Origin: an uncultured Roseburia sp.
GTDB lineage: Bacteria; Bacillota; Clostridia; Lachnospirales; Lachnospiraceae
Direction: 5' to 3'
NCBI GenBank assembly: GCA_947567625.1
Contig: CANONN010000030.1
Coordinates: 1 to 40,866 of the forward strand
DNA length: 40,866 bases
A program made the translations under genes and the position numbers. Below the pieces are notes generated by a model. That model was given only the letters and a program-made list of their open reading frames with translations, was not told the DNA's origin and made no database searches. Every line of letters starts with the position of its first letter. The first letter of the stretch is position 1. This document shows, piece after piece, positions 1-40,866 of this stretch.

Positions 1-3
1 GAC

Positions 4-30
4 AAATTTGTGCCGAAGCGTCACAAATTT
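4..30. repeat. Perfect 9-bp inverted repeat upstream of the MFS gene
   Basis: AAATTTGTG (4-12) and CACAAATTT (22-30) are exact reverse complements separated by 9 nt. No T-tract follows, so it is not a typical terminator. It lies about 70 nt before the MFS start and could be an operator or the tail of an upstream element cut by the window edge. Confidence 0.5.
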
Positions 31-101
31 AAATCGCATTGCCGAATCTGACATTAGGCTTGCGTTCCTGCGCGATAAATCGCTTTGGAATGGAGAATAC
101 T

Positions 102-1232
102 ATGGAAAAAAAGTTGTGTAGGACCGGGTATCTGACATTTTTTCTCAGCGGCTTATGCGCGATATCGAGCGGTGTGATTGTCAGCGTGCTGCAGGACAAG
201 TATGGGTTTTCTTACGGCGTTACGGGCACGATGCTTTCCTTTATGAGTATCGGAAATATGGCGGCGTCGTTCGCTTCGGGGATTCTGCCCGCAAAGATCG
301 GCACAAAAAACACGGTCGCCCTGCTCTGTAGCGGGTATTTAATCGGCTATCTTCTGATGGCGCTGACCGGAATCGTGGGCGTACTGACAGGGGCGTTTCT
401 TCTGGTCGGCATCGCGAAAGGGTGCGCCTTAAACAATTGTACCGTGCTGGTGGGGAACAACAGCAGTGACCGGACAAAGGGCATGAGCCTGATGCATGCC
501 TTTTATGCCAGCGGGGCGCTTCTGTGCCCGTTTTTGATCGCCTTGCTGCGCAAAGGCGGGGATAAAGCGCCGATGATCGGCGTGGCAGGCATCGGGCTTG
601 TGATGTGGCTGATCTTTTGGACCGCCGGGCTTTCCGGGAAAAAGAGTGAGACGGCCCAAAAACAAAAGCAACCGCTCACGTTCCTAAAGAGCAGAAGGTT
701 CTGGATATTGACCGGGCTGGTATTTTGCCAGAACGCGGCCGAAACCAGCGTCACCGGCTGGCTCGTGACCTACTACAAAAACCAGGGCATACTGAGCGGA
801 AGTTTCAGCAATTATACGGTCACAATCATGTGGGGGGCCACGCTGATTGCCAGGCTTTTGATTGCGTTTGTATTTCCGGTCAAAAATACATATCGTGCGC
901 TCGCTCTGATGGGCATCGGCTGTACCCTGCTCTACGGCGTTATGATTTTTACCGTGCATCCGCTGGGGGCGGTTCTGCTGCTGTTTGCGTTTGCTTTCTC
1001 TATGGCGGGGGTCAATCCGGTCGCGGTGGCCGGCGTGGGAAAAGAGATGAGCACGGCGAGCATGGGGGTGATGCTTCCGGTCGCCGGGATTGGGGCGATT
1101 TTGATGCCCTGGATAATCGGCATCGTCGCGGACGGCATCGGCCTTAAGATGGGCATGTTCTGCAACTTGATTCCCTGTATCGGGATATTTGTGCTCAGCG
1201 GCGTGATGCTGTTTGAAAAGAGAAAAAAGTAA
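102..1232 (+). CDS. MFS transporter
   Basis: Major facilitator superfamily permease of about 376 residues, with roughly twelve hydrophobic segments and a polar, Lys-rich central loop around residues 185-200 (GKKSETAQKQKQ), the usual break between the two six-helix halves. The N-terminal half is Gly/Ala-rich like fucose/sugar-type MFS carriers, but no feature fixes the substrate. The start at 102 is preferred because GGAG (92-95) lies 6 nt upstream; in-frame starts at 39 and 90 lack such a site. It is a single gene followed by about 150 nt of spacer with its own downstream promoter. Family is secure; substrate is unknown. Confidence 0.85.
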   Translation: MEKKLCRTGYLTFFLSGLCAISSGVIVSVLQDKYGFSYGVTGTMLSFMSIGNMAASFASGILPAKIGTKNTVALLCSGYLIGYLLMALTGIVGVLTGAFLLVGIAKGCALNNCTVLVGNNSSDRTKGMSLMHAFYASGALLCPFLIALLRKGGDKAPMIGVAGIGLVMWLIFWTAGLSGKKSETAQKQKQPLTFLKSRRFWILTGLVFCQNAAETSVTGWLVTYYKNQGILSGSFSNYTVTIMWGATLIARLLIAFVFPVKNTYRALALMGIGCTLLYGVMIFTVHPLGAVLLLFAFAFSMAGVNPVAVAGVGKEMSTASMGVMLPVAGIGAILMPWIIGIVADGIGLKMGMFCNLIPCIGIFVLSGVMLFEKRKK

Positions 1233-1310
1233 CATAGAATCCCATGGTCTGACGCAGTGGATGATTTTTATGACGTTTTTGCCAGAAAATTGACGTTCCT
1301 GCCCAATCGC

Positions 1311-1338
1311 TTGTTTTCTGCAGGCAATATGCTATGAT
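1311..1338 (+). promoter_or_regulatory. Putative sigma-A promoter of the large secreted protein
   Basis: TTGTTT (1311-1316), a 16-nt spacer and TATGAT (1333-1338) lie about 45 nt before the start codon at 1382. The -35 is imperfect. A TTGACG at 1290-1295 is too far from this -10 to pair with it. Confidence 0.4.
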
Positions 1339-1381
1339 TTTGTGAAAAATTATAGTAACAAATTGCAGAAATGAGGTTGAC

Positions 1382-4300
1382 ATGGGAAAGAATGACTATC
1401 GACAAACAAGAAAATCAAAGCGGGCAGCGGTGCGCCGCGCCTTGGGAATCCTGCTGGCGGCGGCGCTGATTTTGACGCTTCCGGCAAATAGCACACATGC
1501 GGCCGATATGCCGACGCCTTTTTTTGAGTCTGGAGATGCGTCGCCTGTCAGTGAGTTGTACGTCATGGGCAGCGAGGTTGTAAAAGGCGGAGTGACTTCC
1601 GGGACGGGATGGAGCTTTGCGGGCAACAGGCTTACTTTGAATCATCTCAACGTGGCGCCGGATGATTATAATGACGGCGTTAAAAACTTTCTCCAGCGAA
1701 CCGTAAACAGTCCCAATCAAAAACAATATTTTGAGCTTCATCTGATTGGCGATAACACGATCACGGCTGCGAATGACACGGACACCGTATTTCGCTTTAG
1801 CCGCAGGACCGTTGTAAAAATCACGGGGGAACCGGGGGCGAAGCTCCATATCAATGGCTTTTTTCAGGGTGAATACGAAATTTCCGGTGATGTGGAAGTC
1901 ATCGTAGACACGCGCAGCGCGGTATTTTTTGATTATGGCGTAGATTTGGATGACCATGCCAGGCTGACGATCAACAGCTACAATGACAAGCAGAATTTTT
2001 CCGTTTATATTGCGGACGGCGGCCAGGTATCCGTGAAAAACGGAAGCGAGCTGACCGTCAACACTTTTAATACGGACGTAGACAACGCGGCATATTACAG
2101 TGTGTATGGAAACGCGCCGTTTCTGGTGGAGGACGCCAGACTGGCGATTCATAACGCACATCCCAACGGTGTGGCGGTAAGGCTGTACGATCCTTTCGGA
2201 GGCACCGGTGTCAATCCCGGTCTGACAGCCTCGATTACTAATGCTTCGGTTACTCTGGACAGTCCAAGAGGCATGATGTGTCATTCGGCCGTGATCGCCG
2301 GGGCATCCCAAATAAATACGGGAGAGAATACCGCGCTGGCATTTATCGGAGAAAAAGGGGAGATCGCGATAAGCGACAGCAGCATAAACGGTGTGACGGC
2401 GTCCTATTATGACAGCGCTGACCATAAAAGAGCGTACAGAGTATACGGCAAGGCGTCTCTTCCCAGAGACCTGACGGTTGACGAAGAGGAAAGCATGACC
2501 ATTCTGTCCGGCGGCAGCCTCAGCGGAGCCGGTACGCTGTCCGGCGGCGGGACATTTACCACAGAAAATCTGACGGAGGATATGATTGCTGTCCCCGCCG
2601 ATCTGTACTATAACGGGGAGGACAGGACAGCGGAAATTGAGCAGAAATCCGCGGTTCGCAGCGGAGTGGAAATCTGCGGGAAAACTTTCGCGGTAAGCGG
2701 GTGGACGGTGGAGGTCAGCAAAATATCTGATTTCATCTATCACGCTGTTTATGCGGACGGCAATGACCCGGCGAATACGTTTACAAAAACGATAACGCTC
2801 CAAAAGTCCGGCGCCAATCTCGCGGGCAACATACAAACATATCAAGGCGATACGGAAACCAGTTCTTTCGCCATTGGCGATACCATCACCGTCAAGGCCA
2901 TGCCGGAGGCGACCGGGGCGGCTCCTGGCAGTTTGGCGGTGAGCAGGGGCAATTTTACCCCGCCCGCTGATGGAGAGATGGCGGTTTACTATGAAGGACA
3001 GCAGATTTCCGCTCCCTCCACCGAAACAGACGGTGTTTACACTATGACGGTAAATACCGGAGATCTGCCAGGGGAAGCGCTGAACCGGGAGATTCCTCTT
3101 ACGGTCCGTCTCGTCGGCGATGATCTTATGGCGGGCACAGAGGCCGCTGTGCAGGTGACAGTCACCGCCGATGCGAAAGTTGGCGAAGATGATTTTTACC
3201 CTACCCTCCAGCAAGCGTTTGATTCATTTTTTCAGGAGGGCGAAGTCACAGGAACGGTTACCCTACTGCGGGATATTGTCTTAAAGGAATCGGTTGATTT
3301 CAAGCATAGTTATGAAAATGTTCAATATATCACCATGGAATTAAACGGTAAGCGTATTACCGCTTCAGACACTCTATTGAATGTGTCCGCGGATACCTTT
3401 CTTACCATTTTGGACAGCAGCGCCGGTCAGACCGGAGGAATCTATGCCGATGGCTCGCCAGGTTATGCTGTTTATGTGAACCCAAGAGCCAGCGTTCAAC
3501 TCACTGGCGGCACTTTCTATGGAGAGGAATGTGGTGTTAGGGTGGAGGGTGCATTGTCTGTCTGCGGGGAGGCGGTGCTTTCCGGTGGGTACGCATTATG
3601 GAAACCAGAGTACAGCCAACAGGCGGATATCCGGCTTTCCGGCGGTGTATTTCGCACTACCAGGCGCGACGGTTCTCCGATTGCCGTCACGTGTTATGGA
3701 ACGGTATACACCCTGAGGGGCCTGCTGGATACCAGCAAAAACGAAGAAGGCATATATTATGCCTATTTTGATGAAAGCGGCGTACCCATTACCAAGGGGC
3801 TGGATGATGTCACATTTCCTTACGATATCAGCTGCGTTACGGTGGGCGAGTGTACCCACCCCGCATATGCGTACAGCCACACAAGCGGAACGGCTGTCCA
3901 TACGATGACCTGCCTTGCCTGCGGGAAAGTGGAGGGAGAGCAGACCTGCACCTTCGATGAAAACGGCAGCTGCCCCTGTGGGGCGGTGCTCTCGCTCAGG
4001 CTGCCCGACGATTTGAAACTTACTTACGATGGCGCCGCCCATACGCCGGACGTTACCGTCACGCTGGATGAAATCGAGCTGGATGCAGCAAGCTATGAGG
4101 TAAGTTATCACAATCATATCAATGCCGGCACGGATACGGCTTTCGTGGCAGTCAGCAGTACCAGGTTCAACGGCACGGTGAAAAAGAATTTCTCCATAGA
4201 GAGAGCGCCGTTAGTCATCCGGGCTTGCGACCAGACGATCACTTATGGCGAGGGCGTCGCCCAGGGGATTGCCCAGGTAACTTCTGCCGGGCTTGTAAGC

Positions 4301-6175
4301 GGCGACCGGCTGGATGGCATCGCGCTTACCGCCAGTACCAGGGATGTTCCCGGCGGCGTCCTCATCCCCTCTGACGCGGATATAAAAAGCAGCAGCGGTG
4401 GGAACGTGAGCGGGAATTATGAAATTACCTACGAGGCCGGCAATCTGGCCATACGCAGAGCAGAAGGAACGCTGACGGTTCCCCAAGCGTCGATCGGCAT
4501 GACCTTTGGCGATGTAGTGTTTTCCTTAAACTGCTCCACAAACGGGGACGGGGAGATCTCCTATGTGTCTTCCGACGAGAACGTGGCCCTTGTTTCGGCA
4601 GCAGGAACGGTGCAAATCAGGGGAGCGGGCACTGCCGTGATTTGGGCTTCCCTCGCCGAGGGCTTCAATTATACCGGCGGCGCACAGGAGCCGGTCACGG
4701 TCACTGTGGCGAAAGCAGACGCGCCGCCCGCCATAAAAGAAACGAGAAATTACCATTATGTCAGCGGTTCCGGCGGGGCTGTCACCATTGACGTGGCGGG
4801 AAAACTTCCGGAAAACCGCGGGAAAACAACCTATACGATGGATACGACAGATGAAAACAGCATCCTCTCCGGCGTATCCGTGGATGACAAGGGAACCCTC
4901 CGTTTTACCGTGCCGGGAAACCGGTTAAAAGGGGATAAGGCATCCATCGCCGTGACGGCGGAAATGGCGAATTATGAAGACGCCGTATATACATTGGAAA
5001 TCGTGCTGACTGCGAGTACGGACTGTGAACATGGACATACCGAGCGCAGAGGAGTGAGAACCGCAACCTGCCAGAACATGGGCTACAGCGGAGATATTTA
5101 CTGCTTAGACTGCGGAGAACTGCGGGAAAAGGGGCATGCAACAGAGAAAGCTGCCCACAGCGGAGGCACGGCGACCTGTGTCAGCGGTAAAATCTGTGTG
5201 GTGTGCGGGGCAGTGTATACCGAAAAGGACAGCGCCTGCCATATGCATACGCAGGTGCGCGGACGTCTGGAAGCGACCGGCACGGCGGACGGCTACACGG
5301 GCGACACATACTGTACGGACTGCGGCAAAAAAATCAGTTCCGGTGTGGTGATTGTGGCCACCGGCGGCAGTACTGCGCCGGATACGGAAGGGGGAAACTC
5401 CGGCACGCAGGAGGGAGACAGTCAGGCAGCGGCAAACAGTCTTACAAAAGAACAGAAAAAACAGGTAGCGGCGTTGACGAAAAAACTGGGAGTTTCCAAG
5501 GAGACGGCGATCAAAATCCAGGCTGTGGGAGAGCAGTACGCAGTACCGGAGCAGACGCTTTGGATCAGTGAGCAAACGGTCACAGGACATAAATCGGAGG
5601 CCGATATCAAAGGCTCAACGTTTGCGCTTCTAAAGGCGCGGGTATCAAAAACCACAAACACTCAGATCACGCTCAAATGGAACAAAGTGAAGGGCGCGGA
5701 CGGTTATCTGATCTATGGGAACAAGTGTGGCAAAGCAAATAAATATAAATTGATCAAGACGGTTAAGAAGAACGGGACGACTACATTCACGCAGAAAAAA
5801 TTAAAGAAAGGAACCTTCTATAAGTATATTGTGCGTGCGTACAAAGAAGTAGACGGTCACAAGATTACGCTGGCCGCGTCGAAGACGATTCATTTTGTGA
5901 CAAGCGGCGGCAGTTACGGAAATGAGAAAGCGCTCAAAGTAAATAAGACGAAAGTGAGCCTGAAAAGAGGAGAAAGCTTTACGATTCAGGCAGCGGCGGT
6001 CAAAGGCTCTAAGAAGCTCGTCTCACACAGGAAGCTATGCTTCGAGTCAGATAATCCGGGCGTTGCCAGCGTGACGGCAAAAGGAAAAATCAAAACAGCG
6101 GCAAAGGGCACATGCAGGATTTACGTCTATGCGCAGAGCGGAGTGTTCAAAAAAATTACCGTGACAGTCCATTAG
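1382..6175 (+). CDS. Large secreted multi-domain surface protein (signal peptide, beta-helix-like region, YDG/MBG-like, Cys-pair repeats, FN3-like, Big2-like)
   Basis: A 1,597-residue exported protein. A basic N-terminus and hydrophobic core (LGILLAAALILTLPA) end near the AxA-type site THAAD around residue 41. Residues about 50-800 contain repeated short beta-strand units with Gly/Asn/Thr turns, resembling a carbohydrate-binding parallel beta-helix. A Cys/His segment (C824 onward, CLACGK and CPCGAV pairs) is followed by YDG/MBG-like modules (about 860-1110) and a second Cys-pair region (about 1213-1320: CLDCG, CVVCG, CTDCG). An FN3-like domain (about 1415-1510) and a C-terminal Big2-like domain (about 1514-1597, ending in a VTVTVH-type strand) complete it. 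No LPXTG or SLH anchor was seen, so the attachment mode is unclear. GAGG (1373-1376) supports the start. Likely an adhesin or surface scaffold; ligand unknown. Confidence 0.75.
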   Translation: MGKNDYRQTRKSKRAAVRRALGILLAAALILTLPANSTHAADMPTPFFESGDASPVSELYVMGSEVVKGGVTSGTGWSFAGNRLTLNHLNVAPDDYNDGVKNFLQRTVNSPNQKQYFELHLIGDNTITAANDTDTVFRFSRRTVVKITGEPGAKLHINGFFQGEYEISGDVEVIVDTRSAVFFDYGVDLDDHARLTINSYNDKQNFSVYIADGGQVSVKNGSELTVNTFNTDVDNAAYYSVYGNAPFLVEDARLAIHNAHPNGVAVRLYDPFGGTGVNPGLTASITNASVTLDSPRGMMCHSAVIAGASQINTGENTALAFIGEKGEIAISDSSINGVTASYYDSADHKRAYRVYGKASLPRDLTVDEEESMTILSGGSLSGAGTLSGGGTFTTENLTEDMIAVPADLYYNGEDRTAEIEQKSAVRSGVEICGKTFAVSGWTVEVSKISDFIYHAVYADGNDPANTFTKTITLQKSGANLAGNIQTYQGDTETSSFAIGDTITVKAMPEATGAAPGSLAVSRGNFTPPADGEMAVYYEGQQISAPSTETDGVYTMTVNTGDLPGEALNREIPLTVRLVGDDLMAGTEAAVQVTVTADAKVGEDDFYPTLQQAFDSFFQEGEVTGTVTLLRDIVLKESVDFKHSYENVQYITMELNGKRITASDTLLNVSADTFLTILDSSAGQTGGIYADGSPGYAVYVNPRASVQLTGGTFYGEECGVRVEGALSVCGEAVLSGGYALWKPEYSQQADIRLSGGVFRTTRRDGSPIAVTCYGTVYTLRGLLDTSKNEEGIYYAYFDESGVPITKGLDDVTFPYDISCVTVGECTHPAYAYSHTSGTAVHTMTCLACGKVEGEQTCTFDENGSCPCGAVLSLRLPDDLKLTYDGAAHTPDVTVTLDEIELDAASYEVSYHNHINAGTDTAFVAVSSTRFNGTVKKNFSIERAPLVIRACDQTITYGEGVAQGIAQVTSAGLVSGDRLDGIALTASTRDVPGGVLIPSDADIKSSSGGNVSGNYEITYEAGNLAIRRAEGTLTVPQASIGMTFGDVVFSLNCSTNGDGEISYVSSDENVALVSAAGTVQIRGAGTAVIWASLAEGFNYTGGAQEPVTVTVAKADAPPAIKETRNYHYVSGSGGAVTIDVAGKLPENRGKTTYTMDTTDENSILSGVSVDDKGTLRFTVPGNRLKGDKASIAVTAEMANYEDAVYTLEIVLTASTDCEHGHTERRGVRTATCQNMGYSGDIYCLDCGELREKGHATEKAAHSGGTATCVSGKICVVCGAVYTEKDSACHMHTQVRGRLEATGTADGYTGDTYCTDCGKKISSGVVIVATGGSTAPDTEGGNSGTQEGDSQAAANSLTKEQKKQVAALTKKLGVSKETAIKIQAVGEQYAVPEQTLWISEQTVTGHKSEADIKGSTFALLKARVSKTTNTQITLKWNKVKGADGYLIYGNKCGKANKYKLIKTVKKNGTTTFTQKKLKKGTFYKYIVRAYKEVDGHKITLAASKTIHFVTSGGSYGNEKALKVNKTKVSLKRGESFTIQAAAVKGSKKLVSHRKLCFESDNPGVASVTAKGKIKTAAKGTCRIYVYAQSGVFKKITVTVH

Positions 6176-6195
6176 CTGCCGGTGGAACGGTGTAC

Positions 6196-6237
6196 AAAAG
6201 AAAGGGCTGTCGGTTGATACCGACAGCCCTTTCTTTT
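6196..6237. terminator. Strong intrinsic terminator, probably bidirectional
   Basis: A perfect 18-bp stem (6196-6213 with 6220-6237) and 6-nt loop TTGATA. The stem carries A-rich and T-rich ends on opposite sides, so it can serve the secreted-protein gene on the plus strand and the convergent cold-shock gene on the minus strand. Confidence 0.9.
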
Positions 6238-6327
6238 CCAGTGTTTACAATATCTTATTCTAACAAATAAAAACCAGTTCTATTTAAAAAGAAAAAGGTA
6301 CATGTAACGATTGGCTTTGAACTGCGA

Positions 6328-6528
6328 TTACTGAATCACAGTTACGTTGGTCGCCTGCGGGCCTTTTGCACCCTCGGTGACATCAAATTCTACTCCGGCA
6401 CCCTCTTCTAAGGATTTGAAACCCTCCATGTTAAGTCCTGAGTAGTGTACGAAAACATCGTTTCCGGCTTCGTCGGAGATGAATCCGTAACCCTTTTGGT
6501 TGTTAAACCATTTCACTGTACCTTTCAT
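6328..6528 (-). CDS. Cold-shock protein (CspA family)
   Basis: A 66-residue single-domain cold-shock protein, the normal size for the family. It begins [17 protein letters not shown] and contains both nucleic-acid-binding motifs: RNP1 (KGYGFI) and RNP2 (VFVHYSGL). These form an OB-fold that binds single-stranded RNA/DNA as a chaperone or antiterminator. A longer in-frame start (6546) exists, but GGAGGT lies 8 nt before the 6528 start and makes the 66-aa form the clear choice. The gene is monocistronic, with its own promoter, a 14-bp palindrome in the leader, and a strong terminator downstream. Confidence 0.95.
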
Positions 6529-6555
6529 CAAAAAGTACCTCCACAAATAATAATG

Positions 6556-6569
6556 GCTGTATATACAGC
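6556..6569. promoter_or_regulatory. 14-bp perfect palindrome in the csp leader
   Basis: GCTGTATATACAGC reads the same on both strands and lies at or just after the predicted csp transcription start, about 28 nt before the start codon. It could be an operator for a dimeric repressor or a short hairpin in the leader. Confidence 0.5.
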
Positions 6570-6576
6570 TAGGTTT

Positions 6577-6605
6577 ACAATAGCATATTGCGATCTAAAA
6601 GTAAA
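6577..6605 (-). promoter_or_regulatory. Putative csp promoter
   Basis: On the minus strand: TTTACT (6605-6600), 17-nt spacer, TATTGT (6582-6577). Each hexamer matches consensus at four of six positions. The predicted leader is about 40 nt. Confidence 0.45.
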
Positions 6606-6627
6606 GAACAATTTCCAAAATCTTAAT

Positions 6628-7134
6628 TTAAAGTTTTTCCTCAAATGCGATTCCGTTTTTTATCAGAAACCGCTTTACCAGCGAATCCCACTCCTGCTCT
6701 AGGCTCTTGTCCACGGAAAAAATGCGGTAGGAGATGCCGTTTGTCACCTGCAGGCCGCCGCCGGAAAACTTGAGGTTTACATACATGGCGGTGATATCGG
6801 ACGGCGAAAACGAGCTGTGCGTTTTCGTGAGCGTCCGTGCCAGGTTGTCCGGGGAGAGCAGAAAGATAAACTTAAATCCGGCGGGGGTGCGTTTTCCCTT
6901 GATGAGATCGAAACAGCGGGCGCGAAGCCTGCCGAAGGGCACAAAAGAAAGTCCCGTCAGCCCGTTTGCTTCCAGCTCGTCGCCGGAATAAAAATCGGGC
7001 GTGAGCGCGCCGTCTATCGTGACGGTGACATCGCTCTGGACCGTGGCCTCCTGCAATAAAAAATGGTCGAAGGTATGCTCCAGCAAAAGCTTGTTCATAA
7101 AGTCTTTTATTTCCAGGATATGTAAGGCAATCAT
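6628..7134 (-). CDS. DUF5721-like conserved protein
   Basis: A 168-residue protein starting MIALHILEIKDFMNKLLLEHTFD. It has no signal peptide or membrane segment and is probably cytoplasmic. From memory the N-terminal pattern (xIxDFMxKLLxxxTFDxFLLxEA) fits the Lachnospiraceae family DUF5721, whose function is not established; a search was not possible here. An Arg/Lys-rich middle (RLRARCFDLIKGKRTP) and a C-terminal amphipathic helix are visible. GGAGGA sits 4 nt before the ATG. Its promoter is divergent from that of the downstream transglutaminase-like gene. Confidence 0.65.
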   Translation of the reverse strand: MIALHILEIKDFMNKLLLEHTFDHFLLQEATVQSDVTVTIDGALTPDFYSGDELEANGLTGLSFVPFGRLRARCFDLIKGKRTPAGFKFIFLLSPDNLARTLTKTHSSFSPSDITAMYVNLKFSGGGLQVTNGISYRIFSVDKSLEQEWDSLVKRFLIKNGIAFEEKL

Positions 7135-7202
7135 ATATTCCTCCGAATGTTTTTTGACGGATGCATCATGACGACAGTGTATACGAATTTTCAGACGGTT
7201 TT

Positions 7203-7231
7203 ATTGTAGCATGAACGCTTTTTTTTGGCAA
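7203..7231 (-). promoter_or_regulatory. Putative promoter of the DUF5721-like gene
   Basis: On the minus strand: TTGCCA (7231-7226), 17-nt spacer, TACAAT (7208-7203). It is back-to-back with the plus-strand promoter at 7243-7271; the two -35 boxes are only 11 nt apart. Confidence 0.6.
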
Positions 7232-7242
7232 CAGAACAATGG

Positions 7243-7271
7243 TTGACCTTATCGTTGTTTGTGGTTATAAT
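7243..7271 (+). promoter_or_regulatory. Near-consensus sigma-A promoter for the transglutaminase/LRR gene
   Basis: TTGACC (7243-7248), exactly 17 nt, then TATAAT (7266-7271). One of the best promoter matches in the window. It predicts a leader of about 90 nt before the GTG start at 7369. Confidence 0.75.
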
Positions 7272-7368
7272 TATTTGAATAACATAAGCTGCGGCTTCAA
7301 AGAGATCAGCCGAAGGGCCGCAGTGAGAGAGGCAGAGGGTGAGCAGATGATCCGGAAAGAGGTGTGTA

Positions 7369-9597
7369 GTGAAAATAAGCAGCAGACGTAAGAGAAACTA
7401 TTTGTATGCGGCCGTACTGTTCGCCGTGCTGGGGGGTTCGGTTGTCTTGGGCGTTTGGCCAGTGCAGGCGGCAGAGACACGTCAATGGGGGATTGAAGCC
7501 GCGGGAGGCGGGGGACTGCTGCCGATCGATGAGATTCGTCTCTGCGGCGGCGAGGCTGGGGAGATCGCGGTCTATGAACCCCAAAAAGAGCGGAGACCGG
7601 GCCTGTTTTCTGAGCTGTTTCGCGCGGAGGAGAGCGCGCAGGAGGAAGCGTATTGGCGTCAGTACAGCAATTATTATCTGTATAATCTGATGTCCGGGGA
7701 GGAGCAGGCATATTACGATCTGCTCGATCAGCTGTGTATGGATTTTATACTCTCAGAAGACGAGGCGGTCTATAATAAGGCCAACGACATCTACTACCTG
7801 CCCTGCGTCTTCAGTGATGAGCTGACGCGGGAGGAGATGAAAAGGGTTTACAGTATATTCCGCTATAACAACGGACAGTATTATTTTATCAACAGCCGCA
7901 TTATTACCATACAAAAGGATGGGCGCACCGGGATTGCGCCGGGTGTCTACGGGGCGTTTTGCGCGGGCAGTGAGCGGGCGCAGGCGACGCGGCAGGTGAA
8001 GGAGCAGCTTGACCTGTTTTCTTTGCAGGCGGCCGGGGAGGAGACGCCCGCAAGACAGGCGCAGCGGATTCACGATCTGATTATCGATAAGGTGTACTAT
8101 AACAATGCGATCAATAGTGCGGACTTTGACGACGAGACGGAGCTGTCCCAGACCATATACAGTGTGCTCTGCATGGACAAGACGGTCTGCGCCGGCTATG
8201 CCCAGACGTTTGCGGTGCTGTGCAACCGCGCGGGGATTGACGCGGTATCGGTGACCAGCGCAACGCATGAGTGGAATAAGGTGCGTCTGCATGATTCGTG
8301 GTACAATGTGGACTGTACCTGGGATGATCAGGGCGGCCCGGTGTATACATATTATCTGAGAAGCGATGCGGTGTATGATGCCGCTTCAAGACCGCAAAGC
8401 CACGCCGAGGAGGCGCTGTGGGACGGTTTTTTGCCGCCCTGCACGCTGGATTCCGCGCCGAAGAGCAGCAATGAGCCCGGCGTTCCCGCAGAGATCACGG
8501 CGCGCACCCTGGCGCCGGCGCTTACGGCAGTGTGGCAGGAGGGAGAGCGGCGGTATCTGGTGACGATTACCTGTGCGCAGGAGGATGCCGGCATTTATTA
8601 CACGGTAAACGGCGAACTGCCGTCGCCTGCCAGGTCAAAAAGCAGCGTATACCGGCAGCAGTTCTTGGCGGAGCCGGAGTGTTTCATACAGGCAGCCGCG
8701 GTGTGCGACGCGCATCTTGACAGCGAGATCGGGCGGCTTCGGCTGGCGGCGGTGACGCCTCCGCTGGAGGAGCCGGAAAGCGAGACGCCGGGAACGCAGA
8801 CGTCGGAGAGCCAGGACGTGCCGGTGAGGACGGAGACGCCGGAGAGCGGAGCCGGAACGGGCACAGCGGGAAGTGAAACAGGCACGTCGGAGGGCGGAGC
8901 CGGAACGGGCACAGCGGGAAGCGAAACAGGCACGTCGGAGGGCGGAGTCGGAACGGGCACAGCAGGAAGCGAAACAGGTACGCCGGAGAGTGAGAGCTGT
9001 CCGGGGACGCCGGGGAATGGCCAGGGAGAGCCGGGGAGCGGCGCTGGGGGGACGCCCCCGGTCAGCGGCAGCGAGGAGATAAAGCCGCCCTTAAAGAAAG
9101 GCGATACCTTTACGGTCGCAACGAACACTTACCGGATCACAAAGACCGGCAGCAAGGCCGCAGTCAAATTTGTCCGCACGGCGAAGACGACCACGGCGCT
9201 TAAGATTCCGTCGAGCGTCCGATACCGCGGGGTCCAATACCGCGTGACTGAGATGGCCGCGAGGGCATGCGGCAAATATAACAAAATAAAAACGGTGACA
9301 GTCGGCAACAATATCTCTAAGATTCCGAAGAATGCATTTGAACATTGTGCGAACTTAAAGAAAGTGACGCTGGGGACCGGTATCACCACAATCGAAAAGG
9401 GCGCGTTTTTACAGTGCAAAAAATTAGGGACAATTATAATCAAATCGAAAAAAGTTTCCAAGGTGGGAGCCAATGCTTTTCGCGGCATCAAAGCGACGGC
9501 CCAAATATCCGTTCCCGCGGGGAAACTGAAAGTATATCAAAAAAGGCTCAAAGGCAAAGGGCAGGGCGGCAAAGTCAAGATCAAAGCCTATCGCTGA
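7369..9597 (+). CDS. Secreted transglutaminase-like protein with CHB/HEX-C-like and BspA-type leucine-rich-repeat regions
   Basis: A 742-residue exported protein. Signal peptide about 1-33 (LYAAVLFAVLGGSVVLGVWPVQA). The transglutaminase-like core has the Cys-His-Asp triad visible as C274 (VCAGYAQ), H300 (THEWNK) and D315 (NVDCTWDD). Around residues 410-450, GIYYTVNGELPSP fits a chitobiase C-terminal-like module. A low-complexity Gly/Thr/Glu linker (about 465-560) includes three exact 16-residue repeats. The last ~130 residues are BspA-type LRR_5 units (KIPKNAFEHCANLKKVTLG). Such domains are known as papain-like peptidases or cross-linkers at the cell surface; the reaction here is not fixed by sequence. 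Start is GTG with GAGGTG a few nt upstream; no alternative start precedes the signal peptide. Confidence 0.8.
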   Translation: MKISSRRKRNYLYAAVLFAVLGGSVVLGVWPVQAAETRQWGIEAAGGGGLLPIDEIRLCGGEAGEIAVYEPQKERRPGLFSELFRAEESAQEEAYWRQYSNYYLYNLMSGEEQAYYDLLDQLCMDFILSEDEAVYNKANDIYYLPCVFSDELTREEMKRVYSIFRYNNGQYYFINSRIITIQKDGRTGIAPGVYGAFCAGSERAQATRQVKEQLDLFSLQAAGEETPARQAQRIHDLIIDKVYYNNAINSADFDDETELSQTIYSVLCMDKTVCAGYAQTFAVLCNRAGIDAVSVTSATHEWNKVRLHDSWYNVDCTWDDQGGPVYTYYLRSDAVYDAASRPQSHAEEALWDGFLPPCTLDSAPKSSNEPGVPAEITARTLAPALTAVWQEGERRYLVTITCAQEDAGIYYTVNGELPSPARSKSSVYRQQFLAEPECFIQAAAVCDAHLDSEIGRLRLAAVTPPLEEPESETPGTQTSESQDVPVRTETPESGAGTGTAGSETGTSEGGAGTGTAGSETGTSEGGVGTGTAGSETGTPESESCPGTPGNGQGEPGSGAGGTPPVSGSEEIKPPLKKGDTFTVATNTYRITKTGSKAAVKFVRTAKTTTALKIPSSVRYRGVQYRVTEMAARACGKYNKIKTVTVGNNISKIPKNAFEHCANLKKVTLGTGITTIEKGAFLQCKKLGTIIIKSKKVSKVGANAFRGIKATAQISVPAGKLKVYQKRLKGKGQGGKVKIKAYR
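8848..8991 (+). repeat. Three in-frame 48-bp tandem repeats
   Basis: Units at 8848-8895, 8896-8943 and 8944-8991 encode GAGTGTAGSETGTSEG-type 16-mers in the linker of the transglutaminase/LRR protein. They differ by only a few bases, suggesting recent slippage or unequal exchange. Confidence 0.85.
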
Positions 9598-9658
9598 GAG
9601 CGGCGGCAGTCCGTATGCCGGTAAGATAGAAATATGAGTGGAACAGAGGGGAATCAGG

Positions 9659-10939
9659 ATGGAAGCATTGATGGAATTACTCGAACAGGGCGTTTCGCCG
9701 GTACAGGCTGTGCAGGTCATAGGCAGGCGTCTTGCGCGGGCGGGATATACGCGGCTCGATTACGGAAGGGCGTGGGATTTAAAGCCGGGCGGCAGGTATT
9801 ATCTGACGCACCATGACACGTCGCTGTTTGCTTTTGCGCTGCCAAAGAACATAAACGCCGAGAACGGCATGCCGCCGGTTCGTCTGGCGGCAGCCCACAC
9901 GGATTTTCCGTGTCTGAAAATCAAGCCGTCGGCGGATGTCTACAGCTGCGGCTACAGGCAGTTAAATACGGAGGTTTACGGCGGGGCCATATTAAACACA
10001 TGGCTGGACCGGCCGCTGGGCATTGCGGGCCGGGCGGCGGTGAGGGGAGAGAACGCTTTTATGCCGCGGATGTGCTATTTTGCCCCGGATAAGAATCTGC
10101 TCACCATACCAAACCTCGCGATCCATATGAACCGCGAGGTCAACAAAGGAGTGGAGTTAAACCGGCAGACAGATCTGCTGCCGCTACTTGGACTCGGAGA
10201 AAAGGAGGAGAGCGATTCCTTTTTGCAGTATCTTGCAAAGGAGCTTGGCACTGTGCCGGAGGATATCCTCGACTTTGAACTGACGGTATACTGCAGGGAG
10301 TCGCCGCAGTACATTGGCTTAAAGGAAGAGTTTTTGTCGGCGCCAAGGCTTGATAATATGACCTCCTGCGCGGCGCTGGTGGAGGCCCTGACAGATGCCG
10401 GGGAGACGGAGAGTGTTAATTTGATCGCCCTCTTTGACCATGAAGAAGTGGGCAGCAGGACAAAACAGGGCGCCGGGTCTGATTTCCTCCATCGCCTGAC
10501 GGCGCGCATACTGGAGGCGTGCGGCGAGCGGGCGCGGGCGGAAGAGCTTTTGTATCGAAGTATGCTGCTTTCCGTGGATGTGGCGCACGGGCTGCATCCC
10601 AATCATCCGGGCAAAACGGATATCACAAACAAACCGGTTCTGGGAGGGGGCTTCTGCATCAAAGAGGCCAGCGCACAGACATACGCCACGGACTGCCTTG
10701 CGGTTGCCATTGTCTGTGAGATTTGTGAGAGCGCCGGTATTCCCTATCAAAAATTTGTCAACCGTTCTGATATGCCGGGCGGCAGTACGCTCGGATCGAT
10801 CGCCTCATCCTATTTGCCGGTGCCAACGGTGGATGTCGGCGTGCCGATCTTAGCCATGCATTCCGCCAGAGAGCTTATGTGCGGCAAAGACCAGACGGCG
10901 CTGAGAGAAATGCTGCACAGGTATTTTTCTTACTGCTAG
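9659..10939 (+). CDS. M18 family metallo-aminopeptidase
   Basis: A 426-residue cytosolic zinc aminopeptidase (aspartyl aminopeptidase family) that removes N-terminal residues from peptides. The length matches bacterial M18 enzymes. Expected metal and catalytic residues are present: H80 (AAHTDFP), D232 (RLDNMTS), E262/E263 (DHEEVGS), D307 (SVDVAHG) and H401 (AMHSARE). The C-terminal MPGGSTLGSIASS segment is also family-typical. AGAGGGG lies 7 nt upstream of ATG 9659; an in-frame GTG at 9638 is less likely. It starts 61 nt after the secreted transglutaminase-like gene, so cotranscription is possible. No signal peptide. Confidence 0.92.
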   Translation: MEALMELLEQGVSPVQAVQVIGRRLARAGYTRLDYGRAWDLKPGGRYYLTHHDTSLFAFALPKNINAENGMPPVRLAAAHTDFPCLKIKPSADVYSCGYRQLNTEVYGGAILNTWLDRPLGIAGRAAVRGENAFMPRMCYFAPDKNLLTIPNLAIHMNREVNKGVELNRQTDLLPLLGLGEKEESDSFLQYLAKELGTVPEDILDFELTVYCRESPQYIGLKEEFLSAPRLDNMTSCAALVEALTDAGETESVNLIALFDHEEVGSRTKQGAGSDFLHRLTARILEACGERARAEELLYRSMLLSVDVAHGLHPNHPGKTDITNKPVLGGGFCIKEASAQTYATDCLAVAIVCEICESAGIPYQKFVNRSDMPGGSTLGSIASSYLPVPTVDVGVPILAMHSARELMCGKDQTALREMLHRYFSYC

Positions 10940-11058
10940 TACAGCTAATCATGAAGTAACGGGCGCTTTGATCTTCCGGCGTCTATGTTTCAGAAACTGA
11001 TTTCGCCGTACCGGGCTTTGGGGAGGATAGAGAAGATGATCTATGGAGAGGGTGGATT

Positions 11059-12369
11059 ATGAGAAAAGAGAGAAGGACGCGGCGCGGCATACTTGCCGCG
11101 TCACTGTTGTGTATTGGCATGTTGAGCGGGTGTCTGACGGCGGAGACAGAGACTTTGCCGCAGGACAAAGCCTTGCGGGACGAGACGGCGGGGACAGAGA
11201 CTTTGCCGGAAGACGGCGCTTCGCGGGATGAGACGGCGGAGGCTACATTCTTGCAGGACGCCGCGCAGAATATGCGGGAAAATATCGAAAACTTCCGAGA
11301 GAGAATCGCAGGCGGCGCAGAGCGGGCGGAAACGGAAGCGCCGGAGACGGAGGGCGAAGATGCCGGGCAGGATTTTGGCGCCCTGCATGCGGGCCGCTAT
11401 GTATATGGGACGCTCACGGAAACGGAACAGCGGGTATACCAGGAGATTTATCGCGCTTTGCAGCAGTATGAAGAGGAGATAACGGTCAGCACGAAAGACA
11501 AACGTTTGCTTGATCGGGCATATGACGCTGTGTATGCCGACTACGGAGAATTATTTTGGAGCAGCGGCTATACTTATACGGAGTATACACTCGCCGGCAA
11601 TGTGCGGGAATTAAAGTTTGCGCCCAAATACATGATGGGCAGGGAAGAAAAAGAGCGGACGCAGCAGCAGATCGACGGGGTCGTGCAGGGAATCCTCGCG
11701 CAGGCGCCGGCAGGGGGCACGGATTATGACCGTGCGCTCTATGTCTACGAATATCTGATCGAACATGTGGAATATGACGCCGGGGCGGCGGACAATCAAA
11801 ACATCGTCAGCGTGTTTTTAAACGGGCGCACCGTGTGCGAGGGCTACGCGAGGGCGTCGCAGTATCTGCTGGAATGTCTGGGTATCCAGTCGGCGGTCGT
11901 CGGCGGCATGGCAAAGGGCGATTTTCACGCGTGGAATCTGGTGCGTTTGGACGGCGCATACTATTATATGGACACCACATGGGGAGATAACGCAGACGGC
12001 ACGACGCAGGGCGGAGCGGAAACGTATATCAATTACACTTATTTTGCCGTGACGACCGACGAGCTGTTTCGCACGCATACGCCCTCCCAGACGATCGAAC
12101 TGCCGGAGTGCACCGCGACGCAGGACAATTACTACGTCAAAAACGGGCTTTATATCGCGGAGGGAATGGAGGCGGCGTCAGCCGCGCTTAAGGCGCACTA
12201 TGAGGCAGGGGATGCGTCTGTTTCCCTGAAGTTTTCCACCGAAGCGCTGTACCATGTCGCATATACGCAGTGGATTGACGACAGCGGTATTTTTGATTTG
12301 TGTGGCGGGCTGACGAACCTCTATTATTTTGAAGACCGCACGATGCTTGTGTTGACGTTTCTTTTTTAA
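11059..12369 (+). CDS. Transglutaminase-like lipoprotein
   Basis: A 436-residue predicted lipoprotein: basic start (MRKERRTRR), hydrophobic stretch and lipobox LSGC around residue 25. An acidic low-complexity spacer with two near-identical 16-residue repeats follows, then a helical region and a transglutaminase-like core with C260 (TVCEGYA), H290 (DFHAWN) and D305 (YMDTTWGD) as the triad. The C-terminal ~100 residues are beta-rich and not recognised. The domain resembles that of the protein at 7369, but this copy is membrane-anchored. Start supported by GAGGGTGG. Substrate unknown; a surface peptide-bond enzyme is the family-level expectation. Confidence 0.8.
   Translation: MRKERRTRRGILAASLLCIGMLSGCLTAETETLPQDKALRDETAGTETLPEDGASRDETAEATFLQDAAQNMRENIENFRERIAGGAERAETEAPETEGEDAGQDFGALHAGRYVYGTLTETEQRVYQEIYRALQQYEEEITVSTKDKRLLDRAYDAVYADYGELFWSSGYTYTEYTLAGNVRELKFAPKYMMGREEKERTQQQIDGVVQGILAQAPAGGTDYDRALYVYEYLIEHVEYDAGAADNQNIVSVFLNGRTVCEGYARASQYLLECLGIQSAVVGGMAKGDFHAWNLVRLDGAYYYMDTTWGDNADGTTQGGAETYINYTYFAVTTDELFRTHTPSQTIELPECTATQDNYYVKNGLYIAEGMEAASAALKAHYEAGDASVSLKFSTEALYHVAYTQWIDDSGIFDLCGGLTNLYYFEDRTMLVLTFLF
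11146..11241 (+). repeat. Two in-frame 48-bp tandem repeats
   Basis: The unit beginning ACAGAGACTTTGCCG recurs with a 48-nt period at 11146 and 11194, encoding TETLPxDxAxRDETA-type 16-mers directly after the lipobox. Confidence 0.75.
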
Positions 12370-12420
12370 TTATGATCTTTTTATAAAATTGCAAAACTCC
12401 CCTATACAAATGATTTTATT

Positions 12421-12463
12421 TGTGATATCATCACATAGTAATGAAAACTACATGTCATTGACA
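12421..12463. promoter_or_regulatory. Two small inverted repeats upstream of degV
   Basis: TGTGAT-ATC-ATCACA (12421-12435) and TGTCA-T-TGACA (12453-12463) lie about 110-150 nt before the DegV start. A TATAAT occurs at 12475-12480 but has no well-spaced -35; the TTGACA at 12458 is only 11 nt away. They may be operator sites. Confidence 0.35.
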
Positions 12464-12573
12464 AGCGTGATGCATATAATGTTTTTGAATAACAAATGTA
12501 AATATGACAAATACTGCAAATAAAAGAATTGCAGGCTCAGTGTTTATCATGTAAAAATAAAGGGGGTTTTTCT

Positions 12574-13413
12574 ATGTACAAGATTGTGATCGACAGCTGC
12601 GGCGAGTTACCGGAAGAGTTAAAAAAAGATGGACATTTTCAGTCGGTTTCGTTAGAATTAGAGGTGGACGGTTATCGCATTAAAGATGATGCGACGTTCA
12701 ACCAGCTCGACTTTTTGCGCAGGGTGAAAGCAAGCCTCAAAGGGCCGAAGTCTTCCTGCCCTTCCCCGGAGCAGTACATGCAGGCGTTTGAGGGGGAGGC
12801 GGAGCATGTCTATGTGGTGACGCTGTCCGGCAAGCTTTCCGGTTCCTACAACAGTGCCGTTTTGGGGAAAGATTTGTACGCGGAAGAGCATGACGACAAC
12901 AAGCAGATTCATGTGTTCAATTCCCGCTCGGCTTCGATCGGGGAGACGATTATCGGCATGAAAATACGCGATTACGAGGAGGCGGGCCTGCCTTTTGAGG
13001 AGGTCGTTAAAAATACGGAGGAGTATATTGATTCGGTCAATACGTTCTTTGTCTTAGAGACGTTAGAGACGTTGCGCAAAAACGGCAGACTGACCAATTT
13101 GAAGGCTTTTATCGCCACGACGCTCAATATCAAGCCGGTGATGGGAGCGACCAAAGAGGGCACGATCTGTCAGTTAGATCAGGCGCGCGGTATGAATCGG
13201 GCGCTCGAGAAAATGATCAAATATATTCTTGACAGAACCAAAGACTGTGAGAATCGCGTGCTTGCCATCTCGCACTGCAATTGTTTAGAGCGCGCAAAGG
13301 CAGTCAAGGAAAAGCTGGAGAAGGTTGCGAAGTTTAAAGAAATTATTATTATCAATACCGCGGGAGTCAGCAGTATGTACGCCAATGAGGGCGGGGTCAT
13401 CATCGCGGTGTAG
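12574..13413 (+). CDS. DegV family (FakB-like) fatty-acid-binding protein
   Basis: A 279-residue DegV-family protein. Visible family motifs are IVIDSCGELP at the N-terminus, TLSGKLSGSYNSA, NSRSASIGE and LETLRKNGRLT. Members bind a single fatty acid in a cleft, and FakB types present it to the kinase FakA for phospholipid synthesis; whether this one does so cannot be read from sequence. Start at 12574 has GGGGG 7 nt upstream, so the longer in-frame start at 12529 is unlikely. The folC ribosome site overlaps this stop codon, implying translational coupling. Confidence 0.9.
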   Translation: MYKIVIDSCGELPEELKKDGHFQSVSLELEVDGYRIKDDATFNQLDFLRRVKASLKGPKSSCPSPEQYMQAFEGEAEHVYVVTLSGKLSGSYNSAVLGKDLYAEEHDDNKQIHVFNSRSASIGETIIGMKIRDYEEAGLPFEEVVKNTEEYIDSVNTFFVLETLETLRKNGRLTNLKAFIATTLNIKPVMGATKEGTICQLDQARGMNRALEKMIKYILDRTKDCENRVLAISHCNCLERAKAVKEKLEKVAKFKEIIIINTAGVSSMYANEGGVIIAV

Positions 13414-13423
13414 GAGACTTTTC

Positions 13424-14692
13424 ATGGAGTACAAAGAGGTAGTACAGGCGATCGAGGGGAAACGCCGCTTCGGCCATGAGACCGGGGTGGAGGTTTCCTC
13501 AAAGATGCTTCAGGTATTTCATCATCCGCTGGCGGATATGCCGTGGATACATATCGCAGGGACGAACGGAAAAGGTTCTGTCTCTGCTTTTTTGTGCCGG
13601 ATTTTGCAGGAAGCGGGATTGCGGGTGGGCATGTTTACCTCGCCGCATCTTGTGGATTTTCGGGAACGCATCCGGGTGAACGGTGCATACATTACAAAGG
13701 AGGCCGCGGCGAGGATTGGCGGGGAGTTGCTGCGGCGGGATTATGCGGTCAATCCGACGATGTTTGATTACTGCATGATGATGGCCGTACTGTATTTCAG
13801 GGAGCAAAACTGTGATGTGGCCGTGATGGAAACGGGGCTTGGGGGAAGGCTTGACTCGACCAATGCGCTTGGAGTCCCGGATGTGACCGTCATCACGCGC
13901 ATCGGATATGACCATATGGAGATTCTGGGCGACAGTCTGGAGCTGATTGCGGCGGAGAAGGCGGCCGTCATAAAACCGGGCACAACCGTAGTGCTGGCGC
14001 CGCAGCAGCCCGAAGCGGCGCGCGTCTGTGAGGAGGCGGCGGGACGGGCTGCTGCGGCGGTGCGCCGGGTAGAGGAGCGGGAGATCGTGGAAGAGGGATT
14101 TGACGGAGAGCGGCAGTATTTTTCGTATCGAAATTACAGGCATCTGTCCATGGGGCTTCTCGGCGCCTATCAGTTTGAAAACGCGGCGGCGGCGGTCGCG
14201 GCCGCGGAAGCGTTTTGCGCGAAGCGCGGGCGGCCGCTTGGCAGCGGCATTGTGGAAAAGGGCATAGCTAAGGCCGTCTGGCCGGGCCGGATGCAGGTGC
14301 TGCGCAGAGCGCCGTTTTTTATGGTGGACGGCGCACACAACGCAGACGGGGCAAAGGCATTAAAACAGGGTTTAATTTATTTGTTCCCGGGCGAAAAGTT
14401 CCATTTTCTCATGGGAGTGATGGCGGATAAGGAGTATGTGGAGATGGTGGATACGCTCGCCCCGCTGGCGTTGGATTTCGGCACGGTGACGGTGGACAGT
14501 GAGCGCGCCCTGCAGGCGAAACAGCTTGCGGCCTGCATTAGCGCGCGGGGCATAGGCGCGGTCTGTCATGACACGGTGGAGGCGGCGCTCGACTGGGTAT
14601 CCGGCGCGGGAGCGGACAAGAGTATCGCGTTTGGTTCCCTCTATTTTATCGGGGCCATCGAAGCTTTGTTTGGGTCGAATTATGTCGATTAA
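13424..14692 (+). CDS. folC: Bifunctional folylpolyglutamate synthase/dihydrofolate synthase family protein
   Basis: A 422-residue Mur-ligase-type ATP-dependent enzyme that adds glutamate to folates (and, in bifunctional forms, to dihydropteroate). Motifs: P-loop GTNGKGS at 46-52; MFTSPHLVDFRERI; the METGLGGRLDSTNA signature with the metal-binding Glu; MVDGAHNADGAKAL in the C-terminal domain. Size matches the family. TAGGAGA overlaps the degV stop and precedes ATG 13424. Whether it has dihydrofolate synthase activity too is not decidable by eye. About 158 nt of AT-rich spacer follows without a clear terminator. Confidence 0.93.
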   Translation: MEYKEVVQAIEGKRRFGHETGVEVSSKMLQVFHHPLADMPWIHIAGTNGKGSVSAFLCRILQEAGLRVGMFTSPHLVDFRERIRVNGAYITKEAAARIGGELLRRDYAVNPTMFDYCMMMAVLYFREQNCDVAVMETGLGGRLDSTNALGVPDVTVITRIGYDHMEILGDSLELIAAEKAAVIKPGTTVVLAPQQPEAARVCEEAAGRAAAAVRRVEEREIVEEGFDGERQYFSYRNYRHLSMGLLGAYQFENAAAAVAAAEAFCAKRGRPLGSGIVEKGIAKAVWPGRMQVLRRAPFFMVDGAHNADGAKALKQGLIYLFPGEKFHFLMGVMADKEYVEMVDTLAPLALDFGTVTVDSERALQAKQLAACISARGIGAVCHDTVEAALDWVSGAGADKSIAFGSLYFIGAIEALFGSNYVD

Positions 14693-14764
14693 TAGTTACA
14701 AAATCATTACAGAAATGTCGTTTTATGACGAAAATAATACATTTTCAACAATTTTTGTTAATAG

Positions 14765-14794
14765 TTCGCCATTCGCTGGAATTTCGTCTATAAT
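14765..14794 (+). promoter_or_regulatory. Putative promoter of the MBOAT-SGNH operon
   Basis: Consensus TATAAT (14789-14794) with a weak -35 TTCGCC (14765-14770) at 18-nt spacing, in an AT-rich gap; the leader would be about 50 nt. Confidence 0.4.
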
Positions 14795-14850
14795 ATTTGC
14801 GTAGAATAGATTATCCAGTGAACGAAAATCAGCGAGAAAGTGTCTTTGAA

Positions 14851-16212
14851 ATGGTATTTAGCAGCTTTGAATTTTTATTCCGGTTTTTGCCGGTTTTTTT
14901 AATCATCTATTATATCACGCCCGCCAAGCAGAAAAATATGATTCTCTTTTGGGGAAGTCTGGTGTTCTATACGATGGGAGAGGTGGAGTATGTGCTCCTC
15001 CTTGTCGCTTCCGTGGCGGTCAATTATATTTTGGGCAGGTTAATGTACGCGGAGCAGGGCGAGTCGAAGGGGTGGGCGACGAGCCTGCTGATTGTGGCGC
15101 TCTGCTATGATTTTGGTATGCTCTTTGTCTACAAATACAGCGGGCTGGTGCGGGATTTGCCGCTCGGCATCAGCTTTTATACGTTTCAGATCGCGGCGTA
15201 CACCATCGACGTCTATCGAAAGCTGATTCCGGCGGAGCAGTCCTTTGTGAAGCTCGGTACATATCTCACGATGTTCCCGCAGCTGGTGGCGGGGCCTATC
15301 ATCAACTACTGCGACGTCAAAGATCAGTTGATCAAAAGGACGGTGACGGCGGAAGATTTTGAGGATGGGCTGAAGTTTTTGATCCTTGGCCTGGGCGCAA
15401 AGGTGATCGTGGCGGACCGCATCAGTCTGTTGTGGAATCATATCCGCTCCATCGGATGTGCGAGTATCTCCGTACCGCTGGCGTGGATGGGGGCGTTCGC
15501 CTATTCGATCGAGCTCTACTTTGACTTTGCCGGCTATTCGATGATGGCAAAGGGATTGGGGAAAATGCTGGGCTTCACCATACCGCAAAACTTTAATCTG
15601 CCTTATATTTCAAGATCAATATCCGAATTTTGGCGGCGCTGGCATATTACGCTTGGAAAGTGGTTCCGCGAATATGTCTATATCCCACTCGGAGGCAACC
15701 GGGGAGGAAAGGCGCGGACATTTTTTAACCTGTTCGTGGTATGGGTCTTGACGGCGTGCTGGCACGGCATCAAGCCCAATTTTTTGCTCTGGGGTGCAAG
15801 CCTTTTGTTTTTTTTGGCGCTGGAGAAGCTGTTTTTGCTGCGTTTTCTCCAAAACGATCATTTTTTGTGCCGTTTTTTCAGTCACCTGTATGTACTGTTT
15901 GTCATTCCCGTGACGTGGGTGCTGTTTGCGATAGAGGATGTGGGGCAGCTGCGCATTTACCTGATGCGCCTGTTTCCGTTCTTGGGGCAGACCGGGGTCA
16001 AGGTCAATACGATGGATTTTGTGGAATGTCTCAAGGATTATTGGCTGCTCTTTGCGATCGGCATCCTGTTTTCGACGCCGCTGCCAAGGAGAATATATCG
16101 CTATATCCGCCACAAATGGGTGGGGACAGCAGCGGTCGCGGTGATTTTTGTGTTCAGCGTATATTATCTTGCGATCTCAAAGAACAATCCGTTTTTGTAT
16201 TTTAATTTTTAG
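14851..16212 (+). CDS. MBOAT family membrane-bound O-acyltransferase (AlgI/DltB-like)
   Basis: A 453-residue polytopic membrane protein with about ten hydrophobic segments. The MBOAT signature is clear: FWRRWHITLGKWFREYVYIPLGG with H265, and the catalytic ACWHGIKPNFLLWG with H305. Family members move acyl groups across the membrane onto extracellular polymers (alginate, lipoteichoic acid, peptidoglycan or exopolysaccharide). Start at 14851 fits the domain; the ribosome site (GAGAAAG) is weak. The SGNH hydrolase starts 15 nt downstream, giving the two-component arrangement in which MBOAT exports the acyl group and the SGNH partner transfers it. No dltA/dltC is nearby, which argues against D-alanylation. 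Confidence 0.9.
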   Translation: MVFSSFEFLFRFLPVFLIIYYITPAKQKNMILFWGSLVFYTMGEVEYVLLLVASVAVNYILGRLMYAEQGESKGWATSLLIVALCYDFGMLFVYKYSGLVRDLPLGISFYTFQIAAYTIDVYRKLIPAEQSFVKLGTYLTMFPQLVAGPIINYCDVKDQLIKRTVTAEDFEDGLKFLILGLGAKVIVADRISLLWNHIRSIGCASISVPLAWMGAFAYSIELYFDFAGYSMMAKGLGKMLGFTIPQNFNLPYISRSISEFWRRWHITLGKWFREYVYIPLGGNRGGKARTFFNLFVVWVLTACWHGIKPNFLLWGASLLFFLALEKLFLLRFLQNDHFLCRFFSHLYVLFVIPVTWVLFAIEDVGQLRIYLMRLFPFLGQTGVKVNTMDFVECLKDYWLLFAIGILFSTPLPRRIYRYIRHKWVGTAAVAVIFVFSVYYLAISKNNPFLYFNF

Positions 16213-16227
16213 AAAAGAGGACGATGA

Positions 16228-17139
16228 ATGAAATCTTTCTTTCACAAATATAAATTTATCCTGTTTTTGGCGGTGTTTTGGGTGGCAATGTCGTTGGCTG
16301 GCTTTCTTGGGCAAAACACGGTCTACGCCGGCTATTCGGTGGACGTGAGAACCACGCCCTATTTTGTCCTGGTGTTGCAGGGAATTCACGATCATATATT
16401 TCCCTGGAGCGGCAGCGCAGACGACAATTTAGAGCCAATCGCGGTGCAGCAGTATCCGAAAGAGCATATCAGGATGACCGAGCCGGGGCAGGAGGCGGCG
16501 CCCTCCGACATATCGGAGCAGGAAGCGGAGCCAGGACCTGAGAAAAGAACCTTTCAGGAGGTGGGGGACGATTACTTTGACGACGCCGTCTTTATCGGCG
16601 ATTCGAGAACGGCGGGGCTTAACATGTACGGCGGTTTGGACAATGCTACCTTTTACGCGACGGTGGGCATGAATGTTTACGACCTCTGGGAGGACAGCTT
16701 CTGCGACGTGGACGGGGAAAAGGTGACGCTCGAGGAGGCGCTTTTAGCGCGGTCGTTTAAAAAGGTTTACTTCCAGATCGGAATCAATGAGATGGGTACG
16801 GGTACGGTCGACAGTTTTATGCAAGCGTATGAGAGTTCCGTACAGAAACTGCGCAGCCTTCAGCCGGATGCGATTATTTTCGTGCAGGGCATCATGCGCG
16901 TGGCAAAAGAAAAGTCCGACAATGACGCGATCTATAACAACGAGGGCATTGACGCCCGCAATGAGCGGATCGCGGCGTTAGCAGACGGCGAGACGATCTT
17001 TTATATCGACGTCAACGAGGTGGTCTGCGACGAAGATGGAAACTTAAAACAAGAATTAACTTTCGACAATCTGCATCTGTACGCCACAAACTACGATATA
17101 TGGGTGGACTACTTGAAGCACAGAGGAATCATCTTATAA
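16228..17139 (+). CDS. SGNH/GDSL hydrolase-family protein, partner of the MBOAT acyltransferase
   Basis: A 303-residue protein with an N-terminal membrane anchor (about 8-28, KFILFLAVFWVAMSLAGFLG) and an extracytoplasmic catalytic domain. SGNH blocks: FIGDSRTAGL with Ser126, IGINEMGTG as the Asn block, and DNLHLY with Asp280/His283. A Pro/Glu-rich linker (about 80-110) precedes the domain. The 15-nt distance from the MBOAT gene and AGAGG before the ATG indicate one operon. By analogy with known MBOAT-SGNH pairs it likely transfers an acetyl group to a surface polymer, or alternatively removes one. Acceptor polymer unknown. Confidence 0.85.
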   Translation: MKSFFHKYKFILFLAVFWVAMSLAGFLGQNTVYAGYSVDVRTTPYFVLVLQGIHDHIFPWSGSADDNLEPIAVQQYPKEHIRMTEPGQEAAPSDISEQEAEPGPEKRTFQEVGDDYFDDAVFIGDSRTAGLNMYGGLDNATFYATVGMNVYDLWEDSFCDVDGEKVTLEEALLARSFKKVYFQIGINEMGTGTVDSFMQAYESSVQKLRSLQPDAIIFVQGIMRVAKEKSDNDAIYNNEGIDARNERIAALADGETIFYIDVNEVVCDEDGNLKQELTFDNLHLYATNYDIWVDYLKHRGIIL

Positions 17140-17235
17140 TTGCATGTAATCGGATAATCGCATGTATAAGATACATTTTTCCCGGAAAAAATACCTAACG
17201 AACAGAGGTTGTTTTTTTGGAAGGGAGAATTGCAT

Positions 17236-18636
17236 ATGTCTTTAAAGGTTGCGATTGTAGATGTACATGCGAGAGAAATCTTGGATTCCAGAGGAAATCC
17301 CACCGTGGAGGTGGAGGTGACTGCCGAGACGGAGACGACGGGCAAAAAGATCACGGCCCGCGAGTCTGTGCCGTCCGGGGCCAGCACCGGACAGTTTGAG
17401 GCTGTCGAACTGAGGGATGGGGACGACAAATATTTTGGACTCGGCGTGCAAAAAGCGGTCGATCATGTCAATACGAGGATACGCGAGGCATTGCTCGGCA
17501 AAAATGTGCTCGATCAGCTGGAGATTGACCGTCTGATGGTGGAGCTCGACGGAACGGACAACAAGGGGAGCCTTGGGGCGAACGCCATATTGGGCGTGTC
17601 CTTAGCCTGCGCCAAGACGGCGGCAAAAGCGCTTGAGATGCCGCTCTACCGCTATCTGGGTGGCACCAACGCCAAAGAGCTTCCGGTGCCGATGATGAAT
17701 GTCATCAACGGCGGCGTGCATGCAAAAAACTCGCTGGATTTTCAGGAGTTTATGATTATGCCAGTGGGCGCGAAAACTTATCGCGACGGCCTGCGCATGG
17801 GAGCGGAGGTTTATCATTTCCTGAAGCAGATTTTAAATGAGGACGGCCACACGACGGCCGTGGGCGATGAGGGAGGCTTTGCGCCGAACTTTGGCAGTCC
17901 GAGAGAAGTCTTTGCCTGCCTGGGGCGCGCCGTGGAGAAGGCCGGATATCAGGTCGGAAAAGATGTCGTCTATGCCATGGACGCCGCGGCGAGCGAGCTC
18001 TATGACAAGGAGACGGACACTTACTATTTCCCGGGGGAGCTTAAGCCCGGCAGCGTAAACTGCGGCTGTGAGGGCAAGGGTGACGAAGAGCTGGAGCGAA
18101 GCTGCGTCTGCGAGGGCGTGGAAGTGGAAACGGCGTGCGAATGTGAGGAGCGCGGCGTGCGCCGCAGTGTCGAGGAGATGATCGCACTCTATGAAAGCCT
18201 GGTCAAAGAATTCCCGCTGATCTCTATCGAGGACGGCCTCGCCGAGGAAGACTGGGAAGGCTGGAAAAAGCTTACCGCGCGTCTCGGTGAGAAAGTGCAG
18301 CTCGTGGGGGATGATTTGTTTGTCACCAATACCAAGCGCTTAAAATGCGGCATTGACCTGGGGGCCGCAAACGCGATTCTCGTCAAGGTCAATCAGATCG
18401 GTACGGTCACGGAGGCGATGGACGCCATTGAGATGGCGAAGCTTGCAGGCTTTGGCACCGTGATATCCCACCGTTCCGGCGAGACCGAGGACGCCTTTAT
18501 CGCAGATCTGGCGGTTGCCGTCAATGCGGGGCAGATCAAGACCGGTGCGCCCTGCCGTGCCGAGCGCACCAGCAAATACAATCAGCTGCTGAGAATCGAG
18601 GAAGAGCTGGGGAAGAGTGCAAAATACAAGAAATAA
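17236..18636 (+). CDS. eno: Enolase with a cysteine-rich insertion
   Basis: Phosphopyruvate hydratase, converting 2-phosphoglycerate to phosphoenolpyruvate in glycolysis. Family signatures: [25 protein letters not shown] with E212; [10 protein letters not shown] with K384; SHRSGETED with H412; [10 protein letters not shown]. At 466 residues it is about 36-39 longer than the usual ~430. The excess lies at about residues 266-304, between TYYFPGE and [12 protein letters not shown], and holds six cysteines as three CxC motifs (C276/C278, C290/C292, C301/C303) in a Glu-rich setting. Catalytic residues are intact, so activity is expected. AAGGGAG 8 nt upstream fixes the start. The gene precedes secG, a known Firmicute neighbourhood. 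Confidence 0.95.
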
Positions 18637-18679
18637 CGGGGTTATTTAAGATCGTTATCCAAAATAATGGAAAAAGCAG

Positions 18680-18708
18680 TTGAAATATTTCCCTTGGTGT
18701 GGTATTAT
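18680..18708 (+). promoter_or_regulatory. Putative promoter of secG(-rnr)
   Basis: TTGAAA (18680-18685), 17-nt spacer and TATTAT (18703-18708), about 40 nt before the secG start. Confidence 0.65.
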
Positions 18709-18747
18709 AACAAAAGTTGTAATTCGATACTGCAGGAGGGAAAGATT

Positions 18748-18987
18748 TTGGAAGTATTAAAGATGATATTGACCGTTATTTTTATCTTGATAGCAATTGC
18801 GCTGACAGTGATTATACTGATGCAGGAAGGAAAGTCGGCAGGACTGGGAGCCATCGCGGGCGCTGCGGACACATACTGGGGCAAAAACAAGGGACGCTCC
18901 ATGGAGGGGATACTGGTTAAGATGACGACCATCATGGTTGCCCTGTTTATCATTCTTGCAATCGTTTTAAATCTGGGTATTTTTTAA
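18748..18987 (+). CDS. secG: Preprotein translocase subunit SecG
   Basis: A 79-residue membrane protein with two hydrophobic helices (about 6-26 and 55-76) and the SecG loop LMQEGKSAGLGAIAGAADTYWGKNKGRSMEG between them. SecG assists SecYE in protein export. The start is TTG at 18748, chosen because AGGAGGG (18734-18740) sits 7 nt upstream; this gives the standard size, while in-frame ATGs at 18667 and 18763 lack such a site. A strong terminator follows at once, so readthrough into rnr may be limited. Confidence 0.93.
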   Translation: MEVLKMILTVIFILIAIALTVIILMQEGKSAGLGAIAGAADTYWGKNKGRSMEGILVKMTTIMVALFIILAIVLNLGIF

Positions 18988-18995
18988 AAAACTTT

Positions 18996-19025
18996 GGAGC
19001 TGTCGGTTATGGCAGCTCCTTTTTT
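18996..19025 (+). terminator. Intrinsic terminator after secG
   Basis: GGAGCTG (18996-19002) pairs with CAGCTCC (19013-19019), extendable by two pairs including a G-T wobble, followed by six T (19020-19025). Confidence 0.85.
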
Positions 19026-19080
19026 ATGCACAGGGTTGCGTAAGGAAATTGGCAGCTTTGCTGCACGCACCCCCGCGCGG

Positions 19081-19194
19081 CGAGTAGGGGGGAAATCTTT
19101 CCTACTCGATCTTTCATAAGAAATTGCGTCGTCAGACGCATCAATTCTCAAGTTGCGGAGCAACTTGCAAAGAATCATGAAGTGATTCTTTTTT
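19081..19194 (+). repeat. Chain of four hairpins in the secG-rnr gap, the last terminator-like
   Basis: The roughly 300-nt gap between secG and rnr holds no gene. After the secG terminator come successive hairpins: CGAGTAGG/CCTACTCG (19081-19108), TGCGTC/GACGCA (19125-19140), AAGTTGC/GCAACTT (19150-19166), and AAGAATCA/TGATTCTT (19170-19190) followed directly by TTTT, a terminator-like structure about 100 nt before rnr. This could be a structured rnr leader, an attenuator, or intergenic repeat DNA. No T-box or other known riboswitch signature was recognised. Confidence 0.6.
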
Positions 19195-19291
19195 GCCTTA
19201 CAGCATCACAGAGCGGTTCTTTATTGTGCGGTTTTGTGTGACGAAAGCTGCAAGGGAGAACAGCCGCCTGCGCGGCAGAATGAGAGGAACG

Positions 19292-21430
19292 ATGGAACAT
19301 AATTTATTAGAAGAGAGAAAGCAGACCATCTATGCGTTTATCTGTGACGATCTCTATGTGCCGATGAAATTAAAAGAGATTGCGGCCGTCTTGAATATAC
19401 CAAAGGAACAGCGGGGAGAGCTTGACGAGGTGCTTAAGGCTTTGGTTTTGGAGGGTAAAGTGGAAGTCTCCGCCCGCGGAAAGTACTGCAAATCGCAGGG
19501 GAAATACGCCGTCGGAGTATTTTTGGCGCATCCGAACGGTTTTGGCTTTGTGCGCATCGAAGGCCAGGAGGAAGACCTTTTTATACCGGCGTCCGAGACG
19601 GGCGGGGCCTATCACCAGGATACCGTGCAGGTCGCGCTCTCTGCCGCGGCCGATTCCGGCGGCCACGGCAGGAGAAAAACAGGGACTGTGGTAAAGATTA
19701 TTGAGCGCGGGATGAGCCGGGTCGTGTGTACCTATGAGCAGCACAAAACATTTGGCTTTGCCGTTCCCGATCAGCCAAGGTTTGGCAGCGATATCTTTAT
19801 TCCCCAGGAGCGCTCTAAGGGAGCGGTCACGGGACACAAGGTGGTCGTGGAGGTCACTGATTTTGGCGGCGGCGATAAAAAGCCGGAGGGCAAGGTCATC
19901 GAGATCTTGGGACATATCAACGACCCGGGCACCGACATTTTGTCCGTGGTGCGCGCTTATGATCTTCCCGTGGAGTTTTCGGAAAAGATCATGCATCAGG
20001 TCGAACATGTTTCCCACGAGGTAAGCGCTGCCGATATGGCAGGGAGAATGGATTTGCGTGATCTATTGACGGTCACAATCGACGGGGAGGATGCAAAGGA
20101 CCTGGACGACGCGATCTCAATCTCCATGGAGGGAGAATGTTACCGTCTCGGCGTGCACATCGCTGATGTGACAAATTATGTGCAGGAGCACAGCGCGCTT
20201 GACGAGGAGGCCAAAAAGAGGGGGACTTCCGTTTATCTGGTAGACCGGGTGATACCGATGCTGCCGCACGCGCTCTCAAACGGCATCTGTTCGCTCAATG
20301 CGGGGGAGGACCGCCTGGCGTTAAGCTGTCTGATGACGATCGACGCCAAAGGCAGCGTGATTGACCATACGATTGCGGAGACGGTGATTCGTGTCGACCG
20401 CCGCATGAGTTATACGGGCGTCAAGAAAATTCTCGAGGACAAAGACCCGGAGGTTTGCAGGGAGTATGAGGATTTTGTGCCGATGTTTGAAAAAATGGAG
20501 GAATTGGCGGCGATTCTGCGCAAGAAACGCATGAAGAGAGGTTCCATAGATTTTGATTTTCCAGAGACTAAAATCCTATTGAACGAACAGGGACAGCCGA
20601 CAGAGATTAAACCCTACGAGCGCAATGTGGCGACCAAAATCATCGAGGATTTTATGCTGGCTGCCAACGAGACGGTGGCGCAGGATTATTATTGGCAGGA
20701 GATTCCGTTTGTCTACCGCACGCACGACATTCCCGATACGGAAAAGATACGCAAATTGTCGACATTTATCAACAATTTTGGCTATCATCTCCATATCGGG
20801 CCAGAGGAGGTGCACCCCAAGGAGCTGCAAAAATTGCTGGAAAAGATTTCTGGCTCGCCGGAGGAGGCGCTGATTGCCCGCCTGACGCTGCGCTCTATGA
20901 AACAGGCCAGATATTCCACCGATGGCACCGGACATTTCGGCTTGGCGACGTCGTACTACTGTCATTTTACGTCCCCGATTCGCCGTTATCCCGATTTGCA
21001 GATTCACCGCATCATCAAGGATAACCTGCGGGGCAGGATGAACGAAAAGAAGATCGAACATTACGAACATATCCTGCCGGAGGTAGCCAAACATTCCAGT
21101 GAGACCGAGCGCCGCGCCGATGAGGCGGAGCGCGAGGTGGAAAAAATGAAAAAAGTGGAGTATATGGAACAGTATATCGGGGAAGAATTTGAGGGAGTCA
21201 TTTCCGGCGTGACCGAGTGGGGCTTTTATGTGGAGCTGCCCAACACCGTGGAGGGATTGGTGCATGTCAACAGCCTGTCCGAAGACTTTTTCCACTATGA
21301 CGCGCAGACCTACGAGCTGTGGGGCGAGACGACCGGCAGCCGTTACAAATTGGGGCAGAAGATTAAGGTTTTGGTGGCGGGCACCGATAAATTTATGCGA
21401 ACGATAGATTTTGAGGTTGTCACGCAATAA
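19292..21430 (+). CDS. rnr: Ribonuclease R
   Basis: A 712-residue 3'-to-5' processive exoribonuclease of the RNB family, degrading structured RNA and assisting trans-translation. Order: N-terminal winged-helix-like region (about 1-60), cold-shock OB domains (about 65-220), RNB domain with the acidic cluster GEDAKDLDDAIS (D264-D273) and HFTSPIRRYPDLQIHR, then a C-terminal S1 domain (EGVISGVTEWGFYVELPNTVEGLVHV). ATG 19292 is chosen for GAGAGGA just upstream (short spacing); in-frame starts at 19193 and 19280 precede the conserved N-terminus without a better site. It lies in the conserved secG-rnr-smpB-ssrA order. Confidence 0.95.
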   Translation: MEHNLLEERKQTIYAFICDDLYVPMKLKEIAAVLNIPKEQRGELDEVLKALVLEGKVEVSARGKYCKSQGKYAVGVFLAHPNGFGFVRIEGQEEDLFIPASETGGAYHQDTVQVALSAAADSGGHGRRKTGTVVKIIERGMSRVVCTYEQHKTFGFAVPDQPRFGSDIFIPQERSKGAVTGHKVVVEVTDFGGGDKKPEGKVIEILGHINDPGTDILSVVRAYDLPVEFSEKIMHQVEHVSHEVSAADMAGRMDLRDLLTVTIDGEDAKDLDDAISISMEGECYRLGVHIADVTNYVQEHSALDEEAKKRGTSVYLVDRVIPMLPHALSNGICSLNAGEDRLALSCLMTIDAKGSVIDHTIAETVIRVDRRMSYTGVKKILEDKDPEVCREYEDFVPMFEKMEELAAILRKKRMKRGSIDFDFPETKILLNEQGQPTEIKPYERNVATKIIEDFMLAANETVAQDYYWQEIPFVYRTHDIPDTEKIRKLSTFINNFGYHLHIGPEEVHPKELQKLLEKISGSPEEALIARLTLRSMKQARYSTDGTGHFGLATSYYCHFTSPIRRYPDLQIHRIIKDNLRGRMNEKKIEHYEHILPEVAKHSSETERRADEAEREVEKMKKVEYMEQYIGEEFEGVISGVTEWGFYVELPNTVEGLVHVNSLSEDFFHYDAQTYELWGETTGSRYKLGQKIKVLVAGTDKFMRTIDFEVVTQ

Positions 21431-21448
21431 TATATATGGAGAATTGGC

Positions 21449-21477
21449 TTGCAAACTGCGGGCCGATTCGCTATAAT
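21449..21477 (+). promoter_or_regulatory. Putative smpB promoter
   Basis: TTGCAA (21449-21454), 17-nt spacer, consensus TATAAT (21472-21477), in the 106-nt rnr-smpB gap; smpB can therefore be expressed independently of rnr. Confidence 0.7.
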
Positions 21478-21536
21478 AAAATAGGTATGCGGTAGCCGTG
21501 AGAGCATGGCAGCCGTTGCCGCGGGAGGAGCTTTAA

Positions 21537-22004
21537 GTGGCGAAGGCAGAGAAGAAATTGATCGCAAACAACAAAAAAGCATATCACGACTATTTTTTCG
21601 AGGAGCGCTATGAAGCGGGAATCGCGCTGTGCGGCACCGAGGTAAAGTCTCTGCGCATGGGCAAATGCAGCGTCAAAGAGGCGTTTGTCCGCATTGAAAA
21701 CGGCGAAGTGATGATCTACGGTATGCATATCAGCCCCTATGAGAAGGGCAATATTTTTAACCGCGACCCCCTAAGACCCAAAAAGCTGCTCATGCACAGG
21801 AGTGAGATCCGAAAGCTGGTGGGCAAAATCGCCGAGAAAGGCTATACGCTGGTGCCGGTCGAGGTTTATTTTAAGGGAAGCCTGGTGAAAGTGGAGATCG
21901 CTCTCGCCAAAGGTAAGAAGCTTTATGATAAGCGGCAGGACATCGCCAAAAAGGATATGCGAAGAGAGGCCGAACGCGACTTTAAAGTGAGAAATCTTTA
22001 TTAG
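21537..22004 (+). CDS. smpB: SsrA-binding protein SmpB
   Basis: A 155-residue tmRNA-binding protein essential for trans-translation. Recognisable segments: [19 protein letters not shown] near the start, [24 protein letters not shown], and the basic C-terminal tail [25 protein letters not shown], which enters the mRNA channel of stalled ribosomes. The start codon is GTG with GGGAGGAG 6 nt upstream. It directly precedes its RNA partner ssrA, separated by a 10-bp hairpin. Confidence 0.97.
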
Positions 22005-22027
22005 TTGTGATTCCGGTTTTTGGGAAG

Positions 22028-22055
22028 TGCAGACAATGCAACCGTATTGTCTGCA
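22028..22055 (+). repeat. 10-bp inverted repeat between smpB and ssrA
   Basis: TGCAGACAAT (22028-22037) pairs perfectly with ATTGTCTGCA (22046-22055) around an 8-nt loop. No T-tract follows. It may be a processing hairpin that separates smpB mRNA from pre-tmRNA, or a weak terminator. Confidence 0.55.
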
Positions 22056-22070
22056 TTGATAAAAATATTT

Positions 22071-22407
22071 GGGCCTGTAATGGTTTCGACAGGGATTATG
22101 AAGCTGGAGAAGCGAGCCGCACGGGATGCGTCAAATTCCACAATTAAAATTAAACGCTGAAGACAATTTAGCATTTGCAGCCTAAGGGCTGTAGTCTGAC
22201 CTAAAACACCCACATTTTGGGATTCAGGCTTCGACTTTGTGGGAAACGATATATGGTAAGCTTTGCCCATATAGGCGTACGATGAAGCTACCAAACCCGG
22301 TACTGTGTCTGTGCAGGACCGGCAGAGGGAATGTCAAATCACAGACTACGCTCGTAGAAGGACAGGGGATTGGTTTTTGGACACGGGTTCGATTCCCGTC
22401 AGGTCCA
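22071..22407 (+). ncRNA. ssrA: Transfer-messenger RNA (tmRNA)
   Basis: One-piece tmRNA of about 337 nt. The 5' end GGGCCTGTAATGGTTTCGAC has the typical tmRNA start and pairs with CAGGTCC (22400-22406) to form a 7-bp acceptor stem with one G-U. The T-arm GGGTTCGATTCCC (22385-22397) is canonical, and A22407 is the discriminator. The 3' CCA is not encoded (CTG follows), so it must be added. The resume frame GCT GAA GAC ... TAA at 22156-22185 encodes AEDNLAFAA. It rescues ribosomes on non-stop mRNA with SmpB, encoded just upstream. Confidence 0.97.
22156..22185 (+). other. ssrA: tmRNA proteolysis-tag reading frame (AEDNLAFAA)
   Basis: Nine codons plus TAA inside ssrA. The tag ends FAA rather than the common LAA, still a nonpolar-Ala-Ala ending expected to be recognised by ClpXP-type proteases. 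The AEDN start matches clostridial tags. Confidence 0.9.
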
Positions 22408-22418
22408 CTGATAAAACT

Positions 22419-22464
22419 AAACCATCCACGATCAGTTTTCGATCAATAGTGGATGGTTTTTCTA
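22419..22464 (+). terminator. Intrinsic terminator after ssrA
   Basis: AAACCATCCAC (22419-22429) pairs with GTGGATGGTTT (22449-22459), with an additional inner GATC/GATC pairing, and leads into a T-rich run. Confidence 0.85.
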
Positions 22465-22483
22465 TTGGAGCAAGAGAAAAATT

Positions 22484-23296
22484 ATGAATCAAAAAGAGCT
22501 TGAAAAACAATGGAAGAAAATAATAAAAACAGAAACCGCTTATATAAGCCGCAGTCTGAAGAAAGAGCGGGGGCCCTGGCAGGATAAAATCGCAAAATAT
22601 GTTCCTGAGAAGTTTGAGCATACGCTAAAGGAAGGCTTTTACAGGGCATTTCGGCTGATCTTTGACAAGGGAACCGGGGTAATCGAAATGACATACGATA
22701 AGGAAAAGCGAGAGCAGGATTATAAAATTAAGGAATTTGCGGCGGAGTTAAAAAACAGCCGTAAATCCGTGAAGGCGTTTCAAAAATCGGCGGCAAAAAA
22801 CCAGGCCGTCAACGGGGTATTGTCCGCCGCAGAGGGCATAGGCATGGGATTATTTGGAATGGGCATACCGGATATCCCGCTGTTTTTGGGGCTGCTGTTA
22901 AAAAGCATCTATGAGATCGCGCTGTCCTACGGGTTTTCCTATGAAGGCGAAGAGGAACAGATTTTTATTTTAAAGCTGATAGAGACCGCCTTGCTGGAGG
23001 GCGAAAGCCTCGAAGCGGGAAATGCACAGCTCAATCGAATCATAGACGGGGCAGAGAAACTTTCCGCGGACAAAGAAGCGCAGATGCAGCGCACGGCGGA
23101 TGCCCTCGCAGATGAAATGTTGTATCTGAAATTCGTTCAGGGGCTGCCGGTGGTGGGGATTCTTGGAGGAGTCTCCGATCTTGTGTATCAGCGAAAAATA
23201 AGCGAATATGCGCTTCTGAAGTATAAACGCCGCTTTTACTGCAAAATGCGAAAAAGCGGGCCGGGCGCCGTCCTTTCACCCGATGCAAAAGGCTGA
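22484..23296 (+). CDS. EcsC family protein
   Basis: A 270-residue protein matching the EcsC family pattern: a charged N-terminal region with KYVPEKFEHTLKEGFYRAFRLIFDKGT, a Gly-rich hydrophobic middle (GIGMGLFGMGIPDIPLFLGLLLKSIYEIALSYGF, about 120-155), and a second hydrophobic patch (FVQGLPVVGILGGVSDLVYQRKI, about 220-245). It is probably membrane-associated. EcsC is named for a B. subtilis gene near an ABC exporter, but its biochemical role is not known, and no ABC genes are present here. It follows the ssrA terminator by 20 nt; the Shine-Dalgarno is weak. Its 3' end is 14 nt from the convergent APH-like gene. Confidence 0.8.
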   Translation: MNQKELEKQWKKIIKTETAYISRSLKKERGPWQDKIAKYVPEKFEHTLKEGFYRAFRLIFDKGTGVIEMTYDKEKREQDYKIKEFAAELKNSRKSVKAFQKSAAKNQAVNGVLSAAEGIGMGLFGMGIPDIPLFLGLLLKSIYEIALSYGFSYEGEEEQIFILKLIETALLEGESLEAGNAQLNRIIDGAEKLSADKEAQMQRTADALADEMLYLKFVQGLPVVGILGGVSDLVYQRKISEYALLKYKRRFYCKMRKSGPGAVLSPDAKG

Positions 23297-23310
23297 ACGA
23301 TTAAATAAAT

Positions 23311-24213
23311 TTACTGTCTGTCGAATACGGGGCTTTCATCAAGATACCGGCCTTTAAAATACCATGTCGGCACAGGATTACGCATATTGTCATACCAAGA
23401 AAGAACTTCTTTGGCCTGGTTTCGCATGGTATTCACTTCATCCTGCCCGAACGGGATTGCCCAATATATAGATGAAAGCGTGTTGCTTGAAATGTAAAGA
23501 GCAAGCAGCCGCCAAAACTCCATAGGAACATTATCGTCAAAGTATCCATCTACCATGCCCGAGGCAAAGAGAGGAGATTTCTGAGCGCACCAGACAATAC
23601 GGTTAAATTCTTCCCATGGATCGCCGTAATCGTTACGGCTGAAGTCAATGACGTAAAGCCTATCGTTGCAATCGATCATCATATTGCCAATGTGATAATC
23701 GCCATGCTGATAAACCTGCGGTCTGTTTTTCAGTAAATGCCGGTTCGCGTTTATGTAGTCTATAAGCGATTGCCCATTCTCGTATTTGATGGGACATTCA
23801 CTGTACTTTTTGATTTTATGATCCATTTTACGATTAAAACGGATTTCCCAGTCTTCCTGTGTTACCGGAGCACAGATCGAGTGTATCTTGCGAAGCATGC
23901 GTCCCGCTTCAAGACCAAACAGATACTGCTTGGTATCTGAGCAGCCAGATATGACTTGCTCGGCATCTTCGCCGTCAATCCAACTCTGGATGGAGTAAAC
24001 GCCATCCTCACAAGTGCCAAACTCAATAGGCTGCGGCATGGGCACTCCCAGGGAAGCGACCTTCTTTGTCATGTGAAACTCAGCCTGTTTTGATTCAAGC
24101 TGTGCCATATCAGATACACGCAAAAGATAATGTGTGCCGTTTTCGTCCGTAACACAGTATTTTTTGTCGCTCGACCAGCCTTTGTATATGGGTTCTTTCG
24201 TTATAAAATTCAT
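23311..24213 (-). CDS. Aminoglycoside phosphotransferase (APH)-family kinase
   Basis: A 300-residue small-molecule kinase of the APH/choline-kinase fold. Catalytic loop H170-G171-D172 with N177 (HGDYHIGNMM), and the Mg-binding D190 in VIDFSRNDYGDPWEEF. The start at 24213 (MNFITKEPIYKGW) is supported by GAGGG 6 nt upstream; a 12-residue longer frame is unlikely. These genes in Firmicutes often have unknown substrates (sugars, amino alcohols, antibiotics), and resistance should not be assumed. It is convergent with the EcsC gene and divergent from the c-di-GMP operon. Confidence 0.8.
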   Translation of the reverse strand: MNFITKEPIYKGWSSDKKYCVTDENGTHYLLRVSDMAQLESKQAEFHMTKKVASLGVPMPQPIEFGTCEDGVYSIQSWIDGEDAEQVISGCSDTKQYLFGLEAGRMLRKIHSICAPVTQEDWEIRFNRKMDHKIKKYSECPIKYENGQSLIDYINANRHLLKNRPQVYQHGDYHIGNMMIDCNDRLYVIDFSRNDYGDPWEEFNRIVWCAQKSPLFASGMVDGYFDDNVPMEFWRLLALYISSNTLSSIYWAIPFGQDEVNTMRNQAKEVLSWYDNMRNPVPTWYFKGRYLDESPVFDRQ

Positions 24214-24254
24214 CTGTTTCCCTCTATTATTTATCCCTGTTTGATTCAAATACT

Positions 24255-24283
24255 ATACTATATATAATATCACAGTTTGGTAA
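24255..24283 (-). promoter_or_regulatory. Putative promoter of the APH-like gene
   Basis: On the minus strand: TTACCA (24283-24278), 17-nt spacer, TAGTAT (24260-24255), in an AT-rich tract. Confidence 0.4.
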
Positions 24284-24307
24284 GAAGAAACAGCTACTTT
24301 TGACCTG

Positions 24308-24336
24308 TTGCAGACAAAGTGCGCATATGATAAAAT
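24308..24336 (+). promoter_or_regulatory. Putative promoter of the c-di-GMP operon
   Basis: TTGCAG (24308-24313), 17-nt spacer, TAAAAT (24331-24336), predicting a leader of about 160 nt before 24504. No c-di-GMP riboswitch consensus was recognised in that leader. Confidence 0.5.
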
Positions 24337-24503
24337 AAAAATAAGAGCATGTTCATTTGCAAGCCCGGCATTTATTTACAGGTTCCTGCAAGAAGCCAAT
24401 ATCCGCTACCATAGTCAGTATGTGTAAGGGGTATAAAAATGTAGCCATCTGTGTTAAAAAAAGGCGTGTTGATGCAAACAGATGAAGGAGGAAAATACAT
24501 ACT

Positions 24504-27038
24504 ATGGGGCAGACAATGGCGCTGGCATCGTTCGGACTGCACGACCGCGTGGAGTTTTTTGGCCTTATGACCGAGCGGCTAAAGGAGCTTACAGAAGAGA
24601 AGTATTGCCTGATTGCGGTGGATATCGGGCATTTTAAAGTGTTTAATAAATGGTATGGCTGGGAGGCGGGGGAGCGGTTTTTAAACCGCATTGCCAACGA
24701 GCTTAGTCTGTTTGAAAAGAGAAACCATGCGATTGCCGGATATTTTGGGGGCGACAATTTCGCATTGCTGATGGAGAACGACGATGAGCTGCTCGATCGG
24801 ATGCGTCAGAATTTGCAGGATGCGGCATTTTCGATGGGCAATATGGTAGGTTTTTTGCCGGTCTACGGCATTTATGAGGTGGTCGACACCTCGGTTTCCG
24901 TCTATAATATGTACGACTGCGCGCTGGCGGCGCTGGCGCATGTGACGAGCAAGTATGAAGTGCGCAGCTGCGTCTATGTGCCGGAGATGACGGAGCAGAT
25001 CGAGGCGGAGCTGCGGATGATCATGGAAGTGAAGGACGCGCTTTTGGCAAAGCAGTTTACGTTTTATGTGCAGCCAAAGTGCTGCATTTCCAACGGCAAG
25101 GTTGTCGGCGCGGAGGCGCTCGTGCGCTGGATTCATCCCGAGAGGGGGCAGATACCGCCGGGAGAGTTTATCCCGGTATTGGAGAAAAACGGCTTTATCG
25201 GCGATCTCGACCGCTATGTGTGGGAGGAGGTCTGCAGCGCGTTGCACGAGTGGAAAAAACAGGGCATTTCTCCGGTGCCGGTTTCCATCAATGTCTCGCG
25301 CATGGACATCCTGACGATGGACGTCGTGGGCTATTTGAAGAACCTGGTGGACAAGTATCAGGTTGACAAGAGCCTGATCAAAGTGGAGATTACCGAGAGC
25401 GCCTACACGGAAAATGAGGGGAAGATTTTCCATACCATAAAAGAACTGAAAAAGGCCGGCTTTACGATACTTATGGATGATTTCGGCAGCGGCTATTCCT
25501 CCTTAAATATGTTAAAGAGCGCGGTTGTGGATGTGATAAAGATCGATATGCAGTTTTTGGACATGTCGGAGGAGGAGACGAGAAAAGGTATAGACATTTT
25601 AGAGTCCGTCATCAATATGTCAAGCACGATGGGAATTCCCGTGATCGTGGAGGGCGTGGAGACGAAAAAGCAGGAAGATTATCTGGTGGGGATGGGCTGT
25701 CGCTATGCGCAGGGGTATTATTATTACAGTCCCATGCCGGTGAAAGAGTTTGCAAAGCTTCTTTGCGACGAGCGAAAACTTGACCACCAGGGGCTGCGCA
25801 GCAGCCAGGTAGAGCAGCTGCATCTGCGTGAAATGATGGATGCGGCATTGTTTGGCGATACGCAGTTGAATAATATTCTCGGTCCTGTGGTATTTTATGA
25901 TATGTATAAGAATGATATCACGATTACGCGCGTCAACGATCTCTATTATCGGATGTCAGGGGCTGCCGACAATCAGGATACCTCCTACACCAAAAAATTC
26001 TGGAGCCATATACACCCGGACGACAAGGAGAAGGTTCTGAATTTGTTTGACCGCGCATGCCAGGCTCCCCTGGTGGGCGTCAAAGGCGAGGGGCGCTTTA
26101 TCCGCGCCGACGGCAGTGAATTGTGGATTCATTTGCGGCTGTTTTTGCTGCGCGAGCAGGCGGGACACAAGCTGTTTTTCGGCGTGATCTCGGAGTATCA
26201 GCAGATGAAAAGCAGGCATATGAAGCGGGACCTCTCAGTGGAGGAGCGCAAGGAGCTCGATGAGATCGGTATTACAAGAATTGAGGAGACTTCCGAGAAT
26301 CTTCCCTGCGGTTTTGGGATTGTCAAGGTACATACGGACGAGCAGGATGACCCAACCGATTTTGAAGTGCTCTATGTCAATCAGGAGATGCGAAATATCT
26401 GTAACAGTGACGTGGGCAGGATGCGCAGGGTGATTTTAGATTTGTTTGACGATGATGCCGCGGTATTGATGCAAAAAATAAAAGAAGCCGCATACGGCGG
26501 CAGCACAATCAAACATTTTTCGTACAGCAGCGCCACCTGCCGGTATCTTCAGATTACCTTGTACCAGTACCGCACGGGATATGTCGGCGTGATTCTGCGC
26601 GACGTGACGAAAACATATATCTATGAGAGCATTTTAAAGAGTTCGATGATTGCCAACCACAAAGTATATTTTGTGCATTTGGAGGACGACTATTTCCGCA
26701 TGGTATATCCCGATGAGAACAGTATGTTAGAGCAGGGAAGTTATACCAAGGCGATCACGCGGATATTGATGAACGGCGGTATCCGGCAGGATGTGGACCA
26801 TGTCGCGGAATTTTTGTCGATCGAGGGCATACGCGCCAACCTGCAGTACCGCAGTCAGGCGGAGCTCTGCTACAGCAGGGAAAAGTTAAACGGGAAGATG
26901 CAATGGTATGTCGTGCGCTTTAACGCGTGTGAGCGGGCGGGCGGTATGGTGCGGACCGCTGCGGCGACTTTACAGAAGATTCCCGATATCTCCAAGTGGA
27001 AGCAGGAGCAGGACGGCAAAAATTGGTGGAAATATTAG
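24504..27038 (+). CDS. Degenerate GGDEF - EAL - PAS protein (c-di-GMP phosphodiesterase candidate)
   Basis: An 844-residue cytoplasmic signalling protein. The N-terminal GGDEF-type domain has GGDNF at 82-86 in place of GG(D/E)EF, so cyclase activity is doubtful. The EAL domain (about 175-420) keeps its key motifs: EALVRW (E204), EITES, DDFGSGYSSL, VIKID and VEGVET, consistent with an active phosphodiesterase hydrolysing c-di-GMP. A PAS domain with HPDDKEKV and RADGSELWIH follows (about 470-570), then another PAS-like region (about 600-720) and an unassigned C-terminus. GGAGGA lies 11 nt from ATG 24504. The active-type GGDEF gene begins 21 nt downstream, putting opposing activities in one operon. 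Confidence 0.88.
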   Translation: MGQTMALASFGLHDRVEFFGLMTERLKELTEEKYCLIAVDIGHFKVFNKWYGWEAGERFLNRIANELSLFEKRNHAIAGYFGGDNFALLMENDDELLDRMRQNLQDAAFSMGNMVGFLPVYGIYEVVDTSVSVYNMYDCALAALAHVTSKYEVRSCVYVPEMTEQIEAELRMIMEVKDALLAKQFTFYVQPKCCISNGKVVGAEALVRWIHPERGQIPPGEFIPVLEKNGFIGDLDRYVWEEVCSALHEWKKQGISPVPVSINVSRMDILTMDVVGYLKNLVDKYQVDKSLIKVEITESAYTENEGKIFHTIKELKKAGFTILMDDFGSGYSSLNMLKSAVVDVIKIDMQFLDMSEEETRKGIDILESVINMSSTMGIPVIVEGVETKKQEDYLVGMGCRYAQGYYYYSPMPVKEFAKLLCDERKLDHQGLRSSQVEQLHLREMMDAALFGDTQLNNILGPVVFYDMYKNDITITRVNDLYYRMSGAADNQDTSYTKKFWSHIHPDDKEKVLNLFDRACQAPLVGVKGEGRFIRADGSELWIHLRLFLLREQAGHKLFFGVISEYQQMKSRHMKRDLSVEERKELDEIGITRIEETSENLPCGFGIVKVHTDEQDDPTDFEVLYVNQEMRNICNSDVGRMRRVILDLFDDDAAVLMQKIKEAAYGGSTIKHFSYSSATCRYLQITLYQYRTGYVGVILRDVTKTYIYESILKSSMIANHKVYFVHLEDDYFRMVYPDENSMLEQGSYTKAITRILMNGGIRQDVDHVAEFLSIEGIRANLQYRSQAELCYSREKLNGKMQWYVVRFNACERAGGMVRTAAATLQKIPDISKWKQEQDGKNWWKY

Positions 27039-27059
27039 AGAAAGAGGGAAGGCGCTAAC

Positions 27060-28634
27060 ATGGGAATCAGTGCATTAAAGAGTGAACTCCGGGAGAAAAT
27101 TCTCGCGTATCAGTATCATACCCTGGGCGATGATATCTGGGAATATCTGGATACCTATGACCGCTATCTTTCCTTTTCCGATTCCAGGGACGAGTTGGCG
27201 GAGGCGGCTTTTTTGCGCGGGGATGTGGCGTTTCATCTGGGGCGTTACCACGACGCCATGGAAGCCCTCACGAAGAGCCTCCAGATTGAGAAGTCGGCGG
27301 ATTATGCGTATCTGGAGACAGACGCGCACAATCTGCTGGGTATGTTGTTCTCCTTTGTCGGCTATGAGGCGGAGGCGCTTGACCACTATCTGTCGGCGTT
27401 AGAGTCCGCCCGCATGAAGAAGAATCTCTACGGTGAGGTGTCTGCGCTTTTGAATATCGGCCTTTTATATGAGAGTATGCACGACTATAAAAAGGCCATG
27501 TCCTACTACCAAAAAGGCTGTCATGTGGCGAACGGCGATCTGTCCGCCTCGCGCGTGATGCTGTTTTTGCTGGGCATGATACAGCAGGCACAGCTGTTAT
27601 GCCGCATGGGCAGATATGAGGAGGCGGAGAAAAAGAAGCGGGAGATCGATTCTTATTATCATATTGTGCAGCAGGATGAGATCTTATTGTCCGAGAGCAT
27701 CTTGGAGGTGCAGCTGGCAGACCACGCGGGGAACGACAAAAAAGTGGAGGAGCTGACCCATGCCATACGCCATTTCTTGAATCATGATGATCAATATTTA
27801 GAGCAGATCGACACCTATGTGGAGTTCTGCCGTTTTTTAGTGAGAAATGGAAAGGAAGAGCACGCCAGGGAATTTCTGCACATGCTGCAGGAAAAGATCA
27901 GCGTCACGGAGTTTTTGCATTTCCGCTTAAAAATCGAAGAGCTGGAGGTGCAGTTTCAGAGGCGGTACGGGGACGAGGAGCACTATAAGCTCGCCTGCGT
28001 CCATTACCAGAACATGGTGCAGGAGCATGCGGATACGCTCAAGAGCTTCCGCAGAAAGAACCTGCTCAACATAGAAAATCTTCAGGAGCTTGAGAAAAGA
28101 AGGCTGGAGTTTGAGATCAAGAGCAAGTGTGACCTGGTGACGGGTCTGCTCAATAAAAAGGCGTTCCAGCAGGAGGTGGAGGAATATCTCACCGACCGGA
28201 AACGCAATATCACGGACGCCATGGTGATGATTGACATTGATAATTTCAAGCTGATCAACGACAGCTTCGGTCATCTGATCGGGGACGCAGTGATCAACAG
28301 GCTGTCCGATCTGATTAAGGACCAGTTTGGCAAAGAGATCTGCGGCAGATTTGGCGGCGACGAATTTTTGCTGTTTATCAAAGGCTGTGAAGATATGGCG
28401 GCCGTGGAGGCCAAAGTCGAGTATCTGCGCGAATCGTTCCATGCGCTTTCGTTTGGGAAAAATAAGGATTTGCACAATACGTTAAGCATCGGCGTCTCCT
28501 ACAACAACGGGGTTAATACCTCCTATAACACGATGTTTTCCTGTGCCGACGAGGCGCTTGCCAAGGCAAAAGAATACGGGAAAAACAGGGTTGCTTTTTT
28601 TGAAATAAAACGAGGATTATTAAAATATGTCTAA
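27060..28634 (+). CDS. TPR-repeat diguanylate cyclase (GGDEF)
   Basis: A 524-residue soluble protein. Residues about 40-355 are helical tetratricopeptide-like repeats (GDVAFHLGRYHDAMEALTKS, NIGLLYESMHDYKKAMSYY). A short coiled linker joins a C-terminal GGDEF domain with DLVTGLLNKKAF, DIDNFKLINDSFGHLIGD and an intact GGDEF at 432-436, so c-di-GMP synthesis from GTP is likely. The RxxD inhibitory site expected just upstream is absent (KEIC), so product inhibition by the classical route is not expected. GAGGG precedes ATG 27060. Its last 8 nt overlap the next gene, indicating coupling. Confidence 0.92.
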   Translation: MGISALKSELREKILAYQYHTLGDDIWEYLDTYDRYLSFSDSRDELAEAAFLRGDVAFHLGRYHDAMEALTKSLQIEKSADYAYLETDAHNLLGMLFSFVGYEAEALDHYLSALESARMKKNLYGEVSALLNIGLLYESMHDYKKAMSYYQKGCHVANGDLSASRVMLFLLGMIQQAQLLCRMGRYEEAEKKKREIDSYYHIVQQDEILLSESILEVQLADHAGNDKKVEELTHAIRHFLNHDDQYLEQIDTYVEFCRFLVRNGKEEHAREFLHMLQEKISVTEFLHFRLKIEELEVQFQRRYGDEEHYKLACVHYQNMVQEHADTLKSFRRKNLLNIENLQELEKRRLEFEIKSKCDLVTGLLNKKAFQQEVEEYLTDRKRNITDAMVMIDIDNFKLINDSFGHLIGDAVINRLSDLIKDQFGKEICGRFGGDEFLLFIKGCEDMAAVEAKVEYLRESFHALSFGKNKDLHNTLSIGVSYNNGVNTSYNTMFSCADEALAKAKEYGKNRVAFFEIKRGLLKYV

Positions 28635-29244
28635 GACAGAGAGCATTATCGACGGATTTGAGTTTGCAGATTTGAAAGAGGCCATGCAGGCGGCCAAAGA
28701 GGTGGAGGGAGTGCGCTATATCCGCAGCAAAACGGATATGGACAATCCTGAGATGGTTTTGCAGATCTACAATAAAATGGTTTCGCAGGAAATGTTTGAC
28801 ACCGTGGTCGGGCACTGTTATCTGAAAGAACTGCAAAATTATCTCTATGACGCCAGGGCCATTGCGGACCACGCAATTTTGCCGATCAAAATTGAGCGCC
28901 CCGCGGCTTACGAGGCGGCGGGGGAGGACATCGCACCTGCGGGGGAGCCGATACGGCAGGAGACGTCAAAGATTCCGGTGTTGCCGCGGGTCACAGAAAA
29001 TACACAGCCGGGAGGTAAAGTAAGTCATACAGACTATAAATTGCGCAGTCAGGTGTTTGGGATTGCCAGTGCGGTTTTGGCGGCTTGTGTGATACTGATG
29101 TTTGTGATCATGGCGACGAGCGGCAGCCCAAACATTATCAATTATGAAAACAAGCTGATTGACAAGTACGAGCAGTGGGAGCAGGAGCTGGTGGAGAGAG
29201 AAAATGCGGTGAAAGAGAGGGAGAGGCAGCTTGGACAAAATTAA
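28627..29244 (+). CDS. Unrecognised single-pass membrane protein of the c-di-GMP/two-component operon
   Basis: A 205-residue protein I do not recognise. Layout: an N-terminal ~90-residue soluble domain (starting MSKTESIIDGFEFADLKEAM, no signal peptide), a Pro/Glu-rich linker, one membrane helix at about 143-163 (VFGIASAVLAACVILMFVI), and a charged coiled-coil tail (NKLIDKYEQWEQELVERENA). It overlaps the GGDEF gene by 8 nt and the response-regulator gene by 14 nt. A cytoplasmic N-terminus and outside tail are predicted. The tight coupling suggests a role in the same signalling pathway, perhaps an adaptor or sensor; this is inference. Confidence 0.75.
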   Translation: MSKTESIIDGFEFADLKEAMQAAKEVEGVRYIRSKTDMDNPEMVLQIYNKMVSQEMFDTVVGHCYLKELQNYLYDARAIADHAILPIKIERPAAYEAAGEDIAPAGEPIRQETSKIPVLPRVTENTQPGGKVSHTDYKLRSQVFGIASAVLAACVILMFVIMATSGSPNIINYENKLIDKYEQWEQELVERENAVKERERQLGQN

Positions 29245-29914
29245 GATTCTGGTGGTGGACGACGAGAGCCGCATGAGAAAGCTGGTGCGGGATTTTTTGG
29301 TGCGGGAGAGCTACGAGGTATTGGAGGCCGGCGACGGAGAGGCGGCGCTGGACCTGTTTTATAGAGAAAAAGATATCGCACTGCTGATATTGGATGTGAT
29401 GATGCCAAAGATGAACGGCTGGGAGGTGTGCCGGGAGATTCGCGAACACTCTAAGGTGCCGATCATTATGCTGACCGCAAAATCGGACGAGAGCGATGAG
29501 CTTACGGGGTTTGACCTGGGTGTCGACGAGTACATCACGAAACCGTTTTCGCCGAAGATTCTGGTGGCGCGGGTCGGAGCAATCCTGCGCAGAAGCGGCA
29601 AGGGAACCGGGGAGAGCGAGCTTTTGGAAAAGGGCGGCATCGTCATCGACAAGACGGCGCATATGGTCACGGTGGACGGCCAGCGCATTGATTTAAGCTA
29701 TAAGGAGTTTGAGCTTTTGTCCTATTTCCTGGAAAATGAGGGAATTGCCCTCTCGCGGGAGAAGATTTTAAATCATGTGTGGAATTATGATTATTTCGGC
29801 GACGCGCGGACGATTGACACGCATGTGAAGAAGCTGCGCGCCAAGATCGGGGAGAAGGGCGATTACATCAAGACGATCTGGGGCATGGGCTATAAATTTG
29901 ATACGAGATCATAG
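29231..29914 (+). CDS. OmpR/PhoB-type response regulator
   Basis: A 227-residue two-domain regulator. The receiver domain (about 1-120) has the acidic pair VVDDE, phospho-acceptor D55 in LLILDVMMPKMNGWE, the T/S site MLTAKSD and the Lys in YITKPFSP. The C-terminal winged-helix DNA-binding domain ends with RTIDTHVKKLRAKIG and TIWGMGYKF. The start is TTG at 29231 with GAGAGG upstream, inside the preceding gene's 3' end. The histidine kinase follows after 113 nt of hairpin-rich spacer and is the likely phosphodonor. Targets unknown. Confidence 0.93.
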   Translation: MDKIKILVVDDESRMRKLVRDFLVRESYEVLEAGDGEAALDLFYREKDIALLILDVMMPKMNGWEVCREIREHSKVPIIMLTAKSDESDELTGFDLGVDEYITKPFSPKILVARVGAILRRSGKGTGESELLEKGGIVIDKTAHMVTVDGQRIDLSYKEFELLSYFLENEGIALSREKILNHVWNYDYFGDARTIDTHVKKLRAKIGEKGDYIKTIWGMGYKFDTRS

Positions 29915-29956
29915 CGGCGCGCGCGGCGGACGGCTATTTGGCACGATTGGCTGCTC

Positions 29957-30006
29957 ACTGCGCAGCGAGTGCGCAGTTGCAGGCTGAGCTGTTGCCATAA
30001 GCTCAG
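29957..30006 (+). repeat. Dispersed structured element, C module plus second hairpin, between the RR and HK genes
   Basis: ACTGCGCA-GCGAG-TGCGCAGT (29957-29977) forms an 8-bp stem with a GCGAG loop. A second hairpin CTGAGCT/AGCTCAG (29984-30006) contains the shared tail GAGCTGTTGCC. The same loop and tail recur with different stem sequences near 31.67 and 40.57 kb, and inverted near 40.71 kb. Confidence 0.65.
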
Positions 30007-30027
30007 AATGATCAAAGGTTTATATCT

Positions 30028-31533
30028 ATGAAGAAAAAGATAACGAAAACGAAAAATCGTTCTTACTCGCTGACCGTGGAGATTGCGGGGATTAGCATAG
30101 GGCTGGTTTTAGGGACCGTCTTGCTCTGCTGGTTTTTAAACACCGCCCTGTTGGGGCAGTATTATGAGACGAAAAAGGTGACGACGCTGCTCGACGGATT
30201 TGAGATGATCGATGATGTCAGCGCCGAAAATGGGTTTGCATCCTCAGAGTTTGAGGTTGCGTTTGAGAATTTCTGCGCCAACGGCAATATCACGGTGATG
30301 ATCATCAATTCGGATTTGACGATCGTGCGTTCCTCCGTGAGCGACACTTACCGCATGCTGATGGAGTTTCAGGATATCTTGTTTGGCAAAGAGCAGGAGC
30401 GCACGACAGTCTTAAAGGCGTCGGGGAATTATGTGATTCAACGAAGGACGGACGGGCGTCTGAAATCGGAATATCTGGTGTTGTCCGGCACGCTCTCGAA
30501 CGGCAATCTGATCCTGATGCGTTCGGCTCTTGAGAGCATACGCGAGAGTGCGAAAATTTCCAACCGTTTTCTGCTGTATGTGGGCAGCGGCGTCGCTGTT
30601 TTGGGTATTTTGTTGACGGTGTTCATCACGAAGCGTATCACCACGCCGCTGCTTGAGCTGACGGAAATTTCCAAGCGCATGGCGGACCTTGATTTTGACG
30701 CAAAATATACGTCACGCCAGTCGCGCCACAACGAGATCGACGAGCTGGGGAGCCATATGAACGAGCTCTCCAATACGCTGGAACGGACGATATCCGAGCT
30801 AAAAAGCGCGAATAACGGGCTGCTGATGGACATTGAAAAGAAAACGCAGGTGGACGAGATGCGCAAGGATTTCCTCTCCAATGTGTCGCACGAATTAAAA
30901 ACGCCGCTGGCATTGATTCAGGGATATGCCGAGGGCCTCAAAGAATGTATCAATGACGAGGAGGAGAGCCGCAATTTTTACTGCGAGGTCATTATGGATG
31001 AGGCCGATAAGATGAACAGCATGGTGAAAAAGCTGCTCACGCTAAATCAGCTCGAATTTGGCAACGAGACCGTGCAGATGGAGCGTTTTAACCTGACGGA
31101 GCTGATACAGGGGGTAGTGGACGCCTCCGAGATTTTATTGACCCAGCAGGGGATACAGTTGAGCTTTGCAGAGCCGGGGGACGTCTATGTGTGGGCGGAT
31201 GAGTTTAAGGTGGAGGAAATCGTGACCAATTACCTGAGCAATGCGATTCACCACGCGGCGGATGAAAAGAAGATCGTGATCTCTTACCGGAGAGAGGAGT
31301 CGAGGGTGAGAGTCTGCGTCTTTAACACCGGAAAGCAGATACCGGAGGAAGACCTTGACAATATCTGGATTAAGTTCTATAAAGTGGATAAAGCCAGAAC
31401 GAGGGAGTACGGCGGCAGCGGTATCGGCCTCTCGATCGTAAAGGCGATCGTGGACTCGTTTCATCAGGAGTGCGGCGTGATCAACCGCGAGGACGGGGTG
31501 GAGTTCTATTTTACGCTCGACACCGGAAATTAA
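30028..31533 (+). CDS. Membrane sensor histidine kinase
   Basis: A 501-residue kinase. TM1 at about 18-38 (GISIGLVLGTVLLCWFLNTAL), an extracytoplasmic sensor region (about 45-170), TM2 at about 180-202, HAMP (ITTPLLELTEISKRMADLDFD), HisKA with H288 in SHELKTPLALIQGYAEGL, and HATPase_c with the N box (NYLSNAIHHAAD) and G boxes (GGSGIGLSIVKAI). It should phosphorylate the response regulator encoded just upstream. The ribosome site is weak (AAAGG, long spacing) and the structured element sits between the two genes, so kinase levels may be set separately. The signal is unknown. Confidence 0.93.
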   Translation: MKKKITKTKNRSYSLTVEIAGISIGLVLGTVLLCWFLNTALLGQYYETKKVTTLLDGFEMIDDVSAENGFASSEFEVAFENFCANGNITVMIINSDLTIVRSSVSDTYRMLMEFQDILFGKEQERTTVLKASGNYVIQRRTDGRLKSEYLVLSGTLSNGNLILMRSALESIRESAKISNRFLLYVGSGVAVLGILLTVFITKRITTPLLELTEISKRMADLDFDAKYTSRQSRHNEIDELGSHMNELSNTLERTISELKSANNGLLMDIEKKTQVDEMRKDFLSNVSHELKTPLALIQGYAEGLKECINDEEESRNFYCEVIMDEADKMNSMVKKLLTLNQLEFGNETVQMERFNLTELIQGVVDASEILLTQQGIQLSFAEPGDVYVWADEFKVEEIVTNYLSNAIHHAADEKKIVISYRREESRVRVCVFNTGKQIPEEDLDNIWIKFYKVDKARTREYGGSGIGLSIVKAIVDSFHQECGVINREDGVEFYFTLDTGN

Positions 31534-31556
31534 AACATGGAACTGTTAAAAAAAAT

Positions 31557-31642
31557 GTAACTATGCAGCCTTCGGCATCATAGTTACGGAATCCGTCTCA
31601 TTTAAAGTTTGTCTTCGACAAAGAGCCGGATTCCCGCTTGGC
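31557..31642 (+). repeat. Dispersed structured element, copy 1 (A+B modules)
   Basis: An 86-nt element 93% identical (80/86) to 40781-40866. Module A: GTAACTATG (31557-31565) pairs with CATAGTTAC (31579-31587), with inner GCC-TTC-GGC. Module B: GGAATCCG (31588-31595) pairs with CGGATTCC (31627-31634) and encloses the core CATTTAAAGTTTG (31599-31611) and a TTTGTC/GACAAA hairpin (31608-31622). It lies just after the kinase gene. Confidence 0.85.
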
Positions 31643-31661
31643 TAGATATACGCGTTCTTAC

Positions 31662-31686
31662 GGACTTTGCAGCGAGTGCAAAGTCC
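31662..31686 (+). repeat. Dispersed structured element, C module
   Basis: GGACTTTGCA (31662-31671), loop GCGAG, TGCAAAGTCC (31677-31686): a perfect 10-bp stem followed by the tail GAACTGTTATC. Same loop as at 29.96 kb with a different stem. Confidence 0.8.
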
Positions 31687-31731
31687 TGAGATGAACTGTT
31701 ATCAAAAAATTCTGTTTTATAAAAATTTTGG

Positions 31732-31760
31732 TTGCTATCTGCTTCCGAAAATGCTAATAT
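31732..31760 (+). promoter_or_regulatory. Putative promoter of the lipoprotein gene
   Basis: TTGCTA (31732-31737), 17-nt spacer, TAATAT (31755-31760), about 38 nt before the start codon. Confidence 0.5.
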
Positions 31761-31797
31761 TAATATATCATATTATAGAAATGGTGTAACATATCCT

Positions 31798-32514
31798 ATG
31801 AAGAGATCGAGAGCACAGATGATACTGGCGGCGTCGATGAGTTTGATGCTGTTGGGGGGCTGCGGTGAAGTGCCGTACAGCCTGACGGAAAGTGAGCAAA
31901 ATATCATAGTGGATTATTCTGCACACATCGTGTCAAAGTACAACTCCTACCAAAAAAACGGCCTCACCTGGGTTGATTTTGAGGCGGAGGAGGAAGAGAC
32001 GGAGACACCGCCGGAGGAAACCCCGGCCGCGGAGAGTGAGCAGCCGGAGGATACATCAGAGCCTTTGGGTGGCGGGGCGCCGCAGGAGAGCGAGTCCTCT
32101 TTGCAGAAGGCTACGCTCAACGAACTGTTTGGGCAGCAGGGCATTGCCGTGGAGTACACGGGAGCCTACCTGACTGACAGTTATGTGCAGGATACATATT
32201 ATGCGCTGTATGCCGACGCGGGAAAGCAGTATCTGGTGCTGCAAATCGACTTGCAGAATACGGCAGGCGTCGATGTTGGCGTTGACAATCTCGGGTTGGT
32301 GTCGACATTCCACGCGGTGGTCAACGGTGATCATGAGATTCCGTCGGAGATGACGGTGCTGTTGGAGGATTTTGCACAATTTCAGGACACGGTAGCGGCG
32401 GATGAGAAAAAGCAGACGGTGTTGTTGTTTCAGGTGTCGGATACCATCCCCGACGTTGAGAGTTTGGACCTGTATGTCACCATGGGTGGAGAAAAATACC
32501 AAATTATTTTATAA
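31798..32514 (+). CDS. Predicted lipoprotein, DUF4352-like fold possible
   Basis: A 238-residue lipoprotein: basic start, hydrophobic core and lipobox LGGC with Cys22. An acidic Pro/Glu/Ser-rich spacer (about 58-100) precedes a C-terminal beta domain (about 115-238) with YLVLQIDLQNTAGVDVGVD and a late strand pair LDLYVTMGGEKYQIIL. The pattern of a Val/Leu-rich strand followed by N-T/N-x resembles extracellular Ig-like DUF4352-type domains, but this is a tentative resemblance. The start at 31798 is preferred since the in-frame upstream extension would bury the signal sequence. Ribosome site weak. Function unknown. Confidence 0.75.
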   Translation: MKRSRAQMILAASMSLMLLGGCGEVPYSLTESEQNIIVDYSAHIVSKYNSYQKNGLTWVDFEAEEEETETPPEETPAAESEQPEDTSEPLGGGAPQESESSLQKATLNELFGQQGIAVEYTGAYLTDSYVQDTYYALYADAGKQYLVLQIDLQNTAGVDVGVDNLGLVSTFHAVVNGDHEIPSEMTVLLEDFAQFQDTVAADEKKQTVLLFQVSDTIPDVESLDLYVTMGGEKYQIIL

Positions 32515-32551
32515 TATTTTGCGAAAATTAATGTAATTTTTTGAATACTTA

Positions 32552-32560
32552 TGCTATAAT
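32552..32560 (+). promoter_or_regulatory. Extended -10 promoter candidate for cheV
   Basis: TGCTATAAT (32552-32560) is an extended -10 (TGn plus consensus TATAAT) 56 nt before the chosen cheV start; no good -35 is present. Confidence 0.45.
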
Positions 32561-32615
32561 GGTGGCAGGTCAAAAAATTGCGATGGAAATATATGCGCAG
32601 GAGGAGAAGAGCGGA

Positions 32616-33521
32616 ATGGATACAAACATTTTATTGGAATCTGGAACAAATGAGCTGGAAGTCCTGGAGTTTACCTTGGGAGACAGCCACTACGGCATCA
32701 ATGTGGCGAAAATTCTTGAGATATTAACTTATCAGCCGGTAACGCCAGTCCCGAATTCACATCCGAGTGTCGAGGGGATTTTTATGCCGCGCGACACGAT
32801 GATGACGGTACTGAATCTGAGAAAATGCCTTGGCATGGAGGAGGAACAGAAAGAGGGCGGTCTGTTTATCATCACGAACTTCAATAAATTAAATATCGCT
32901 TTCCATGTAGATACCGTAATCGGTATCCACAGAGTGTCATGGGAGTCGATTATCAAACCGGATTCTACCATCAACACCGAGGAGAACAGCGCTTCCACCG
33001 GTGTGATTAAGATGGAGGATAAGCTGGTGATTATTCTCGACTTTGAGAAGATTGTTACGGATATCAGCCCGGAGACCGGACTGAAAGTATCCGATATCGA
33101 GGATATGGACAGAGACAGAAGCGATGCGCCGATTCTCGTCGCCGAGGATTCGCCGCTTCTTAGCAAGCTGATTACCGACTGCCTGAAGAAGGCCGGATAC
33201 ACCAATCTCATCATCACAATGAACGGCCAGGAGGCTTGGGATAAGCTGCAGGAGTTCAAGCAGGCCGGTGATGTGCGTGAGAAGGTGCACTGTATTATTA
33301 CCGATATTGAGATGCCGTTGATGGACGGACATCGCCTGACGAAATTGGTGAAGACAGATGACGTGATGAAAAAGATACCGCTGATTATCTTCTCGTCTCT
33401 GGTAAATGATGAAATGAAACGAAAAGGAGAGCGTCTCGGTGCGGATGCACAGTTGACGAAGCCTGAGATTGGCAGTCTTGTACAAGCGATTGACAGATTG
33501 ATCGATGAGAGCATGAAATAA
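32616..33521 (+). CDS. cheV: Chemotaxis coupling protein CheV
   Basis: A 301-residue fusion of a CheW-like adaptor (about 1-155: LEVLEFTLGDSHYGINVAKILEI, GIFMPRDTMMTVLNLRKCLG, LVIILDFEKIV) and a receiver domain (about 170-300: PILVAEDSPLL, D230 in IITDIEMPLMDGH, IIFSSL, and Lys in QLTKPEIG). CheV couples chemoreceptors to CheA and helps adaptation through phosphorylation. ATG 32616 follows AGGAGG/GAAGAG; longer in-frame starts at 32541 and 32583 are less well supported. No other che genes are adjacent. A hairpin without a T-tract follows. Confidence 0.92.
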   Translation: MDTNILLESGTNELEVLEFTLGDSHYGINVAKILEILTYQPVTPVPNSHPSVEGIFMPRDTMMTVLNLRKCLGMEEEQKEGGLFIITNFNKLNIAFHVDTVIGIHRVSWESIIKPDSTINTEENSASTGVIKMEDKLVIILDFEKIVTDISPETGLKVSDIEDMDRDRSDAPILVAEDSPLLSKLITDCLKKAGYTNLIITMNGQEAWDKLQEFKQAGDVREKVHCIITDIEMPLMDGHRLTKLVKTDDVMKKIPLIIFSSLVNDEMKRKGERLGADAQLTKPEIGSLVQAIDRLIDESMK

Positions 33522-33537
33522 GATAGAAAGCCAAAAA

Positions 33538-33564
33538 GGGGATGTGATGATTTATCACATCCCC
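33538..33564. terminator. 11-bp hairpin between cheV and the next gene
   Basis: GGGGATGTGAT (33538-33548) pairs with ATCACATCCCC (33554-33564) around GATTT. The plus-strand side is followed by CTAATC rather than a T-tract, while the minus-strand side has TTTTT. On the plus strand it is at best an atypical terminator or a processing hairpin. Confidence 0.5.
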
Positions 33565-33597
33565 CTAATCAAGTTATAGGCCATTGGAGGTACTTTC

Positions 33598-35217
33598 ATG
33601 AGTAGAACAGAAGATTACCTGGATGAATTACTTAATTCTGTATCATCATCGGAAGAAGAAGGAAGCCAGGAAGGCGGAAGAGTAAGCAGGAAAAGCAAGA
33701 CACCGGAGGATGATTTCTTAAGCGCATTTGAGGACGAGATTTTATCAGGGGAGGACTCGGATGAATTTTTGCAGCAGTTTGAGCAGGAGCTTGATTTCGG
33801 TGGAAAAGGCTTTGACCGTTCCGCCGCTGCCAGTGAAAATATGGAGTCTTTACAGTCTGACGCAACAGAATTGCCATCCATGGAATCGGATGTATTCGAG
33901 CAAACCGATCTGGGAGACGATACCGCGCAGCCGGAGGCGGCTGCGGATATGTTTGGAGGAGACATCGAAAACGACTCTATGATGGAGGACCTCGACAGTA
34001 TCTTAAACAGCGCCAAGGAGCGCATGGACGTCTCGGAGGACGGTTTGGGTACATTGGACGATGGCGGCGTTTTGATGGTGGATACACTGGGGGATAACCT
34101 GGGAGATGAAGCGGAGGAGGAGCCTTTTGCGGGCGGTTCAGATTTGGAGAAGAGATTGGAAAATATAGCGGATGCCACGGACGGCTTGACGGGAATCGGT
34201 GATCTGGGTGATGATTTTGGACTGGACGATCTGGAGGCCGAACCCCTGGAAGAGGAAGAGGGGACCGAGCTGTCCCTGGAGGCAGACCCGCCGGAAGATA
34301 GTGCAGACGGCGTCGGCGGTAAGAAAAAGAAGCGGATGAAAAGAGAAAAGAAGAAAAAGAAAGATAAAGAGGGTGCGACGGAGGACGGTGAGCAATTGAG
34401 CTTCTTCCAAAAATTGTCGCGGCTGGTGTTCGGAGAGGACGATGAAGAGGAGAACGGCGATAAAGGCGGAGACGGCGCATTAACCGGAGACGCGGCGGAT
34501 GCCGAGATGGGTCTCTTTGGTGAGCCGGACGGTGCCTCCGGGGACGCAGCGCCCGATAAGAAGGCTGCCAAGAAAGAAAAGAAAAAGAAAGAGAAAAAGC
34601 CGAAGGAGAAAAAGCCGCCGAAGGAGAAAAAACCAAAGCCCCAGAAGCCAAAGAAAGAAAAACCGCCCAAAGAGAAAGATCTGACACCGCCGCTTCCCAA
34701 GATTCCGGTGCTTTTGATCTGTATTATGACGGGGTCTTTTCTGGCGCTCATTTTGGTGGGAACCAACCTGGTGGGATATTCAAGACCGTTTGCGGAGGCG
34801 GACCGGGCATACAAGCTGGGCAGTTATACGGAGGCATACCGCTATGTACGCGGCATGGAGATCAAAGAGAAAGATACCGATCTCTTTGAAAAGTATCGGA
34901 TTATGGCCAATGCGCAGGGAAAATTTGACGCTTACCAGAGTTTTATGGAGGCCGGAATCTATGATATGGCGCTCGATTCCCTTGTGCATACGATCGGAAG
35001 ATGCGATAAATATGCGGCTGATGCGGAGCTGTACGGCTGCTACAGTGAACTGATCGCGCTCAAGGATTCCGCGGTTGGGGCGCTCAGCACGTTCGGCATC
35101 AATGAGCAGCGCGCGGCAGAGCTTTATTTGATCGAAGATAAAAAGGCGTATTCCATAGAACTCCACACGATTTTAGTCAATGCAGGGTTGGTGGCAGATA
35201 GTGATAGCGATAATTGA
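33598..35217 (+). CDS. Unrecognised acidic / lysine-rich single-pass membrane protein
   Basis: A 539-residue protein I do not recognise. Residues 1 to about 240 are strongly acidic and low-complexity. Two Lys-rich blocks (about 241-260 and 320-360, EKKPKEKKPPKEKK type) flank an amphipathic stretch (LSFFQKLSRLVFGEDDEE). A membrane helix lies at about 370-390 (VLLICIMTGSFLALILVG). The C-terminal ~145 residues are helical and TPR-like (AYKLGSYTEAYRYVRGM, AGIYDMALDSLVHTIGRC). No signal peptide, so the charged half should be cytoplasmic and the helical part outside. GGAGGT supports the start. It is 76 nt after cheV and overlaps hisH by 17 nt. Confidence 0.8.
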   Translation: MSRTEDYLDELLNSVSSSEEEGSQEGGRVSRKSKTPEDDFLSAFEDEILSGEDSDEFLQQFEQELDFGGKGFDRSAAASENMESLQSDATELPSMESDVFEQTDLGDDTAQPEAAADMFGGDIENDSMMEDLDSILNSAKERMDVSEDGLGTLDDGGVLMVDTLGDNLGDEAEEEPFAGGSDLEKRLENIADATDGLTGIGDLGDDFGLDDLEAEPLEEEEGTELSLEADPPEDSADGVGGKKKKRMKREKKKKKDKEGATEDGEQLSFFQKLSRLVFGEDDEEENGDKGGDGALTGDAADAEMGLFGEPDGASGDAAPDKKAAKKEKKKKEKKPKEKKPPKEKKPKPQKPKKEKPPKEKDLTPPLPKIPVLLICIMTGSFLALILVGTNLVGYSRPFAEADRAYKLGSYTEAYRYVRGMEIKEKDTDLFEKYRIMANAQGKFDAYQSFMEAGIYDMALDSLVHTIGRCDKYAADAELYGCYSELIALKDSAVGALSTFGINEQRAAELYLIEDKKAYSIELHTILVNAGLVADSDSDN

Positions 35218-35806
35218 TTATGATGCGGGTAATTTAAAGAGCGTGGAAAAGGCGCTCTGCGCGCTGGGCAAGCAGTGTATCATCACCAGAGATTACAGAG
35301 AAATCCGAAAGGCAGACAAGGTGATATTGCCCGGAGTAGGGGCATTTGCAACTGCCATGGAGCAGCTGAAAAAATATGAACTGGACAAAGTCATTTATGA
35401 AGTGGCTGCAAACAATACGCCGTTTCTTGGCATATGTCTTGGATTGCAGCTGTTGTTTGCAGGCAGTGAAGAAAATTCCGGCGTGGAGGGGCTGCATCTT
35501 TTGGAGGGGCGCATCCTGCGCATCCCTGATCGGGAGGGGCTTAAAATACCACATATTGGATGGAATTCGCTGACCCTGCACAACCATGGCAGTCTGTTTG
35601 AAGGATTGTGCGGGGAGCCGTATGTCTATTTTGTCCATTCATACTATCTGAAGGCAGAGGATGCTTCGATCGTAAAAGCCAGTACCGAGTACGGGGTTTC
35701 CATCCACGCTTCGGTGGAGCAGGGGAATATCTATGCCTGTCAGTTTCATCCCGAGAAGAGCGGGACGGTCGGCCTTGCGATTTTGAAAAAATTTGCGGAC
35801 GCTTAA
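35201..35806 (+). CDS. hisH: Imidazole glycerol phosphate synthase, glutaminase subunit
   Basis: A 201-residue class I glutamine amidotransferase that supplies ammonia to HisF in histidine biosynthesis. IIDYDAGNLKSV at the start, nucleophile C79 in GICLGLQLLF, YFVHSYYL, and the His/Glu pair in CQFHPEKSG are all present. Start is GTG at 35201 with GGTGG 6 nt upstream, inside the 3' end of the preceding membrane-protein gene. hisF follows 24 nt after the stop. No other his genes are seen in the window. Confidence 0.95.
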   Translation: MIAIIDYDAGNLKSVEKALCALGKQCIITRDYREIRKADKVILPGVGAFATAMEQLKKYELDKVIYEVAANNTPFLGICLGLQLLFAGSEENSGVEGLHLLEGRILRIPDREGLKIPHIGWNSLTLHNHGSLFEGLCGEPYVYFVHSYYLKAEDASIVKASTEYGVSIHASVEQGNIYACQFHPEKSGTVGLAILKKFADA

Positions 35807-35830
35807 GGCATTGACAAGGGAGGTTTACAT

Positions 35831-36592
35831 ATGTTTACGAAAAGAATTATTCCCTGCCTGGATGTCAACGGAGGGCGTGTCGTCAAGGGTGTCAATTTTG
35901 TCAATCTAAGGGACGCGGGCGACCCGGTAGAGATTGCAAAAGCCTATGATAAAGCGGGGGCGGATGAGCTTGTCTTTTTGGATATTACCGCTACCTCCGA
36001 TGCGCGGGCGACCGTTGTCGATATGGTGCGCCGGGTGGCAGATCAAGTGTTCATTCCGTTTACCGTGGGAGGAGGTATCCGCACGGTTGAGGATTTTCGC
36101 GCATTGCTGCGGGAGGGCGCCGATAAGATTGCGGTCAATTCGGCAGCCATAGACCGGCCGCAGCTGATCGCAGAGGCGGCCGATAAGTTTGGCAGCCAGT
36201 GCGTGGTGGTCGCGATTGACGCCAGAAGAAGAGCAAACGGCGGTGGCTGGAATATCTATAAAGCGGGCGGCCGTATTGATACCGGTTTAGACGCCGTCGA
36301 ATGGGCAGTAAAAGCAGACCGGCTCGGCGCAGGTGAGATTTTGCTGACCAGTATGGATTGTGACGGAACTAAGGCGGGCTATGACATTGCGCTGACCAGT
36401 GAGATTGCCGGCAGTGTGTCGATTCCGGTGATCGCTTCCGGCGGCGCCGGTACGGTGGAGCATTTCTATGATGCGCTGACGATCGGCAGGGCCGATGCGG
36501 CCTTGGCGGCCTCCCTGTTTCACTATAAAGAGTTGGAGATCGGTGAAGTGAAACAGTACCTGGCAACGCGCGGCGTGCCGGTCAGAAGATGA
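35831..36592 (+). CDS. hisF: Imidazole glycerol phosphate synthase, cyclase subunit
   Basis: A 253-residue TIM barrel that uses ammonia from HisH to form imidazole glycerol phosphate and AICAR. Catalytic D11 (PCLDVNGGR) and D130 (VVAIDARRR) are in their canonical positions; phosphate-binding loops TVGGGIRT and [11 protein letters not shown] are intact. GGGAGG precedes the ATG. The motifs are those of the histidine-pathway enzyme rather than the divergent surface-sugar paralogues. Only hisH and hisF are here, so the rest of the pathway must lie elsewhere or be absent. Confidence 0.96.
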
Positions 36593-36625
36593 GAGCGGTG
36601 TTTTTGTGATGAGGAGGAAATGAGT

Positions 36626-37303
36626 ATGGCGATGTTGTCGAATGATTGGCTGGAGGCAGTGTCGGGGGAGTTTAAGAAGCCCTATTACCGGGAACTGTAT
36701 CAGTTTGTGAAGGATGAGTATGCGAGAACCGTCGTGTATCCGCCGGCGGATGATATTTTTAACGCGATGCATTTTACCCCGCTAAAAGAGGTGAAGGTCC
36801 TGATTTTGGGGCAGGACCCCTATCACAATGTAAATCAGGCACATGGCCTGAGTTTTTCCGTTCTGCCCTCCCAAAAAGACATTCCGCCGTCTTTGCAGAA
36901 TATATATCAGGAGTTACATGACGATCTGGGCTGTTACATACCGAATAACGGTTATCTGAAAAAATGGGCGGAGCAGGGAGTGCTGCTTTTAAATACGGTG
37001 CTGACCGTGCGTGCCCATCAGGCAAATTCTCATCAGGGCAAAGGCTGGGAGCAGTTTACGGACGCCATCATCTCGGCAGTCAATGCCAAGGAGGAGCCGG
37101 TCGTTTACCTGCTATGGGGCAAACCCGCACAGAGCAAAGCGCCCATGCTGACAAATCCGAATCATTTGATTTTAAAAGCGCCGCATCCGAGTCCGCTGTC
37201 GGCGTACCGCGGATTTTTTGGATGTAAACATTTCAGCCAGGCCAATGATTTTTTGCGGCAGCATGGAGCCGTCCCCATAGACTGGCAGATCGAAAATCTG
37301 TAG
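36626..37303 (+). CDS. ung: Uracil-DNA glycosylase, family 1
   Basis: A 225-residue base-excision repair enzyme removing uracil from DNA. LILGQDPYHN carries catalytic D64; the HPSPLSAYRGFFGCKHF loop carries H187, matching the E. coli positions. The intervening GLSFSV and LLLNTVLTV motifs are present. Three in-frame ATGs are close together; 36626 is chosen because GAGGAGG lies 8 nt upstream, whereas 36620 leaves only about 2 nt. It starts 33 nt after hisF, so readthrough from the hisHF operon is likely. Confidence 0.95.
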   Translation: MAMLSNDWLEAVSGEFKKPYYRELYQFVKDEYARTVVYPPADDIFNAMHFTPLKEVKVLILGQDPYHNVNQAHGLSFSVLPSQKDIPPSLQNIYQELHDDLGCYIPNNGYLKKWAEQGVLLLNTVLTVRAHQANSHQGKGWEQFTDAIISAVNAKEEPVVYLLWGKPAQSKAPMLTNPNHLILKAPHPSPLSAYRGFFGCKHFSQANDFLRQHGAVPIDWQIENL

Positions 37304-37340
37304 GTGGGATGTTTGTCTCAGCGGAGTATGACATGTGCAA

Positions 37341-37356
37341 CGGCTGACACCAGCCG
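37341..37356 (+). terminator. Short hairpin after ung
   Basis: CGGCTG-ACAC-CAGCCG is a perfect 6-bp stem with a 4-nt loop, but no T-tract follows; a weak terminator at best. Confidence 0.3.
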
Positions 37357-37417
37357 GATTGCCTTAAAAATGCCGTAAAAATGTCATAAACGGAACGGCT
37401 AATGTTGTAAAAAGCAC

Positions 37418-37446
37418 TTGAAAATTCTGGCTTTCCAGAGTAAAAT
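37418..37446 (+). promoter_or_regulatory. Strong promoter of the FliD-like gene
   Basis: TTGAAA (37418-37423), exactly 17 nt, TAAAAT (37441-37446). It predicts a leader of about 113 nt. This is a sigma-A-type site; no sigma-D (motility) promoter pattern was seen. Confidence 0.65.
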
Positions 37447-37565
37447 AAAGGTAAATAAGAAGAGTCGTAAAGCGTGATACCTTGAGCGCAACGATTTTCT
37501 GTAAGTCTGCTAACGGACTTGGATGATAGGAAGAAACAAAAATATTATAAGAAGGAGGAGATATT

Positions 37566-38333
37566 ATGTTTTCCGGTAATAATAATTCATTCGGTATGTT
37601 CAACATTAATTTCAGCGATTATGCAGCAATTCGCAACGGAAGTTACCGCAGATTGTTGACCGCTCATTACGCCCTGGATAATAAGACATCGAAGAGCAGA
37701 ACTGTCACAGCAAAAGACTGGGTCGTTAATAAGGCGGACCGCTACGGTATTGACGAAGACACCAAGGAAAAAGATAAGGATACAGAGGTTAATCCCGAGA
37801 AGAAAGCTTACAACACCGTGCAGACCAACGCACAGTCGCTTAAGAGCGCAACGGATAAGCTCACAGAGGTCGGCAGTAAGTCTGTCTTCAACAAAGTGGA
37901 GGTCAAAGACGAGGCCGGCGAGACCAGTATGCAGTATGATACGGATGCGATTTATAAGGCGATCAAATCGTTCGCGGACAATTACAACAATACCATAACT
38001 TCAGGAGCTGAGACGAAGTCTGACAATGTAAACCGTACCGTGCGCGCGATGATCAATTACACTAAGGCGAATCAGAGCGCACTCAGCGCAGTCGGTATCG
38101 AAATCGGCAAGGATAACAAGCTGACCGTGAACGAGGATAAGTTTAAGAGCGCAGACATGGAGCGGGTACAAAACTTGTTCAGTGGAAGAAATTCTTACGG
38201 TTCACAGATTTCCTCACAGGCAGATCTTATGAACAAATACGCAAAGAGTGCGGCGGCAGCGACAAGTACCTATACGCAGAGCGGCAAGTACAATTACTTT
38301 GATTACAGTGCGATGTTTAATTCCAGTATCTAA
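37566..38333 (+). CDS. FliD C-terminus-like protein (orphan)
   Basis: A 255-residue Asn/Ser/Lys-rich protein without a signal peptide. The stretch AIYKAIKSFADNYNNTITSG ... ALSAVGIEIGKDNKLTVNEDKFKSADMERVQNLFSG follows the pattern of the flagellar cap protein FliD C-terminal domain (a helix with DxYN, then 'GI.....G.L.vde.kf...v..LF'). The rest of FliD is missing, so it is not a normal cap protein. Pro-free helical N- and C-termini could support polymerisation or export. GAAGGAGGAG precedes the ATG, its leader is long, and a strong terminator follows, making it monocistronic. Role uncertain. Confidence 0.6.
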   Translation: MFSGNNNSFGMFNINFSDYAAIRNGSYRRLLTAHYALDNKTSKSRTVTAKDWVVNKADRYGIDEDTKEKDKDTEVNPEKKAYNTVQTNAQSLKSATDKLTEVGSKSVFNKVEVKDEAGETSMQYDTDAIYKAIKSFADNYNNTITSGAETKSDNVNRTVRAMINYTKANQSALSAVGIEIGKDNKLTVNEDKFKSADMERVQNLFSGRNSYGSQISSQADLMNKYAKSAAAATSTYTQSGKYNYFDYSAMFNSSI

Positions 38334-38356
38334 GGAGCCGGAATTATTTGCGGCAG

Positions 38357-38388
38357 GGCGTGAGAGATGATATCTCTCGCGCCTTTTT
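38357..38388 (+). terminator. Intrinsic terminator after the FliD-like gene
   Basis: GGCGTGAGAGAT (38357-38368) pairs with ATCTCTCGCGCC (38372-38383), one G-T wobble and a 3-nt loop, followed by five T. Confidence 0.9.
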
Positions 38389-38453
38389 CGAGTGTGTAAG
38401 AGCAAGCAGCGAAAGATTGCTGACAGAAATAAAAGAAATGCAGGAAATGGAAG

Positions 38454-39548
38454 ATGGAAAAAAAGAAAGTTGTGGTCGGCATGTCGGGCGGAGTGGATTC
38501 TTCCGTCGCGGCGTGTCTGTTAAAGGAGCAGGGGTATGATGTGATCGGCGTCACCATGCAGATCTGGCAGGAACAGGAGTGTGCCGTGACGGAAGAGAAC
38601 GGTGGCTGCTGTGGTCTTAGCGCTGTGGAGGACGCCAGGCGGGTGGCCGATCGCTTGGGCATACCCTATTATGTGATGAATTTCAGACAGGAATTTAAAG
38701 AGCATGTGATCGACTATTTTGTCGGGGAATATCTGCGCGGAAGAACGCCCAATCCCTGTATCGCTTGCAACCGTTATGTCAAGTGGGAGGCCCTGTTGCA
38801 GCGCAGTTTGGAGATCGGCGCCGATTATATTGCGACGGGACATTATGCCAGGGTGGAGCGGCTTAAGAACGGCAGATATGCCGTCCGCAATTCCGTGACG
38901 GCGCAGAAAGATCAGACCTATGCGCTCTACAACCTGACGCAGGAGCAGCTGGCGCACACGCTGATGCCGGTAGGCGATTATGAAAAGCAGGAGATTCGCG
39001 CCATGGCGGAAGAGATCGGACTGTCGGTGGCGCAGAAAAAGGACAGTCAGGAAATTTGCTTTATCCCCGATGATGACTACGCGGGGTATATCGACAGGGC
39101 GTGCCCGGGGGAGGTGCCGCCGCCCGGAAACTTTGTGTCGGAATCGGGAGAGATTTTGGGACGTCATAAAGGCATTACGCATTATACGATCGGACAGCGC
39201 AAGGGGCTTGGCATCGCGTTCGGGCATCCGGTGTTTGTGACGGAGATTCGCCCCGAGACAGACGAGATTGTACTCGGTGAGAATCGGGATGTGTTTGCGA
39301 CAGAACTGTACGCCGATCATTTAAACTTTATGGCGATGGACGAGATACGGGAGGAAGCGGTGTTGACCGCGAAGATACGCTACTCACATGCCGGCAGCAG
39401 ATGCAGGGTCACGCGCGTCGGAGAAGATCGCATACGGTGTGAATTTTTTGAGCCTGTGCGGGCTGTGACGCCGGGACAGGCTCTGGTTCTCTACGACGGG
39501 GAGTATGTGGCGGCGGGTGCGGTTATTCTTGGCACAAAAAATGGTTGA
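38454..39548 (+). CDS. mnmA: tRNA-specific 2-thiouridylase MnmA
   Basis: A 364-residue enzyme that thiolates the wobble uridine of Lys, Glu and Gln tRNAs. PP-loop [12 protein letters not shown] near the N-terminus, first catalytic Cys102 (PNPCIACN), second Cys202 ([12 protein letters not shown]), GHYARV and the [16 protein letters not shown] motif are all present. The tail is a beta-barrel. Start 38454 follows a purine-rich stretch (AGGAAATGGAAG). Its last 26 nt overlap the 3' end of the convergent HAD phosphatase gene. Confidence 0.96.
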
Positions 39549-40371
39549 TCGCCTTTGCAACGCCGCTCTCGTCGTTTGTCAGGGTGACAAAATCCGCGAT
39601 TTCTTTCACCTCCGGCGTCGCGTTGCCCATGGCGACGGCGACGGCGGCAGTGGTTAAGATGGGGATATCGTTTTCGGTGTCGCCGCAGGCCATCGTCTCA
39701 GAGAGCGGTATCTGAAGCTGACCGCATAGATTCTTTAATCCGGTGCCTTTTGTGACGCCGTATTTGGTAAATTCAATATTGTGATAGCCGCCGCTGACAA
39801 AAGAAACCGCATCGTGAGCCGACAGATACTGTATGACATGGTCGCGAGCCAGAAAGCTGCCGTCGGACTGTCTGTAAAAATTGAGTGTCATCTTCTGTAC
39901 GGAAAGCTGTCGTTCTCGGATATAGGCTGCCAGATCGGGGACGAATACGCGGGTTTTCTTGATGTATTCGCGTATAGAGGCAGGCATGGAGAGCAGATCG
40001 ATTTTGTCGCGGCAGGAGGCGACACAGTAACAGCCGCCGTCGATGAAGGCATCCATATGAATGTCTTTTTTTTGCAGTTCTTCGATCATGGGACAGATCA
40101 GCTCCGGTGTCATATAATCGGCGTGCAAAAGGGCATCGTCCGCGAAACGATAGAGGGCAGCGCCGTTTGTGGTGATGGCATATTGGACGCCAAGAGCAAA
40201 AAGCTGTTCTTTTGGCAGGCCGATGTAGGGGCGGCCGGTGGAAATTACCACGGTGACGCCGCGGTCGCAGGCGGCGCGGATGGCCTGCTGGTTTTCCTCT
40301 GTAATCTCACTTTGGGTGTTAAATAGTGTGCCGTCCATATCCAGGGCGATCAGACGAATATTTTTTGACAT
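39523..40371 (-). CDS. Cof-type HAD-IIB family phosphatase
   Basis: A 282-residue haloacid-dehalogenase-type hydrolase. Motif [10 protein letters not shown] with nucleophile D11 and D13, motif [10 protein letters not shown], a IIB-type cap in the middle, and motif [18 protein letters not shown]. Such enzymes dephosphorylate sugar phosphates or cofactors (e.g. pyridoxal phosphate, flavin precursors) with broad specificity; the substrate here is not readable. GGAGG lies 5 nt before ATG 40371, preferred to 40374 and 40383. Convergent with mnmA. Confidence 0.9.
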
Positions 40372-40402
40372 CATGTCCTCCATTTCTATCTATCATAAAG
40401 TC

Positions 40403-40431
40403 ATTTTTGACATCATTCCCATCCGTGTCAA
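40403..40431 (-). promoter_or_regulatory. Putative promoter of the HAD phosphatase gene
   Basis: On the minus strand: consensus TTGACA (40431-40426), 17-nt spacer and a weak -10 AAAAAT (40408-40403). Confidence 0.4.
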
Positions 40432-40459
40432 TCATTAGCCGGTTTTAAGCTGCCAAAAC

Positions 40460-40589
40460 GTAATAGTTTAGCCTGCGGCTTTTCTGTTGCAGAATCCGCC
40501 CCATTTAAAGTTTGCCTGAGGCAAGGAGGCGGATGCTTTGTTTCTTTGACATGTTGCCTGCAACTGCGCGGCAAGTGCGCAGTTGCAGG
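40460..40589 (+). repeat. Dispersed structured element, diverged copy 3 (A+B+C modules)
   Basis: Module A: GTAATAG (40460-40466) with CTGTTGC (40484-40490), two G-T wobbles, inner AGCC-TGC-GGCT. Module B: ATCCGCC (40494-40500) with GGCGGAT (40528-40534), enclosing the invariant CATTTAAAGTTTG (40502-40514) and a TTGCC-TGA-GGCAA hairpin. Module C: a 13-bp stem 40557-40569 with 40577-40589. Stems differ from copies 1 and 2 but still pair. It lies in the 495-nt gene-free end of the window (40372-40866), which otherwise shows only related elements. Confidence 0.75.
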
Positions 40590-40699
40590 TTTCACTGTTA
40601 CGCCAAAACAGAAAGTGATTGGGACGCTGTTCTTATTATAGGAAAACACAGAAGAAAGTACAAGTCCAAAATGTGGACAGAGGTAACAGGTTAGCCTGC

Positions 40700-40722
40700 A
40701 ACTGTGCACTTGCTGCGCAGTT
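40700..40722 (-). repeat. Dispersed structured element, C module in inverted orientation
   Basis: AACTGTGCA (40700-40708), loop CTTGC, TGCGCAGTT (40714-40722). On the minus strand the loop is GCAAG and the tail reads AGGCTAACCTGTTACC, closely matching the plus-strand tail at 29.98 kb. Confidence 0.65.
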
Positions 40723-40780
40723 AGCAGCCAGTAATGCTGAATAGCAGGGAAGCCGCAGGCCAAATTGTTACGGACAGAGC

Positions 40781-40866
40781 GTAACTATTCAGCCTTCGTC
40801 TTCATAGTTACGGAATCCGGCACATTTAAAGTTTGTCTTCGCCAAAGAGCCGGATTCCCGCTTGGC
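40781..40866 (+). repeat. Dispersed structured element, copy 2, running to the window end
   Basis: 86 nt with six mismatches to 31557-31642. Module A GTAACTAT.../ATAGTTAC and module B GGAATCCGGC (40812-40821) with GCCGGATTCC (40849-40858), two pairs longer than in copy 1 because two changes (T-to-G and T-to-A) fall at the stem top. The core CATTTAAAGTTTG is at 40823-40835. A C module may follow outside the window. Confidence 0.85.

Follow-up and report, generated by a model that had tools for sequence, protein, structure and literature searches.

Elements within the window

The window, a stretch of 40,866 nucleotides, corresponds to contig C30 in the genome of an uncultured Roseburia sp., assembled into 110 contigs, and carries three copies of a dispersed element, each containing the core CATTTAAAGTTTG with zero mismatches (at 31599, 40502, and 40823), as described in the earlier note on this DNA. 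Copy 1, preceded by a histidine kinase gene, is a complete 146-bp MITE of subfamily A on the plus strand (31557–31702), delimited by its ends and by flanking 8-bp direct repeats that agree at 7 of 8 positions, namely AAAAAAAT on the left (31549–31556) and CAAAAAAT on the right (31703–31710). Its left end folds into a hairpin of its own (hairpin 1; 31557–31587, plus strand), followed on the same strand by the core hairpin with the bulge ATTTAAAG (hairpin 2; 31588–31634), located by folding, covariance model and sequence, and by the region of hairpin 3 (31660–31688), assigned from sequence and covariation, with the stem GGACTTTGCA/TGCAAAGTCC and the loop GCGAG. Inspection of copy 1 for transcription signals returned no terminator and two promoter-like sites, against 0.9 expected. 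Copy 2, the diverged copy of the earlier note, is a complete 142-bp MITE of subfamily B (40460–40601, plus strand), in which the core hairpin spans 40491–40537 on the basis of the same three kinds of evidence, and the target duplication GCCAAAAC is identical on both sides (40452–40459 and 40602–40609). The window also contains a fourth related element, 89 bp long, which consists of the right part of subfamily B without the core hairpin. It lies inverted on the minus strand (40683–40771) between exact 8-bp duplications, GGACAGAG, at 40675–40682 and 40772–40779. Finally, copy 3, of subfamily A and on the plus strand (40781–40866), is cut by the contig end at 40866. The element first described from these copies is therefore real, but what was described is only the left part of a complete unit of 142–146 bp.

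Within its 47 nt, the core hairpin has arms of 12 nt, a bulge of 8 nt on one side only, an inner stem of 6 bp, and a triloop. Both stem exchanges reported for the diverged copy are present in the sequence, the outer pair GGAATCCG/CGGATTCC being replaced by ATCCGCC/GGCGGAT and the inner pair TTTGTC/GACAAA by TTGCC/GGCAA. Two imperfections had gone unmentioned, as the inner stem of copy 3 is broken (TTTGTC TTC GCCAAA) and the outer stem of copy 1 contains one T.C mismatch. The three window copies fold better than shuffled sequences on either strand, with z-scores of -2.6 to -4.5 on the plus strand and -1.7 to -4.1 on the minus strand.

The earlier note did not recognise the element as a known RNA class, and Rfam likewise gives no family for it in the window or at 20 other loci, where a TwoAYGGAY RNA and a tRNA were matched elsewhere and nothing on the hairpin. 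At lax thresholds, the window copies gave low matches only, to microRNA, snoRNA, and other models, and the best of these, MIR898, was rejected, scoring 27.1 bits against a gathering threshold of 75 and spanning two neighbouring elements. The sole Rfam match of the window is a tmRNA gene (RF00023, 145.7 bits) at 22071–22410. Among the matches listed in a search of open-licence papers, no title or abstract start concerned the element.

Ends, target duplications, and copy number of the MITE

The genome (3.42 Mb) contains many more copies than the three of the window, with 68 exact cores, compared to none for the reversed pattern, and 86 matches to a covariance model of the hairpin. Alignment of the 68 exact-core copies revealed the inverted ends GTAACnnTTCAGCC on the left and GGCTGAACTGTTAC on the right, the former found in 60 copies and the latter in 48. 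Target duplications were assessed in 42 copies with both ends, the other 26 being left out for a missing end or flank; here, 34 copies are flanked by 8-bp direct repeats that agree at no fewer than 7 positions, 26 of them exactly. Such agreement was reached by 0.12% of control comparisons between left flanks and foreign right flanks, and other widths (5–7 and 9–11 bp) gave at most one exact duplication in 42. Of the bounded copies, 28 measure 146 bp and nine, mostly of subfamily B, 142–144 bp. The target sites display no A+T excess over their flanks (G+C 0.349 versus 0.358), but 30 of 34 duplications have A or T at position 4. Using a crude ORF caller, 44 of 45 copies were placed between genes, 16 of them in divergent gaps and 3 in convergent ones. 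Contig ends lie within 100 bp of a core in 19 counted cases, as expected since assemblers stop at repeats.

The element is thus short, lacks a transposase gene, and occurs in many dispersed copies. By these traits together with its ends and target duplications it belongs to the MITEs, as a new family whose autonomous partner is missing. Counting against this assignment, 31 of 34 loci of the same genome with a lone end have no end pair with a duplication matching at 7 of 8 positions. Hairpin 2 is not needed for mobility, as both the 89-bp element of the window and an 82-bp relative elsewhere (L194) lack it and are nevertheless flanked by exact target duplications. In addition, a lone 31-bp left-end hairpin precedes a full subfamily-B copy at L203 (from 1665). 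Its flanks are almost identical (ggagaaaa), which gives the impression that mobility requires no more than the pair of inverted ends in hairpin 1. At four loci (L020, L033, L047, and L059), elements are arranged head to tail and separated by a single 8-bp target copy, the neighbours at L059 belonging to different subfamilies, and copy 3 of the window begins 1 nt beyond the duplication of the 89-bp element (40772–40781). New insertions seem to be drawn to the ends of older elements.

No transposase gene with MITE ends was found among the IS66 and IS256 families in this genome, whose assembly breaks at repeats, or in the other carriers. The IS66 family, characterized by ends with GTAA and an 8-bp duplication, is on paper the best fit among the candidates, as the MITE shares both features. 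Yet an IS66-derived origin was rejected: an IS66 transposase is absent from this genome and from 4 of 10 other carriers, and MITE-like ends were found at none of the IS66 loci checked, 30 in one set and 6 of 15 in another, the loci spanning about 3–4 kb, so that some ends may be missed. IS256 was set aside as a partner as well, being absent from this genome and from 4 of 11 other carriers. A search for a phage or plasmid origin by blastn gave no match.

A covarying hairpin and its leader-like relative

The earlier note had proposed a search of this genome and other Lachnospiraceae with a covariance model, and the model built here, of a 37-nt hairpin, has matches in 22 genomes out of 397 from the Lachnospiraceae, this one included. 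Beyond the own genome, it gave zero matches in a class-wide sample of 391 genomes. As the larger genome searches used stricter filters and scored few candidates per genome, these counts are lower bounds. Two exact-pattern matches in Actinobacteria (L118 and L123) were attributed to chance, as their arms do not pair. The arms of 11 matches to the core pattern in viral contigs are likewise unpaired, and these matches by eye resemble coding sequence. Among the sampled genomes, the hairpin is seen only in Lachnospiraceae.

In 57 aligned matches, 97.8% of the cells of hairpin 2 are paired, and both sides have changed in 12 of 13 pairs, giving a covariation score of 0.588 compared to 0.155 (sd 0.013) for shuffled and 0.038–0.113 for slid versions, in an alignment that was fitted to the structure and so favours it. 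In 33 of the 57 rows the bulge sequence is ATTTAAAG, and in most others it is close to this, while the triloop is TNC in 50 rows and closed by C-G in 52. Hairpin 3 behaves similarly, its loop being GCGAG or GCAAG and its stems covarying (98.2% paired, score 0.880 versus 0.236) across 11 sequences picked by hand. The earlier note was therefore right about a concerted change of stems around parts that stay constant.

An extended-core scan of named genomes returned relatives of the MITE and three loci without MITE ends (L103, L106, and L114), where the arms differ in sequence and still pair. L106 and L114 carry a further hairpin in common and, on the opposite strand, directly precede a ribosome-binding site and start codon. 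A two-hairpin model derived from the leader loci matches in 18 of 397 genomes of the family, five of which (the own genome, G342, G364, G366, and G379) are MITE carriers matched via the MITE. Eubacterium sp. MSJ-21 is one isolate with the sister element. A start codon, defined as one with a Shine-Dalgarno-like motif and within 120 nt, follows on the sense side in 48 of 67 copies at a median distance of 19 nt and on the antisense side in 4 of 67; the 67 remain of 83 matches after leaving out 13 below 34 bits and three repeat fetches, and both members of tandems were counted. Of the sense-side starts, 33 of 48 lie 11–21 nt from the end of the element, so that this sister element holds a leader-like position and orientation before genes. 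Judging from their first residues, the downstream genes presumably include gyrA, infB, der, crt, bcd, ppk, feoA, and queC.

The sister element covaries strongly (97.8% paired, 0.564 versus 0.163), and wobble pairs favour its sense strand. There, 52 G.T cells stand against 9 A.C in 70 rows, the first of a set of 83; three places occur twice among these rows, and in 32 non-redundant rows, which are free of such repetition, the ratio is 18 to 1 (p 8e-5), falling to only 15 versus 8 when distinct column types are counted. By position and wobble, the sister element looks like a leader RNA. It is dispersed as well, since near-identical copies in genome G261 (six loci, identity rounding to 1.00) precede six different starts at 18–20 nt; between different genomes, identity averages 0.59. 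No consistent target duplication accompanies it, a repeat of at least 7 positions occurring in 12 of 62 copies, several of them tandem, against 6.5% in the control. Tandem copies about 77–84 bp apart were observed at L295, L305, and L309. In genome G266, two leader copies (L169 and L188) lie within a longer common repeat and may be part of another mobile unit. The TwoAYGGAY RNA mentioned above (RF01731; L106, 3978–4144) is separated from the leader element by about 1.1 kb.

The Y1 family, whose transposases use DNA hairpins, was considered as a source of the sister element. It was rejected, as a Y1 transposase is present in three of the eight sister-family genomes and absent in five, and the hairpin was found at none of five Y1 loci in sister-family carriers.

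The hairpin as RNA, DNA, or cargo

According to the earlier note, the element is a selected RNA or DNA structure. The many further copies, the covariation, and the lack of an Rfam family agree with that claim, but the inverted ends and 8-bp duplications of a MITE speak against an unclassified intergenic RNA as an account of these copies. If the copies of this genome were non-coding or regulatory RNAs, each kept for its structure, the RNA strand would be expected to tolerate G.U pairs and not A.C mismatches. The strong covariation throughout the family and the good folding of the three window copies would suit such RNAs. Yet, on the strand given in the earlier note, wobble shows no such asymmetry, with 13 G.T against 21 A.C cells and 38 other mismatches in 53 of 68 copies, those cut or with fewer than 13 of 18 Watson-Crick pairs being left out; rows of other genomes that are not leaders gave 7 G.T and 4 A.C. 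Nor is there a significant orientation bias towards gene starts, as 18 copies face one way and 11 the other among 47 own copies (p 0.26), and 13 and 12 among 37 matches elsewhere, so that no fixed position or orientation before genes was found in either set. Together with the target duplications, this makes it very unlikely that each copy is maintained as RNA. Nothing points to RNA in the MITE copies themselves; the duplications, the lack of strand or orientation bias, and the dispensable hairpin suggest that most of them are insertions of a structured MITE with almost no selective effect. The RNA reading is thus half supported, an RNA role finding support only in the sister element of other genomes.

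The missing strand asymmetry in the MITE would also fit a hairpin that acts as DNA, extruded or single-stranded, and serves as a site for the transposition machinery or for a host DNA-binding protein. GNA triloops make very stable DNA minihairpins, and the TNC triloop with its C-G closing pair corresponds to GNA on the other strand. However, target duplications are perfect even in elements that lack the hairpin, and the asymmetry and position of the sister family are RNA-like. The absence of Y1 transposases from five of its eight carriers, with no Y1 locus bearing the hairpin, likewise counts against such a reading, which we regard as unlikely. The stem covariation of the MITE could alternatively be mutational in origin. 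Quasi-palindrome correction copies changes between arms, so template switching could transfer one arm's change to the other before a copy spreads; every arm of the element is an inverted repeat, and copies within the genome mismatch freely. Such correction should erase a one-sided bulge, yet ATTTAAAG persists in more than half of the rows, and the position of the sister family would be left unexplained, for which reasons this origin, too, appears doubtful.

It is highly probable, instead, that the repeat is a non-autonomous MITE and that hairpin 2 is cargo, shared with the leader element of other Lachnospiraceae; from likeness in sequence and structure, the hairpin in the two elements would be of common descent. 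The ends, target duplications, copy number, and position of the MITE are shown by the data above. A transposase acting in trans would recognize the inverted ends GTAACnnTTCAGCC and insert the unit of 142–146 bp by an 8-bp staggered cut, mostly between genes. The body of the MITE consists of hairpins in which loop or bulge is kept as the stems change together, as seen for hairpins 2 and 3, and hairpin 2 is a module carried along and dispensable for movement, as the elements that lack it show. In the second family, the same hairpin sits on the opposite strand immediately upstream of the ribosome-binding site and shows statistical marks of constraint at the RNA level. The bulge CUUUAAAU beside a short triloop stem may be where mRNA leaders are bound or processed. 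Copies of the MITE would then act as leader sites only where transcribed in that orientation by chance, and most copies of this genome would be near-neutral insertions. More tentatively, and with less than even confidence, it can be speculated that a portable RNA hairpin, composed of a stem, a triloop hairpin, the one-sided bulge, and a stem, has spread through Lachnospiraceae in two ways, in MITEs with 8-bp duplications and as a dispersed leader located in sense orientation about 16–21 nt before the starts of unrelated genes, acting on translation or mRNA decay. If so, a mobile leader would link unrelated genes in one post-transcriptional network.

Bacterial MITEs are short and highly base-paired and are sometimes active as RNA, according to reviews (PMC2229807, PMC10969869). 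Correia/NEMIS, RUP, ERIC, and QMITE2 resemble the present element in length (about 100–200 bp), inverted ends, target duplications, intergenic position, and strong base pairing (PMC2229807, PMC10969869). Unlike them, the present element has other ends and fixed loops whose stems covary from one subfamily or species to another, and it shares one of its hairpins with a separate leader element. The sister family in turn resembles REP/RAYT elements, which carry a GTAG motif, in being dispersed and tandem and in often having GTAG or GCAG before the hairpin. It differs from them in that most carriers have no Y1 gene, none adjoins the hairpin, and copies precede Shine-Dalgarno sites. In position and covariation, it is similar to the cis-regulatory leader RNAs of Rfam, but it has no Rfam match, its downstream genes are unrelated, and many copies are concentrated in few genomes.

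What sets the system apart is the compensatory change of stems around a nearly fixed bulge, in a hairpin common to a transposon and a leader-like element, and the nearly constant distance that the latter keeps from the ribosome-binding sites behind it. Should the hairpin function in mRNA, it would give common gut anaerobes a mobile means of control, and the acquisition, carriage, and transfer of a leader RNA by a transposon would become directly open to study. As for the age of the MITE insertions, L110 and L059, which stem from different assemblies, contain a subfamily-B copy at apparently the same site, and some insertions are therefore older than the split of the two assemblies.
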